Positions 1-47,903 of a DNA stretch of 47,903 nucleotides are shown here, in pieces (positions within the stretch are counted from its first letter, which is position 1; each line of letters starts with the position of its first letter). Location of the stretch: assembly GCA_018658305.1 (NCBI GenBank), contig JABHVM010000035.1, positions 1 through 47,903 on the forward strand, in the 5' to 3' direction. The notes below the pieces were generated by a model, which was given only the letters and a program-made list of their open reading frames with translations, did no database searches and was not told where the DNA came from. Source of the DNA: Thiotrichales bacterium. Lineage in GTDB: Bacteria > Pseudomonadota > Gammaproteobacteria > GCF-002020875. The position numbers and the translations under genes were made by a program.

Positions 1-80
1 TCTGGCATGGACAAGAAAACAGTTATGAACAGAGTAATTGCCCAGAACAACCCTGTTGTTTGTTTATTATTCAATGACAT
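1..80 (-). CDS. MshK-like MSHA pilus biogenesis protein (N-terminus only)
   Basis: On the minus strand an ATG at 80-78 opens a frame of 26 codons that runs off the left edge. The product begins MSLNNKQTTG and continues with a hydrophobic stretch (LFWAITLFITVFLS), so it starts with a signal peptide or membrane anchor. Its start overlaps the stop of the mshJ-like gene by 14 bases, as expected for translational coupling in a pilus operon. In MSHA loci the gene after mshJ is mshK, a small inner-membrane protein. The identity rests mainly on gene order, because almost no sequence is visible. Confidence 0.5.
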   Translation of the reverse strand, partial: MSLNNKQTTGLFWAITLFITVFLSMP

Positions 81-723
81 TGATCACCCCAGAAAGAATA
101 AAAAATCTCAATTTAATCACCGCATTAGGATATTCCTCTACATCATAGCGCAACTCAGACCAACGAATATTTTCTTCCATTGCTTCAACACTATGCAAAA
201 AATCAAATGTCTGTTGAAATCCACCCCGTAGCTCAAGGAAAATTCCTGTGACACTAACTCCACGACGACTAAATTCAGCCACCCACTCCAGCTCCATAGG
301 GAGAAGGTCACCCTCAGCTAATTTGGATAGATTAACTACACGCACACCTTGCAAATTACGCAACAGAAGATTTAGCGTCTCTTCAACTGGTCGATAGCTA
401 CCTTTTCCTGCCCCTTGAGCGCGCTTAATATCGCTGTTTAACTGTTCAATTGAGCTAACTAGATCAGCCTCCTTCTGCAGAAACAGCTCTGGCTCAATAT
501 GTTTATAAGATTTCTCTAATTCAACCAACTCTATCTTATCAGCAACAACTTTCTCGTCAACTACCGCTATTTCACTTTCTAGCACCTCAATATTTTCCAT
601 CTTCACACTAACGATCACAAACCATAAAAGCAGAATAGCTATAAAAATAGCACCGCTCCAAATAGAGTGTTCTTGCAAAGATAGCGTATCAAACCTACGC
701 AATAGACGGCGAACTTTGATCAA
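67..723 (-). CDS. mshJ: MSHA biogenesis protein MshJ (PilO-like)
   Basis: 218 residues: a short basic N-terminus, one membrane helix at about residues 24-41 (WSGAIFIAILLLWFVIVSV), then a coiled coil rich in E, K and L (about 45-100) and a compact C-terminal domain. This is the plan of PilO-type proteins, which with a PilN partner link the pilus motor in the inner membrane to the outer-membrane secretin. It overlaps the upstream PilN-like gene by 4 bases. The MshJ name rests on the gene order MshI - PilN-like - this gene and on the sequence style. Confidence 0.72.
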   Translation of the reverse strand: MIKVRRLLRRFDTLSLQEHSIWSGAIFIAILLLWFVIVSVKMENIEVLESEIAVVDEKVVADKIELVELEKSYKHIEPELFLQKEADLVSSIEQLNSDIKRAQGAGKGSYRPVEETLNLLLRNLQGVRVVNLSKLAEGDLLPMELEWVAEFSRRGVSVTGIFLELRGGFQQTFDFLHSVEAMEENIRWSELRYDVEEYPNAVIKLRFFILSGVINVIE

Positions 724-1349
724 GGGCTAATCTCCTTCTCAGTTTTAAATATAGTTACCTGAAAGGAGAATCGTCCATCCGTAAATTTTTCATCCTCTGA
801 ACGAGAGAGACGCAAAAATTCTACTCTACTTTCAGAAAGAGGTGCAGAATTGGCAAGCCTATGAATATAACCCGATGGTTGGGCTGCCCCCATACTATGT
901 CCTGTTAAATAGAGCTGCTGTCCACCATTAACTATATTAAATGAGGTAAGGTAAGTATCCTCTTCAACCGTGAGTGCTAGAGATTCCAATAACGGAGAGA
1001 ATCCGCTTCGGCTAAATATACTCTTAGCAGCCATAACTTTAACTGTCTCCTCAAGTTGAGATTTTCTATTATTTAGCCCACTAATGCGCTGCTTAATCTT
1101 ATCCACCTCTTGCGTTAGCTCTACCGTACTGTTTTTCACTCTATCTATCTGCTCTTCAACATTTACACTCTGTTGCTGCAAAAAGCGGTGTTGACTATTC
1201 ATCTCAGTCTCTACGTTACCCAATATATTTATATATACAAATTCTGCACATATAAGTATAAGCAGTGCAGCCACTCCTCCGCGCCACTCTCTCCAGCGAT
1301 TACCATGGAGCATACTTTCATCAAACAGATTTATATGTTGTTTTGCCAT
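720..1349 (-). CDS. PilN-family pilus assembly protein (MshI2-like)
   Basis: 209 residues starting MAKQHINLFDES; the early INLF element is typical of PilN proteins and in type IV pili binds the PilM ATPase-like protein. One membrane helix at about 26-44, a periplasmic coiled coil at about 50-105, then a ferredoxin-like fold domain. It lies 3 bases after mshI and overlaps mshJ by 4 bases, so the three genes form a tight operon read leftward. Expected role: inner-membrane platform of an MSHA-type IV pilus. Confidence 0.75.
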   Translation of the reverse strand: MAKQHINLFDESMLHGNRWREWRGGVAALLILICAEFVYINILGNVETEMNSQHRFLQQQSVNVEEQIDRVKNSTVELTQEVDKIKQRISGLNNRKSQLEETVKVMAAKSIFSRSGFSPLLESLALTVEEDTYLTSFNIVNGGQQLYLTGHSMGAAQPSGYIHRLANSAPLSESRVEFLRLSRSEDEKFTDGRFSFQVTIFKTEKEISP

Positions 1350-1352
1350 AAA

Positions 1353-2255
1353 TTACTGCTCCATTCCCTCATAAGCAACCCCTAACGCAGGTAGACAACG
1401 CACATCTATCAAGCCATGAGAGAGCTCTTCAACCACAAGTTCGGTCTCTTCTGCCAACGCCTCAACCAAGTCAGGAGAACTACTTACCGTTGAGGTGACC
1501 AACAAGCGTTGAGCACTTCCACCATCACAATGACGAGCACAAAATATAATGAAGCGTCCCACTTCTGTAACCAACCTCTCCGGCCAAGACTCGTCTTCAC
1601 TCCAGCTTCCAGATCCAGGAAGATGAGTTGCGCCATAGTTCAACTCTCGAGTACGATACAATACCCCATTAACCATATGAATAAAAACTGTTTTATGAGG
1701 AAATATTGCGAGCAACATAGTCGGAACCTTTATATCTTCAATAGCCTTAAGAAGAGATCGTAACCCCAACTCAACACTTGTAACCGATTTAATATTCAAA
1801 CCGGCATCATATACCATCTCGGTAATATTTTTGATTGCACTCCTATCAGCTATAACCACAAAAATCAGTGGCGATGTTATATTTCCCTGTCCAGGCATGG
1901 GGTAAGATCGAATAATGGAGTTCTCAACATCTATATCTACAAGATCTTTTATCTGCCAACGCAGGGCAGCATCGATCTCATCTTTATTCACCTGAGGAGT
2001 AGGCACTTGCAAGAGATTATAATTGGTATGGTTCATTACAACCGTTGCGGGTATTGAGTGAAGCTTATGCTTTGAGACAATCTTCCGAAGCATCCTGGTT
2101 TGAGACTTCTCTCCCTGTACAGAAAAGAATTCCACCTTTGGTGTCGGTTTACTCTTTAGTCCAGGATAGGCAATACATATCCCATCCTCATACAGAGAAA
2201 TCCCGACCCCAAATCCATTTTCAATAACAGATGAGCGCTTTAATGAAATATTCAT
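1353..2255 (-). CDS. mshI: MSHA biogenesis protein MshI (PilM-like)
   Basis: 300 residues without a membrane helix and with the actin-like ATPase layout of PilM/MshI. The segment ALRWQIKDLVDIDVENSII matches the family region just after the first subdomain. PilM-type proteins sit in the cytoplasm and bind the PilN N-terminus. This is the first gene of the visible msh operon. The ATG at 2255 follows a long A+T-rich leader. Length is normal for the family. Confidence 0.78.
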   Translation of the reverse strand: MNISLKRSSVIENGFGVGISLYEDGICIAYPGLKSKPTPKVEFFSVQGEKSQTRMLRKIVSKHKLHSIPATVVMNHTNYNLLQVPTPQVNKDEIDAALRWQIKDLVDIDVENSIIRSYPMPGQGNITSPLIFVVIADRSAIKNITEMVYDAGLNIKSVTSVELGLRSLLKAIEDIKVPTMLLAIFPHKTVFIHMVNGVLYRTRELNYGATHLPGSGSWSEDESWPERLVTEVGRFIIFCARHCDGGSAQRLLVTSTVSSSPDLVEALAEETELVVEELSHGLIDVRCLPALGVAYEGMEQ

Positions 2256-2499
2256 TAGAAGAGTAACACCTTAAATAACTTGCTCATTACTACTATTACA
2301 CGAATTATTCTCTTCTCTGCGCCAAAGAAATCTTATCTTGCTCATCATATAATGTTTATCCTTGTTTTTGAAAGAAGCTTCCATGGGACTTATGTTAAAA
2401 AAGGACGAGAAGCGGGCACACTGTAATCGAATATTACAGACCAATTATACGTCAAATCAGCTAAAAAGTCAATAAAACTATAATTATCAAAAAAACAGG
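2256..2499. other. Intergenic region between divergent msh operon and rpmB
   Basis: A+T-rich stretch upstream of the leftward mshI gene. No convincing ORF is visible on either strand and no strong hairpin was seen. It must carry the msh promoter on the minus strand, but I could not pick one -35/-10 pair above the A+T background. The rpmB promoter begins at its right edge. Confidence 0.5.
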
Positions 2500-2528
2500 T
2501 TGCATTCGCTTAAATTGTTAGGCATAAT
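2500..2528 (+). promoter_or_regulatory. Sigma-70-type promoter of rpmB-rpmG
   Basis: TTGCAT (2500-2505) and CATAAT (2523-2528) are separated by 17 bases, 47 bases before the rpmB start. Each hexamer departs from consensus but the spacing is ideal and a ribosomal-protein operon follows directly. A GGAGAG ribosome-binding site precedes the ATG. Confidence 0.55.
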
Positions 2529-2575
2529 CTGCGCTCAATTTTATAAGCATAGAAAATATTAGTTGGAGAGCTGTT

Positions 2576-2812
2576 ATGTCCAGAGTATGTCAGGTTACAG
2601 GTAAACGCCCAGTTGCGGGAAACAATGTGTCACATGCACACAATAAGACTCGTCGTCGTTTTTTGCCGAATCTTCACACCCATAAATTTTGGGTTGAGAA
2701 CGAGAATCGTTGGGTGAAACTACGCCTCACCAGCAAGGGGATGCGTATTATTGATAAGAAGGGAATCGACTCTGTATTAGCAGATATGCGCTCCCGCGGC
2801 GAAAAAGTTTAA
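2576..2812 (+). CDS. rpmB: 50S ribosomal protein L28
   Basis: 78 residues, the full usual length. It begins [21 protein letters not shown], the hallmark start of L28, and contains the conserved segments [12 protein letters not shown] and [11 protein letters not shown]. It is part of the large ribosomal subunit and binds 23S rRNA. It is the first gene of the usual rpmB-rpmG pair, with a good GGAGAG ribosome-binding site. Confidence 0.98.
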
Positions 2813-2866
2813 CTCTACGACTGCTCAATGGCATTCGTAGTCATCTAAGGATAAAAGGAAAATATT

Positions 2867-3022
2867 ATGCGCGATAAGATAAAACTAGTATCTAGTGCTG
2901 GAACAGGTTTCTACTACACTACTACAAAAAATAAACGCACTATGCCTGAAAAGATGGAGATCAAAAAGTATGATCCTCGTGTCCGCAAGCATGTAATGTT
3001 TAAAGAGGCTAAAATCAAATAA
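2867..3022 (+). CDS. rpmG: 50S ribosomal protein L33
   Basis: 51 residues, read by translating from the ATG at 2867. It begins [20 protein letters not shown] and contains [17 protein letters not shown], standard for L33. It lacks the two CxxC pairs, so it is the zinc-free form. It follows rpmB by 54 bases, with AAAAGGAAAA before the ATG, and is followed by a clear intrinsic terminator. Confidence 0.97.
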
Positions 3023-3057
3023 TTTAGTATCTAAATAAATAGTGCCTAATAAAAGAA

Positions 3058-3080
3058 CCCGCTTGCTGCGGGTTTTTTTT
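3058..3080 (+). terminator. Rho-independent terminator after rpmG
   Basis: A 5-bp G+C stem CCCGC / GCGGG with a TTGCT loop (3058-3072) is followed by eight T residues (3073-3080). It ends the rpmB-rpmG transcript just before mutM. Confidence 0.9.
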
Positions 3081-3115
3081 ATGCAACACAGTACGCTTAA
3101 TAGAAGAGAATAGAG

Positions 3116-3955
3116 ATGCCAGAACTACCTGAAGTTGAAACTACGCGCCGAGGAATTGAGCCGTTCGCCGTTGGAGAGAGGGTAGTGAAACTAACTATTC
3201 GCCAGAGACAGCTTCGCTGGCTAATACCTGACGGAGTAGAGAAGGAGATAACAGACGGCAACGGCTTTATGATTACCAGCGTTAAACGACGGGCAAAATA
3301 TCTACTACTCGAAGGAGAAGAGTACGGAACTATTATCATCCACCTCGGAATGACTGGCACGCTAAGGGTGCTAAATATAGATGAACCAGTAGAGAAACAT
3401 GACCATATTGATATAGAGCTCAGCAATAATAAAATATTGCGTTACCGTGATCCACGCCGTTTTGGAGCTTTTATCTGGACGACCGAAGAGATAGAGAGCC
3501 ATCCGCTATTTATCAAGATGGGGATAGAGCCTGTACTATATGGGCACAGTGCCACCGAAGTTGGAGAGCATCTCTACGCTAAATCCAGAAAACGAAAAAC
3601 TGCGATAAAAGTATTCATAATGAACCAACATATCATAACAGGGGTTGGAAACATATACGCCTGTGAAGCACTATTTAGCTGCGGCATAAACCCAACCATA
3701 GGGTGCAATATAGTCTCCGCAAAAAGTTACCAAAAGTTAGCTGAGACCATTCAAAAGATTTTAACTAAGGCGATTAAGAGTGGAGGAACAACTCTCCAAG
3801 ATTTCCGCAACAGCGATGGCAAACCTGGTTATTTTCAACAACAACTCCAAGTATATGGACAGACAGATGCGGCGTGCACTATATGCTCCACATCTATTAA
3901 AAAGATCACTCAGGCACAACGCTCAACTTGGTACTGTCCGCAATGTCAGAAATAG
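3116..3955 (+). CDS. mutM: Formamidopyrimidine-DNA glycosylase
   Basis: 279 residues. The mature N-terminus Pro2-Glu3 (MPELPEVET) carries the catalytic amine and acid of the Fpg family. Further marks are HLGMTG, the helix-two-turn-helix region (NQHIITGVGNIYACEALF) and a C-terminal zinc finger of four cysteines (CTIC ... CPQC). The enzyme removes oxidised purines such as 8-oxoguanine from DNA and nicks the backbone. It is complete, and rpmG-mutM is a common gammaproteobacterial order. Confidence 0.97.
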   Translation: MPELPEVETTRRGIEPFAVGERVVKLTIRQRQLRWLIPDGVEKEITDGNGFMITSVKRRAKYLLLEGEEYGTIIIHLGMTGTLRVLNIDEPVEKHDHIDIELSNNKILRYRDPRRFGAFIWTTEEIESHPLFIKMGIEPVLYGHSATEVGEHLYAKSRKRKTAIKVFIMNQHIITGVGNIYACEALFSCGINPTIGCNIVSAKSYQKLAETIQKILTKAIKSGGTTLQDFRNSDGKPGYFQQQLQVYGQTDAACTICSTSIKKITQAQRSTWYCPQCQK

Positions 3956-3966
3956 CTTCGGTATAA

Positions 3967-4416
3967 TCAGAAATCGATCTGACGCAATCCTTCATAGAGA
4001 ATTACTGCTGCAGCATTTGATAAATTCATACTTCTGCTCTCTTCAACCATAGGAATACGGATTTTCTGCTGCACTGGAAGATTATCCAACAGAGGTTTGG
4101 GAAGTCCACGCGTCTCTGGTCCAAAGAGAAACAGATCCTCCGCTCTGTATGTCGGAGCAGTATAGCGCTGCGTGGCATGGGTGGTTGCAGCAAACACTCG
4201 TTGCTGATCAAATTTAGCGAGACACTCATCTAACGACTCGTACTCCTCTACAGAGACATACTCAAGATAATCTAAGCCAGCTCTACGCAGGCGCTTCTCA
4301 TCCATCTCAAATCCAAGCGGATGGATTAGGTGAAGGTTAGTTCCAGTGTTAGCGCAGAGACGGATGATATTCCCTGTATTAGGTGCTATCTCTGGCTCAT
4401 AGAGGATAATATGCAA
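3967..4416 (-). CDS. trmL: tRNA (cytidine(34)-2'-O)-methyltransferase TrmL
   Basis: 149 residues, a single SPOUT-fold domain. It starts MHIILYEPEIAPNTGNIIRLCANTG, with the family motif NTGNI(I/A)R, and ends with the knot region RIPM...SMNLSNAAAVILYE. It methylates the ribose of the wobble nucleotide in certain tRNA-Leu species. It faces mutM tail to tail and is divergent from the S24 gene. Confidence 0.93.
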   Translation of the reverse strand: MHIILYEPEIAPNTGNIIRLCANTGTNLHLIHPLGFEMDEKRLRRAGLDYLEYVSVEEYESLDECLAKFDQQRVFAATTHATQRYTAPTYRAEDLFLFGPETRGLPKPLLDNLPVQQKIRIPMVEESRSMNLSNAAAVILYEGLRQIDF

Positions 4417-4459
4417 CTGCTTCTCCCTGTTTTATTCCTGAATCTGTTAAAATAGATGG

Positions 4460-4864
4460 ATGGATATACATATACCGACTACAGCTTGTGAAGAGAAAGA
4501 GCCATTCGCCCTTCAGGTACTTGGCGAAAGCATGGCACCAGAATTTGGTGATGGTGCAGTAATAATTATAGACCCAGGATATCCTGTAGTAAATGGTTCG
4601 TATGCACTAGTCAACTACAAAGATGAGTATCATTTTCGCCAGCTAGTGAAACGAGGAGATACTTCATACCTCGTCCCACTGAATAGCCACTTTCCATCTC
4701 TTGAACTCAGTGAACCGTTTGAGGTACGAGGTATTATTACTCAACAAAACCATAAGCGCACCATCATCCATTATGACTATCCGAAAGATGGAGTTATTAA
4801 GCGTAAAGAGAGTGAACGCAGCAAGAGAAGAAGAGAGCGTCGAGAAGCCAATAAATCTGGATAG
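4460..4864 (+). CDS. S24 (LexA-type) peptidase-like protein without a DNA-binding domain
   Basis: 134 residues covering only the LexA/UmuD-like C-terminal fold. GESMAP (about residues 22-27) holds the position of the catalytic serine. Aligned by eye with LexA, the segment DEYHFRQLVKRG puts arginine where LexA has the catalytic lysine; a lysine lies three residues further on. The C-terminus is a highly basic tail (RKESERSKRRRERRE), which could bind nucleic acid. There is no N-terminal helix-turn-helix. Self-cleavage is therefore doubtful. It sits 43 bases from trmL, divergent. Confidence 0.7.
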   Translation: MDIHIPTTACEEKEPFALQVLGESMAPEFGDGAVIIIDPGYPVVNGSYALVNYKDEYHFRQLVKRGDTSYLVPLNSHFPSLELSEPFEVRGIITQQNHKRTIIHYDYPKDGVIKRKESERSKRRRERREANKSG

Positions 4865-4895
4865 CTATTATAGCCTGCAGATCGATCTCCTGCAG

Positions 4896-5144
<249 letters not shown>

Positions 5145-5171
5145 TTAACTCCATACCTACTATTAAATATT

Positions 5172-5345
5172 TTAAATTAAGTAACTATTCAGCTCACCTT
5201 TAAAATTCACCATCTCTGCGTTACAAAATTATCATATATAAATATATACTCAAACTTTGCGCCTTGATCTGATGAATTTTAAAGGCAATCTGAACAGTTA
5301 CAGTTACAACTGCAACTGAATAGTTACAATTATAACATATAAAAT
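5172..5345. repeat. Intergenic element with nested inverted repeats
   Basis: The gap between the ferredoxin and coaD holds two nested inverted pairs: GTAACTATTCAG (5181-5192) with CTGAATAGTTAC (5316-5327), and CCTTTAAAATTCA (5197-5209) with TGAATTTTAAAGG (5273-5285). A near copy CTGAACAGTTAC lies at 5290-5301. The order outer-inner-inner-outer gives a large folded structure of about 150 bases. No ORF is inside. It could be a decayed miniature element or a structured 3' region of the coaD operon. Confidence 0.5.
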
Positions 5346-5351
5346 TTAATT

Positions 5352-6455
<1,104 letters not shown>

Positions 6456-6459
<4 letters not shown>

Positions 6460-7826
6460 TGCACATCCTTCTCTTCGATAGCGCTCTTCTTCTTAACCTC
6501 TCCACCAACTATAACTGTTACCATCTCTGCTGGGCGAACTCTGCGTTTAAATGCATCTTTAATACTGGCCGCACTCACAGCATTGATTTTACGATTAAAA
6601 TCATCCAGATAACTGTCTGGAAGTCCGTAAAAACCGATCACCCCAAGATAGCTCACAATCTTTTTATTGCTATCTATACGCAGCGGAAAACCTCCGGTTA
6701 TATTCTTCTTAGAGTTTTCAAGGTCATCTAACGCTGGACCATGCTCAATAAAATCTGCGATAGTTTTACGCAACACCTCTAGCGCCTCATCTCTACTCTC
6801 ATTTTTGGTTTGCAATCCAGCTTGGAACGGACCAGCTCTGCGCATTGGGGAGAAGTAACTATATGCACTATATGCAAGCCCTCTATTCTCACGCACTTCT
6901 TCAGAAATTTTAGAGACTAATCCACTTCCACCAAGAATATGGTTCCCAACATAGAGATCAAAATAGTCTATATCTCCTCGCTTCACTACAGGATGCCCAA
7001 GCAAAATATGGCTCTGTACTGATGGATACTCTATATATTCTTCCTCACCAGCTTGCGCAGTTATTGGAGCAGCAATTTCTGCCGCTGCTTCACCAGCAGG
7101 CAGTGCTCCCACAACTTGCTCAGCTATCTCCTTAGCTCTCCCTCTATCAACAGCGCCAACAATTGCTACCAATGCATTATTGCCAACATAGTAACGAGCA
7201 TGGAATGATTTAAGATTATTGCGTTTTATAGATTTAACGCTCTGCTCTGTCCCACCAGATGGCTCTGCATAAGGGTGGGAGCCATACATCATCCGAAAAA
7301 ACTTTTTACTCGCGATAGTTGACGGAGACTGCTTCTGCGCTTGAATCCCTATAAGTTGGCGATTTCGCTCCCGCTCAAACGCACTTTCTGGAAAATATGG
7401 GCGATGAATAAGATCAGCCGTAACCTCCAGAGCTGAATTTAAGAGCCTCTCATCACTAAGGCTACGCAATGAAACAACAGCCATATCTCGGAGAGAGCTT
7501 GCACCAAGAACTGCCCCTAAACTGCCAATAGTCTCAGCAATAGCCTCTTCACCTCGCTCACCAGCGCCAGCGGATAGGAGAGCATTAGTCATAGATGCGA
7601 TACCGCTCTGCTTGCCATCCCGCGCGCTTCCTGCATCAAATATAACTCTAACATCCACCATCGGTAGATCTGGAGTATGCACATAGAGAACTGTAGCTCC
7701 ATTTGAAGTACTCCAACGCTCAATATCTGGGCTTGCGCTCGCTTGCTGCAGAGAGATAGCACTAATTAGAGATAGCAATCCTATGGTGGATTTTAAAAAA
7801 TTTCCCTGCTGTGATTTTCTATTCAT
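6456..7826 (-). CDS. M16 family peptidase-like protein, non-catalytic partner
   Basis: 456 residues with an N-terminal signal peptide (LLSLISAISLQQASA). Two insulinase-like domains are present, but the zinc motif HxxEH is absent: the equivalent region reads GSARDGKQSGIASMTNALL. This is the usual non-catalytic half of a two-gene M16B peptidase, where active and inactive subunits build a clamshell chamber. It overlaps the catalytic subunit gene by 8 bases and rsmD by 4. Likely periplasmic; the substrate is unknown. Confidence 0.88.
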
Positions 7827-9204
7827 TACTATCTCCCTCTGAGCTAGGTGCCGGCTTTGATGACTCTAATGGTAGAGGGTCTAGAATAGCTGTTGTTACT
7901 CTATCTAATATAATATATTTATTTGCTACAGCCATAACCTGCTCCGCAGTCACTTTACGCACTAGTTCTGCATAACGATCTGCCTCTCTCCAACTCAGAC
8001 CAACCGTCTCCAACTCACCCATCTGCATCGCCTGATAAAAGACTGAATCTTGTTCGAAAACTTTATCTGCTACAACCTTAGCCTTTACTATATCCAGCTC
8101 TCTCTTAGTCACGAGGTTTATCTTTAGCTCTTTCAACTCTTGAAGCAGTGCACTCTTAATCTCAGCAACAGTGTGTCCATCACTTGGAACTCCATCAACT
8201 AAAAATAGAGTTTGTAGCCTATCATAAAGGTCATAGCCAGCGCCGGCACTTGCTGCTATCTCTGTCCCTCTTACTAAATGCTTACCTAAACGAGAACTAT
8301 CTCCACCATCCAAAATATAAGCCATAACCTCTAACGCATAAGGCTCCCACTCCTCCTCTGCCGTCACTACAGAGGGGGTTGGAAAGCCCATAATTAGATA
8401 TGGAAGCTTTGCTGGAACCTTTACCACGACCTCCCTTGGGCCCAACTGCTCAATCTCAACTCTTGGTTTTGGCGGCACAAGGTCTGAACGCTGAAGTGGG
8501 CCATAATATTTTTTAGCCATCTCAATAACCGCAACAGGATCCACATCACCAGCAATTACTAGAGTTGCATTATTAGGTGCATACCACTTCTCATACCAAC
8601 TACGCATATCTGCAACAGTGTAGTTCTCAATATCATTCATCCATCCTATTACTGGATTATGGTATGGGCTCGTCTGAAATGCTGTTGCCATAAACTGTTC
8701 ATAGGTGAGAGAAGTAGGCTTATCATCGGTGCGCATTCGGCGCTCCTCTTGCACTACCTCTCGCTCTTTTATGAACTCCTCTTCAGGTAGCGTGAGATTA
8801 CGCATTCGGTCTGACTCAAGCTCCATACTAATTTCCAAACGACTCTTCTCTAGCCGTTGAAAGTATGCAGTATAGTCAGCTCCAGTAAATGCATTTTCAC
8901 GCCCTCCATTCACAGAGATGATTTCAGAGAACTCATTAGGGCCATGCTTTTCCGTCCCCTTAAACATCATATGTTCTAACATATGAGAGAGGCCGGTAAT
9001 TCCTTCAACCTCATAACTCGCTCCAACTTTATACCAAATTTGTGAAACTACTACGGGAGCACGATGATCCTCTTTGACCAGAACTTTAAGTCCATTACTA
9101 AGCACTACTTCGGTTACCGTCTCCTTCTCAACAGCAGTTACCGTAGTCGTTACCAACAACAGTGCCGCTGTGTACAATGAACAACTTTTACTTATCAAAC
9201 TCAT
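7819..9204 (-). CDS. M16 family zinc peptidase, catalytic subunit
   Basis: The zinc site HMLEHMMFKG gives HxxEH, with the downstream glutamate in ELESDRMRNL. A signal peptide follows the chosen start (MSLISKSCSLYTAALLLVTTTVTA); an in-frame extension back to 9273 adds 23 residues without a better start. About 461 residues, normal for the processing-peptidase-like bacterial M16B group. It pairs with the overlapping non-catalytic gene. Expected to work in the periplasm on small proteins or peptides. Confidence 0.93.
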   Translation of the reverse strand: MSLISKSCSLYTAALLLVTTTVTAVEKETVTEVVLSNGLKVLVKEDHRAPVVVSQIWYKVGASYEVEGITGLSHMLEHMMFKGTEKHGPNEFSEIISVNGGRENAFTGADYTAYFQRLEKSRLEISMELESDRMRNLTLPEEEFIKEREVVQEERRMRTDDKPTSLTYEQFMATAFQTSPYHNPVIGWMNDIENYTVADMRSWYEKWYAPNNATLVIAGDVDPVAVIEMAKKYYGPLQRSDLVPPKPRVEIEQLGPREVVVKVPAKLPYLIMGFPTPSVVTAEEEWEPYALEVMAYILDGGDSSRLGKHLVRGTEIAASAGAGYDLYDRLQTLFLVDGVPSDGHTVAEIKSALLQELKELKINLVTKRELDIVKAKVVADKVFEQDSVFYQAMQMGELETVGLSWREADRYAELVRKVTAEQVMAVANKYIILDRVTTAILDPLPLESSKPAPSSEGDSNE

Positions 9205-9305
9205 CACTTTTATTAATCCTATTTTATGCACTCTTTTAATCCAATAAACCCATAATTGTACCATTAACAGCATCCACCCGAAGTTTCTCTACTGCTTATT
9301 TGCCC

Positions 9306-9908
9306 TTATCGTAACTGCTTCCTTATCTTCTTTATTAAGCGGGGTATAAATGCAACTATTGCAATCAAAGTTAGTGCTATCATAATATTTTGCACTAACG
9401 ACTCACCACCTTTAAACGCCTCTGATCCCGCATACCCTAAGTATGTATAGGCAAAAGCACCTGGCAGCATAAATATCCAAGTTGCAACAATGTAATGAAG
9501 CAGTGGAATTTTAGTTAATCCCAATACATAATTAAGAATAGTAAATGGAAACAGTGGTACTAAGCGAGTAAAAGCGACAAAGCGCCAACCTTCACTATCT
9601 ACTCCATCCAATATCTTTGTAATTTTATCTCCTGCGCGCTGCTTCACCCAGTCAGAAACTAAATAACGAGATATTAAAAATGCAAACGAAGCTCCAATTG
9701 TTGCCCCAGTAAGGTTAATCAGAGAGCCATATATTGGACCAAACAGAGCTCCTCCTACTATAGTTAAAACTGTACCTGGAATGAACAAAACTGTTGCCAG
9801 CGCATAAAGTAAGATAAAAAATAGAGGTGCCCACAACCCCGCTCTCTCTAACCAAAGCTCAACTTGATCTTGGTTAATGTAGTCGCGATAGCTCCATACT
9901 ACAGCCAC
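9306..9908 (-). CDS. TVP38/TMEM64 (DedA-like) membrane protein
   Basis: About 200 residues with five or six membrane helices. The family signature is clear: LFIPGTVLTIVGGALFGPIYGSLINLTGATIGA and FVAFTRLVPLFPFTILNYVLGLT. The only conventional start is the GTG at 9908, but the frame stays open upstream and encodes more of a hydrophobic helix (KKIITTLLFGVLV). A GGGGG lies just ahead of an ATT codon, so an AUU start near 9945 is possible. Genes of this family are often next to or fused with mercuric-reductase-like flavoproteins, one of which lies at 29435. Exact function is unknown. Confidence 0.85.
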   Translation of the reverse strand: MAVVWSYRDYINQDQVELWLERAGLWAPLFFILLYALATVLFIPGTVLTIVGGALFGPIYGSLINLTGATIGASFAFLISRYLVSDWVKQRAGDKITKILDGVDSEGWRFVAFTRLVPLFPFTILNYVLGLTKIPLLHYIVATWIFMLPGAFAYTYLGYAGSEAFKGGESLVQNIMIALTLIAIVAFIPRLIKKIRKQLR

Positions 9909-9948
9909 TAGAACACCAAATAAGAGAGTAGTTATAATTTTCTTAATA

Positions 9949-11913
9949 TTATACCCCCTTTTTTCTACTATTCATAGGCAGTACCACTATCATCTTCATC
10001 CCTTTACCAACGCCAGAAGATTCTGCGTTAATAGACCCTCCAATACTTGTTACAAAGTTGGCGACTGAATGCAGACCAAATCCACTACCACCTTTTTTCC
10101 CACTCTTCCCAAAGGTGAATATCTCACTAATTTGCTCTTGGTTATAACCAGACCCACTATCTTCCACGCTTAACTCGAAGCTATCCTTATCTAATTTTAC
10201 AGTTTTCACGATAATTTTACCGCTCTCACCACTATGCGTGGTCTGCTCAGCTATTGCCTCAATACTATTTTTAATCAGGTTCAAAAGAAGTTGAATTAAT
10301 GGGTTTCTTGGTAGATTAACAGAGCCAAGTTTGGGATCCATTTCCACTTCGACAGAAACTTTAGATTTATCTATCTTATCACTTATAAGAGCAATTACAT
10401 CATCAAACACGGACTTCATATAAAATTCAGTTGAGTAGCTGGAAGGGCGTGAAGCACTCTGTTGTATTGCGAGAATAGAGCCTATATGCTCAATTGAGTG
10501 AGTCAATTTATTAAGAGAGCGATCTTTCTCAATATCCTTATGCCCCCTTTTAAGGGCTGCTACCGTTTTCTCGATAAACTCTCTGTAATCTAAGTCTATA
10601 TTCGGATCTTCTGCCACCTTTTTAATTAGCAGATAAATTCTATACAAGGAGTAGACCTGCTTCTCAATACGCAAGATATTACCGTTCATACCTGTAATCA
10701 CATTTCCAACATTGTGCAATACGGAAGCTCCCATCTCTGCAATTCCAGCTTGAAATGCTGCATACTGCTCTTGCTGTTCTGCACGAGTCCGCTGCTTTTC
10801 AACCACCGCTCTAATCTTTTGTTGTGACTCTGCCATCTGGTTGAATCGATCTGAAAGATCTCCAACCTCATCTGCACTCAGGCGTAGACTACGCACCTCA
10901 TGCTCTCCATCTCCATATTTCTGCATCACCTCTGCAAGGCGGCGCACTGGGCGAGTGATGGTTCTAGAAAAGTACCAACTAAAGAGAGAGAAAAGTAGCA
11001 GAGTTCCCACTCCAATCACAAATATCTCTGTTCGTAACTCATGTAGGGGCTGCTCAACAATAAAAGCAGGAATTGTGACCACAATCATAACTCCTAAAGA
11101 TGATATAGGATGCCCCATCCCAAGAATATCATTCCCTCCTACTTGAAAACGGACAACCTTCATACTGTGTCGATTGCGACTATCCTGTGTAGAGATTTTT
11201 TCACCAATCCAAGAAGAGGCTGGATGCCCTCCATCTGGAAAATGGTGCAAAATATTTTTTCCAGAGTGCTGTTTCGTTCCTGCCAATAAAACAGATCCAT
11301 CTCTCTGAACTAAACCCACCCCAAAATTCTTTGGAAGATAGTGAGAAAATTGTTTGCGAAGCGTCGCCAACGGCACAGTTGCAACAAGCGCCCCTTCGAT
11401 CTCATCAAAGTAGTCGGTAGTTAACAGCCCCAAGTCAACCAACTCCTCACCATCTCTACTTTGATATGGAGCACCCATCTGAAGTTGATTTGGTTCTGCT
11501 ACTGCTCTCCTCCATAACTGCTCAACTCTCTGTTGATTTATCTCTATACTCTCCTCTGCTCCTCCAGACCATGCAACCTGTTGCACTCCTTCGGCATCCA
11601 AATATACTAGCGAGTAAAAGCTCTCTCGATACTGTTGAAAAAGTTGCTTAACTATTCCTTTCTGACGATTTTGCCTGTAGTGCACAACAGAGTCTGAGCG
11701 TAATATCCGCTCCATATCATCTGTTCTACGCTCAAAGTGGTGCTCCACTGTGCTCTCAATAGCCTCCACCGTATTATGCAACAGTTTAGAGTTAAGATGC
11801 TCTATCTGTTTTGCCATCATCCCATAACTCATCCCACCCAACAGTGCAATAAGTGTAAGCACCAAAATTGTTTGCCCACTTAACAATCGACCTTGTAACG
11901 AACTAAACCTCAT
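9949..11913 (-). CDS. Membrane sensor histidine kinase, Cache-like sensor and HAMP
   Basis: 654 residues. Helix at about 13-32, a large periplasmic domain (about 35-290) with Cache-like features, a second helix at about 297-315, HAMP to about 365, coiled coil, then an unusual phosphoacceptor box with His400 in VLHNVGNVITG, and a C-terminal ATPase domain (NLIKNSIEAI, EDSGSGY, GKKGGSGFGLHS). It overlaps the upstream binding-protein gene by ATGA (4 bases), so the two are co-translated. No response regulator is adjacent. The HNxGN box also occurs in the second kinase at 37026, and the two are clearly related in that region. Confidence 0.88.
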   Translation of the reverse strand: MRFSSLQGRLLSGQTILVLTLIALLGGMSYGMMAKQIEHLNSKLLHNTVEAIESTVEHHFERRTDDMERILRSDSVVHYRQNRQKGIVKQLFQQYRESFYSLVYLDAEGVQQVAWSGGAEESIEINQQRVEQLWRRAVAEPNQLQMGAPYQSRDGEELVDLGLLTTDYFDEIEGALVATVPLATLRKQFSHYLPKNFGVGLVQRDGSVLLAGTKQHSGKNILHHFPDGGHPASSWIGEKISTQDSRNRHSMKVVRFQVGGNDILGMGHPISSLGVMIVVTIPAFIVEQPLHELRTEIFVIGVGTLLLFSLFSWYFSRTITRPVRRLAEVMQKYGDGEHEVRSLRLSADEVGDLSDRFNQMAESQQKIRAVVEKQRTRAEQQEQYAAFQAGIAEMGASVLHNVGNVITGMNGNILRIEKQVYSLYRIYLLIKKVAEDPNIDLDYREFIEKTVAALKRGHKDIEKDRSLNKLTHSIEHIGSILAIQQSASRPSSYSTEFYMKSVFDDVIALISDKIDKSKVSVEVEMDPKLGSVNLPRNPLIQLLLNLIKNSIEAIAEQTTHSGESGKIIVKTVKLDKDSFELSVEDSGSGYNQEQISEIFTFGKSGKKGGSGFGLHSVANFVTSIGGSINAESSGVGKGMKMIVVLPMNSRKKGV

Positions 11914-12752
11914 CGAGCTGGCACCATTCCCGCTGCTTCAATAATCTCTCTGCCAGCCAGAGAGTAGATATAATTTAATAATTTTTTCTCCATACTATTC
12001 TCAGCAAGATTCAATGCCCCCCGTATTACCAGATAGAGTGGCGTTACCATCTTTGACTCTGCAAGTGGCACACCATCAATGGTCAACACTGTAAGTTGGT
12101 ATTGCTGCGCCCAACTATTAGGAAGGAAACCAATAGTTTGACGATGCTCTCTAATAGCAGCAGCTGTTTGGGGAGTGGTAAAGAATATTTTAGCATGATG
12201 ATCTATAAGCTCAAACTCTGGGATATGCTGCTCTAAGACTGTACGCGAAGAGTCGCCTTCTTCTCGATTGATTGGATAGATCTTCTCTTTGGTTGGTGTA
12301 CGCTGACTCAAAGGGCGGAGTTCATTCCAATCACGCACTTCACCACTATAAATTTGCAAAATCTGCGTTGAGGTAAGGTTACTAATTGAGCTCAATTTAT
12401 TGTGCGTTGCAAATACAACAGGAGAGTATGCAATTAAAAATTGGTGAATTTTTTGGTTATCGCCATTATGATTTCCAGCATTAATCTCTTCATCTGTCAG
12501 AGCGCGCGCTGTTCGTGCCATAGAGACCTTACCAAGAATCAAGGCATCTACTCCACCACCTGATCCAACACTATCCGGTACGCTAACCTTATGTTGAGGA
12601 AAACGCTTCTCAAAAAAAGTGGCTACTGTTCTCAGTAATGACTGGGAGTCGCCTGTTCCTGCAATAGTCAAGCTCTCCACAGCCCCTGCTTCTCCACCAA
12701 ACAGTATCATACTCGCAAGCAGGAGTGACTTTATATGCTTCTGTTTTAACAT
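11910..12752 (-). CDS. PstS-like periplasmic substrate-binding protein
   Basis: 280 residues with a signal peptide (SLLLASMILFGGEAGA). The fold cues are those of phosphate-binding proteins: LTIAGTGDSQSLL at the start, VGSGGGVDALILGKVSMARTARALT, and EEGDSSRTVLEQ. PstS proteins bind phosphate or similar oxyanions. No ABC permease or ATPase genes follow; instead a sensor kinase overlaps it, so it probably feeds a sensor rather than a transporter. With the arsenosugar genes starting 226 bases away on the other strand, arsenate or phosphate sensing is a fair inference. Confidence 0.75.
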   Translation of the reverse strand: MLKQKHIKSLLLASMILFGGEAGAVESLTIAGTGDSQSLLRTVATFFEKRFPQHKVSVPDSVGSGGGVDALILGKVSMARTARALTDEEINAGNHNGDNQKIHQFLIAYSPVVFATHNKLSSISNLTSTQILQIYSGEVRDWNELRPLSQRTPTKEKIYPINREEGDSSRTVLEQHIPEFELIDHHAKIFFTTPQTAAAIREHRQTIGFLPNSWAQQYQLTVLTIDGVPLAESKMVTPLYLVIRGALNLAENSMEKKLLNYIYSLAGREIIEAAGMVPAR

Positions 12753-12933
12753 AAATTATTCTGTTGCCCTATTGTTCATACACTTTTTCTCTATAACTCA
12801 CTAGTTGAATACAAGCTGCACATACAGCAATGATCTCATAGCTGTTCTGCTTAATCAACTCGTTAAATTTTTAAAAAATACCACGCATTATAATAGCGAT
12901 AAAAAACATCTAGATCATATTATATAGTACAAT

Positions 12934-12947
12934 TGAACGCTTGTTCA
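12934..12947. promoter_or_regulatory. Operator site 1 of a shared 14-bp motif, upstream of arsS
   Basis: TGAACGCTTGTTCA: half-sites TGAAC and GTTCA spaced by 4 bases. A -10-like TATAGT ends about 5 bases upstream and the arsS ATG is 30 bases downstream. The same motif occurs before four other transcription units in this window, including the intergenic region of a tetR gene. A TTG at 12933 would extend the arsS frame through the operator and is therefore unlikely to be the start. Confidence 0.62.
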
Positions 12948-12977
12948 CTGCATAAGATAGAAAATAGACAAAAAACG

Positions 12978-13964
12978 ATGATCGATAGTTACCCACATCT
13001 AAAAAATATATCCTTCCCCCCTATTGCCAGAGATAAGCTGACCACACTTCAGGTCAATTTAGGATATCGTTGCAATCTTAGCTGCACCCATTGTCATGTT
13101 AATGCTGGACCCAAACGAAATGAGATGATGGATAGTGGAACAGTAGATACGCTAATTCAGCTCCTAGAGAATAGAGAGATCAAAACTCTTGACTTGACTG
13201 GTGGTGCACCAGAACTCAACATACATTTTCGGCGCCTTATTGAAGCCGCCTCCAAGATGGGGGTTCATGTCATTGACCGCTGTAATTTAGTTATTCTGGA
13301 AGAGGAGAGGCAAGAGGGGCTCGCCCAATTTCTTGCAAAACAACAAGTAGAGATAGTCGCCTCTATGCCCTGCTACCTACAGGAAAATGTAGATTCGCAG
13401 CGAGGTAAAGGGACATTTGATGCGAGTATTCGTGGTTTAACTCTTCTTAACAGCTTAGGATATGGAGTTAATGGAAGCGGGCTGTTGCTCAACTTAGTAT
13501 ACAATCCACAAGGAGCACACCTCCCTCCTGCTCAAAATCTCTTAGAGACAGACTACAAAAAACATTTAGCTAAACATTACGGAGTTAAATTTAATCAACT
13601 TCTGACCATAGCCAATCTTCCTATTCACCGTTTCGGCAGTCTGCTCCTCTCTAAGGGAGAGTTTGATAACTATATGGATACGCTGCAAGAGGCTCATCGC
13701 ACAGAGAATCTCTCTACAGTTATGTGTCGCTCAATGGTTAGTATTGACTGGCAAGGAGTGATCTATGATTGCGACTTTAATCAGATGTTAAACTTACCTA
13801 TTAAACATTTGGCTGGCGAGAGTTTACAAATTCAAGACCTTCAAAACTCAACTCTTTTAGAGCAGCAAATTCAAGTAGCTGGACACTGTTTTGGTTGTAC
13901 TGCAGGTCAAGGCTCTAGCTGTGGTGGTGCTCTTAATGAAACTTTAAACGAGGCTCTTGCTTGA
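12978..13964 (+). CDS. arsS: Arsenosugar biosynthesis radical SAM protein ArsS
   Basis: 328 residues from the ATG at 12978. The iron-sulfur motif CNLSCTHCHVNAGP (Cys32, 36, 39) is a CxxxCxxC radical-SAM site, and the surrounding TLQVNLGYRCNLSC...DLTGGAPELN is characteristic of ArsS. The C-terminal cysteine-rich part (GHCFGCTAGQGSSCGGAL) is also typical. In known systems ArsS adds the 5'-deoxyadenosyl group to dimethylated arsenic, the key step to arsenosugars. It overlaps the following glycosyltransferase gene by 4 bases and is preceded by operator site 1. Confidence 0.9.
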   Translation: MIDSYPHLKNISFPPIARDKLTTLQVNLGYRCNLSCTHCHVNAGPKRNEMMDSGTVDTLIQLLENREIKTLDLTGGAPELNIHFRRLIEAASKMGVHVIDRCNLVILEEERQEGLAQFLAKQQVEIVASMPCYLQENVDSQRGKGTFDASIRGLTLLNSLGYGVNGSGLLLNLVYNPQGAHLPPAQNLLETDYKKHLAKHYGVKFNQLLTIANLPIHRFGSLLLSKGEFDNYMDTLQEAHRTENLSTVMCRSMVSIDWQGVIYDCDFNQMLNLPIKHLAGESLQIQDLQNSTLLEQQIQVAGHCFGCTAGQGSSCGGALNETLNEALA

Positions 13965-14632
13965 TATCTATTATTATCCCCACCATAAATGAGGATGAGG
14001 TCATTGAGAACACCCTGCGCCCTCTACAACCACTACGCAACTTAGGTGCTGAAGTTATTCTAGTAGACGGTGGCAGCAGTGACCAGACTCAGCATATAGC
14101 GGCCCCTCTTGTAGATATCTGGATAGACTCTCCAGCAAAAGGACGAGCTCTGCAGATGAATCTTGGCGCTGCACAGGCTAATAGAGATATCCTCTGGTTT
14201 CTGCATGCAGATACAGTTATTCCAGAACATGCTGAAAGATATATTATAAATACTCTTAAAAACAGAAGATGGGGACGATTTGACCTAAAATTAAGCGGAG
14301 ATAACTTTCTACTACGAATAGTTGAATGGATGATCAATCACCGCTCCTGCTGGAGTGGAGTTGCTACAGGAGATCAAGGAATTTTTCTCACTCAAAAACT
14401 ATTTAATAAATTAGATGGTTTTCCAGAAATTGCCTTGATGGAAGATATAGCATTGAGCCGTAAACTTAAAAAAGTTGCCGCGCCTGGCTGCATCAAACAT
14501 CCTCTCATCACCTCTAGTAGACGCTGGGAGAAGAATGGTATAGTTCAAACCATTCTATTAATGTGGTGGTTGCGTTTTAGTTATTGGCTGGGAGTTGATC
14601 CAGAAAAACTGGTTAAGCTCTACCATACATAG
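13961..14632 (+). CDS. Arsenosugar-associated glycosyltransferase (TIGR04283 type)
   Basis: 223 residues, a family 2-like GT-A domain: SIIIPTINEDEVIENTL, LVDGGSSDQT, the metal site LHADTVIP and the family segment RRWGRFDLKLSG. It starts at a TTG that overlaps the arsS stop (TTGA), so translation is coupled. Members of this family are regularly found beside arsS and a second, DUF2064-like transferase, as here, and are thought to build the sugar part of arsenosugars. The exact acceptor is not known. Confidence 0.85.
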   Translation: MISIIIPTINEDEVIENTLRPLQPLRNLGAEVILVDGGSSDQTQHIAAPLVDIWIDSPAKGRALQMNLGAAQANRDILWFLHADTVIPEHAERYIINTLKNRRWGRFDLKLSGDNFLLRIVEWMINHRSCWSGVATGDQGIFLTQKLFNKLDGFPEIALMEDIALSRKLKKVAAPGCIKHPLITSSRRWEKNGIVQTILLMWWLRFSYWLGVDPEKLVKLYHT

Positions 14633-14649
14633 CTCTATTAACAAAAAGT

Positions 14650-15363
14650 ATGCTGATCTCACTAATTATCTTCTCTAAAGCTCCAATCCCTGGCTACGCA
14701 AAGAGGAGGCTTATCCCATCCATAGGAAAACAGAGGGCTGCAGAGTTGCAACAAGAGATGACTACAGCGATGGTAACTCAGGCGCTTGCTGCTGACATCG
14801 GAGAGACGAATCTATTCTGTGCCCCAGATACAACTCACGAACTCTTCCAAAACTTAGCTCGCCAACACTCCATCTCATTAGTTACTCAGCAGGGAGAGAG
14901 TCTTGGAGATAAGATGTCACATGCTATTGAGACAACATTCACCTCGAGCAAAGATACGCAGAACAGCGTTGAGGCAGTTATATTAATGGGGAGCGACTGT
15001 CCGCAACTAAATAAGGAGCAGCTACTGAGAGTTTCTACAGAATTAAAAAAGCACGAGATCGTTCTCATTCCAGCCACCGATGGCGGATATGTGTTGATAG
15101 CTATGCGCAACCACTACCCTACTCTATTTCAAAATATAAACTGGGGCAGCGATCAAGTGATGAGCACAACCATACAGAGAATAGACGCACTCGCCGTCTC
15201 TTGGAGCGCACTACCTGCCTTGACAGACATAGATTGTGCAGAGGATCTATTCTGCCGCATAATAGACCTCACTCTCTACGGCAATCCCTCTTTTCCAGCT
15301 ACGGAGTGTAATGGTCAACGGTTTAGATCCGTATTAAAATTGGAGTGTGAGATCACCGTTTAG
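14650..15363 (+). CDS. Arsenosugar-associated glycosyltransferase (TIGR04282/DUF2064 type)
   Basis: 237 residues of the DUF2064 nucleotidyl/glycosyl-transferase-like fold: IIFSKAPIPGYAKRRL at the start, MGSDCPQLNKEQL and PATDGGYVLIAM. It lies 17 bases after the first transferase and is last in the arsS operon. It converges on msrAB with 17 bases between. The C-terminal 30 residues go somewhat beyond the usual end of the family. Role inferred from constant neighbourhood with arsS. Confidence 0.83.
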   Translation: MLISLIIFSKAPIPGYAKRRLIPSIGKQRAAELQQEMTTAMVTQALAADIGETNLFCAPDTTHELFQNLARQHSISLVTQQGESLGDKMSHAIETTFTSSKDTQNSVEAVILMGSDCPQLNKEQLLRVSTELKKHEIVLIPATDGGYVLIAMRNHYPTLFQNINWGSDQVMSTTIQRIDALAVSWSALPALTDIDCAEDLFCRIIDLTLYGNPSFPATECNGQRFRSVLKLECEITV

Positions 15364-15380
15364 GTTCGGCTGTATTGATC

Positions 15381-16529
15381 TCACTTAAAGAGCGATAGAA
15401 ACTCTGCATATCCTTCCAGCTCTAACTTCTCTACTGGAACAAAACGGAGTGAAGCTGAGTTCATACAGTAACGCAGCCCTGTTGATTCTGGGCCATCTGG
15501 AAAAACATGACCTAGATGAGAGTCTGCTATCTGGCTGCGGATCTCCGTTCTGGTTGAGAAGAATCCTTTGTCTACCGTTTCGACCACTATATCAGCTGCA
15601 ATGGGTTTGCTAAAACTGGGCCATCCAGTGCCAGAGTCATACTTATCAAGCGAGCTAAAAAGTGGTTCGCCTGAGACAATATCCACATAGATCCCTGCCT
15701 CTTTGTTGTCCCAATAGATGTTATCAAATGCCCTCTCAGTACCATCCTCTTGAGTCACTTTGTACTGGAGTGGCGTGAGCCGTTGGCGAAGTTCAGCCGT
15801 ACTTTCATCCACCTGATAATTTGAACTTTTCTTCTCAGCTGTTTCTGTCTGCTTCTCTGTCGATGGTGAGTCATTCCAAGTGGCAGCAATAAACTGATCT
15901 CGCCCTGAACCTTGACGGTAGCGTTTATAATGAATCGTGTTCTTTTGAGAGTAATCTTGATGGTAATCTTCTGCTGGATAAAAAGTTGTTGCTGCACTAA
16001 TTTCCGTCACTATAGGTCGGTCAAATTTTCCTGAACTCTCTAACGCCGCTCGTGAACGCTCCGCCATTTGACGTTGCCCCTCACTTGTGTAGAAAATTGC
16101 TGAACGGTAGTGATCCCCTCGATCAACGAATGAACCATCTGCATCCGTCGGATCAATCTGCATCCAGTAGACCTCTAGTAGTTTCTCATAACTAATCAAA
16201 TCAGGATTGTAAACTACTTCGATCGACTCCAGATGATCGGTACTGCCTGAGGCAACCTGTTGATAGGTTGGGTTCTCGCTTGTTCCCCCACTATAGCCAG
16301 AGGTAACCTTCTCCACACCAGAAAGATTTTCAAATGGGGGCTCCATACACCAGAAACAGCCACCTGCAAAAATTGCTTGCTCACTCTCTGTCTCACTCAT
16401 ACGATTCTGCTCCCTATTTTTATTATCATTCCAATCAACCACCTTACTTGCCGTGACAGATAACCCAATCACCGTTAGCACGATCGCAATAGATGAAAAG
16501 TTGCCTCTAAATATATTCAGTCTCAACAA
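15381..16529 (-). CDS. msrAB: Fused peptide methionine sulfoxide reductase MsrA/MsrB
   Basis: 382 residues. An N-terminal hydrophobic segment (about 12-27) suggests export or anchoring. The MsrA domain has the catalytic [12 protein letters not shown] (Cys58). The MsrB domain has DSGTGWPSF and the catalytic [11 protein letters not shown] (about Cys355). The two CxxC zinc pairs of many MsrB enzymes are missing ([11 protein letters not shown]), so it is the zinc-free form. It repairs both S and R sulfoxides of methionine, probably in the periplasm. It overlaps arsM by 7 bases, tying repair to arsenic methylation. A methionine-rich protein at 20885 is a plausible client. Confidence 0.95.
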
Positions 16530-17578
16530 CAGCTACCGCCTGAACCAGAATCTTCTTTCTGTGCCGACTGATCAAAAGGGATCTCTGTGCCACATCCCAA
16601 AAATACTCCATAATGAGTCGACCAGTCGCCGTAAAAGTCAAAATGCTCGCTAAAGCGACTATCGTTAAGCATGCGGTAACTATTACCGCAGACTGGCTCT
16701 ATCTTTCCCTTCTCAAAATTGTGCCCGCTATCCAGTTCAAAATTATCGGGGTGATGTTCAACCGTTCCTCGATAACGGACTGCCTGCCCATACTCTTCAC
16801 AGCTCCCTTCTAACGCCTCAATCTTAAACAGTCGGTAAGTGGCAGAGTAGAATTTGTGCGTGCCCAACATCTTCTCAATCTCTGGATTATCGATAGTGAG
16901 AGGACGATCTTCAACTAAACGTGGATCGGAAAACCCGCTCTCTTTTGCCAGTGTCAAAAAATCATTCCAATAGAGCGCACCACTTAGACACTCACCATAG
17001 AGCAGTGGATCTTTTACCAACGCCTCTGGCACTCTCCTCTCGGAGTAGACATCTGAGAAGTAGAGCTCACCCCCAGGTTTGAGCAGTCGCCACGCCTCTT
17101 GCAGTACCGCTGCTTTGTCTGGTGATAGGTTAATGACACAGTTAGAGACGATAATGTCAAAACGTTCATCTTCCAACCCTAGCTCATCCAACTTTTCGAT
17201 ATAGCCTTTATGAAAAGTGACATTGGACTGACTGTAACCATAGCGATCAGCATGCCACTGAATATGTTGATTGGCTACCTCCAGCTGCGCATCCGTCATA
17301 TCTACACCGACAACAGATCCCGACTCTCCAGTTAAGCGCGCCAGCAAAAAGCAGTCACGCCCAGAGCCACTACCAAGATCCAAAATATTCATTCCCTGTA
17401 ACTGTTGGGGTGCAACTAGACCACAGCCATAATATTTGGCAGCGACCTCATCATGAATATCTGCCATCGCCTCCTTTAGATAAGCTGGCATCGTGCTGCC
17501 GGTGCTGCATGCATCGGTTTGTAGGTCGTTGCTGGTGACTAAAATTTCCCCGTAGTACTTCTTGACTTCATCATGCAT
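16523..17578 (-). CDS. arsM: Arsenite S-adenosylmethionine methyltransferase ArsM
   Basis: 351 residues. SAM-binding motif [17 protein letters not shown], then [14 protein letters not shown]. Conserved cysteines of arsenite methyltransferases are visible: one in [10 protein letters not shown], one in [11 protein letters not shown], an early one in TDACSTG, and a C-terminal GGSCC pair that could hold arsenite. It methylates As(III) toward dimethylarsenite, the substrate of ArsS. The long C-terminal domain fits the arsenosugar-type ArsM. It is followed by an overlapping msrAB and faces the arsS operon. Confidence 0.92.
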
Positions 17579-17698
17579 ATTTTTTCTCTGTTTGTGCTTA
17601 ACAAAAACTGTATACTTTTTTATTCTAACATTAACACTAGATAACTTATTAAAAATCTATGGATCTAAAACTCGAAATCAGATGGCCATGACGGAATC

Positions 17699-18301
17699 TT
17701 ATTGAGGTAGGATAATCTCTCGATAGAAAATATACTCTCCTCCCCCTGCAGCACTATGACAATAGATACAACCTGCGATTTTTCCAGCTAACGCTCTATT
17801 CTGACCTCCGATCTCTTTATCAAAAAGAGAGCCGTCGGGATGGTACTTAACCCAAAACCAGTTTTGATTCTCTTCATCATAGCCACTTTCACGTTGAAAC
17901 ATGACGGTGATTGCACCGAGATATTTAGCTCGATCCATGCTCACGCTCTCGGCTGTAACAACACCTCGCACACCTTGCTCTCCCGCTTTTCCATAATTGC
18001 GTTTAACTACAACAAACCCCGTATGATCTCCCACCGTGATATTTTGGTACTTTAACTCTAAAATTTCACCGTGTGGTTTTGCACCGCCGAAAAATAGGGC
18101 GGAAGAGATTCTATCCTCTCCTTCTATCTGCTCTCTCACCAACACACTCCATAACTTCGCTGCATATTGACGCTCTGCTTCGTTACCGACTACAAGCTCT
18201 GCTGCCTCGACTGTGATTGATAATAGAGCAGTTAAAAGTATCGAAAATAACGACACATAACTCACTCTTCTATGACTATTTTGGTGTTTTGTGTGCTGCA
18301 T
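17699..18301 (-). CDS. Cytochrome P460-family c-type haem protein (copy 2)
   Basis: 200 residues with a signal peptide (SLFSILLTALLSITVEAA). Family segments: VVVKRNYGKAG, AITVMFQRESGYDEENQNWFWVKYHPDGSL, and one haem c site CIYCH near the C-terminus. The cytochrome P460/c'-beta family works in the periplasm on small nitrogen oxides; a lysine near the start can cross-link the haem in true P460, which cannot be judged here. It is a paralogue of the gene just upstream. A possible terminator lies between them. Confidence 0.82.
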   Translation of the reverse strand: MQHTKHQNSHRRVSYVSLFSILLTALLSITVEAAELVVGNEAERQYAAKLWSVLVREQIEGEDRISSALFFGGAKPHGEILELKYQNITVGDHTGFVVVKRNYGKAGEQGVRGVVTAESVSMDRAKYLGAITVMFQRESGYDEENQNWFWVKYHPDGSLFDKEIGGQNRALAGKIAGCIYCHSAAGGGEYIFYREIILPQ

Positions 18302-18320
18302 TTTTATGACTCCTAAAGTA

Positions 18321-18354
18321 TAAAACCTCCCCCTTAAAACAATAAAAGGGAGAG
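18321..18354 (-). terminator. Hairpin with T-run between the two P460 genes
   Basis: Read on the minus strand, CTCCCTT and AAGGGGGAG form a stem around an A+T loop, followed by TTTTATA. It lies after the stop of the first P460 gene and before the start of the second, so it could be a partial terminator that lowers expression of the second copy. Confidence 0.45.
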
Positions 18355-18382
18355 TGAAGACTTTTAGTTAGTTACTAACTCA

Positions 18383-18925
18383 CTACTGATTAAAGAGGTA
18401 GTCGCCACCTGGTGCCGCTTTATGACAAGCGATGCAACCTTTAGGCATCCCTTTTGCAACACGCCCTGCGAGTTTCACCTTTTTAGGATTGGTGTGGAGC
18501 GAACCATTAGGCTTATACTTTGCATAGAACCAGTTCTGATTATCTGCATCATAACCACTCTCTCGTTTAAACATCACTGTGAGTGCTTTAAGCCACGGTT
18601 TAGGATCTTGAGCGACCTTAGCGATTGATACCCCTTCACCCCCATAGTTGCGTTTGATAATTACCTTACCCGTGTGTCCGTTGACGGTAACATTTTTCTC
18701 AATTGTATCTAACACCGCACCATGTGGCGCCATCCCTTTGTAGGGCTTGGAGTGAACCGCATTACTTCCCACCAACCCTTCTGAATCTAATACGCTCCAG
18801 AGTGCAACGGCGTCACTAACGCTATCTTTTCCACCAAATGGCATCCCTGCTGCAGTTGCCACCATTGGAACTACTGCTGCCAACACTACTGCTACCGAAG
18901 ATATACTCTTAATCATTTTTTTCAT
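18383..18925 (-). CDS. Cytochrome P460-family c-type haem protein (copy 1)
   Basis: 180 residues with a clear signal peptide (SISSVAVVLAAVVPMVATAAG). It shares VIIKRNYGGEG, ALTVMFKRESGYDADNQNWFYAKYKPNGSL and the haem c site CIACH with the next gene, so the pair arose by duplication. Likely a soluble periplasmic haem protein for hydroxylamine or NO chemistry, or a stress-related peroxidase-like role; the sequence alone does not decide. A 200-base gap separates it from the upstream glutamate synthase-like gene. Confidence 0.85.
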   Translation of the reverse strand: MKKMIKSISSVAVVLAAVVPMVATAAGMPFGGKDSVSDAVALWSVLDSEGLVGSNAVHSKPYKGMAPHGAVLDTIEKNVTVNGHTGKVIIKRNYGGEGVSIAKVAQDPKPWLKALTVMFKRESGYDADNQNWFYAKYKPNGSLHTNPKKVKLAGRVAKGMPKGCIACHKAAPGGDYLFNQ

Positions 18926-19125
18926 TATAGACTCCTGTCTGTTAAAAACTGTAGATAAATTGTTTAATTTTAATTTGAGTAGAACTATTTTCTGTTCTGT
19001 TAATTTATACGCATCACCTACACGATCAGTTTCAAAAAATTTTAAATTTAATTATTACCACAACCACAACTATCCACCTCCCCTAACTGAATAGGGGGAT
19101 AGGGCACGTGAGCGTTGAGTGTTGC

Positions 19126-20778
19126 TTAATATTCATCAATTTCTCGACACTCATTATCCATGCGCGTCATCACCGCTATGGGGGCAAAACTCTTAGCAGA
19201 GGACTCCTCCATCATCAGCTTAAAATAATCTGGGATGGTCTCTGAATTGAGCAATGCGCCTCTCTCTATGTAGGAAAAGATCTGATCATAACGACTTATC
19301 TGCTGCTGACTGACTCTGCGATAAATATGGGAACGATTCAGTTCTCTGGTGTGATGAAGTCCTGCAGAGGCGATAATTTCTGCTGTCGCATGGACTGTGT
19401 TAGCGTGGTAGCGATAGACGCGTTGCGCCTTGTCCATCACATCTAACCCTCTAACCAGCGCTGGATCTTGAGTGGCAACTCCCGATGGACAGCGATTAGT
19501 GTTGCAGATCAATGAGTGAACACAGCCAAGTGCGGTCATCATCCCTCGTGCGCTATTGCAGATGTCAGCGCCGAGTGCGATATTTTTGACTAGATGAAAG
19601 CCTGAAAATATTTTACCAGAGGAGATGATTTTGATCTCGCTCTTAAGGTTGAAGCCAGTGAGGCAGTCTGCCACAAATGCCACCGCATCTCTCAGCGGCA
19701 TCCCGACAGAGTTGGCGTATTCTAATGGCGCAGCACCCGTCCCGCCCTCACCGCCATCTACGGTAATAAAGTCTGGCTTAATTCCGCTCTCAACCATCGC
19801 CTTGCAGATGGAGACAAACTCGCTTTTGCGCCCAATCGAGAGTTTAAAGCCGATCGGTTTTCCATCAGAAAGCTCTCGCAGTTCTGCTATAAATTTCATC
19901 AACTCTAGTGGTGTAGAGAAAGTACTATGTCGTGCCGGGGAGTTGACCTTCTCGTAGGGTGCTACACCACGGATCTCGGAAATCTCTGGGCTATTTTTCT
20001 CTGCAGGTAGAATGCCACCATGCCCCGGTTTTGCCCCTTGCGAGAGTTTAATCTCAACCATCTTGACCGACTTTTCAGCCGATTTCTGACGAAATTTTTC
20101 AGGTGAAAACTCTCCCTCTTCATCTCGACAGCCAAAATATCCCGTGCCGATTTGCCAGATTAGATCCCCTCCATACTGCAGATGATACTGACTCAATCCG
20201 CCCTCTCCGCTGTTATGGGCAAATCCGCCGCTCTTTGCTCCTCGGTTAAGGGCTCTCACCGCATTCTTACTCAATGCCCCAAAACTCATTGCGGAGATAT
20301 TAAAAATGCTTGCCGAATAGGGTTGCTTGCACTTTTTCCCACCCACTGTCACGCGTAAATCACTCTCTAATCCACAGCAGTCAACCGCAGAGAGTGAGTG
20401 TCCAATCCACTCATAGCCAGTGCGATAAGTGTCAACTCTGGTTCCAAATGGAACCGTCTCAAGTTCTCCCTTTGCACGCTGGTAGATAATACTTCTAAAC
20501 ATTCTGTTGATCGGCGCACCATCGGTGTCAGACTCGATAAAGTATTGACGGATGAAAGGGCGAATGTCTTCCATAATCCAGCGCCCCCGCCCAAACAGTG
20601 GAAAGTTGCGTCGGATAGAGTGTTTAACTTGAAACAGATCATAAACTCCCACTATCAACATTGGAAGCAGTAGCAGCAATAACCAGAGTGCGGGTTCCCA
20701 TATTAGATAGAGCGCGAGCCATAATAGCGCAAGTAGCGGGACAACTTTGATGAATGTGGAACTAATAATTGAATTCAT
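19126..20778 (-). CDS. FMN-binding glutamate synthase-family protein, membrane-anchored
   Basis: 550 residues. Two N-terminal membrane helices (about 10-45) precede a complete glutamate synthase-type FMN barrel: NISAMSFGALS, SQGAKPGHGG, DGGEGGTGAAP. The [3Fe-4S] cysteines are in LGCVHSLICNTNRCPSGVATQ. The amidotransferase domain of true GltB is absent, so this is the stand-alone family whose substrate is uncertain. It follows the methionine-rich gene at 20885 by 106 bases on the same strand and may be co-transcribed from operator site 2. Confidence 0.9.
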   Translation of the reverse strand: MNSIISSTFIKVVPLLALLWLALYLIWEPALWLLLLLLPMLIVGVYDLFQVKHSIRRNFPLFGRGRWIMEDIRPFIRQYFIESDTDGAPINRMFRSIIYQRAKGELETVPFGTRVDTYRTGYEWIGHSLSAVDCCGLESDLRVTVGGKKCKQPYSASIFNISAMSFGALSKNAVRALNRGAKSGGFAHNSGEGGLSQYHLQYGGDLIWQIGTGYFGCRDEEGEFSPEKFRQKSAEKSVKMVEIKLSQGAKPGHGGILPAEKNSPEISEIRGVAPYEKVNSPARHSTFSTPLELMKFIAELRELSDGKPIGFKLSIGRKSEFVSICKAMVESGIKPDFITVDGGEGGTGAAPLEYANSVGMPLRDAVAFVADCLTGFNLKSEIKIISSGKIFSGFHLVKNIALGADICNSARGMMTALGCVHSLICNTNRCPSGVATQDPALVRGLDVMDKAQRVYRYHANTVHATAEIIASAGLHHTRELNRSHIYRRVSQQQISRYDQIFSYIERGALLNSETIPDYFKLMMEESSAKSFAPIAVMTRMDNECREIDEY

Positions 20779-20884
20779 AAGTAATTCTCAAAAAGGCTTT
20801 CACGCCCCCCATAGGAGCTGCTCTTAGGCTGTGGACGCATGGAAGCAAGTGTTCATCATAGCGATGAGATCTTCAGGGAGCTCT

Positions 20885-21325
20885 TTAATCAGCTGCTTGC
20901 TCTTTATAGACCGATCCTAATGTTGCGCCAAAGACAATGTGACCAATCAGGCTACCCATAATCATCATCATATCGCCATTTGACCAGAAGCCATTACCCA
21001 TCATCGGCATCATCATAGATTGCGCAATCACAAAAGGAATCATTGCAAAGATCACGCCTCTCGCGGGTGAGCTGCGCTCAGGAAGCCCTTTTATTAAACA
21101 CTTAATATTACTGACCATTAGAGCATAAACAATCGCAAGTACCACTCCCACCACAAAGTGCATCATCCAGCCTGCCATATAGGGCATCGCCATCATCGGG
21201 TTGTTAGTGCCCAACATATCACCAAAGTCCATCTTCGGCATTCCCATCATCGGTGCCATCATGGCGACAACAGACATCAGTGCAGTTGCCGAGAGTCCAG
21301 CGATTATTGCTCTATTTAAATTCAT
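20885..21325 (-). CDS. Methionine-rich small membrane protein (DUF6789-like)
   Basis: 146 residues with about four membrane helices. Methionine makes up 26 of 146 residues, in clusters such as MMAPMMGMPKM, MMAMPYMAGWMM and MMMPMMGNG. I place it in the DUF6789 group from memory of that style; no function is known. The methionines could bind Cu(I) or soak up oxidants. It is preceded by operator site 2 at 32 bases from the ATG, with an AGGAG ribosome-binding site, and leads the unit containing the glutamate synthase-like gene. Confidence 0.7.
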   Translation of the reverse strand: MNLNRAIIAGLSATALMSVVAMMAPMMGMPKMDFGDMLGTNNPMMAMPYMAGWMMHFVVGVVLAIVYALMVSNIKCLIKGLPERSSPARGVIFAMIPFVIAQSMMMPMMGNGFWSNGDMMMIMGSLIGHIVFGATLGSVYKEQAAD

Positions 21326-21357
21326 AACTTAATCTCCTATTAATTGAAAAATATATT

Positions 21358-21371
21358 TGAACGGTTGTTCA
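21358..21371. promoter_or_regulatory. Operator site 2, upstream of the methionine-rich membrane protein
   Basis: TGAACGGTTGTTCA, half-sites TGAAC and GTTCA. On the minus strand a -10-like TATAAG (21378-21373) ends one base before the motif, so the operator covers the expected start of transcription. The ATG of the downstream gene is at 21325. Confidence 0.65.
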
Positions 21372-21483
21372 TCTTATAGGGTTGCCATAGATAAAGCAAC
21401 GGTTGAGACAGCGCTTGTTAATCCTATTAATAACTGCCTCTTATCCTTATACGCAGCAATGGCAACAACAGTTTCAAACTCCT

Positions 21484-21522
21484 TACCCTTTATTCTGCTG
21501 CACTTTACTCTGCATAATAGAC
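21484..21522. repeat. Left copy of the 39-bp direct repeat flanking an accessory island
   Basis: 38 of 39 bases match 24310-24348 in the same orientation. In the right copy this is the final coding part and 3' flank of the DUF3179 gene (codons for VYYAE and stop). Here it is an orphan fragment: homology to the gene ends sharply at 21522. Between 21372 and 21622 no gene is recognised. Confidence 0.75.
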
Positions 21523-21622
21523 TGGAACGATTCCAACCTCACCTTTAGGTGGTGTATTTATAAGGTAACTCTTCCAGTTCTGTAGATTTTGAGGCTGTAT
21601 GTTTAACATCCATCTCTTTATC

Positions 21623-21691
21623 CTATTCTCCAACTAATTTCAAAGCTCTCTCAATCACTTGATCAGAGAGGTACATACCATTTCTTCGCAT
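21623..21691 (-). pseudogene. C-terminal remnant of a DUF3368-like toxin
   Basis: A 22-residue frame, MRRNGMYLSDQVIERALKLVGE, begins two bases after the antitoxin stop. The pattern (M/G)-x-LS-x-x-(V/L)-x-x-x-AL-x-x-(V/A)GE is the very C-terminus of DUF3368 PIN-like toxins that accompany UPF0175 antitoxins. The catalytic body is gone, so this looks like an internal deletion leaving the last codons in place. Confidence 0.55.
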
Positions 21692-21692
21692 C

Positions 21693-21941
21693 TTAGTAGT
21701 TCAACTCCTGCTCTAATTTTTCAAAATCGACATGAAACACATCAATTTCCTCACTCGCAAGTCGTTGCAAAAAATCGGTTCTATCTAAACCCGCAACCTC
21801 TGCGGCTCTCTCTTGTGAAATCAATCCCTGCTGATACCAAAGTGTTGCCGCAGATTGGCGTAATTTTTTTGTGAACTCAACTTTGCCTAAATGCAGTGCT
21901 GCAAATACACTTTCTGGCATCTCCAGTGTTACTGTTGACAT
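21693..21941 (-). CDS. UPF0175 family antitoxin-like protein
   Basis: 82 residues: a short ribbon-like N-terminus (VTLEMPESVFAAL) and the family core LRQSAATLWYQQGLISQERAAEVAGLDRTDFLQRLASEEI, which contains a helix-turn-helix. Such proteins pair with DUF3368 PIN-domain toxins. The ribosome-binding site AGGAGG is perfect and 7 bases from the ATG. Its toxin partner is reduced to a C-terminal stub, so this is an orphan antitoxin. Confidence 0.85.
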   Translation of the reverse strand: MSTVTLEMPESVFAALHLGKVEFTKKLRQSAATLWYQQGLISQERAAEVAGLDRTDFLQRLASEEIDVFHVDFEKLEQELNY

Positions 21942-21972
21942 CTCTAACCTCCTAAACAGATCTTACTAAATA

Positions 21973-22110
21973 CTATATTAACATTAAATAATGATCAAAC
22001 CGATGATCGTTTAATGGTCTAGCATCATAAGTACGCTTTTTGTATGCTGCTAACGCTTCATTTTTATCATACATAATTGCAGCACGAAATCCCCTTTCAT
22101 CTTTTAGCAT
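21973..22110 (-). CDS. Small hypothetical protein, 45 residues
   Basis: ATG at 22110 with GGAGAAG upstream at a good distance; product begins MLKDERGFRAAIMYDKNEAL and ends LNDHRFDHYLMLI. Its balanced charged composition looks coding, and the frame stays open for about 23 codons upstream of the ATG. It may instead be the tail of a truncated gene. I do not recognise a family. It lies 31 bases upstream of the antitoxin on the same strand. Confidence 0.35.
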   Translation of the reverse strand: MLKDERGFRAAIMYDKNEALAAYKKRTYDARPLNDHRFDHYLMLI

Positions 22111-22155
22111 TATTTCTTCTCCAGAATTTTCTATGTAGGAATTTGGGGTAAGTAT

Positions 22156-22184
22156 TTGACATGACCAGAGATAATGTGTATTCT
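22156..22184 (+). promoter_or_regulatory. Promoter of the DUF2335 gene pair
   Basis: TTGACA (22156-22161) and TATTCT (22179-22184) with a 17-base spacer. The first ATG follows only 8 bases after the -10, so the transcript would be leaderless or nearly so, unless GATAAT at 22170 is used instead. Confidence 0.5.
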
Positions 22185-22192
22185 AGGGAATT

Positions 22193-22393
22193 ATGGGTAA
22201 ACAAATTAAAAAATTCATCATAGGTATGGGGTCAAGCATGGAAGTATTTCCATCATCGCCACAACCACCTATAGATTTCTCCCATAAAAGCGATAAAGAA
22301 AATCTCGCTCAAGATTGGGAGCGTGTCGGTAGTTATATGTTTACTGCAATAGGTACGGTAGATGAAGAACAAGCAAAACGCATACTCTCATAA
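22193..22393 (+). CDS. Small hypothetical protein preceding DUF2335 gene
   Basis: 66 residues beginning MGKQIKKFIIGMGSSMEVFPS; soluble, with an acidic middle (DWERVGSYMF). No family is recognised. It overlaps the DUF2335 gene by 32 bases in another frame, which suggests translational coupling. It shares the promoter at 22156. Confidence 0.6.
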   Translation: MGKQIKKFIIGMGSSMEVFPSSPQPPIDFSHKSDKENLAQDWERVGSYMFTAIGTVDEEQAKRILS

Positions 22394-22772
22394 AAAGCCA
22401 AATAATGAAGCAAGGGAAGTCTCCGTCTCAGCGCAGAGGCAAGCTTTTTCAGGCCCACTACCGCCCCCAGAGATATTAAAGCAGTATCAACAACTATCTC
22501 CTGATCTCGTTAATAGAATCATAACGCTTGCAGAGGATGAGGCACAAGCAAGAAGAAAGCTTGAATCGGATACACTGCAAGCGAATATCGAAATATCTAA
22601 AAAAACATCAAGCGAACGAGCCAAAGGACAGATATTTGGTTTTAGCATTGGTATTGTTGGCCTACTTTCATCTGTTGCTCTTGCTTCACTTGGTGCAACT
22701 GTTGCTGCCTCAATCGTTGGCAGCAGCACCGTTTTAGGATTGGTCACAGTGTTTGTGCTTGGCAAAAAATAG
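22362..22772 (+). CDS. DUF2335 membrane protein
   Basis: 136 residues. The family start is FSGPLPPPEILKQYQQLSPDLVNRIITLAEDEAQAR, a short amphipathic helix pair, followed by two C-terminal membrane helices (about 90-107 and 112-132). Proteins of this kind are scattered in phage-defence and mobile regions; no mechanism is established. The overlap with the preceding small gene and the position inside a repeat-bounded island support mobile origin. Confidence 0.78.
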   Translation: MKNKQNAYSHKKPNNEAREVSVSAQRQAFSGPLPPPEILKQYQQLSPDLVNRIITLAEDEAQARRKLESDTLQANIEISKKTSSERAKGQIFGFSIGIVGLLSSVALASLGATVAASIVGSSTVLGLVTVFVLGKK

Positions 22773-22846
22773 ACTACATCCTACCACACCCCTGATGGAG
22801 AGGTATTTTTACTCGCATCGGTTTAAGCTCCCATTATGGGTTATAT

Positions 22847-23644
22847 TCAAAACGGTATATCATCCAATGAAGATTCTTCTTGGCTTTTCTCCTTTGCAAT
22901 TTCTATAGTTTCAATAAATCTAATAGAGCTAGTTATGTGACCATAGATTAATAAGCTTTCATGATAATTAAGAACATCGTTGTCATGAGCAAAACTATGG
23001 TGATTGCGAATTTTATTAAATGCCTCCATTACAGATATTGTAGATTTTAAAATTCTCTCTGTAATTTCAGATTCAATAAGCTCTTTAGCTTTAATTGCTT
23101 TGATATATTCCCCAACAAGACTATGTAACGGTTTATCCTTATTGACGGTTACTCCGTGTTTGGTGCACAAGGTTCTAAAATATTTAATTAGATAAGTATG
23201 CAACCTATCAAGACCAGCTTCTGGTTCATTCTTTTCAATTGCTTCACGGACAGCTTTAGCTAATGCTTCAAAATCTTTTTCTTCGGAATTTGGTTGTATT
23301 ACGCTTATGTCTGGTACTGGAGCCGACTCCTTTAAACGGTGCATAATTTTTATAAAATCATCACTTGGTAGTTTTGCATCAAATCCCGCATACTCATCCC
23401 AGTCTGTTACAAGTGCTTCAAAAGCTTTTGCAACCATATAATTAGACTCTAAGTCCCAAAAAGCTCGCATGCGGCTGGCTTTAGATCCGCTGTGTCCTAA
23501 ATATTTTTCTTCGTAAATTTCTATACCAAGAGTTTTATTCATAAACTCATTAAAGGTTTTATTAGAAAATTCAAGAACATACCCTTCATCCATTTGCAAT
23601 GCTCTTTCAAGTTTCCTTTTTTCCATATTTGAAAGGTCGGACAT
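22847..23644 (-). CDS. Abortive-infection-type protein with Abi C-terminal domain
   Basis: 265 residues, soluble. The C-terminal third (LHSLVGEYIKAI ... STISVMEAFNKIRNHHSFAHDN) resembles the Abi C-terminus domain, whose conserved Rx4-6H element is seen in RNHHSFAH, close to the HEPN RNase motif. The N-terminal part (KTFNEFMNKTLGIEIYEEKYLGHSGSKASRMRAFWD) is typical of the long family members. Likely a phage-defence or toxin-like RNase; activity is inferred. A HEPN-like acid and histidine are present, so it is not obviously dead. Confidence 0.72.
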   Translation of the reverse strand: MSDLSNMEKRKLERALQMDEGYVLEFSNKTFNEFMNKTLGIEIYEEKYLGHSGSKASRMRAFWDLESNYMVAKAFEALVTDWDEYAGFDAKLPSDDFIKIMHRLKESAPVPDISVIQPNSEEKDFEALAKAVREAIEKNEPEAGLDRLHTYLIKYFRTLCTKHGVTVNKDKPLHSLVGEYIKAIKAKELIESEITERILKSTISVMEAFNKIRNHHSFAHDNDVLNYHESLLIYGHITSSIRFIETIEIAKEKSQEESSLDDIPF

Positions 23645-23738
23645 TAGTTTGATATTCCTTTTTTTATATAATGTTTAAGCTGTGCAGCGTAGTTTGTGTA
23701 CGAACACGCACCTTCTTATACATTTATCATTCCCTAAT

Positions 23739-24240
23739 TCAGGCTCTTTCATTTTCAAAAGTTTCTGTATAATCATCTTCACTTAAAACTGTATCATAAA
23801 GTCCGATCTCTTCACCTTCATGTTTATTTATCCCAATATATTCGAGACTGGCATCTTCATACCTTTTAAACTTATAAACAGCGTCATTCATTAAACCACT
23901 ATTAAACACCCCGAGGCTTACTAATAACTCAAAGTCAGAAACATCTAACCCCGTTACTTTTTTGAAAAGTGACGGCTCTAGTTGGGTAATTACATCTTTC
24001 AAGCTTCTTTCTCTGTAATCGGTTAAATACATGAAGACAGGGATTCTTGTAGCAAACTTGATTAACTTTTCTTGGATTTGTTTTCTTAAACTTTTGAATT
24101 TTTTCTCTTCTTCAGATAATTCTTTCTTCTCCTTTTTGCTCATATCATCATCATTTTTATCTTTTTTAGCTTTTTTAACCGCTTCAGATTTATTAATAAT
24201 AGTTTCAATATCTTGATTAAGATTTCTAAGCGGACATCTA
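23739..24240 (-). pseudogene. C-terminal fragment of a large helicase/restriction-type protein
   Basis: An ATG at 24143 gives 134 residues, but coding-like sequence continues upstream without a start (CPLRNLNQDIETIINKSE) to about 24240, where it meets A+T-rich mobile junk and a TAG at 24263. The segment RIPVFMYLTDYRER...LEPSLFKKVTGLDVSDFELLVSLGVFN looks like the end of a DEAD/DEAH helicase-type restriction protein. Most of the gene, including the motor, is missing. Family assignment is from memory of that tail. Confidence 0.55.
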
Positions 24241-24309
24241 TCCTGACACAGGGGGCATAGCTATATTTTGACCACAATAGAATTAATGGGGGTGAATTAA
24301 TGGGGACGC

Positions 24310-24348
24310 TACCCTTTATTCTACTGCACTTTACTCTGCATAATAGAC
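24310..24348. repeat. Right copy of the 39-bp direct repeat (3' end of the DUF3179 gene)
   Basis: Matches 21484-21522 with one mismatch and the same orientation. It spans the last codons and stop of the DUF3179 gene plus 21 bases beyond. The two copies bound about 2.8 kb holding the antitoxin, DUF2335 pair, Abi-type gene and helicase remnant. Confidence 0.75.
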
Positions 24349-25260
24349 CTCACTCTCTGGATGAAATGCCATCCAAGCAAACCAGAAAGTGGATAGAGTG
24401 GTCAGACTCTTGCCCTCTTTGTCGGTGATCCAGCCACTATTGCTTTCAGCGTCATAGTTGATGATGAGCGCTTTTCCGTTCAGTTGATCTATCAAGGGAG
24501 TATTGCTTTTTGAGAGTTCTGAGTAGGGATATGCTCTAAACACTCCATCAACCTCCAGTCCCAGCACTCGCTCTTTAGGGTGGTAGCGAGGATCGATCTT
24601 CTCGACAGGAAAGTAGATCCCTTCACTATCAACATAACCTTCATAGGGATCTCGACTGTAGTCTCTACCATAGCCTGTGACACGCGAAAGCACAGTTGTA
24701 TCAGGATGGCTCTGCTTCCAATTTTTCCAACTGGTATGGTTGACCGAGACTATTTTTAAGCGCTCCCCTTTGAGTGAGCCACTAATCGCTCTACCTAAAA
24801 TTTGCGACCAGAGAGACTCTGTCTCTCGATCATAGAGCAGTACATCACTATTATAGAGTAACCCTGAGACTCCAAAAGATCCCTCTGCAAGAAAGACCAC
24901 GCCCGAACCACAGAGTGGACAGTAAGTGACGGCAAAACGCTGTTGCCCAATCTTGTCATTAACAATCTCATGCCAATTCATAATTGCAATAGGATAGGCG
25001 CGGCTTACACCATTTATCTCAATCCCTAACACTGGATCACTCTCAGAGAGTTCGTTTTCTGCCTCGTCAATGGTCAGAAATTTTGGCTGATCAAGGGCAG
25101 GAATGCCATCTCTAGGAGGTCCACCGCTGAAGATCTTCTCGACAGGAATCTCGCTATTGGAGAGATCAAAACCGTTTTTAGTCACCTCTTCTGCATTTGA
25201 GCATCCGTTCAAAAATAGAGCGCTCAAAAATAGCGATAAAATTATTTTTCGGTTTCTCAT
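24331..25260 (-). CDS. DUF3179 lipoprotein
   Basis: 309 residues. Lipobox LFLNGC with Cys20 marks a lipoprotein. The DUF3179 core is clear: GIEINGVSRAYPIAIMNWHEIVND, TYCPLCGSGVVF, LWSQILGRAISGSLKG, and repeated LEVDGVFRAYPYSEL. The CPLC pair may bind a metal or do redox work; function of the family is unknown. It lies 24 bases after the HD-GYP-like gene and is last in the ECF sigma operon. Its 3' end is duplicated at 21484. Confidence 0.88.
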   Translation of the reverse strand: MRNRKIILSLFLSALFLNGCSNAEEVTKNGFDLSNSEIPVEKIFSGGPPRDGIPALDQPKFLTIDEAENELSESDPVLGIEINGVSRAYPIAIMNWHEIVNDKIGQQRFAVTYCPLCGSGVVFLAEGSFGVSGLLYNSDVLLYDRETESLWSQILGRAISGSLKGERLKIVSVNHTSWKNWKQSHPDTTVLSRVTGYGRDYSRDPYEGYVDSEGIYFPVEKIDPRYHPKERVLGLEVDGVFRAYPYSELSKSNTPLIDQLNGKALIINYDAESNSGWITDKEGKSLTTLSTFWFAWMAFHPESEVYYAE

Positions 25261-25284
25261 AAATCACTCCTTATGTTTTTGGGT

Positions 25285-26199
25285 CTATGCTAGAGTTTTT
25301 TCTACCAGACTCTCCGCAATCATTCCGTTAAGCAACATTAACGCTCTCTTGTTCGCCGTCAAGAGTTTGCTTGATGCGCCATCTATCTCAACAGCAGAGA
25401 TATTATTTAGCATATCGCTGTACTCTTGGGTAAAACCAGCCTCTTTCTCCCAACTACCACTAAAGCGTTGTGCCGAGTAACGCTCCTGCTGAATCACTGC
25501 AATGGCACCATCTAAGAGTTGAGGGTCAAAGTGGCTCCCCCGATCTCTCGTTATCCACTCTATCGCTGTCACCAGCGGGGTCTCTTTTTGATAAGGGCGT
25601 GGGTTGATAATCGCACTGAGTGCATCACTGATTGCCAATAGACGACCTATTAATGGAATCTCCGTTCCCTTTGCACCATCAGGATATCCAGAGCCGTCCA
25701 TCTTCTCTTGGTGCGCCGCTGCGCAATCAGCAACCATCTTCACTAACTGCGGCTCTTTCCACTGGTATCTCTGATCTAACAGAAGTGAACACACAATCAT
25801 TCGCGTTAAATCTGCATGAAGCTTTTGACGGTTAAACTCTTCATCCGTTAGAGATCGCTCTAGGCGGTAGATAGAGCGGAAAAGTGGTTTTCCAATATCG
25901 TGTACTTTTGCACAAATCTTAAGTAGAAAAATTCCTAGGGTAGAGAAGTGATATTGCGTTTCGTCAACTTCCGTTATAAATGGATCAGGATTAATCTGAT
26001 ACGATTCACAATCAGCTTTAAACTCCAACCACTGCTTTTTATTCAAAGTCAGTTTATGTGCGATCAGCGTCGTAAAACGGGTCACCTCTTGCACATGAAG
26101 ACGCATCAAACCGATCATCTCACTCATTCCCAGGTCGCCAATATAGTCTAGCTGGATAAGATCATCTGAATATTCGGCACCAACCTTTACCTCTTTCAC
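25285..26199 (-). CDS. HD-GYP-type phosphodiesterase-like protein
   Basis: 304 residues. The metal site HDIGK (His100-Asp101), AAHQEKMDGSGYPDG with the GYP triplet, and IGRLLAISDALSAI follow the HD-GYP pattern; the usual HHE of the second motif reads AHQE, so one ligand is altered. HD-GYP proteins hydrolyse cyclic di-GMP. No sensor or receiver domain is present. It follows the anti-sigma gene by 19 bases. Confidence 0.78.
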   Translation of the reverse strand: MKEVKVGAEYSDDLIQLDYIGDLGMSEMIGLMRLHVQEVTRFTTLIAHKLTLNKKQWLEFKADCESYQINPDPFITEVDETQYHFSTLGIFLLKICAKVHDIGKPLFRSIYRLERSLTDEEFNRQKLHADLTRMIVCSLLLDQRYQWKEPQLVKMVADCAAAHQEKMDGSGYPDGAKGTEIPLIGRLLAISDALSAIINPRPYQKETPLVTAIEWITRDRGSHFDPQLLDGAIAVIQQERYSAQRFSGSWEKEAGFTQEYSDMLNNISAVEIDGASSKLLTANKRALMLLNGMIAESLVEKTLA

Positions 26200-26218
26200 T
26201 ATTCACTTCTCCTTATTC

Positions 26219-26905
26219 TTAAATTTGAATCCATCTGCCTTGAGAGACGATCTTCCCACTTGGACTATTCTTATATTGAGTAGCGCTATTTTCAATAGTG
26301 ACTGATAGCTCTGCATCACTGGAGAGGAGCTGTTGCGCTTTGATCAATGGAAAATTTATAGAGCCATTGTGAGGAAGTACGCCCATAGAGTGCACAGTTC
26401 CATCAGGCGTAGTGATCCAGAGCTGACAAACTTTTCCCTCTGACAGTTGTGGCGGATTAACCGCCTCTATTGCAACAACACTCTGCTGCTGACTGGCACG
26501 CACTATCCAATTAGTATTTTGCTGATCTTGAACCACATAGAGCATTTGTGGATTAAATGTTGTGGTATTCAGCAACACCACTGCCAACACAAATCCCATC
26601 GCGGTCGCAAAGGCGCTAACCCCTTGCCAGAGGCGTAGGCTGCTCCAGAACGACTGCTCCACTTTATCTTCAACAAAGCCGAGGCGTTGCTCAATACCAC
26701 GCCAGACTGCGCTAGAAGGTGTTCGTTCTTCAACGCTGTTCTGGAGGGGAGCAAGGCGATTCTCCCACGCCTGCACCGCATCTGCCGCAATGCTATCTAC
26801 CCTTATCTTCTGCTCAAAGAGTAGACGCTCATCACCCACAAGCGTACCAAGCACATACTCACCCACCAGCTCATCTAACTCTCTCAATCTTTCCTGTTCA
26901 CTCAT
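26219..26905 (-). CDS. Anti-sigma factor, RskA-like
   Basis: About 228 residues from the ATG at 26905. The N-terminal anti-sigma domain has LDELVGEYVLGTLVGDER and VQAWENRLAPL, followed by one membrane helix (GVSAFATAMGFVLAVVLL) and a C-terminal domain outside the membrane (QLWITTPDGTVHSMGVL), the anti-sigma-K layout. A GTG three codons upstream is possible, but AAGGAG lies 8 bases before the ATG. It overlaps the sigma gene by ATGA. It should hold the sigma factor at the membrane until a signal releases it. Confidence 0.88.
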   Translation of the reverse strand: MSEQERLRELDELVGEYVLGTLVGDERLLFEQKIRVDSIAADAVQAWENRLAPLQNSVEERTPSSAVWRGIEQRLGFVEDKVEQSFWSSLRLWQGVSAFATAMGFVLAVVLLNTTTFNPQMLYVVQDQQNTNWIVRASQQQSVVAIEAVNPPQLSEGKVCQLWITTPDGTVHSMGVLPHNGSINFPLIKAQQLLSSDAELSVTIENSATQYKNSPSGKIVSQGRWIQI

Positions 26906-27450
26906 GATAGACACTCCTTTAAACTACTCATCCCTCGATAGATCCAAGTTTTCACCGATCCAAGCGGGGAGTCGATATGCTGCGCAATTTCTGGATGGGT
27001 ATAGCCATCAAAGTAGGCGAGCTGAATACAGCTTCTCTGTTGACGACTCAGCCCAGCCATACACTCATTTATCCTCTGCGCATCTTCCATATTAACCAGC
27101 TGATCATCCATCTGTGGCTGACTCTCATCTGGCACCTCGGCGAGAATCGCTTCATCCAACGGCAGCTCATGCTTACGCTTGCGTAGTAGATCCAATGCAC
27201 GATAACGGGCGATAGCCCCCATCCAAGTCATCGGTACCGCTTTATCAGCACGATAATCCCCCGCTCGATTCCAGATCAATACAAAAGCATCCTGCATACA
27301 CTCTTGGGCAAGATCCTCTCGCTTTAATATACGCATCAGCAGCCCAAATAGTTTCGGAGAACTTAATTTATAAAGTTTCTCAAAGGCAGCTCGGTCACGC
27401 AACACCGTTTTTGCGAGTAGTGCAGTAAGTTGATCTTTGCTGTTTTTCAT
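26902..27450 (-). CDS. ECF RNA polymerase sigma factor (SigK-like)
   Basis: 182 residues. Region 2: AFEKLYKLSSPKLFGLLMRIL...AQECMQDAFVLIWNRAGDYR, with WMGAIARYRALDLLRK; region 4: LSRQQRSCIQLAYFDGYTHPEIAQHIDSPLGSVKTWIYRGMSSL. This is the group that pairs with RskA-type anti-sigma factors. First gene of a four-gene operon, with operator site 3 at 34 bases upstream of its ATG. Its first 10 codons are duplicated, altered, at 29335-29367. Confidence 0.93.
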   Translation of the reverse strand: MKNSKDQLTALLAKTVLRDRAAFEKLYKLSSPKLFGLLMRILKREDLAQECMQDAFVLIWNRAGDYRADKAVPMTWMGAIARYRALDLLRKRKHELPLDEAILAEVPDESQPQMDDQLVNMEDAQRINECMAGLSRQQRSCIQLAYFDGYTHPEIAQHIDSPLGSVKTWIYRGMSSLKECLS

Positions 27451-27483
27451 GATTTGATATTTTTCAAGTTGACAATATAATTA

Positions 27484-27497
27484 TGAGCAGTTGTTCA
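27484..27497. promoter_or_regulatory. Operator site 3, upstream of the ECF sigma operon
   Basis: TGAGCAGTTGTTCA, identical to site 4. On the minus strand TATAAT (27503-27498) directly abuts the motif, placing it over the start of sigma transcription. On the plus strand TTGATA and TATAAT 16 bases apart also end next to it, a relic of a divergent promoter. Confidence 0.62.
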
Positions 27498-27513
27498 ATT
27501 ATACAGGAAACTA

Positions 27514-27563
27514 AATCATAAAATAGTAGGCGCCGGCTGACACCATGAATCCAGACCTGACCC
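27514..27563 (+). mobile_element. Fragment (right end) of the GGGTCAGGTC miniature element, copy D
   Basis: About 50 bases match the right end of copies A-C, ending in ATCCAGACCTGACCC with one change in the 15-bp terminal repeat. The left part is absent. It sits immediately beside operator site 3. An AATTAAGTGTTGTGTCCC motif follows at 27576, as after copy C. Confidence 0.65.
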
Positions 27564-27623
27564 TCAATCCACTTAATTAAGTGTTGTGTCCCCTTATCTC
27601 CTTGCCCTTATCTTTTAGGCAGT

Positions 27624-27651
27624 GCCCATTGACTAAATTTAGTCAATGGGC
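27624..27651. promoter_or_regulatory. Perfect 28-bp palindrome directly before a DUF4143 ATPase start
   Basis: Arms GCCCATTGACTAAA and TTTAGTCAATGGGC are exact reverse complements with no spacer. The palindrome ends one base before the ATG at 27653 and includes the only candidate ribosome-binding sequence (AATGGG). It could be an operator, a hairpin that blocks translation, or a transposon end. Confidence 0.6.
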
Positions 27652-27652
27652 T

Positions 27653-29041
27653 ATGATTAAAATTATGGATCCACGATTTTTGCCTCATAATACCCATCTA
27701 GAGAGTCCCGCCAAATTTAGCGAGCGAGACCCGCAACTGCGCCTGCTCCAACAGCAACCCCACTGTCACACCCCGCCACTTCTCAATGAACTCCCTAACA
27801 CCGCTGGAGTCTATACTATCGGTGGCGGCAGACAGGTAGGAAAAACAACGCTGCTCAAACAGTGGATGGCAAAACTTTTAGCCGAAAAACAGCCTGCCAA
27901 TTCAATCGCATTTTTTAGTGGCGAGTTGATTGATGATCATCACGCACTACTCCATCTGCTCCAGACGCAACTGTTGGAGATGCCGTCAAAGGGGATGCGC
28001 TACCTGCTGATTGATGAGGTGAGTTATATTCATGATTGGGATAAGGCGGTCAAGTATGCCGCCGATGCAGGGATGCTGGAACAGGTGGTATTAATGCTTA
28101 CTGGCTCTGACTTGATTCTAACTGAGGAGGCGAGAGCTCGCTTTCCTGGGCGCAGAGGAAGGGCAAGCAAGGTAGACTTCCACCTTCATCCACTCTCATT
28201 TAGAGAGGTCGTGAAACTTAAACAGGGCGAGTCGTTTGTCTCTGACCTCACTGCTCAACTTACTCAATCAGCGCCTGATCCTGCACCAGAACAGGTGGCT
28301 CAATTATTTGACATATTCAACCACTACCTTATTCACGGTGGTTATCTCACCGCAATCAACGATCTCGCTCAAAATGGGCGCATCTCTGAGGCAACTCTGA
28401 TGACCTACTCCGATTGGATTCGTGGCGATATGGTCAAGCGGGGGAAGCAGGAACACTACCTGCGTGAAGTACTCAGTTCAATCATTAAACGGTACGGCTC
28501 ACAATTAAGCTGGAACGCGATCGCAAGAGACCTCTCTATCGACCACCCCAAAACGGTTGCGGATTATGCATTACTCTTATCCTCTTTGGATGCACTTTAT
28601 ATTCAGCCAGCACTGCTAGAAGATAAACTCACTGCTGCCCCCAAAAAGGCGCGCAAGCTGATGTTTAACGACCCCTTTATCTTCCACTCATTGCGGAGCT
28701 GGCTCAACCCTGTTAAGAATAGTTTTGAAGAGCAGATAATCCCGACTGTTGAGAATCCAGCCTGGGCAGGAAAGTTGGCGGAGGCGGTCGTTACAACCCA
28801 CTACCAACGGCACTACCCAACCTACTACATCAAAGGAGTGAATGAGATCGATGTTGCCTATGTTGAACAGAAACGATTTTGGCCCATTGAGGTGAAGTGG
28901 ACAACTCAGCTGCGCGCCCATGAACTGAAACAGATTCGTAAATATCCAAATGGACGCATCTTTAGTCAAGCAAAAAAGAGGGGAGAGATTTTGGGAATAG
29001 AGACAATCCCTTTACCGCTAGGGCTTTTAGAATTGCCCTAA
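27653..29041 (+). CDS. AAA-type ATPase with DUF4143 domain (first copy)
   Basis: About 462 residues from ATG 27653 (ATG 27665 is an alternative). Walker A GGGRQVGKTT (about 56-65), Walker B RYLLIDEVSYI, a middle helical region with YSDWIRGDMVKRGKQ, and a C-terminal nuclease-like fold EIDVAY...FWPIEVKW with the (E)xD...ExK pattern of PD-(D/E)XK enzymes. The family is common in mobile and toxin-like settings; substrate unknown. It is inserted between the two copies of the sigma promoter. Confidence 0.85.
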   Translation: MIKIMDPRFLPHNTHLESPAKFSERDPQLRLLQQQPHCHTPPLLNELPNTAGVYTIGGGRQVGKTTLLKQWMAKLLAEKQPANSIAFFSGELIDDHHALLHLLQTQLLEMPSKGMRYLLIDEVSYIHDWDKAVKYAADAGMLEQVVLMLTGSDLILTEEARARFPGRRGRASKVDFHLHPLSFREVVKLKQGESFVSDLTAQLTQSAPDPAPEQVAQLFDIFNHYLIHGGYLTAINDLAQNGRISEATLMTYSDWIRGDMVKRGKQEHYLREVLSSIIKRYGSQLSWNAIARDLSIDHPKTVADYALLLSSLDALYIQPALLEDKLTAAPKKARKLMFNDPFIFHSLRSWLNPVKNSFEEQIIPTVENPAWAGKLAEAVVTTHYQRHYPTYYIKGVNEIDVAYVEQKRFWPIEVKWTTQLRAHELKQIRKYPNGRIFSQAKKRGEILGIETIPLPLGLLELP

Positions 29042-29334
29042 AATTTAACTAGCTCGAACCCAGTGGCATCTGCTGCTAGTTTTACCAGAAAACCGTCATC
29101 ACTCGCCTCGGTAGCGTCATCACGCGCCATTCAATGTTGGTCGAGTAGGCATTGATGCCTCCTATATTTTTATAGACATGAGTGAGTTATGCGCTAGAAT
29201 GGCTAACTTTAAAATAAATAACTATTCATATATTTAATTTGTATTTCACAACAATATAACTATTTTGTACAGCTCAATTTTACACTTCGTTACACAATTT
29301 TATTTTTCGGGTATCACGCAGGCGCAGAATCAGA
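29042..29334. other. A+T-rich gap, no gene recognised
   Basis: No plausible CDS. A 31-codon minus-strand frame starting at an ATG near 29133 ends at the ATPase stop but has no recognised relatives or ribosome-binding site. The second half is very A+T-rich and ends where homology to the sigma gene 5' end begins. Confidence 0.5.
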
Positions 29335-29367
29335 TTATGCGGTAAGTTGATCGTGAATATTTTTCAT
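29335..29367 (-). pseudogene. Duplicated 5' stub of the ECF sigma gene
   Basis: Ten codons MKNIHDQLTA then TAA, against MKNSKDQLTA at the start of the intact sigma gene (27450). The non-coding promoter sequence to the right is also shared (next entries), so about 85 bases are duplicated including the operator. Confidence 0.72.
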
Positions 29368-29370
29368 AAT

Positions 29371-29399
29371 TTGATAATTTTCAAAATTGACCCTATAAT
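29371..29399 (+). promoter_or_regulatory. Sigma-70-type promoter of the flavoprotein gene
   Basis: TTGATA (29371-29376) and a perfect TATAAT (29394-29399) with a 17-base spacer. The operator follows one base later. Confidence 0.65.
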
Positions 29400-29400
29400 A

Positions 29401-29414
29401 TGAGCAGTTGTTCA
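29401..29414. promoter_or_regulatory. Operator site 4, upstream of the flavoprotein gene
   Basis: TGAGCAGTTGTTCA, identical to site 3 and one base after the TATAAT of the flavoprotein promoter, so a bound repressor would cover the transcription start. The ATG at 29435 is 20 bases downstream. Confidence 0.67.
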
Positions 29415-29434
29415 ATTATACTGGAACCTTAACT

Positions 29435-30919
29435 ATGCAAACCCCACTCGCTCACAAAAAACCTCGTCGCTTTGATCGTAACTTGATCGTGATTGGCGCT
29501 GGCTCTGGCGGACTGGTCTCTGCCTATATTGCAGCTGCTGTAGGTGCTAAAGTTACTCTGATTGAAAAGGCGGAGATGGGCGGTGACTGTCTCAACCGTG
29601 GCTGCGTTCCTTCCAAAGCGCTGATCCGCTCTGCCCATATTGCCAATGAGATTGCTCACGCAAAAAAACTTGGTCTACTTGATGCCTCTGCAACGGTGGA
29701 TTTTAAGGCGGTGATGGAGCGGGTCTCAGAAGTGATTAAAGAGATCGAGCCGCATGATTCGGTTGCGCGTTATCGTAGTTTAGGCGTTGAGGTGATTAAG
29801 GGCGAGGCAACCATTAGCTCACCTTGGAGTGTCACCGTTGCAGAAAAAACGCTTACTGCACGCAATATCATTGTGGCGACGGGTGCTCGACCACGCATCC
29901 CTAAAATTGAGGGCATCGAGCAGATAGCGTATCTCACTTCAGATAATCTCTGGGCACTGCGTGAACTCCCTAAGCGGCTATTGGTAATCGGAACAGGTGC
30001 TATCGGTTGTGAACTGGCACAGGCGTTTGCCCATCTTGGATCGCAAGTGACGATGGTAGGACGGGGCGAGCGAATTATGCCGCGCGAGGATCTCGATACC
30101 TCTGAGTTAATGTTAAAACGATTTAGAGAAGATGGTATTGAGGTACTTCTTAATCAGAATACAGAGCAGTTTATTGTTGAAGATAATGAGAAACAGATAT
30201 TATTAAGCAGTCGTAACGATGATAATCTCTCTCAAAATAGTCCTCACAAAATAGCCTTTGATCAGGTTCTAATCGCGACTGGACGCATTGCTAACAGTGA
30301 GGGATTCGGGCTGGAAGCATTAGGGGTTGAGGTAGGAAAACGAGGGAGAGTTGAGGCAAACCAATACCTCCAGAGCCACTGCCCCTCTATCTACCTCTGC
30401 GGTGATGTGGTGGGAAAATATCAATTTACTCACGCCGCCTCTAACCATGCTTGGTATGCGACCATCAACAGCCTCTTCGGTTTTGTGAAGCGATTTAAGT
30501 TAGATGAATCTATACTCCCATTTGTCACTTTTACCACTCCAGAAGTGGCGCAAGTAGGACTCAATGAGAGCCGCGCTAAAGCGCAAAATATCAACTATGA
30601 GATGACACAATTTCCCTTCTCTGAACTTGATCGTGCCATCACGGAGGATGAGAAAGCAGGCTGGATAAAAGTATTGACCGTCCCAGGAAAAGATAAAATT
30701 CTAGGGGTGACCATTGTTGGGGCGAGAGCTGGAGAGCTGTTACAGGAGTATGTGATCGCGATGCGCCACAACTTAGGGCTTAATAAAATATTAGGAACGA
30801 TTCACCCCTACCCCACTTTTGTAGAGATCAATCAGCGAGTCGCAGGAGCATGGAAACGCAACCATGCACCGCAGTGGGCATTACAGTTGGCGAAGAAGAT
30901 TCACGCTTGGCGGCGATAG
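29435..30919 (+). CDS. Mercuric-reductase-like pyridine nucleotide-disulfide oxidoreductase
   Basis: 494 residues from ATG 29435; the open frame extends 9 codons upstream but through the operator. FAD motif IGAGSGGLVSA, redox-active GGDCLNRGCVPSKAL (Cys52, Cys57), NAD(P) motif GTGAIGCELAQAFAHLG, and C-terminal TIHPYPTF. The heavy-metal domain and C-terminal CC pair of MerA are absent, so it is not a mercury reductase. It converges on tetR with 4 bases between. Likely reduces a disulfide or electrophile; the substrate is unknown. Confidence 0.92.
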   Translation: MQTPLAHKKPRRFDRNLIVIGAGSGGLVSAYIAAAVGAKVTLIEKAEMGGDCLNRGCVPSKALIRSAHIANEIAHAKKLGLLDASATVDFKAVMERVSEVIKEIEPHDSVARYRSLGVEVIKGEATISSPWSVTVAEKTLTARNIIVATGARPRIPKIEGIEQIAYLTSDNLWALRELPKRLLVIGTGAIGCELAQAFAHLGSQVTMVGRGERIMPREDLDTSELMLKRFREDGIEVLLNQNTEQFIVEDNEKQILLSSRNDDNLSQNSPHKIAFDQVLIATGRIANSEGFGLEALGVEVGKRGRVEANQYLQSHCPSIYLCGDVVGKYQFTHAASNHAWYATINSLFGFVKRFKLDESILPFVTFTTPEVAQVGLNESRAKAQNINYEMTQFPFSELDRAITEDEKAGWIKVLTVPGKDKILGVTIVGARAGELLQEYVIAMRHNLGLNKILGTIHPYPTFVEINQRVAGAWKRNHAPQWALQLAKKIHAWRR

Positions 30920-30923
30920 GCTC

Positions 30924-31505
30924 TCAATATTGTAGCGCTAAAAACAGATCATCAATCAACTCTAAAACCTGTTGATCATCTTGGTTAGTACTGGCAAAAG
31001 CGCGCAACCCCATAATCTGCATCTGCAGCATTCTCGCTAGGCGCTGAGGCGTTCGCTCTGTTGAGACCTCTCCTTGCCCTTGTGCTTTAGAGAGCAGTAA
31101 CGCAAACAGATCTCCAAGGTTGGCTAATAGGTCTCTCGACTCTGCCAGCAGTATCGGATTATCTTCTGTCAATTCCGCAATAGATTTCACTAGCATACAG
31201 TGTTCGCTCGGCATAGTGCGCCCCTGCTCGACCACCACATCTTTGATAAAAGATTTCAATGCTGCGATTGGCGATGGGTTGGTAGCAACATGCTGGTTAA
31301 GTAGCTCTTTTGCCAGGCGACTGTAATTTTGCAATGCCTCTTTAAAGAGCGCCTCTTTACTCCCAAAGCTAGTGTAGATGCTGCCGGGATGAAGCCCTGT
31401 TACCGCTTGTATATCTCGCATAGAGGTCGCATGAAACCCCTTCTCCCAGAAAAGCGAAGTCGCTTGATCCACCACCTCTTGTCGATTAAATTTTACAGAT
31501 CTCAT
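30924..31505 (-). CDS. TetR/AcrR-family transcriptional repressor
   Basis: 193 residues. N-terminal helix-turn-helix domain: VVDQATSLFWEKGFHATSMRDIQAVTGLHPGSIYTSFGSKEALFKEAL. The C-terminal ligand domain has one cysteine (SEHCMLV, about residue 103) that could sense an electrophile or oxidant. The start lies 50 bases from operator site 5, shared with the divergent acetolactate synthase-like gene, so self-regulation is expected. It is the best candidate to bind all five operator sites. Confidence 0.93.
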   Translation of the reverse strand: MRSVKFNRQEVVDQATSLFWEKGFHATSMRDIQAVTGLHPGSIYTSFGSKEALFKEALQNYSRLAKELLNQHVATNPSPIAALKSFIKDVVVEQGRTMPSEHCMLVKSIAELTEDNPILLAESRDLLANLGDLFALLLSKAQGQGEVSTERTPQRLARMLQMQIMGLRAFASTNQDDQQVLELIDDLFLALQY

Positions 31506-31554
31506 TTTGATGCTATTTTATGGGTTTATTTATTAATTTATTTGTTCGTTTATT

Positions 31555-31568
31555 TGAATGGTTGTTCA
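31555..31568. promoter_or_regulatory. Operator site 5, between tetR and the acetolactate synthase-like gene
   Basis: TGAATGGTTGTTCA. For the plus strand it overlaps a -35-like TTGAAT (31554-31559) paired with TACAAT (31578-31583) 18 bases on. For the minus strand a -10-like TATTAA ends one base before it, the same geometry as at sites 2 and 3. It can therefore control both genes. Confidence 0.67.
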
Positions 31569-31622
31569 ATTAATAGGTACAATAACAGAAAACTACCAAT
31601 ATGGCTATATAAGGAAGGAATT

Positions 31623-33281
31623 ATGAAAGGTTCAGATCTATTTATCAAAGCACTTGAGTCCGAAGGGGTGGAGTATATCTTTGGAATCCCTGGGGAGGAG
31701 AATCTTGATTTTCTTAACTCACTCAAAGAGTCATCCATTAAACTGATCCTCACCCGTCACGAACAGGGAGCTGGCTTTATGGCAGCCACTTATGGACGAC
31801 TTACTGGTAAGACAGGTGTCTGTCTTTCAACTCTTGGGCCAGGTGCAACAAATCTTGTCACTGCCGCTGCCTATGCGCAGCTCGGGGCGATGCCTATGTT
31901 AATGATCACGGGACAGAAGCCGATTAAAGAGAGTCAACAGGCCTCCTTCCAAATTGTCGATGTTGTCGAGATGATGCGCCCGTTAACCAAACAGAGTCAC
32001 CAAATCACCAGCGCCTATAAAATTCCTGCGCTGGTTAGAGATGCCTTCCGCTCTGCCGAAGATGAGAGACCTGGTGCTGTGCATCTTGAACTGCCCGAAG
32101 ATATTGCAAGAGAAAATAGTGATGCGAGAATTATTCCTCGCAGTAATTTTGAGACGCCGCACGCCAGCGAAAATTCCATCAATGCTGCCGTAGAGATGAT
32201 CGAGAGTGCTCACCACCCGCTTATTCTCATCGGTGCTGGTGCAAATCGTCGTCATACCCGAGATGCGCTCAAGTCGCTGATTGAGAAGAGCGGCATTCCA
32301 TTCTTTAGCACTCAACTTGGTAAGGGGGTGGTCGACTCACGCAATCCTCTCTTCCTCGGTAATGCTGCCCTCTCTAGCGGTGACTTCATCCACCGTGCGA
32401 TTGAGGAGTCTGATCTGATTATTAATGTAGGACATGATGTCGTAGAGAAGCCCCCTTTTCTGATGGAGAGTCGTGGTGGCGAAGAACCCATCACTCACAA
32501 AGTGATCCATATTAACTATATTACAGCTGCGGTCGATGCCGTCTACTATCCGCAACAGGGGGTCTTGGGTGATATGGCAAACAGTGTTGAGCGCTTGAGC
32601 GATGCGCTCACCCCTCAACCTCATTGGGACTTCCGCCGATTCAAAGAGGTACGCGCACATCTTGAAAAGCATCTCAGTCAAGGTATTACTAAAGATAAAT
32701 TTCCAATCGACCCTCGTAGGCTTGTGGTCGATCTGCGCAGAGCGGTTAATGAGAGAGGAATTATTGCGCTTGATAATGGGGTCTATAAAATATGGTTTGC
32801 GCGCAACTATAAATCTTATCACCCCAATACTGTACTGCTCGATAACGCACTCGCCACCATGGGGGCTGGGCTTCCCTCTGCCATTGCCGCTAAAATTATC
32901 TATCCAGAACGACAGGTAGTCGCTGTCTGTGGCGATGGTGGTTTTATGATGAACTCGCAAGAGATGGAGACAGCGGTACGTCTCAACCTCGATCTGGTAG
33001 TACTAGTGCTTCGCGATAATGCTTATGGAATGATTAAGTGGAAGCAGGCAAATATGGGGTTTGATGAGTACGCACTTGATTATGGTAATCCTGATTTTGT
33101 TCTCTATGCCGAGAGTTATGGCGCAATAGGGCACCGAATCGAAACCACCGCAGATCTTCTTCCCACAATAGAGCAGTGCCTCGCCAGCAACGGCGTACAT
33201 TTAATAGAGGTGCCCATTGATTATAGCGAAAATGATATAATTCTAAATCATAAGATTAAAACTGAGAGTCAGAAAATATAA
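31623..33281 (+). CDS. Acetolactate synthase-like thiamine diphosphate enzyme
   Basis: 552 residues from ATG 31623, with AAGGAAGG before it; the open frame extends further upstream through the operator and is not real. Catalytic Glu47 in TRHEQGAGF, thiamine-diphosphate motif GDGGFMMNSQEMETA...DNAYG. The C-terminal part (IKWKQANMGF) fits the catabolic AlsS type, and no small IlvN subunit is present. It would join two pyruvates to acetolactate, perhaps consuming 2-oxo compounds under stress. It precedes the antiporter by 50 bases. Confidence 0.88.
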   Translation: MKGSDLFIKALESEGVEYIFGIPGEENLDFLNSLKESSIKLILTRHEQGAGFMAATYGRLTGKTGVCLSTLGPGATNLVTAAAYAQLGAMPMLMITGQKPIKESQQASFQIVDVVEMMRPLTKQSHQITSAYKIPALVRDAFRSAEDERPGAVHLELPEDIARENSDARIIPRSNFETPHASENSINAAVEMIESAHHPLILIGAGANRRHTRDALKSLIEKSGIPFFSTQLGKGVVDSRNPLFLGNAALSSGDFIHRAIEESDLIINVGHDVVEKPPFLMESRGGEEPITHKVIHINYITAAVDAVYYPQQGVLGDMANSVERLSDALTPQPHWDFRRFKEVRAHLEKHLSQGITKDKFPIDPRRLVVDLRRAVNERGIIALDNGVYKIWFARNYKSYHPNTVLLDNALATMGAGLPSAIAAKIIYPERQVVAVCGDGGFMMNSQEMETAVRLNLDLVVLVLRDNAYGMIKWKQANMGFDEYALDYGNPDFVLYAESYGAIGHRIETTADLLPTIEQCLASNGVHLIEVPIDYSENDIILNHKIKTESQKI

Positions 33282-33331
33282 CCTTCTACTCTTCAACAAT
33301 AATTTACTGGAACCCTCGTTATTAATAATTT

Positions 33332-35023
33332 ATGATTTCACACTATCTCATTGACATCATCATGCTATTAGTCGCGGCAGTCGTTGTCGTTCCAATTTCT
33401 CAAGCAATTAAATTAGGCGCGGTCTCTGGTTTTTTAATATCTGGAATAATTGTTGGTCCATCTGGATTTGGTTTAATTAATAATGTGGTTGAAATTGGAC
33501 ATCTTGCAGAAATTGGTGTTGTCCTTCTTCTCTTTATCATCGGTATTGAACTCAAGCCATCACGACTCTGGCGGATGAGGCGGTTAGTTTTTGGCTTAGG
33601 AACACTTCAGGTATTAGTGACAGGGCTCTTAATAGGAAGTGCCGCTCATATGCTGTTTGATATTCCTATGCGCTCAGCTATTTTGATAGGCCCAGCATTA
33701 GCACTTTCATCAACTGCTTTTGTGCTTCAACTGCTCACCGAGCAAAAATCACTTACCTCAGCATATGGGCGCACCTCTTTTTCAGTCTTATTACTACAGG
33801 ATCTTGCCGTTGTTCCACTACTGGCTTTAGTGCCACTATTAATAGTGCCCGAACTAAGTATTAGTGAGGATATTGGGCTCGCACTACTTGAATCTCTAAT
33901 AATTATCGGTTTAATCATACTGATAGGCCGCCATGTCTTAAACCCGATTCTACATCGCGTTGCTCTTTCCGGTAACCCTGAGATTTTCACTGCCTCTGCC
34001 GTGCTTATCGTTCTTGGAACTGCATTGATCACTGAGCATATTGGGTTATCAATGGCTATGGGGGCGTTTTTAGCCGGATTACTTATCTCTGACTCAGAGT
34101 ATAGACACGAAGTTATCGCAGAGATTCAACCATTTCGTGGGCTTTTACTAGGGCTGTTCTTCATGTCTATGGGGATGTCATTTAATCTCAGTTTATTGCT
34201 TGAAAATCCGATATTTTCATTTGGTGCAGTGGTCTTACTCATTGCGCTAAAAGTTGCTGTGCTTTTCCCACTATCACGCCTATTTCAGCATAAAGTAAAA
34301 AATAGTTTAGCGGTAGCGTTGATACTTGCTCAGAGTGGTGAATTTGCCCTGGTATTATTTTCTTTAGCTTTTAAGTCTAGCCTTTTAACTGAAGCATTAT
34401 TTCAACAACTCTTACTCATTGTATTACTCAGCATGCTTGTCACACCATTGCTAGCATATTTTGCTCAACACTTAAGCAAAGCGAGTGATACAAAAAAACC
34501 GAGCCACACTGAAATCACAAATACTCCACCCGTTGTATTGATAGGGTTTGGTCGTGTGGGTCATCGAATAGGGGATATATTTTCAATCGCAAAAATTCCC
34601 TTTATAGCTGTAGACTCTGATGCCTTAGTTGTCGAAAAAGGGCGGCAAATTGGGCATCCTATTTTTTATGGTGATGCACGCAAACCTGACTTATTAAAAT
34701 CTGTAGACATCGCCAATGCAGAGACTATCATCGTAACGCTCAATGATCCCAGTGCGACTAAACAGGTAATTTCAGTATTAAGAAAAATACACTTAAAGGC
34801 GACTATTTACGCTCGTGGGCATAGTCTCGATGAGTGTTGTGAATTACGGAAACTAGGTGCGTCAGGTGCCGTATCTGAAAATGTCGAGGCCAGCTTGAAA
34901 TTAGCGGATTTAGCTTTGACGAATTATGGACTCGATGATGCAAAAAGAGAGTCCATCATCCATAATTTCAGAGAAGAGTACCATGCGCAAATTGCGAATG
35001 CAGTTAGATCAGAAAAACATTAA
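33332..35023 (+). CDS. Kef/YbaL-type monovalent cation:proton antiporter with TrkA-N domain
   Basis: 563 residues. About 12 membrane helices (1-385), with PSGFGLINNVVEIGHLAEIGVVLLLFIIGIE and LALSSTAFVLQLL typical of the CPA2 family. The cytoplasmic regulatory TrkA-N domain starts near 394 (VVLIGFGRVGHRIG) and ends near 510. Kef systems let potassium out and acidify the cell, protecting it from electrophiles. Co-transcription with the acetolactate synthase-like gene under operator site 5 fits that role, but the ligand (glutathione adducts in KefB/C) is not proven here. Confidence 0.93.
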   Translation: MISHYLIDIIMLLVAAVVVVPISQAIKLGAVSGFLISGIIVGPSGFGLINNVVEIGHLAEIGVVLLLFIIGIELKPSRLWRMRRLVFGLGTLQVLVTGLLIGSAAHMLFDIPMRSAILIGPALALSSTAFVLQLLTEQKSLTSAYGRTSFSVLLLQDLAVVPLLALVPLLIVPELSISEDIGLALLESLIIIGLIILIGRHVLNPILHRVALSGNPEIFTASAVLIVLGTALITEHIGLSMAMGAFLAGLLISDSEYRHEVIAEIQPFRGLLLGLFFMSMGMSFNLSLLLENPIFSFGAVVLLIALKVAVLFPLSRLFQHKVKNSLAVALILAQSGEFALVLFSLAFKSSLLTEALFQQLLLIVLLSMLVTPLLAYFAQHLSKASDTKKPSHTEITNTPPVVLIGFGRVGHRIGDIFSIAKIPFIAVDSDALVVEKGRQIGHPIFYGDARKPDLLKSVDIANAETIIVTLNDPSATKQVISVLRKIHLKATIYARGHSLDECCELRKLGASGAVSENVEASLKLADLALTNYGLDDAKRESIIHNFREEYHAQIANAVRSEKH

Positions 35024-35035
35024 GAGTTAAGCAAA

Positions 35036-35085
35036 AAAGGGGTCACAAAAAGGGGTCCAAAAAGGGGGCAGGTCTTTACTTTTGC
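35036..35085. repeat. Degenerate AAAAAGGGGTC tandem fragment
   Basis: Three near copies of AAAAAGGGGTC/GGGC at 35036-35075 are followed by CAGGTCTTTACTTTTGC. The GGGGTCAGGTC core also starts the miniature elements nearby, so this is probably a decayed end of the same kind of transposon. Confidence 0.5.
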
Positions 35086-35173
35086 ACTCTACGCTAGTTA
35101 AGTCAGCTATACTGTTTGTTGGAGCTAGCTGCAAACAGGAGGATCTTTAGAGAGAGTATCTTATGGATTAAGC

Positions 35174-35455
35174 TTATATAGCGCTCTGTAGATATCCTGA
35201 TACATATTTATGAATTAAGCTACCTATTAAAGTTTGATAAGGCATACCCTCTTTTGCTGCAAGAAGTTTTATTGATTCTAAGTCATTTTCAGATATTCTA
35301 ATATTTATATTTTTATTCTTCTTCATGGTCTCTTTTGCAGCTAAAATCATTGTATCTGAAACAGGTTCTCCATTAAGTTGACCATTTTCATAGGCTTCAA
35401 GTATTTCTACTTCGTCACCATCTAGCGAATATTTTTTAGCAAAATCTATCATCAT
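35174..35455 (-). CDS. BrnA-like ribbon-helix-helix antitoxin
   Basis: 93 residues. The C-terminal part NINIRISENDLESIKLLAAKEGMPYQTLIGSLIHKYVSG is a ribbon-helix-helix (CopG/BrnA) dimerisation and DNA-binding domain. It overlaps the upstream toxin gene by 4 bases, the usual toxin-first order of BrnT/BrnA. It should neutralise the toxin and repress the operon. Confidence 0.85.
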   Translation of the reverse strand: MMIDFAKKYSLDGDEVEILEAYENGQLNGEPVSDTMILAAKETMKKNKNINIRISENDLESIKLLAAKEGMPYQTLIGSLIHKYVSGYLQSAI

Positions 35456-35721
35456 TTACTCCCTTTAACTCTCTTAGTTTCTTTTCTGCCTGGAATTATT
35501 GTTTTAAGAAAAATATCTTCACCTTCTTTTACATAAGGTACTAAATATGCGTAATTTTTTATCATTACAGTAATTATTCTTTGATTAGGATATTTTTCTT
35601 TATTCCAATGAGGCACATCTGATACGCCATATCCATCAGCAATCGACTGAATTACTTCATCAAAAGTAATATTACGTTTTTTTATAAGTATTTTATTTTT
35701 TTCAGCATTCCATTTAAACAT
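35452..35721 (-). CDS. BrnT family toxin
   Basis: 89 residues: FKWNAEKNKILIKKRNITFDEVIQSIADG, RIITVMIKNYAYLVPYV and IFLKTIIPGRKETKR match the BrnT RNase fold of type II toxins. It is first in a two-gene unit with the antitoxin. Complete length suggests an active module. Confidence 0.87.
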   Translation of the reverse strand: MFKWNAEKNKILIKKRNITFDEVIQSIADGYGVSDVPHWNKEKYPNQRIITVMIKNYAYLVPYVKEGEDIFLKTIIPGRKETKRVKGSK

Positions 35722-35782
35722 ATCTACAGAGTATCACAATGTATAGACATTGTCCAAATAAAGTTCTTTTCCAAAAAGAATG

Positions 35783-35982
35783 GGGTCAGGTCAGATAAGT
35801 GGTCTTATATAGGCTATACTCTGATCATGACTCTACCATGTCACCTCCAGAGGGGAGTACAGCTACCAACAGATTGCAGATTTCTATGGACTCCATTTCA
35901 CCACTGTTGGAAATATTGTTCGGGATGAGAGGAATTATAAAACAGTAGACGCTGACTGACACCATGAATCTAGACCTGACCC
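35783..35982 (+). mobile_element. RAYT-derived miniature element, copy B
   Basis: 200 bp. Left end GGGTCAGGTCAGAT (one base deleted from the 15-bp terminal repeat), right end ATCTAGACCTGACCC. The interior matches copy A except for about 33 missing bases in the transposase start, so the frame is broken. It lies between the toxin gene and the binding-protein gene. Confidence 0.75.
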
Positions 35983-36008
35983 TTAGTCTTCGTTCAATAC
36001 TTCAGCCT

Positions 36009-36047
36009 GATATGCGGTGTAAGAGTAGGCGCTAGAGAAAGAGGGCT
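36009..36047 (+). repeat. 39-bp dispersed repeat, copy 1
   Basis: Matches 43340-43378 in the same orientation with 5 mismatches (core GATATGCGGTG, TAGGCG, GAGAAAGAG). It lies 26 bases after miniature element B. The function is unknown; it is probably part of a mobile-element flank. Confidence 0.55.
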
Positions 36048-36163
36048 AGCCACTACAACTGTTAATTTTTATTACACATTTCAGGTTTTAAGGTTGAATC
36101 CCAGAATTATGTAATATATAGTCTGTATTGAGATCTATTTTTTAAATTGTTAGAGAAAACATA

Positions 36164-36998
36164 ATGATAAAACTACACCCTAAAAAAGCAGCACATTGCC
36201 TCACTATTTTCTTGATGCTTGCGCTCCCTTTATCTCTCTGCTGAAGAGCGCGTATTGAGTTTTGGCGTTGTGCCGCAGCAGGCAGCTAAAAAATTGGCAA
36301 AAAAATGGGGCCCTATCTTTCAGTATCTCAGTAAGAAGAGCGGAGTGACGATCCGTTTTAAGACTGCACCTAATATCCCAGAGTTTGAGCGTCGTCTCAG
36401 TCAAGGGGAGTATGATCTCGCCTATATGAACCCTTATCACTATACTGTGTTTGGCGATAAACCAGGCTACCGCGCTTTCGCAAAACAGAAGAACAAAAAG
36501 ATTAAAGGGATCATGGTAACCCGTAAAGACACTCCTCTAACCACTCTTAAAGCATTGGAGGGTCGTAAACTTGCCTTTCCCGCGCCAGCTGCCTTTGCTG
36601 CAAGTATTCTCTCCCGCGCCCACCTGAAAGAGATCGGCGTTAACTTTACGCCAAAATATGTTAAATCGCATGATTCCGTCTATCGCGCGGTGGCAAAAGG
36701 ACTCTTCCCTTCAGGTGGTGGTGTGATGCGTACCTTTAAAAACAGTGAACCAGAGATTAGAGCGCAGTTGAAAATATTCTGGACTAGCAATACTTTCACC
36801 CCTCACGCTTTTGCGGCACATCCTGATTTAGACCAAGCAACCGTTGAGAAGATTCAGCAAGCCTTGTTAGGAATGAATAGTGATCCAGAGGCGGCGGCAC
36901 TGGTCAAAGCGATCAGCTTTAAGGGGTTTGAAGCGGCAACCTATTCCGATTGGAATGATGTGCGTGAGTTGAAAATTGAGCTGTTGGATGATCTATAA
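36164..36998 (+). pseudogene. PhnD/SsuA-like phosphate-type binding protein, frameshifted in the signal peptide
   Basis: An ATG at 36164 starts a good signal peptide (CLTIFLMLALPLSL) that hits TGA at 36142+100 (36242-36244). The rest of the protein is intact in another frame: AEERVLSFGVVPQQAAKKLAK, YDLAYMNPYHYTVF, LAFPAPAAFAAS, PSGGGVMRTF. Adding two bases in the CTCTCT tract at about 36233-36239 would join the two into one normal PhnD-like protein. A TTG at 36219 could start the mature part without export. It is followed by a sensor kinase 27 bases on. Either decayed, phase-variable, or a sequence error. Confidence 0.72.
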
Positions 36999-37025
36999 AG
37001 AGCTGCTCATCGCTGATTAACGATA

Positions 37026-38933
37026 ATGTCTTTTCGTCTCAAGACAATCTTCGGCGTTGCGCTGATTGAAATTGTTCTGCTGACATTCTTAGTCTGGAAC
37101 AGCATGGTGTTGATGCGCAGTTCTGGCGAGGCGCAGCTTATCCAGCGTGCGGAGACTACCTCATCACTATTTGCCTCAATGGTGAAGGATCCTGTCCTCT
37201 CCTACGATCTTGCAACACTTGAGACTTTCATCATCGAGTTGATGAAAAATAGAGGTCTCGCCTATGTGCGAGTGTATGATCAAGATCAACTACTCTCTTC
37301 AAGCGGTGACAAAAAGTTGCTGCTGCGTCCATTTCAAGCCGATAGTGCACTTGAATGGGTGAATGATGCTGTGTTTGATATTAGTGCAATTATCAGTGAG
37401 TCTGGTCAGGTATATGGCCATATCGAGCTGGGGCTTTATACCGAAGCGCTACAGCAGCGGCTATCATCTGCAACCCTTAAAACTAGTTCGTTGGCACTGC
37501 TTGAGATTCTGCTCTCTGCGCTCTTCTCATTTATGCTGGGAAGCTGGCTTGTGCGTCAATTGGAGGTATTACGCTACGCTTCGAGTGAGATTGCACAGGG
37601 CAAGCTAGGAGTGCAGATACCGGTACTAGGAAGTGATGAGATTGCCGAGACCGCGATCCACTTTAACCAGATGTCAACGGAACTGCTGCGTGCCAGTGAT
37701 GCGCTTAATTTTCTTAATAGATCACTCGAAGATAAGGTGGTAGCTCGAACCCAAGACCTTAAACAGAGTAATGATCAGCTCTCCTCTATTATGGAGAATA
37801 TGGGGGATGCGCTGTTTGTGTTGGCATCTAACGGCGAGGTCATTGTGAGCAATCCTGCGGCGGAGATTATCTTTAGCAACAGTATCGGTAAGCAATTCAT
37901 CTCATTTTTTCCAGATGAGTTAACTGCCACGCTTGAGAATCTACTTTCAACGGCACAGCTCTGCAGCGATACACTGTTTTTCTCTGATGCGGCGCAAGAG
38001 AAAGTGGTGTTAGAGCTTACCTTAACGCCACTGCCTGTTGTAGATGATCATCGACACACCCTGGTCTTGGCAAGAGATATCACCCAGCAGCATGATATGG
38101 AAGAGAAAGAGCAGATGTTAGCCTTCCAGTCAGGCGTTACAGAGATCTCTGTCAGTATGATGCACAATATTGGAAATATCCTTGCAGGGGCAAATGGAAA
38201 GCTGTTACGGATCAAAAAAGCAGGAACTTCTCTTGAGAGGATGTCAGTTTTTATTAAACAACTCTCAACACAAATAGAGACATTTTCAACTGAAAAGCGT
38301 TTCTCTACGCTGCAGAGGGTGGGAGAGATGTTAAGTAATGTTATTGCAAGTGAGATAACCAAGCCAGTGAATGAGGTTGAGCAGAAAACTTATGATATTG
38401 CAAATATCGTCACTCAACAGGAGAGAAGTACCAGCACGATCCACCAGCTCTCTCGTATCCATCCACGCAGCTTTATTAAAGAGGCGCTTACTTCGCATCA
38501 GAAAATATTAAAGAGGCAATCCATTGTGGTTGAAATTGATGTAGAATCTGGTTTGAGCGAAATCTATTTCCAAAGAAACCAACTATTAATAATGCTAGAG
38601 GCACTTCTGCTGAATAGTATCGAGGCGATCTCTGCCCACAATCAGCCCGAGGGCGAGGTGCTAATCAGCTTTAAACGCCAACAGCGTCATAAAAAAAGCG
38701 GGTTTAATATGTTGATCGAGGATAATGGGATCGGTATAGCAGAGGTGCATATCAACATGTTATTTACCCCTGGTTATAGCACGAAGCCAGAACATAGGGG
38801 GAGCGGCCTACATGCTAGTGGTAATTTCATACATAGTATCGGTGGCACAATTAAAATCAATAGTGAGGGTATCAGTCACGGCGCAGTGGTGGATATTTGG
38901 TTACCTAATTTAAAACCTGTTTCAGCGTCATGA
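37026..38933 (+). CDS. Membrane sensor histidine kinase with HAMP and PAS-like domains
   Basis: 635 residues. Helix at about 8-29, periplasmic domain to about 150, second helix about 155-175, HAMP to about 225, PAS-like domain about 250-355, phosphoacceptor His380 in MMHNIGNILAG, ATPase domain with LLLNSIEAI, EDNGIG and HRGSGLHASGNF. The box MHNIGN and its neighbourhood match the kinase at 9949. It follows a PhnD-like gene, as the other kinase follows a PstS-like gene. Signal probably delivered by the binding protein; no response regulator is next to it. Confidence 0.88.
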   Translation: MSFRLKTIFGVALIEIVLLTFLVWNSMVLMRSSGEAQLIQRAETTSSLFASMVKDPVLSYDLATLETFIIELMKNRGLAYVRVYDQDQLLSSSGDKKLLLRPFQADSALEWVNDAVFDISAIISESGQVYGHIELGLYTEALQQRLSSATLKTSSLALLEILLSALFSFMLGSWLVRQLEVLRYASSEIAQGKLGVQIPVLGSDEIAETAIHFNQMSTELLRASDALNFLNRSLEDKVVARTQDLKQSNDQLSSIMENMGDALFVLASNGEVIVSNPAAEIIFSNSIGKQFISFFPDELTATLENLLSTAQLCSDTLFFSDAAQEKVVLELTLTPLPVVDDHRHTLVLARDITQQHDMEEKEQMLAFQSGVTEISVSMMHNIGNILAGANGKLLRIKKAGTSLERMSVFIKQLSTQIETFSTEKRFSTLQRVGEMLSNVIASEITKPVNEVEQKTYDIANIVTQQERSTSTIHQLSRIHPRSFIKEALTSHQKILKRQSIVVEIDVESGLSEIYFQRNQLLIMLEALLLNSIEAISAHNQPEGEVLISFKRQQRHKKSGFNMLIEDNGIGIAEVHINMLFTPGYSTKPEHRGSGLHASGNFIHSIGGTIKINSEGISHGAVVDIWLPNLKPVSAS

Positions 38934-38957
38934 TATAGTTAAAAAGAAACAGCCCAA

Positions 38958-39089
38958 AGGGGAGTACAGCTACCAACAGATTGCATATTTCTATGGACTC
39001 CATTTCACCACTGTTGGAAATATTGTTCGGGATGCGAGGAATCATAAAACAGTAGACGCTGACTGACACCATGAATCTAGACCTGACAC
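38958..39089 (+). mobile_element. RAYT-derived miniature element, copy C (left end missing)
   Basis: 132 bp starting at AGGGGAGTACAGC and ending ATCTAGACCTGACAC, one base off the terminal repeat. It contains the transposase C-terminal coding part only. An AATTAAGTGTTATGTCCC sequence follows and forms the end of the fic gene. Confidence 0.72.
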
Positions 39090-39106
39090 TAAATCCTTCT
39101 TAATAA

Positions 39107-40279
39107 TTAAGTGTTATGTCCCTTTAATTTATAATTTCCCTTTAATTTATATCTAATATTTCTACCACTACTCCCTTCTATCTGCTTGATACATCCAAAC
39201 TCTACAAGCTGAGATATATCTCTTACTGCTGTAGCCTTGCTCACTTTAGTAAGAGAGATATACTTTTTAGTACTTATCCCACCCTCAAAATTCTCACTTC
39301 CCATATCTAAGATTTTATTTATCACTTTTATCTGTCGCTCATTAAGTGCATACTCTCTGTACTTATCCCAAAACTTTGTTTTTTGCACAAGATACTCTAT
39401 GCTTTTTAAGCCACTCTTCATTGCATTTTTTAAAGTAAGAAGATGCCATTCTATCCAAGGAGTTATATCAAATTCTCTATTTTTAAAAAGACTTGTTGTG
39501 CTGTCTAAAATATCATAGTACCCTTTTCTATCACTGTTGATAGCTGTAGAGATGGAGTAGAGTTTAAACTGTGTAAAGGTTGCTCCTTGTGAGAGGATAT
39601 AATCGGTAATCGCTCTTGAAACTCTTCCATTTCCATCTTCGTAAGGGTGGATGATTACAAACCATAGATGAGTGATAGCACTTTTGATATAGATATTTTC
39701 ATCGCTTGTATTGCAGTAAGCTAAAAGCTTTGTTATATCTTCATCAATTTTATCAGATGGAGGCGCGAGATAATGGACTCTTTCATATCCTATCGCACCT
39801 GATACCACTTTCATATCATCATTTTTTCTAAAAGTAGCGACATTTATCTTATGGAGTTTGGAGTATTGGTGTTCAAATAGGCAGTTATGCCACCCATGAA
39901 GCCTTTCAAGTGTTAGAGGCTTTTTGTTTAAGCTACAATCTATAAGTATCTCTACAAGACTATCAGTTGTAGCGGTTGCGTACTCATCACCTCTTGCATC
40001 AAACTCTTTGTCTAATCTTTTTTGCAAAGATGAACGAACACTCTCTCTTTTAAAAACTTCGCCCTCTATAAGAGAGGTATATATCGCTTCATCTACAAGT
40101 CTCTCTATCTCTATCTTTCGTATATCATCTTCGTTAAAGAGTTTTGAGTAGCCATCTAAAACGCCTCTTAAATACTCTATCTCACTTATAAATGTTGAGA
40201 GTCTATTTTTATCATAGTAGAATTTTGGATACTTTTTATGTTGCCATATCCATTTTATACATTCTGCTTCTAAACTCAT
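39107..40279 (-). CDS. Fic family protein with DUF4172 N-terminal domain
   Basis: About 390 residues from the ATG at 40279 (AAAGGA upstream); an upstream extension to 40429 lacks a good start. Residues 8-48 (IKWIWQHKKYPKFYYD...) are DUF4172. The inhibitory helix has TSLIEG (68-73), and the catalytic loop HPYEDGNGRVSR (His211) is complete. Fic proteins transfer AMP from ATP to target proteins. The last residues repeat YKLKG and are encoded by a duplicated A+T-rich unit next to element C, so the C-terminus looks rebuilt. Lower G+C than neighbours suggests import. Confidence 0.88.
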   Translation of the reverse strand: MSLEAECIKWIWQHKKYPKFYYDKNRLSTFISEIEYLRGVLDGYSKLFNEDDIRKIEIERLVDEAIYTSLIEGEVFKRESVRSSLQKRLDKEFDARGDEYATATTDSLVEILIDCSLNKKPLTLERLHGWHNCLFEHQYSKLHKINVATFRKNDDMKVVSGAIGYERVHYLAPPSDKIDEDITKLLAYCNTSDENIYIKSAITHLWFVIIHPYEDGNGRVSRAITDYILSQGATFTQFKLYSISTAINSDRKGYYDILDSTTSLFKNREFDITPWIEWHLLTLKNAMKSGLKSIEYLVQKTKFWDKYREYALNERQIKVINKILDMGSENFEGGISTKKYISLTKVSKATAVRDISQLVEFGCIKQIEGSSGRNIRYKLKGNYKLKGHNT

Positions 40280-40440
40280 AATTTTTCCTTTGAATCTATT
40301 ATCAAATATAATAGTACCATATTCTGAGGCGATTACGGGATCTAATCGTACCTTTATTGGAAAAAGCATGGGGGTAAGTCTTAAAATAATGCATCGCCCT
40401 CTTCTATATGCTTTTACTGCACGACTCACTAAAAAGAAAG

Positions 40441-40673
40441 GGGTCAGGTCTAGATAAGTGGTCTTATATAGGCTATACCCTGATCATGACTCGGCCAGTA
40501 AGAATTGAATTTGAAGGTGCCCTTTACCATATCACTTACAGAGGGGAGTACAGCTACCAACAGATTTCAGATCTCTATGGACTCCATTTCACCACTGTTG
40601 GAAATATTGTTCAGGATGCGAGGAATTATAAAACAGTAGACGCTGACTGATGCCATGAATCTAGACCTGACCC
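40441..40673 (+). mobile_element. RAYT-derived miniature element, copy A (complete, 233 bp)
   Basis: Perfect 15-bp terminal inverted repeats: GGGTCAGGTCTAGAT (40441-40455) and ATCTAGACCTGACCC (40659-40673). Between them lies a short in-frame fusion of the two ends of a transposase (next entry). This is the best-preserved copy of a non-autonomous family also seen at 27514, 35783 and 38958. Confidence 0.82.
40486..40650 (+). pseudogene. Internally deleted REP-associated tyrosine transposase
   Basis: 54 residues: MTRPVRIEFEGALYHITYRG is the classic start of TnpA_REP-type (Y1) transposases, joined directly to YSYQQISDLYGLHFTTVGNIVQDARN, the C-terminal helix-turn-helix. The catalytic tyrosine and HUH region are deleted in frame. 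It cannot be an active enzyme, but the frame is open, so a small DNA-binding peptide could be made. Confidence 0.8.
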
Positions 40674-40769
40674 TTAGTCTCTTGAAATATCCGTTGCTAA
40701 TACCTCTCCAATAAGCCCAAATAATAATGAAATTAAAAGCGAATTCAGAAATGTTTTTTTCAAACTCAT
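40674..40769 (-). pseudogene. Signal-peptide stub of a gene cut by element A
   Basis: An ATG at 40769 overlaps the stop of the outer-membrane gene and gives MSLKKTFLNSLLISLLFGLIG then EVLATDISRD before TAA at the exact edge of element A. That is a signal peptide plus a few mature residues. The remainder of the gene would lie beyond the element but is not seen there. Confidence 0.6.
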
Positions 40770-42241
40770 CAAAACCCCATCTTAAAACTTACTGCGCCAG
40801 AAAGATCAGCATCCTCCCCTCGACTGGCACGCATCAATGACCAAGAGAACATCCTCTCTTTATCTATCTTATGATCCACTTCAGCGCCAACCCTTAACCA
40901 GTCACTTCTATTTTCTGCCCCCTGAAATGAAAATGTGTACATATCTATCATCTCGCCACTCACAGAAACTCCTCTCTTATCGAGCCTATGCACCCACTCT
41001 CCAATCCCTCTAATATCAATAGATTCATCTATTTTATAGTCAGCTATAAATCCAATACGACTCTCTCTTGCTGTATGAGCTTGTGCATTAAATAGAGCAG
41101 GAAAGCCGCCGCCTGTCTCTGTATAGCCATTCATGCTACTTTTTGTAATTATATACTCTACTTTTGGAGTAAAGCTAATTTCATCGATAGCAAACAGATT
41201 CATCCAGTCAATACGCCCTCTAACTGCCGCTACCTCTATATCTGTTGATCCATGAGAGAGATCATCAACATCTGCATTGCGATACCCTCTATTTACTGTA
41301 GCATCCCATCTGCCATATAGTAGTGTTGAGGAGAGCAGTATAGATGTGTCAGGCAGCATATAATCCAACTCCCCTAACAGATAGTCACCATTGAGTTTAC
41401 TGCTACCTGAATAATCTAAAGATTGATGCACTCTACTTTTACCAACCCCTAAACCTATTCTTACATCCTCTTTAATGTCGCTACAGATGCCTATCTCTAG
41501 CAGATAAGATTCTGCACTCTTTTTATGATAATTAGCAAAGTCTCCATTAATCCAAGTGCAGTTATCTGTACCAAGATCTCTTTGAGCCAACAGCGGCTGA
41601 TGGTGTGCGCCATGTAAGGCTATCGAAGAGATCGCCATAGAAGTATCTTGTGAAGTGGCTATATTTTCAAAGCCATTAGTTTTTCCTGTGACCTCTATGT
41701 AACCCTGATTGTTGCTAATAAATATCTCATTGGTACTATCATTGCGTTGCTTGTAATAAATCTCACCAGATCCTGTCTTATGACCAGAAAAATTTCCTAT
41801 GATTGTTGGAAGTACAAAGGTACTTGCAGTACCATCATGAAACTTAGCAACTGCATCAAAATCAGCAAATGTTGCATTAGGTATAAAATCAACCGCACTA
41901 TTGCTTACAGCCGCATATATTTGATTGTTTGCGGAGTTATTGTAGGTAGAAGTTAAATTACTTTGTAAATTCTGGACACTGTTTATATCATAATTGAAGC
42001 CAACAAAATCTTCGACTGTACTACCTAAATAACTAACGCTAGCAAATACAGTCATTCCATTACCCAAGTCTTCACTACTAGAAAATTGCAATGTGGATGC
42101 AGTCACAGGAGTAAATGTAAAAGAAGCGGCCGTATTTGTAAAAGTCTGCACGACTTTGCCACTAATAGATACATCAGCTTCCGCATCAATAACTAAAAAT
42201 GTGAGCAATACAATCCTATAGGCAAGAGCAATTTTATTCAT
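40769..42241 (-). CDS. Porin/autotransporter-like outer-membrane beta-barrel protein
   Basis: 490 residues. The N-terminal part after the signal peptide resembles a porin start (VSISGKVVQTF... SSSEDLGNGMTVFASVSYL). The second half looks like an autotransporter barrel: ESYLLEIGICSDIKEDVRIGLGVGKS, and the last strand ends in aromatic Phe (SGAVSFKMGF), the signal for barrel assembly. The middle is Asn/Ser-rich. Either a chimeric barrel or a large single protein; secretion of a passenger is not certain. Confidence 0.65.
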   Translation of the reverse strand: MNKIALAYRIVLLTFLVIDAEADVSISGKVVQTFTNTAASFTFTPVTASTLQFSSSEDLGNGMTVFASVSYLGSTVEDFVGFNYDINSVQNLQSNLTSTYNNSANNQIYAAVSNSAVDFIPNATFADFDAVAKFHDGTASTFVLPTIIGNFSGHKTGSGEIYYKQRNDSTNEIFISNNQGYIEVTGKTNGFENIATSQDTSMAISSIALHGAHHQPLLAQRDLGTDNCTWINGDFANYHKKSAESYLLEIGICSDIKEDVRIGLGVGKSRVHQSLDYSGSSKLNGDYLLGELDYMLPDTSILLSSTLLYGRWDATVNRGYRNADVDDLSHGSTDIEVAAVRGRIDWMNLFAIDEISFTPKVEYIITKSSMNGYTETGGGFPALFNAQAHTARESRIGFIADYKIDESIDIRGIGEWVHRLDKRGVSVSGEMIDMYTFSFQGAENRSDWLRVGAEVDHKIDKERMFSWSLMRASRGEDADLSGAVSFKMGF

Positions 42242-42260
42242 TCTTTATCCCTTATGAGTA

Positions 42261-42914
42261 TTAATACTCCACCCTAAGCACTAAGTTCGCATTCCAGTAG
42301 TCATCATCTAATGGGAAGATGAATGACTTGTATGTAGCGCCAACAGATGACACATCGGAAACCTCTCTCATTATTCCTAGGTAAAATAACTCACTTTCCG
42401 TATTGAGACTGCCTCCACGAATGAACTCCAGCCCTCCATTCACCTCTGTTTCTGGTGTTACAAGATGTCTTGCACCCAAATCTGCCGTAAAGAAATCATC
42501 CGTATATTTTTTATTGGATATAGTTGGAGATCTACGCTTCCAGTCTCTATTCCAGTAGTTGTAGTTGATCTTAAGCACACCATCTATGTTGGCATTGAGA
42601 GATATGTGCCCACCTAATCCAACCGTATAAAGAGTCTCCTCCTGCTGCTCTTGCTCGCCTGGATCACTCCACTCCTCCTCTATATAGCTATATGAACCAG
42701 TCAAAAATATGGTGTCATTAAGGGATTTTGAACCCTTGAGAACTACACCCTGAAAGTTTTTGTCGGTATAAGTACCTTTGTAATATTGACTGTAGTAACC
42801 GCCATCAATATAGTCATAAGAGAGTTCTGAGGCCTCTACTACATCAGACAACCCTATTCCCCATACCGTGAAGGTTGCTATAAAAATTTTAAAAAATGGT
42901 TTAGTTTTGTACAT
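42261..42914 (-). CDS. Outer-membrane beta-barrel protein, small
   Basis: 217 residues: signal peptide (FFKIFIATFTVWGIGLSDVVEA) and alternating aromatic strands (YDYIDGGYYSQYY, GVVLKGSKSLNDTIFLTGSYSYIEEEW), ending in Tyr (LVLRVEY). This is an OmpA/OMP_b-brl-like barrel of about 8 strands. It lies 19 bases upstream of the larger barrel gene on the same strand. Role unknown. Confidence 0.72.
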   Translation of the reverse strand: MYKTKPFFKIFIATFTVWGIGLSDVVEASELSYDYIDGGYYSQYYKGTYTDKNFQGVVLKGSKSLNDTIFLTGSYSYIEEEWSDPGEQEQQEETLYTVGLGGHISLNANIDGVLKINYNYWNRDWKRRSPTISNKKYTDDFFTADLGARHLVTPETEVNGGLEFIRGGSLNTESELFYLGIMREVSDVSSVGATYKSFIFPLDDDYWNANLVLRVEY

Positions 42915-43089
42915 AAAAATCTCCGATAAAAATCACTATACTATTATGATTTTCCTCCACCTCTTATCACCCCCTACCAACTCGATATAGTATACCATAT
43001 AACACACTATAGTACTGTTCCAATATCGTAACAATGCTAAACTCTCTATCTGCAAAAATCAAGCTCTAACTTTGGAGTATTACTAGATA

Positions 43090-43308
43090 GTGAATAAGGT
43101 CGGTGCAAAGGTACGAGAGATAAGAATGAGTAAAGGGCTAACACAGGAACAGTTGTCAGCTCGTTGCAATATTGACTCTTGGGTTGTGAGTAGGTGCACT
43201 ATTGCCAAGATCGAAGCAGGACATCGCAGGGTAATTGATGTGGAAATATCTATACTTGCCAAAGCACTTAAAGTAAAAGAGCAGGCTTTATTTGATAATT
43301 TAAATTAA
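43090..43308 (+). CDS. XRE-family helix-turn-helix regulator
   Basis: 72 residues from a GTG start. VREIRMSKGLTQEQLSARCNIDSWVVSRCTIAKIEAGHRRVIDVEISILAKALKV is a single Cro/CI-type domain with a slightly enlarged recognition loop. It is divergent from the outer-membrane genes, 175 bases away, and could regulate them or itself. Confidence 0.88.
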   Translation: MNKVGAKVREIRMSKGLTQEQLSARCNIDSWVVSRCTIAKIEAGHRRVIDVEISILAKALKVKEQALFDNLN

Positions 43309-43339
43309 ATGAAATTAAATAGATACAACACTTAATTCC

Positions 43340-43378
43340 GATATGCGGTGCAAGAATAGGCGTTGGAGAAAGAGAGCT
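43340..43378 (+). repeat. 39-bp dispersed repeat, copy 2
   Basis: Second copy of the repeat at 36009, 34 of 39 bases alike. Its right end runs into the hairpin at 43370. Confidence 0.55.
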
Positions 43379-43394
43379 CTCCAGCTCTTTTCTT
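43370..43394 (+). terminator. Rho-independent terminator after the XRE gene
   Basis: AGAGCT (43373-43378) pairs with AGCTCT (43383-43388) around CTCC, extended by weaker pairs, and is followed by TTTTCTT. It lies 62 bases after the XRE stop and between convergent genes. Confidence 0.6.
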
Positions 43395-43406
43395 GTTATT
43401 TACTGC

Positions 43407-44645
43407 TCAGATATAGTTGACTGGAATTTGGATAATTTTATCACTCAACTGCTCTACCCGCTTTCCTCTATTAATTACAATTCCATAATCTACCTGCATA
43501 TCAGAGATGAAATTATTGAGACCCGTTAATGATCTCGCATCAACGATAGAGTTTAGTTTCACCTCAACTGGCACCATACCAAAATCCCCCTCTATAATAA
43601 GATCAACCTCTGAGCGATCTACAGTGCGATAGTAGCTAAACTCTAGTTGAGTTGCCATTGTTGCCTGTAGCCCTCGAATCAGCTCCTCAATCACGAAACT
43701 CTCAAAAGAGAGTCCTGCAACGGGATGAAGCAGTAGATCATCCACACTATCTATTTTAAGCAGATGATGCAACATACCTTGATCTCGAAAGAGCCCTTTT
43801 TTAGATTTTTGTACTTTTTTAAGTGGGTTTTTGGTGTAGGCTGAGAGGTTTCTCCAGAGAAAGGTGTGGTGAATAATTTCCAGATACTCTTTGATGGTGG
43901 GTACACTCACCGCTATTGCCCTCGCCATATTGCTCATATTGAGCTGATGCCCAGAGAATTGAGCCAATAGCGTTAGGAACTGTTTAAATGCGTGGATATT
44001 AAGGCGAGGAAATAGAGCTCTAATATCTCTACCAACATAGTTTGCGATGTAGTTTTCCATCCACTGTTTATGGAAAAGTGGCTCGCTCCCCCCTATAATA
44101 AAGGGTTCTGGAAATCCTCCATTCAGCCAGATAGACATTGTATTTTTAAGCGATGTAAGTGGTTGCAGCAGATTGAAATCTGCCAGTTTGACACTTGTGT
44201 TCGTTATCATCGTGTAAAGTAATGAAGCATCTTCTCCATACATCTCACTCTGCTTGAAGGGAGACATTTCAATCGTTGCGATACGACCCGCTAGACTCTC
44301 ATTAATGCCGCTGATAATATCTGGAGAGCTGGACCCAGTTAAGATGAATCTTCCTCGCTTTCCACGCTCTTTATCAATAACCCCTCTTAATACTCTAAAA
44401 AGCTCTGGATACTGCTGCGCTTCATCAATGATGATGTTGTCACGATTAATTTCAAAAAATGCCACAGGATCACTGCTGATCAACTGATAGTGGTCGGGAC
44501 TCTCTAGATCATAGTATTTCCAGTTGGGTCGGAGATTTTTGACGAAGGTAGATTTTCCACACTGACGCGCACCAATCACCGCAACGACTGGAAACATCTC
44601 CAATAAGTGATTACATTTTTGTTCAAGTTCTCTTTTTTTATCCAT
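43407..44645 (-). CDS. AAA-type ATPase with DUF4143 domain (second copy)
   Basis: 412 residues. Walker A GARQCGKSTF (25-34), Walker B NIIIDEAQQYP, sensor LTGSSSP, and a C-terminal PD-(D/E)XK-like segment EVDLIIEGDFGMVPVEVK. Same general family as the gene at 27653 but clearly diverged. Neighbouring mobile repeats support a mobile origin; substrate unknown. Confidence 0.9.
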   Translation of the reverse strand: MDKKRELEQKCNHLLEMFPVVAVIGARQCGKSTFVKNLRPNWKYYDLESPDHYQLISSDPVAFFEINRDNIIIDEAQQYPELFRVLRGVIDKERGKRGRFILTGSSSPDIISGINESLAGRIATIEMSPFKQSEMYGEDASLLYTMITNTSVKLADFNLLQPLTSLKNTMSIWLNGGFPEPFIIGGSEPLFHKQWMENYIANYVGRDIRALFPRLNIHAFKQFLTLLAQFSGHQLNMSNMARAIAVSVPTIKEYLEIIHHTFLWRNLSAYTKNPLKKVQKSKKGLFRDQGMLHHLLKIDSVDDLLLHPVAGLSFESFVIEELIRGLQATMATQLEFSYYRTVDRSEVDLIIEGDFGMVPVEVKLNSIVDARSLTGLNNFISDMQVDYGIVINRGKRVEQLSDKIIQIPVNYI

Positions 44646-44690
44646 TGAATTTAAACTCTACCATTAAAAATCATGCATATCAACTTAAAG

Positions 44691-44720
44691 TTGACAATTA
44701 ATTAATTACATTGCTACACT
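44691..44720 (+). promoter_or_regulatory. Promoter of the aldehyde dehydrogenase gene
   Basis: A perfect TTGACA (44691-44696) and TACACT (44715-44720) with an 18-base spacer. Start of the gene is 51 bases downstream, with TTTTAGGAGA before the ATG. Confidence 0.6.
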
Positions 44721-44771
44721 CAACGATTAATAGTTGTATTTTCTTTTTAGGAAATATTTTAGGAGACATTT

Positions 44772-46232
44772 ATGCCCGTAAAACATTTTAAGAATATGGT
44801 TGCACATACCCATCAAGACGGTAGAGAAGAGAGTGGTCATAGTGTTGAGGTGGTTGCGCCTTATGATCAGCAGCTAATTGCAACGGTTGCGCAGAGTGAC
44901 GCTGATGAGATTGAGTTAGCTCTTGATACTGCCTATCAGCTCTATCGTGATCGAGAAAATTGGCTCTCTAAAAGCGAGCGTATTGAGATTCTGCGAAGAG
45001 TTGTTTTGTTGATGGGGGAACAGGCAGATGAGTTGGCATTAGAGGCGGCACGAGAAGGCGGAAAGCCACTAATGGATTCGAAGGTTGAGGTGGCGCGTGC
45101 GATTGATAGTATTCAGATTGCGATTGATTGTCTACGAACTGAATCGGGGCAGAGCATTCCGATGGGAATCAACCCTGCATCTGCTGATAAGTTAGCATTT
45201 ACCACTCACGAGCCGATTGGGGTGGTGGTTGCGGTGAGTGCCTTTAATCATCCACTTAATCTTATTGCCCATCAAGTGGGACCCGCCATTGCGGCAGGTT
45301 GTCCTGTGATTGTAAAACCTGCTGAGGTGACGCCACTCTCGTGCCTTCGTTTTGTGAAAATTGTTCGGGAAGCAGGATTGCCTGAGGCGTGGTGCCAAGC
45401 ACTTCTTCCGCAGAGTCGTGAGCTCTCAACTAAACTGGTTAGCGATTCTCGTGTCGCTTTTCTTAGTTTTATCGGTAGTGCTAAGGTGGGCTGGATGTTG
45501 CGCTCTAAACTTGCACCTGGTGCGCGCTGTGCGCTAGAACACGGCGGTGTTGCTCCCGTAATCATAGCTGAGGATGCCGACATTGAGAAGGCTATTCCTA
45601 AACTTTTAAAAGGGGGCTTCTATCATGCTGGTCAGGTCTGCGTCTCGGTTCAGCGAATCTATGCGCATGAGAGTATTGCGATCAAGCTCGCTCAGACACT
45701 TGCTGTAGAGGCGAAGAAGATTATTATTGGCGACCCAACCGAGGCTAAAACTGAGGTAGGCCCACTGATTAAACCAGCTGAAGTCGCACGCATATCTAGC
45801 TGGGTGCAAGAGGCGATAGCTGAAGGAGCTAAACTACTATGTGGTGGAGAGGCGATATCTGTCGATGGGGTAGAGACCAGCTACGCCTGTACTGTACTCT
45901 ACAACCCTTCTGTTAACAGCAAGGTTAGTTCTCAGGAAATTTTTGGTCCCGTAATATGCATCTACCCTTACAGCGACATTGACGAGGCAGTGACGCAGGC
46001 TAATGCGCTTTCTTTCTCATTCCAAGCCGCCTGCTTTACAGAGAGTATCGAGCGTGCAAACTATCTTTACCGAAACTTGGATGCCTCTGCGGTTATGGTC
46101 AATGACCATACCGCATTTAGGGTGGACTGGATGCCGTTTGCGGGGTTAAGGGAGTCTGGGCTGGGAGTTGGTGGAATACCTTACACCTTAAGAGATATGC
46201 AGGTTGAGAAGATGCTGGTTATAAATAACTAA
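44772..46232 (+). CDS. NAD(P)-dependent aldehyde dehydrogenase
   Basis: 486 residues. SAFNHPLNLIAHQVGPAIAAGCPVIVKPAEVTPLS (cofactor site), Glu256 in ALEHGGVAPVI, the catalytic Cys290 in FYHAGQVCVSVQR, and EIFGPVICIYPY near the C-terminus. The glutamate motif reads EHGG instead of ELGG, seen in the lactaldehyde/glyceraldehyde-type branch. It oxidises an aldehyde to the acid; which one is unclear. It converges on gpmI with 2 bases between. Confidence 0.9.
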   Translation: MPVKHFKNMVAHTHQDGREESGHSVEVVAPYDQQLIATVAQSDADEIELALDTAYQLYRDRENWLSKSERIEILRRVVLLMGEQADELALEAAREGGKPLMDSKVEVARAIDSIQIAIDCLRTESGQSIPMGINPASADKLAFTTHEPIGVVVAVSAFNHPLNLIAHQVGPAIAAGCPVIVKPAEVTPLSCLRFVKIVREAGLPEAWCQALLPQSRELSTKLVSDSRVAFLSFIGSAKVGWMLRSKLAPGARCALEHGGVAPVIIAEDADIEKAIPKLLKGGFYHAGQVCVSVQRIYAHESIAIKLAQTLAVEAKKIIIGDPTEAKTEVGPLIKPAEVARISSWVQEAIAEGAKLLCGGEAISVDGVETSYACTVLYNPSVNSKVSSQEIFGPVICIYPYSDIDEAVTQANALSFSFQAACFTESIERANYLYRNLDASAVMVNDHTAFRVDWMPFAGLRESGLGVGGIPYTLRDMQVEKMLVINN

Positions 46233-46234
46233 CT

Positions 46235-47797
46235 TCAACTCTCTGTTGATGGCTCAATTAGCAGGGATTGCCCAGTCATCTCAGATGGCTTTTTCAACCC
46301 CATAATATGCAGCATGGTAGGAGCAATATCTGACAATGCGCCTTTAGTTATACTACCTACTTCAATACTACTCCCCACATATATCAATGGAACAGGGTTC
46401 ATTGTATGTGAAGTGTGAGGCTGTCCGCTCTCACGATTACACATCATTTCACTATTCCCATGATCCGCTGTTAAGAGCATATCTCCGTTCACTTCGTCCA
46501 TTGCTGCTGAAACTTTTTCTAGGCAGTGATCTAAAGTCTCTATCGCTTCTATAGCAGCATCTAGCTTGCCTGTATGCCCAACCATATCTGAATTTGCAAA
46601 GTTGCAGATAATGACGTCGTACTCTCCTCCCTTGATCTCATCAACAAGACGCGAGGTAACTTCGTATGCGCTCATCTCTGGTTGTTGATCATAAGTATCT
46701 ACATCTGGCGAACAGATTAGTAGCCGCTCTTCAAACTCATTTGGATCTTCAACTCCACCATTAAAAAAGAATGTAACATGAGCATACTTCTCTGTCTCTG
46801 CAATACGCAGTTGACGAAGACCAAATTTTGCAATATATTCGCCAAAAGTATTCTTCAATCTCTCTGGTGGAAACGCAACAGGTATACCGTACTCTTTTTT
46901 ATATTCAGTAAGTGAAGTTACAGAACCTAGCTTAGGCCACCGCTTGCGCTCGAACCCGTTAAAGTCCTCCAAGATTAGGGCTTCAGTTAATTGACGCGCA
47001 CGATCGGATCTGTAGTTCATTAATAGCACCACATCACCATCCTGCATTACATAAGGATCCTCACCCTCGGCAGCAATAATAGTTGCGTCTACAAACTCAT
47101 CTGTCTCTCCTCGAGCATACGCCATCTCTAACGCTTCCATAGCGCTGTCTGCTCTATACTCAGCCTCTCCATCTACGATAGCATGGTATGATTTATCTAC
47201 TCTAGTCCAACGCCTATCTCTATCCATAGAGAAGTAGCGCCCCACGACTGAAACAATCTTTCCAACACCAACTTTGGTAAGCACCTCTTCCATCTTCTCT
47301 ATAGATTTAGCCGCACTTTGCGGAGGAGTATCGCGTCCATCTAAAAATATATGAAGATAAATTTTAGTTGCGCCCTCATCTACTGCCATCCTTGTTATAG
47401 AGTGAAGATGCTCTTCATGGCTATGTACTCCACCAGGAGATAGTAAACCCAATATATGAATAGTGCTATTGTCAGCTACCGCTTGCTGAATCGGGTCCAC
47501 TAGAGTTTTGTTACTGTAAAATGAGTGGGTACTTATGGAGCGACAGATGCGGGTAAACTCTTGGTAAACCACGCGCCCCGCTCCAAGGTTAAGATGCCCA
47601 ACCTCTGAGTTACCCATCTGATCAGAAGGCAATCCTACTTCCGCTCCATGCGTAGTAATTAAAGTATGTGGGTTATCTCTCCAGAGTCTATCCCAGACTG
47701 GAGTATCTGCCGCCTGTATTGCGTTACAATCATTCTCTTTCCTATAACCCCAGCCATCTAGGATACAGAGCAGTAGAGGGCCTATCTTCTTTTTCAT
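46235..47797 (-). CDS. gpmI: 2,3-bisphosphoglycerate-independent phosphoglycerate mutase
   Basis: 520 residues. Metal-binding Asp14 in LCILDGWGYR, the phosphoserine Ser64 in QMGNSEVGHLNLGAGRVV, DGRDTPP, and LTADHGNSE in the C-terminal metal site. It interconverts 2- and 3-phosphoglycerate in glycolysis and gluconeogenesis with manganese. Full length, complete. Confidence 0.97.
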   Translation of the reverse strand: MKKKIGPLLLCILDGWGYRKENDCNAIQAADTPVWDRLWRDNPHTLITTHGAEVGLPSDQMGNSEVGHLNLGAGRVVYQEFTRICRSISTHSFYSNKTLVDPIQQAVADNSTIHILGLLSPGGVHSHEEHLHSITRMAVDEGATKIYLHIFLDGRDTPPQSAAKSIEKMEEVLTKVGVGKIVSVVGRYFSMDRDRRWTRVDKSYHAIVDGEAEYRADSAMEALEMAYARGETDEFVDATIIAAEGEDPYVMQDGDVVLLMNYRSDRARQLTEALILEDFNGFERKRWPKLGSVTSLTEYKKEYGIPVAFPPERLKNTFGEYIAKFGLRQLRIAETEKYAHVTFFFNGGVEDPNEFEERLLICSPDVDTYDQQPEMSAYEVTSRLVDEIKGGEYDVIICNFANSDMVGHTGKLDAAIEAIETLDHCLEKVSAAMDEVNGDMLLTADHGNSEMMCNRESGQPHTSHTMNPVPLIYVGSSIEVGSITKGALSDIAPTMLHIMGLKKPSEMTGQSLLIEPSTES

Positions 47798-47833
47798 AAG
47801 TTACCTATAAAATTATCTATTGTCTATCCGTGT

Positions 47834-47863
47834 ATTATATAATGTCTCTCTACGCAATGTTAA
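47834..47863 (-). promoter_or_regulatory. Probable promoter of gpmI
   Basis: On the minus strand TTAACA (47863-47858) and a perfect TATAAT (47839-47834) are 18 bases apart, 37 bases before the ATG. The region is very A+T-rich, so other hexamers are possible. Confidence 0.5.
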
Positions 47864-47903
47864 TATATGCGTTAATATATACTAAATATATTATAATCTG
47901 CAA

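Follow-up and report, generated by a model that had tools for sequence, protein, structure and literature searches.

A gene for a PstS-like solute-binding protein (SBP) overlaps a sensor kinase gene beside the arsenosugar genes of a Thiotrichales bacterium. Does this SBP feed a transporter, or does it present a solute to the kinase, and which solute would that be? The stretch of DNA analysed here (47,903 nucleotides, called the window) is part of contig C32 of a 1.65 Mb genome, which is 95.1% complete and lies in 96 contigs.

The locus and its two genes

The SBP gene (11910-12752, minus strand; 280 aa, ATG start) precedes the kinase gene on the same strand (9949-11913; 654 aa, ATG start). According to the original prediction, the two genes overlap by ATGA and sit 226 bases from arsS on the opposite strand. 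Both points were borne out, with the bases 11910-11913 (minus strand) shared and with 225 bases between the SBP start and the start of the divergent arsS (ATG 12978, plus strand). A longer reading frame gives TTG 12933 as an alternative arsS start. The arrangement of SBP and kinase is more than chance, because it recurs in other genomes. The features of the locus are as follows.

9306-9908, minus strand: VTT-domain membrane protein, PF09335 94.4 bits; 40 bases downstream of the kinase
9949-11913, minus strand: transmembrane sensor histidine kinase; HAMP 43.1 bits and HATPase_c 60.4 bits, both over cut-off
9970-10305, minus strand: HATPase_c (residues 537-648) with N box, DSGSG and GSGFGLH, by Pfam and motif reading
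10714-10716, minus strand: probable phospho-acceptor His400 in VLHNVGN, a role suggested by the LHNxGN motif
10825-10971, minus strand: HAMP domain (residues 315-363), by Pfam
11044-11811, minus strand: periplasmic double-Cache (dCache) sensor domain (about residues 35-290); dCache_1 33.2 bits, below the cut-off of 45
11910-11913, minus strand: ATGA overlap, SBP stop and kinase start with four bases in common
11910-12752, minus strand: PstS-like SBP; Pfam PF12849 (PBP_like_2) 93.3 bits, cut-off 27
12681-12752, minus strand: probable signal peptide (residues 1-24) by reading of the sequence; the pLDDT is low over residues 1-20
12978-13964, plus strand: neighbour, arsS, arsenosugar radical SAM protein; TIGR04167 455.7 bits, cut-off 300
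13961-14632, plus strand: neighbour, TIGR04283 arsenosugar glycosyltransferase, 275.6 bits
14650-15363, plus strand: neighbour, TIGR04282 arsenosugar glycosyltransferase, 193 bits
16523-17578, minus strand: neighbour, ArsM-like arsenite methyltransferase; NF008823 185.9 bits, below the cut-off of 263

The kinase consists of an extracytoplasmic sensor domain, HAMP and HATPase_c. The AlphaFold2 model of its sensor, built from nine alignment rows, had a pLDDT of 81.9, and the top Foldseek matches were dCache ligand-binding domains (e.g. 5ave and 3c8c). No HisKA match was obtained with Pfam in the kinase. The LHNxGN motif is kept in 11 of the 12 kinase loci read. As a separate observation, this kinase core is much expanded in the congeners G001, G002 and G005 (24, 41 and 19 matches, versus 8 in the own genome).

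No response regulator gene was found beside the kinase, and the next genes encode the VTT protein and two M16 peptidases. The Rfam search and the tRNA scan gave no match, and the promoter and terminator scans were no better than shuffles. No relative was found in the viral contigs searched.

Transport genes and transducer partners

The original prediction stated that the pair stands without transporter genes, which held. No permease gene was found in 5352-17578 by reading of the ORFs and Pfam on the main ORFs. Genome-wide, the best PstB match reached 228 bits (cut-off 343) and belongs, by reading of the genes, to an amino-acid ABC operon, and the best PstA match reached 21.1 bits (cut-off 193). 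A complete pst operon in the own genome was ruled out by these sub-cut-off scores, and likewise no pst operon lacking its own PstS was found elsewhere in this genome. PstA and PstB are likely missing, which is not proven because of the completeness and the number of contigs given above. None of the six genomes of the genus has PstA over cut-off, and five of them have a Pit transporter. PstA does exceed its cut-off in all four other genomes in which an SBP homologue occurs. Beside the amino-acid ABC operon lies a long UvrD/Rep-like helicase frame (L018:6052-9330), seemingly with an intein-like insert by reading.

The distribution of the SBP was analysed at three scales. No SBP orthologue was found in the five congeners at E <= 1e-10, and the pair is thus present in one of six genus genomes. 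Four other genomes with an SBP homologue (33-36% identity) came from a class sample of 369 genomes, in which the own genome is counted. GTDB r220 was then scanned with an alignment of SBP homologues, which gave 26 named loci, four of them the contigs of the class sample. Partner classes were assigned from reading frames, motifs and Pfam. In 25 of the 26 loci, the SBP has a membrane transducer or HAMP protein as its neighbour: the partner is a kinase in 13 (L028, L029, L030, L032, L033, L035, L042-L046, L049, L052), a chemoreceptor in 8 (L036-L039, L041, L048, L050, L053), a GGDEF-EAL protein in 3 (L031, L034 and L051, where the class of L051 rests on a divergent neighbour) and a HAMP protein whose output class is not evident in L040. 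No evident transducer was found beside the SBP in L047. Four-base overlaps also occur in L028, L029 and L030. Among the named loci, L042 is from Desulfospira joergensenii and L041 from Desulfosarcina alkanivorans, both culturable.

A separate phylum sample of 398 genomes gave 31 places. One is the own locus, 8 score at least 187 bits and 22 lie at 140-158 bits; 21 of these 22 became loci. All eight higher-scoring places have a transducer next door, with HAMP and/or kinase; six are kinases, and the other two have HAMP with no MCP signal or one below cut-off. PstC/PstA-like genes follow (by reading) in 12 of the 21 lower-scoring loci; 7 are solitary, 1 is paired with a kinase and 1 is unclear. 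The single kinase-paired locus of this class has a GTGS motif. By this split of partners, a motif change from GST/GSS to GTG[D/S/A] in PF12849 accompanies the switch from a permease to a transducer as neighbour. The SBP is one of a family of PstS descendants, which most likely have gone from transport to signalling. No description of a PstS-derived family with exchanged outputs and an altered pocket was found in the literature searched, and the family is apparently undescribed so far.

Other PF12849 genes also adjoin transducers, three in the own genome and four in congeners. In L008:4994-7806, a PF12849 gene and a GGDEF protein gene overlap by ATGA, with the receptor gene first. Two further PF12849 genes of the own genome (L010:3953-6625 and L011:6579-10604) adjoin chemoreceptors. 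The SBP frames of L011 and C4 each contain a stop. The congener proteins (L100, L101, L102, L103) belong to other subfamilies and are encoded upstream of histidine kinases. The weak PF12849 match on C78 is a CbbR-type LysR protein by reading and was excluded from the count of paired SBPs, and the sub-cut-off match at C37:28620 was left out as well. The matches on C11 and C75 are apparently two ends of one gene, from their common translation.

The co-variation of SBP and sensor was quantified by a mirror test of the two distance matrices. L052 (a fragment, also left out of the SBP alignment) and L047 (without a partner) were omitted, and for L037 and L041 the partner was taken from a start further inward. 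The correlation was r 0.855 for 25 pairs, and none of 5000 permutations reached it. It was similarly high within subgroup A (r 0.864, 9 pairs) and subgroup B (r 0.85, 16 pairs), with 0/5000 permutations each. For the 13 kinase partners, r was 0.871 between SBP and sensor, versus 0.315 between SBP and HATPase core (65/5000 permutations). Part of such a correlation can stem from a history that the genes have in common. The HATPase core lies within the same polypeptide as the sensor and so controls for this, but only in part. Most likely, the SBP is inherited together with the dCache-type sensor while the output module is exchanged, as the two sets of distances suggest.

The genes, the folds, the absence of transporter genes, the family-wide pairing and the co-variation are all results of computation. 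We consider it highly probable that the window pair is a two-protein receptor, in which the SBP would be a co-receptor of the kinase dCache sensor rather than the feeder of a transporter. That the SBP serves the kinase, as originally predicted, is very likely, because its pairing with transducers across the family and its co-variation with the sensor speak for it far more strongly than the single locus does. In the mechanism that we propose, the PstS-fold SBP would be exported and capture a small solute, and in one of its loading states it would dock on the dCache domain. HAMP would relay the change to the LHNxGN/HATPase core, which would signal to a response regulator encoded elsewhere. In the family, SBP and dCache-type sensor would stay constant, and the output would be swapped among kinase, chemoreceptor and GGDEF-EAL protein. 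The unpaired L047, the lack of an adjoining response regulator gene and the lack of a HisKA match are points against the co-receptor model. Cache domains often bind ligands themselves, which also counts against it.

The pocket, its ligand and the arsenic context

The AlphaFold2 model of the SBP had a pLDDT of 91.5. Its nearest folds are PstS proteins, the best being the phosphate-binding protein 4gd5_A (Z 25.9, rmsd 3.4, 235 residues aligned). The SBP scores far below the PstS equivalog cut-offs (TIGR02136, 80.5 versus 206.6; TIGR00975, 29.4 versus 205). The phosphate contacts of E. coli PstS are T10, F11, S38, D56, R135, S139, G140 and T141 (PMC10846223). Only S38 and R135 are identical in the window SBP, and T141 is conservatively replaced by Ser. 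The other changes are T10 to Gly, F11 to Asp, D56 to Ala, S139 to Asp and G140 to Ser. Over 26 members (the window and 25 loci, L052 left out as a fragment; three MAFFT modes agree), the columns hold Gly in 26 (T10), Asp in 19, Ser in 5 and Ala in 2 (F11), Ser in 25 (S38), Ala in 25 (D56), Arg in 26 (R135), Asp in 25 (S139), Ser in 25 (G140) and Ser in 23 (T141).

The Pst-operon PstS of G132 also deviates at several of the E. coli contacts, D56 among them, so the loss of Asp56 alone is not telling. The Asp at the S139 position, and mostly at that of F11, argues against a plain dianion held in the E. coli style, as far as aligned residues can indicate. The ligand is probably an anion, given the kept equivalents of Ser38 and Arg135. 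It would seem not to be plain phosphate or arsenate bound in the E. coli way. The guess of phosphate or arsenate as the ligand is thereby weakened, with only two of the eight contacts kept, and it retains some ground in the phosphate-uptake genes that stand beside arsenosugar genes in four relatives. A plausible, if tentative, reading is that the SBP family is a signalling-only branch of PstS. Its pocket would have been rebuilt on the new Asp35 and Asp167 together with the kept or new Arg80, Arg83 and Arg163, making a portable SBP-dCache sensing cassette on kinase, chemotaxis and c-di-GMP outputs. The common ligand would be a so far unsensed solute other than phosphate, perhaps an organic or zwitterionic oxyanion.

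A different reading takes the pair as an arsenate or phosphate sensor of the arsenosugar locus, in which, as with ArrX or AioX, the kinase would tune arsS, arsM and the glycosyltransferases. It draws on the PstS fold of the SBP and on the position of the pair, divergent from arsS. In G003 and G004, a VTT gene and then Pit-DUF47 adjoin arsM-arsS. In G132 (L099), pstSCAB is divergent from VTT-arsS, and in G437 (L150), arsS, VTT, two glycosyltransferases, arsM and pstSCAB form one cluster. The VTT gene downstream of the window kinase has its homologues next to arsS in G132 and G437, and the window ArsM-like protein is 76-82% identical to the arsM adjoining arsS in G003, G004 and G005. The SBP-kinase pair, between VTT and arsS, thus stands in the slot of phosphate uptake in relatives, and from these four genomes the slot beside arsS carries a phosphate/arsenate theme. 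Arsenic islands that include pst and phn genes have been described (PMC3834237). In L036 and L038 of subgroup B, a gene for Porin_O_P (a phosphate-selective porin) is divergent from the SBP gene.

Against this reading, the pair occurs in one of the six genus genomes and arsS in all six. All 10 genomes tested (six of the genus and four with the SBP) have arsS, which adjoins the SBP only in the window and lies on a different contig from it in the four others. By tblastn, no arsS was found in the flanks of the 26 named loci (up to 8 kb per side, several shorter), nor in those of 9 further loci. The expected co-occurrence with arsS in other genomes was therefore not seen, and it was rejected as a general rule. 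The recast pocket, an SBP without Cys for arsenite and a Pho box scan score below chance also speak against an arsenate or phosphate sensor. We regard such a sensor as unlikely, and we keep it in consideration because the pair occupies the slot of the relatives' phosphate-uptake genes. The original prediction of a dedicated oxyanion sensor next to arsenic genes is unsupported so far. Another kinase gene, with a Tll0287-like sensor, is divergent from arsS in the congener G002 (L094:821-2530).

Still less probable is that the dCache domain has a ligand of its own to sense, with the SBP just modulating it or adding a second signal. Some Foldseek neighbours of the kinase sensor are amino-acid-binding dCache domains, which fits this idea; the strong co-variation of SBP and sensor does not. 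RxWY is the amino-acid motif of dCache domains, and it was not seen by eye in the 9 subgroup-A sensors (A5 alignment). That the SBP feeds a distant transporter, or remains as a scavenging relic next to a kinase with which it has no link, is very improbable: a pst operon could fall in a gap of the incomplete assembly, but PstA stays under cut-off throughout the genus, Pit is present in five of its six genomes, and transducers accompany the SBP across the family.

Relation to known systems and meaning

The preferred co-receptor reading describes a mechanism of a known kind, because SBPs are known to present ligands to receptors of all three sorts, kinases, chemoreceptors and c-di-GMP enzymes (PMC9602780, PMC11113362). 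In LuxP-LuxQ and HptA-HptS, a periplasmic SBP presents the signal to the tandem-PDC sensor of a kinase (PMC8534201). The window pair resembles them in combining an SBP with a double-PDC/dCache kinase. In phosphate taxis of Pseudomonas aeruginosa by CtpL-PstS, a transmembrane receptor is likewise stimulated by a protein of the PstS fold (PMC4926252). In that case PstS is a subunit of the transporter itself, whereas the window SBP has no transporter and changed phosphate contacts. Compared with PstS as defined by TIGR02136 and TIGR00975, the window SBP shares the fold and parts of the sequence, but it has low scores, a recast pocket and no PstA/PstB over cut-off in its genome. The known ligands are AI-2 for LuxP-LuxQ and glucose-6-phosphate for HptA-HptS, and to our knowledge LuxP and HptA are not PstS-like.

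The arsenic sensors are a further comparison. AioX binds arsenite with a cysteine, Cys106, whereas the window SBP has no Cys in its 280 residues. In AioX-AioS-AioR, ArxX and ArrX, the SBP gene stands beside a sensor kinase gene and the SBP senses rather than transports (PMC5908839). The window pair likewise has an adjacent sensor kinase gene. AioX and ArrX are PhnD-like (PF12974), whereas the window SBP matches PF12849 and otherwise weak relatives only; the AioX-AioS-AioR cluster includes a response regulator gene, and none follows the window kinase. Neither AioX nor ArrX was among the 46 PDB sequences matched by the A2 profile. They were also absent among the matches listed by VIA-align and Foldseek, which is no proof of a different fold. 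Membership of the SBP in the AioX-like group was rejected on the Pfam family, the lack of Cys and the 46 PDB matches.

A second SBP-kinase pair lies in the window at 36219-38933 (plus strand), where a PF12974 SBP (PhnD-like, 217 bits) is followed by a HAMP-PAS-HATPase kinase. The best PDB match of this SBP is the arsenate-binding ArrX (E 6e-14), and this pair is nearer to the AioX/ArrX family than the PF12849 SBP-kinase pair. It has counterparts in three of five congeners (75-83% identity). In 36164-36260, its signal peptide is in another frame than the mature part, by a frameshift in the gene or the assembly.

In mechanism, the single locus is ordinary, whereas the SBP family lends itself to a ligand screen with a clear aim and at low cost. 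PstS-like proteins often carry annotations as parts of phosphate transport. If the family is sensory, this annotation would be wrong for it, and genomes without Pst would no longer be credited with phosphate uptake. A ligand screen on one SBP would in that case account at the same time for kinases, for chemoreceptors and for c-di-GMP enzymes of bacteria linked to sulfur, sulfate or symbiosis. Because outputs are swapped behind an SBP-sensor pair that stays constant, the family also offers a natural test of how an SBP switches a dCache domain.
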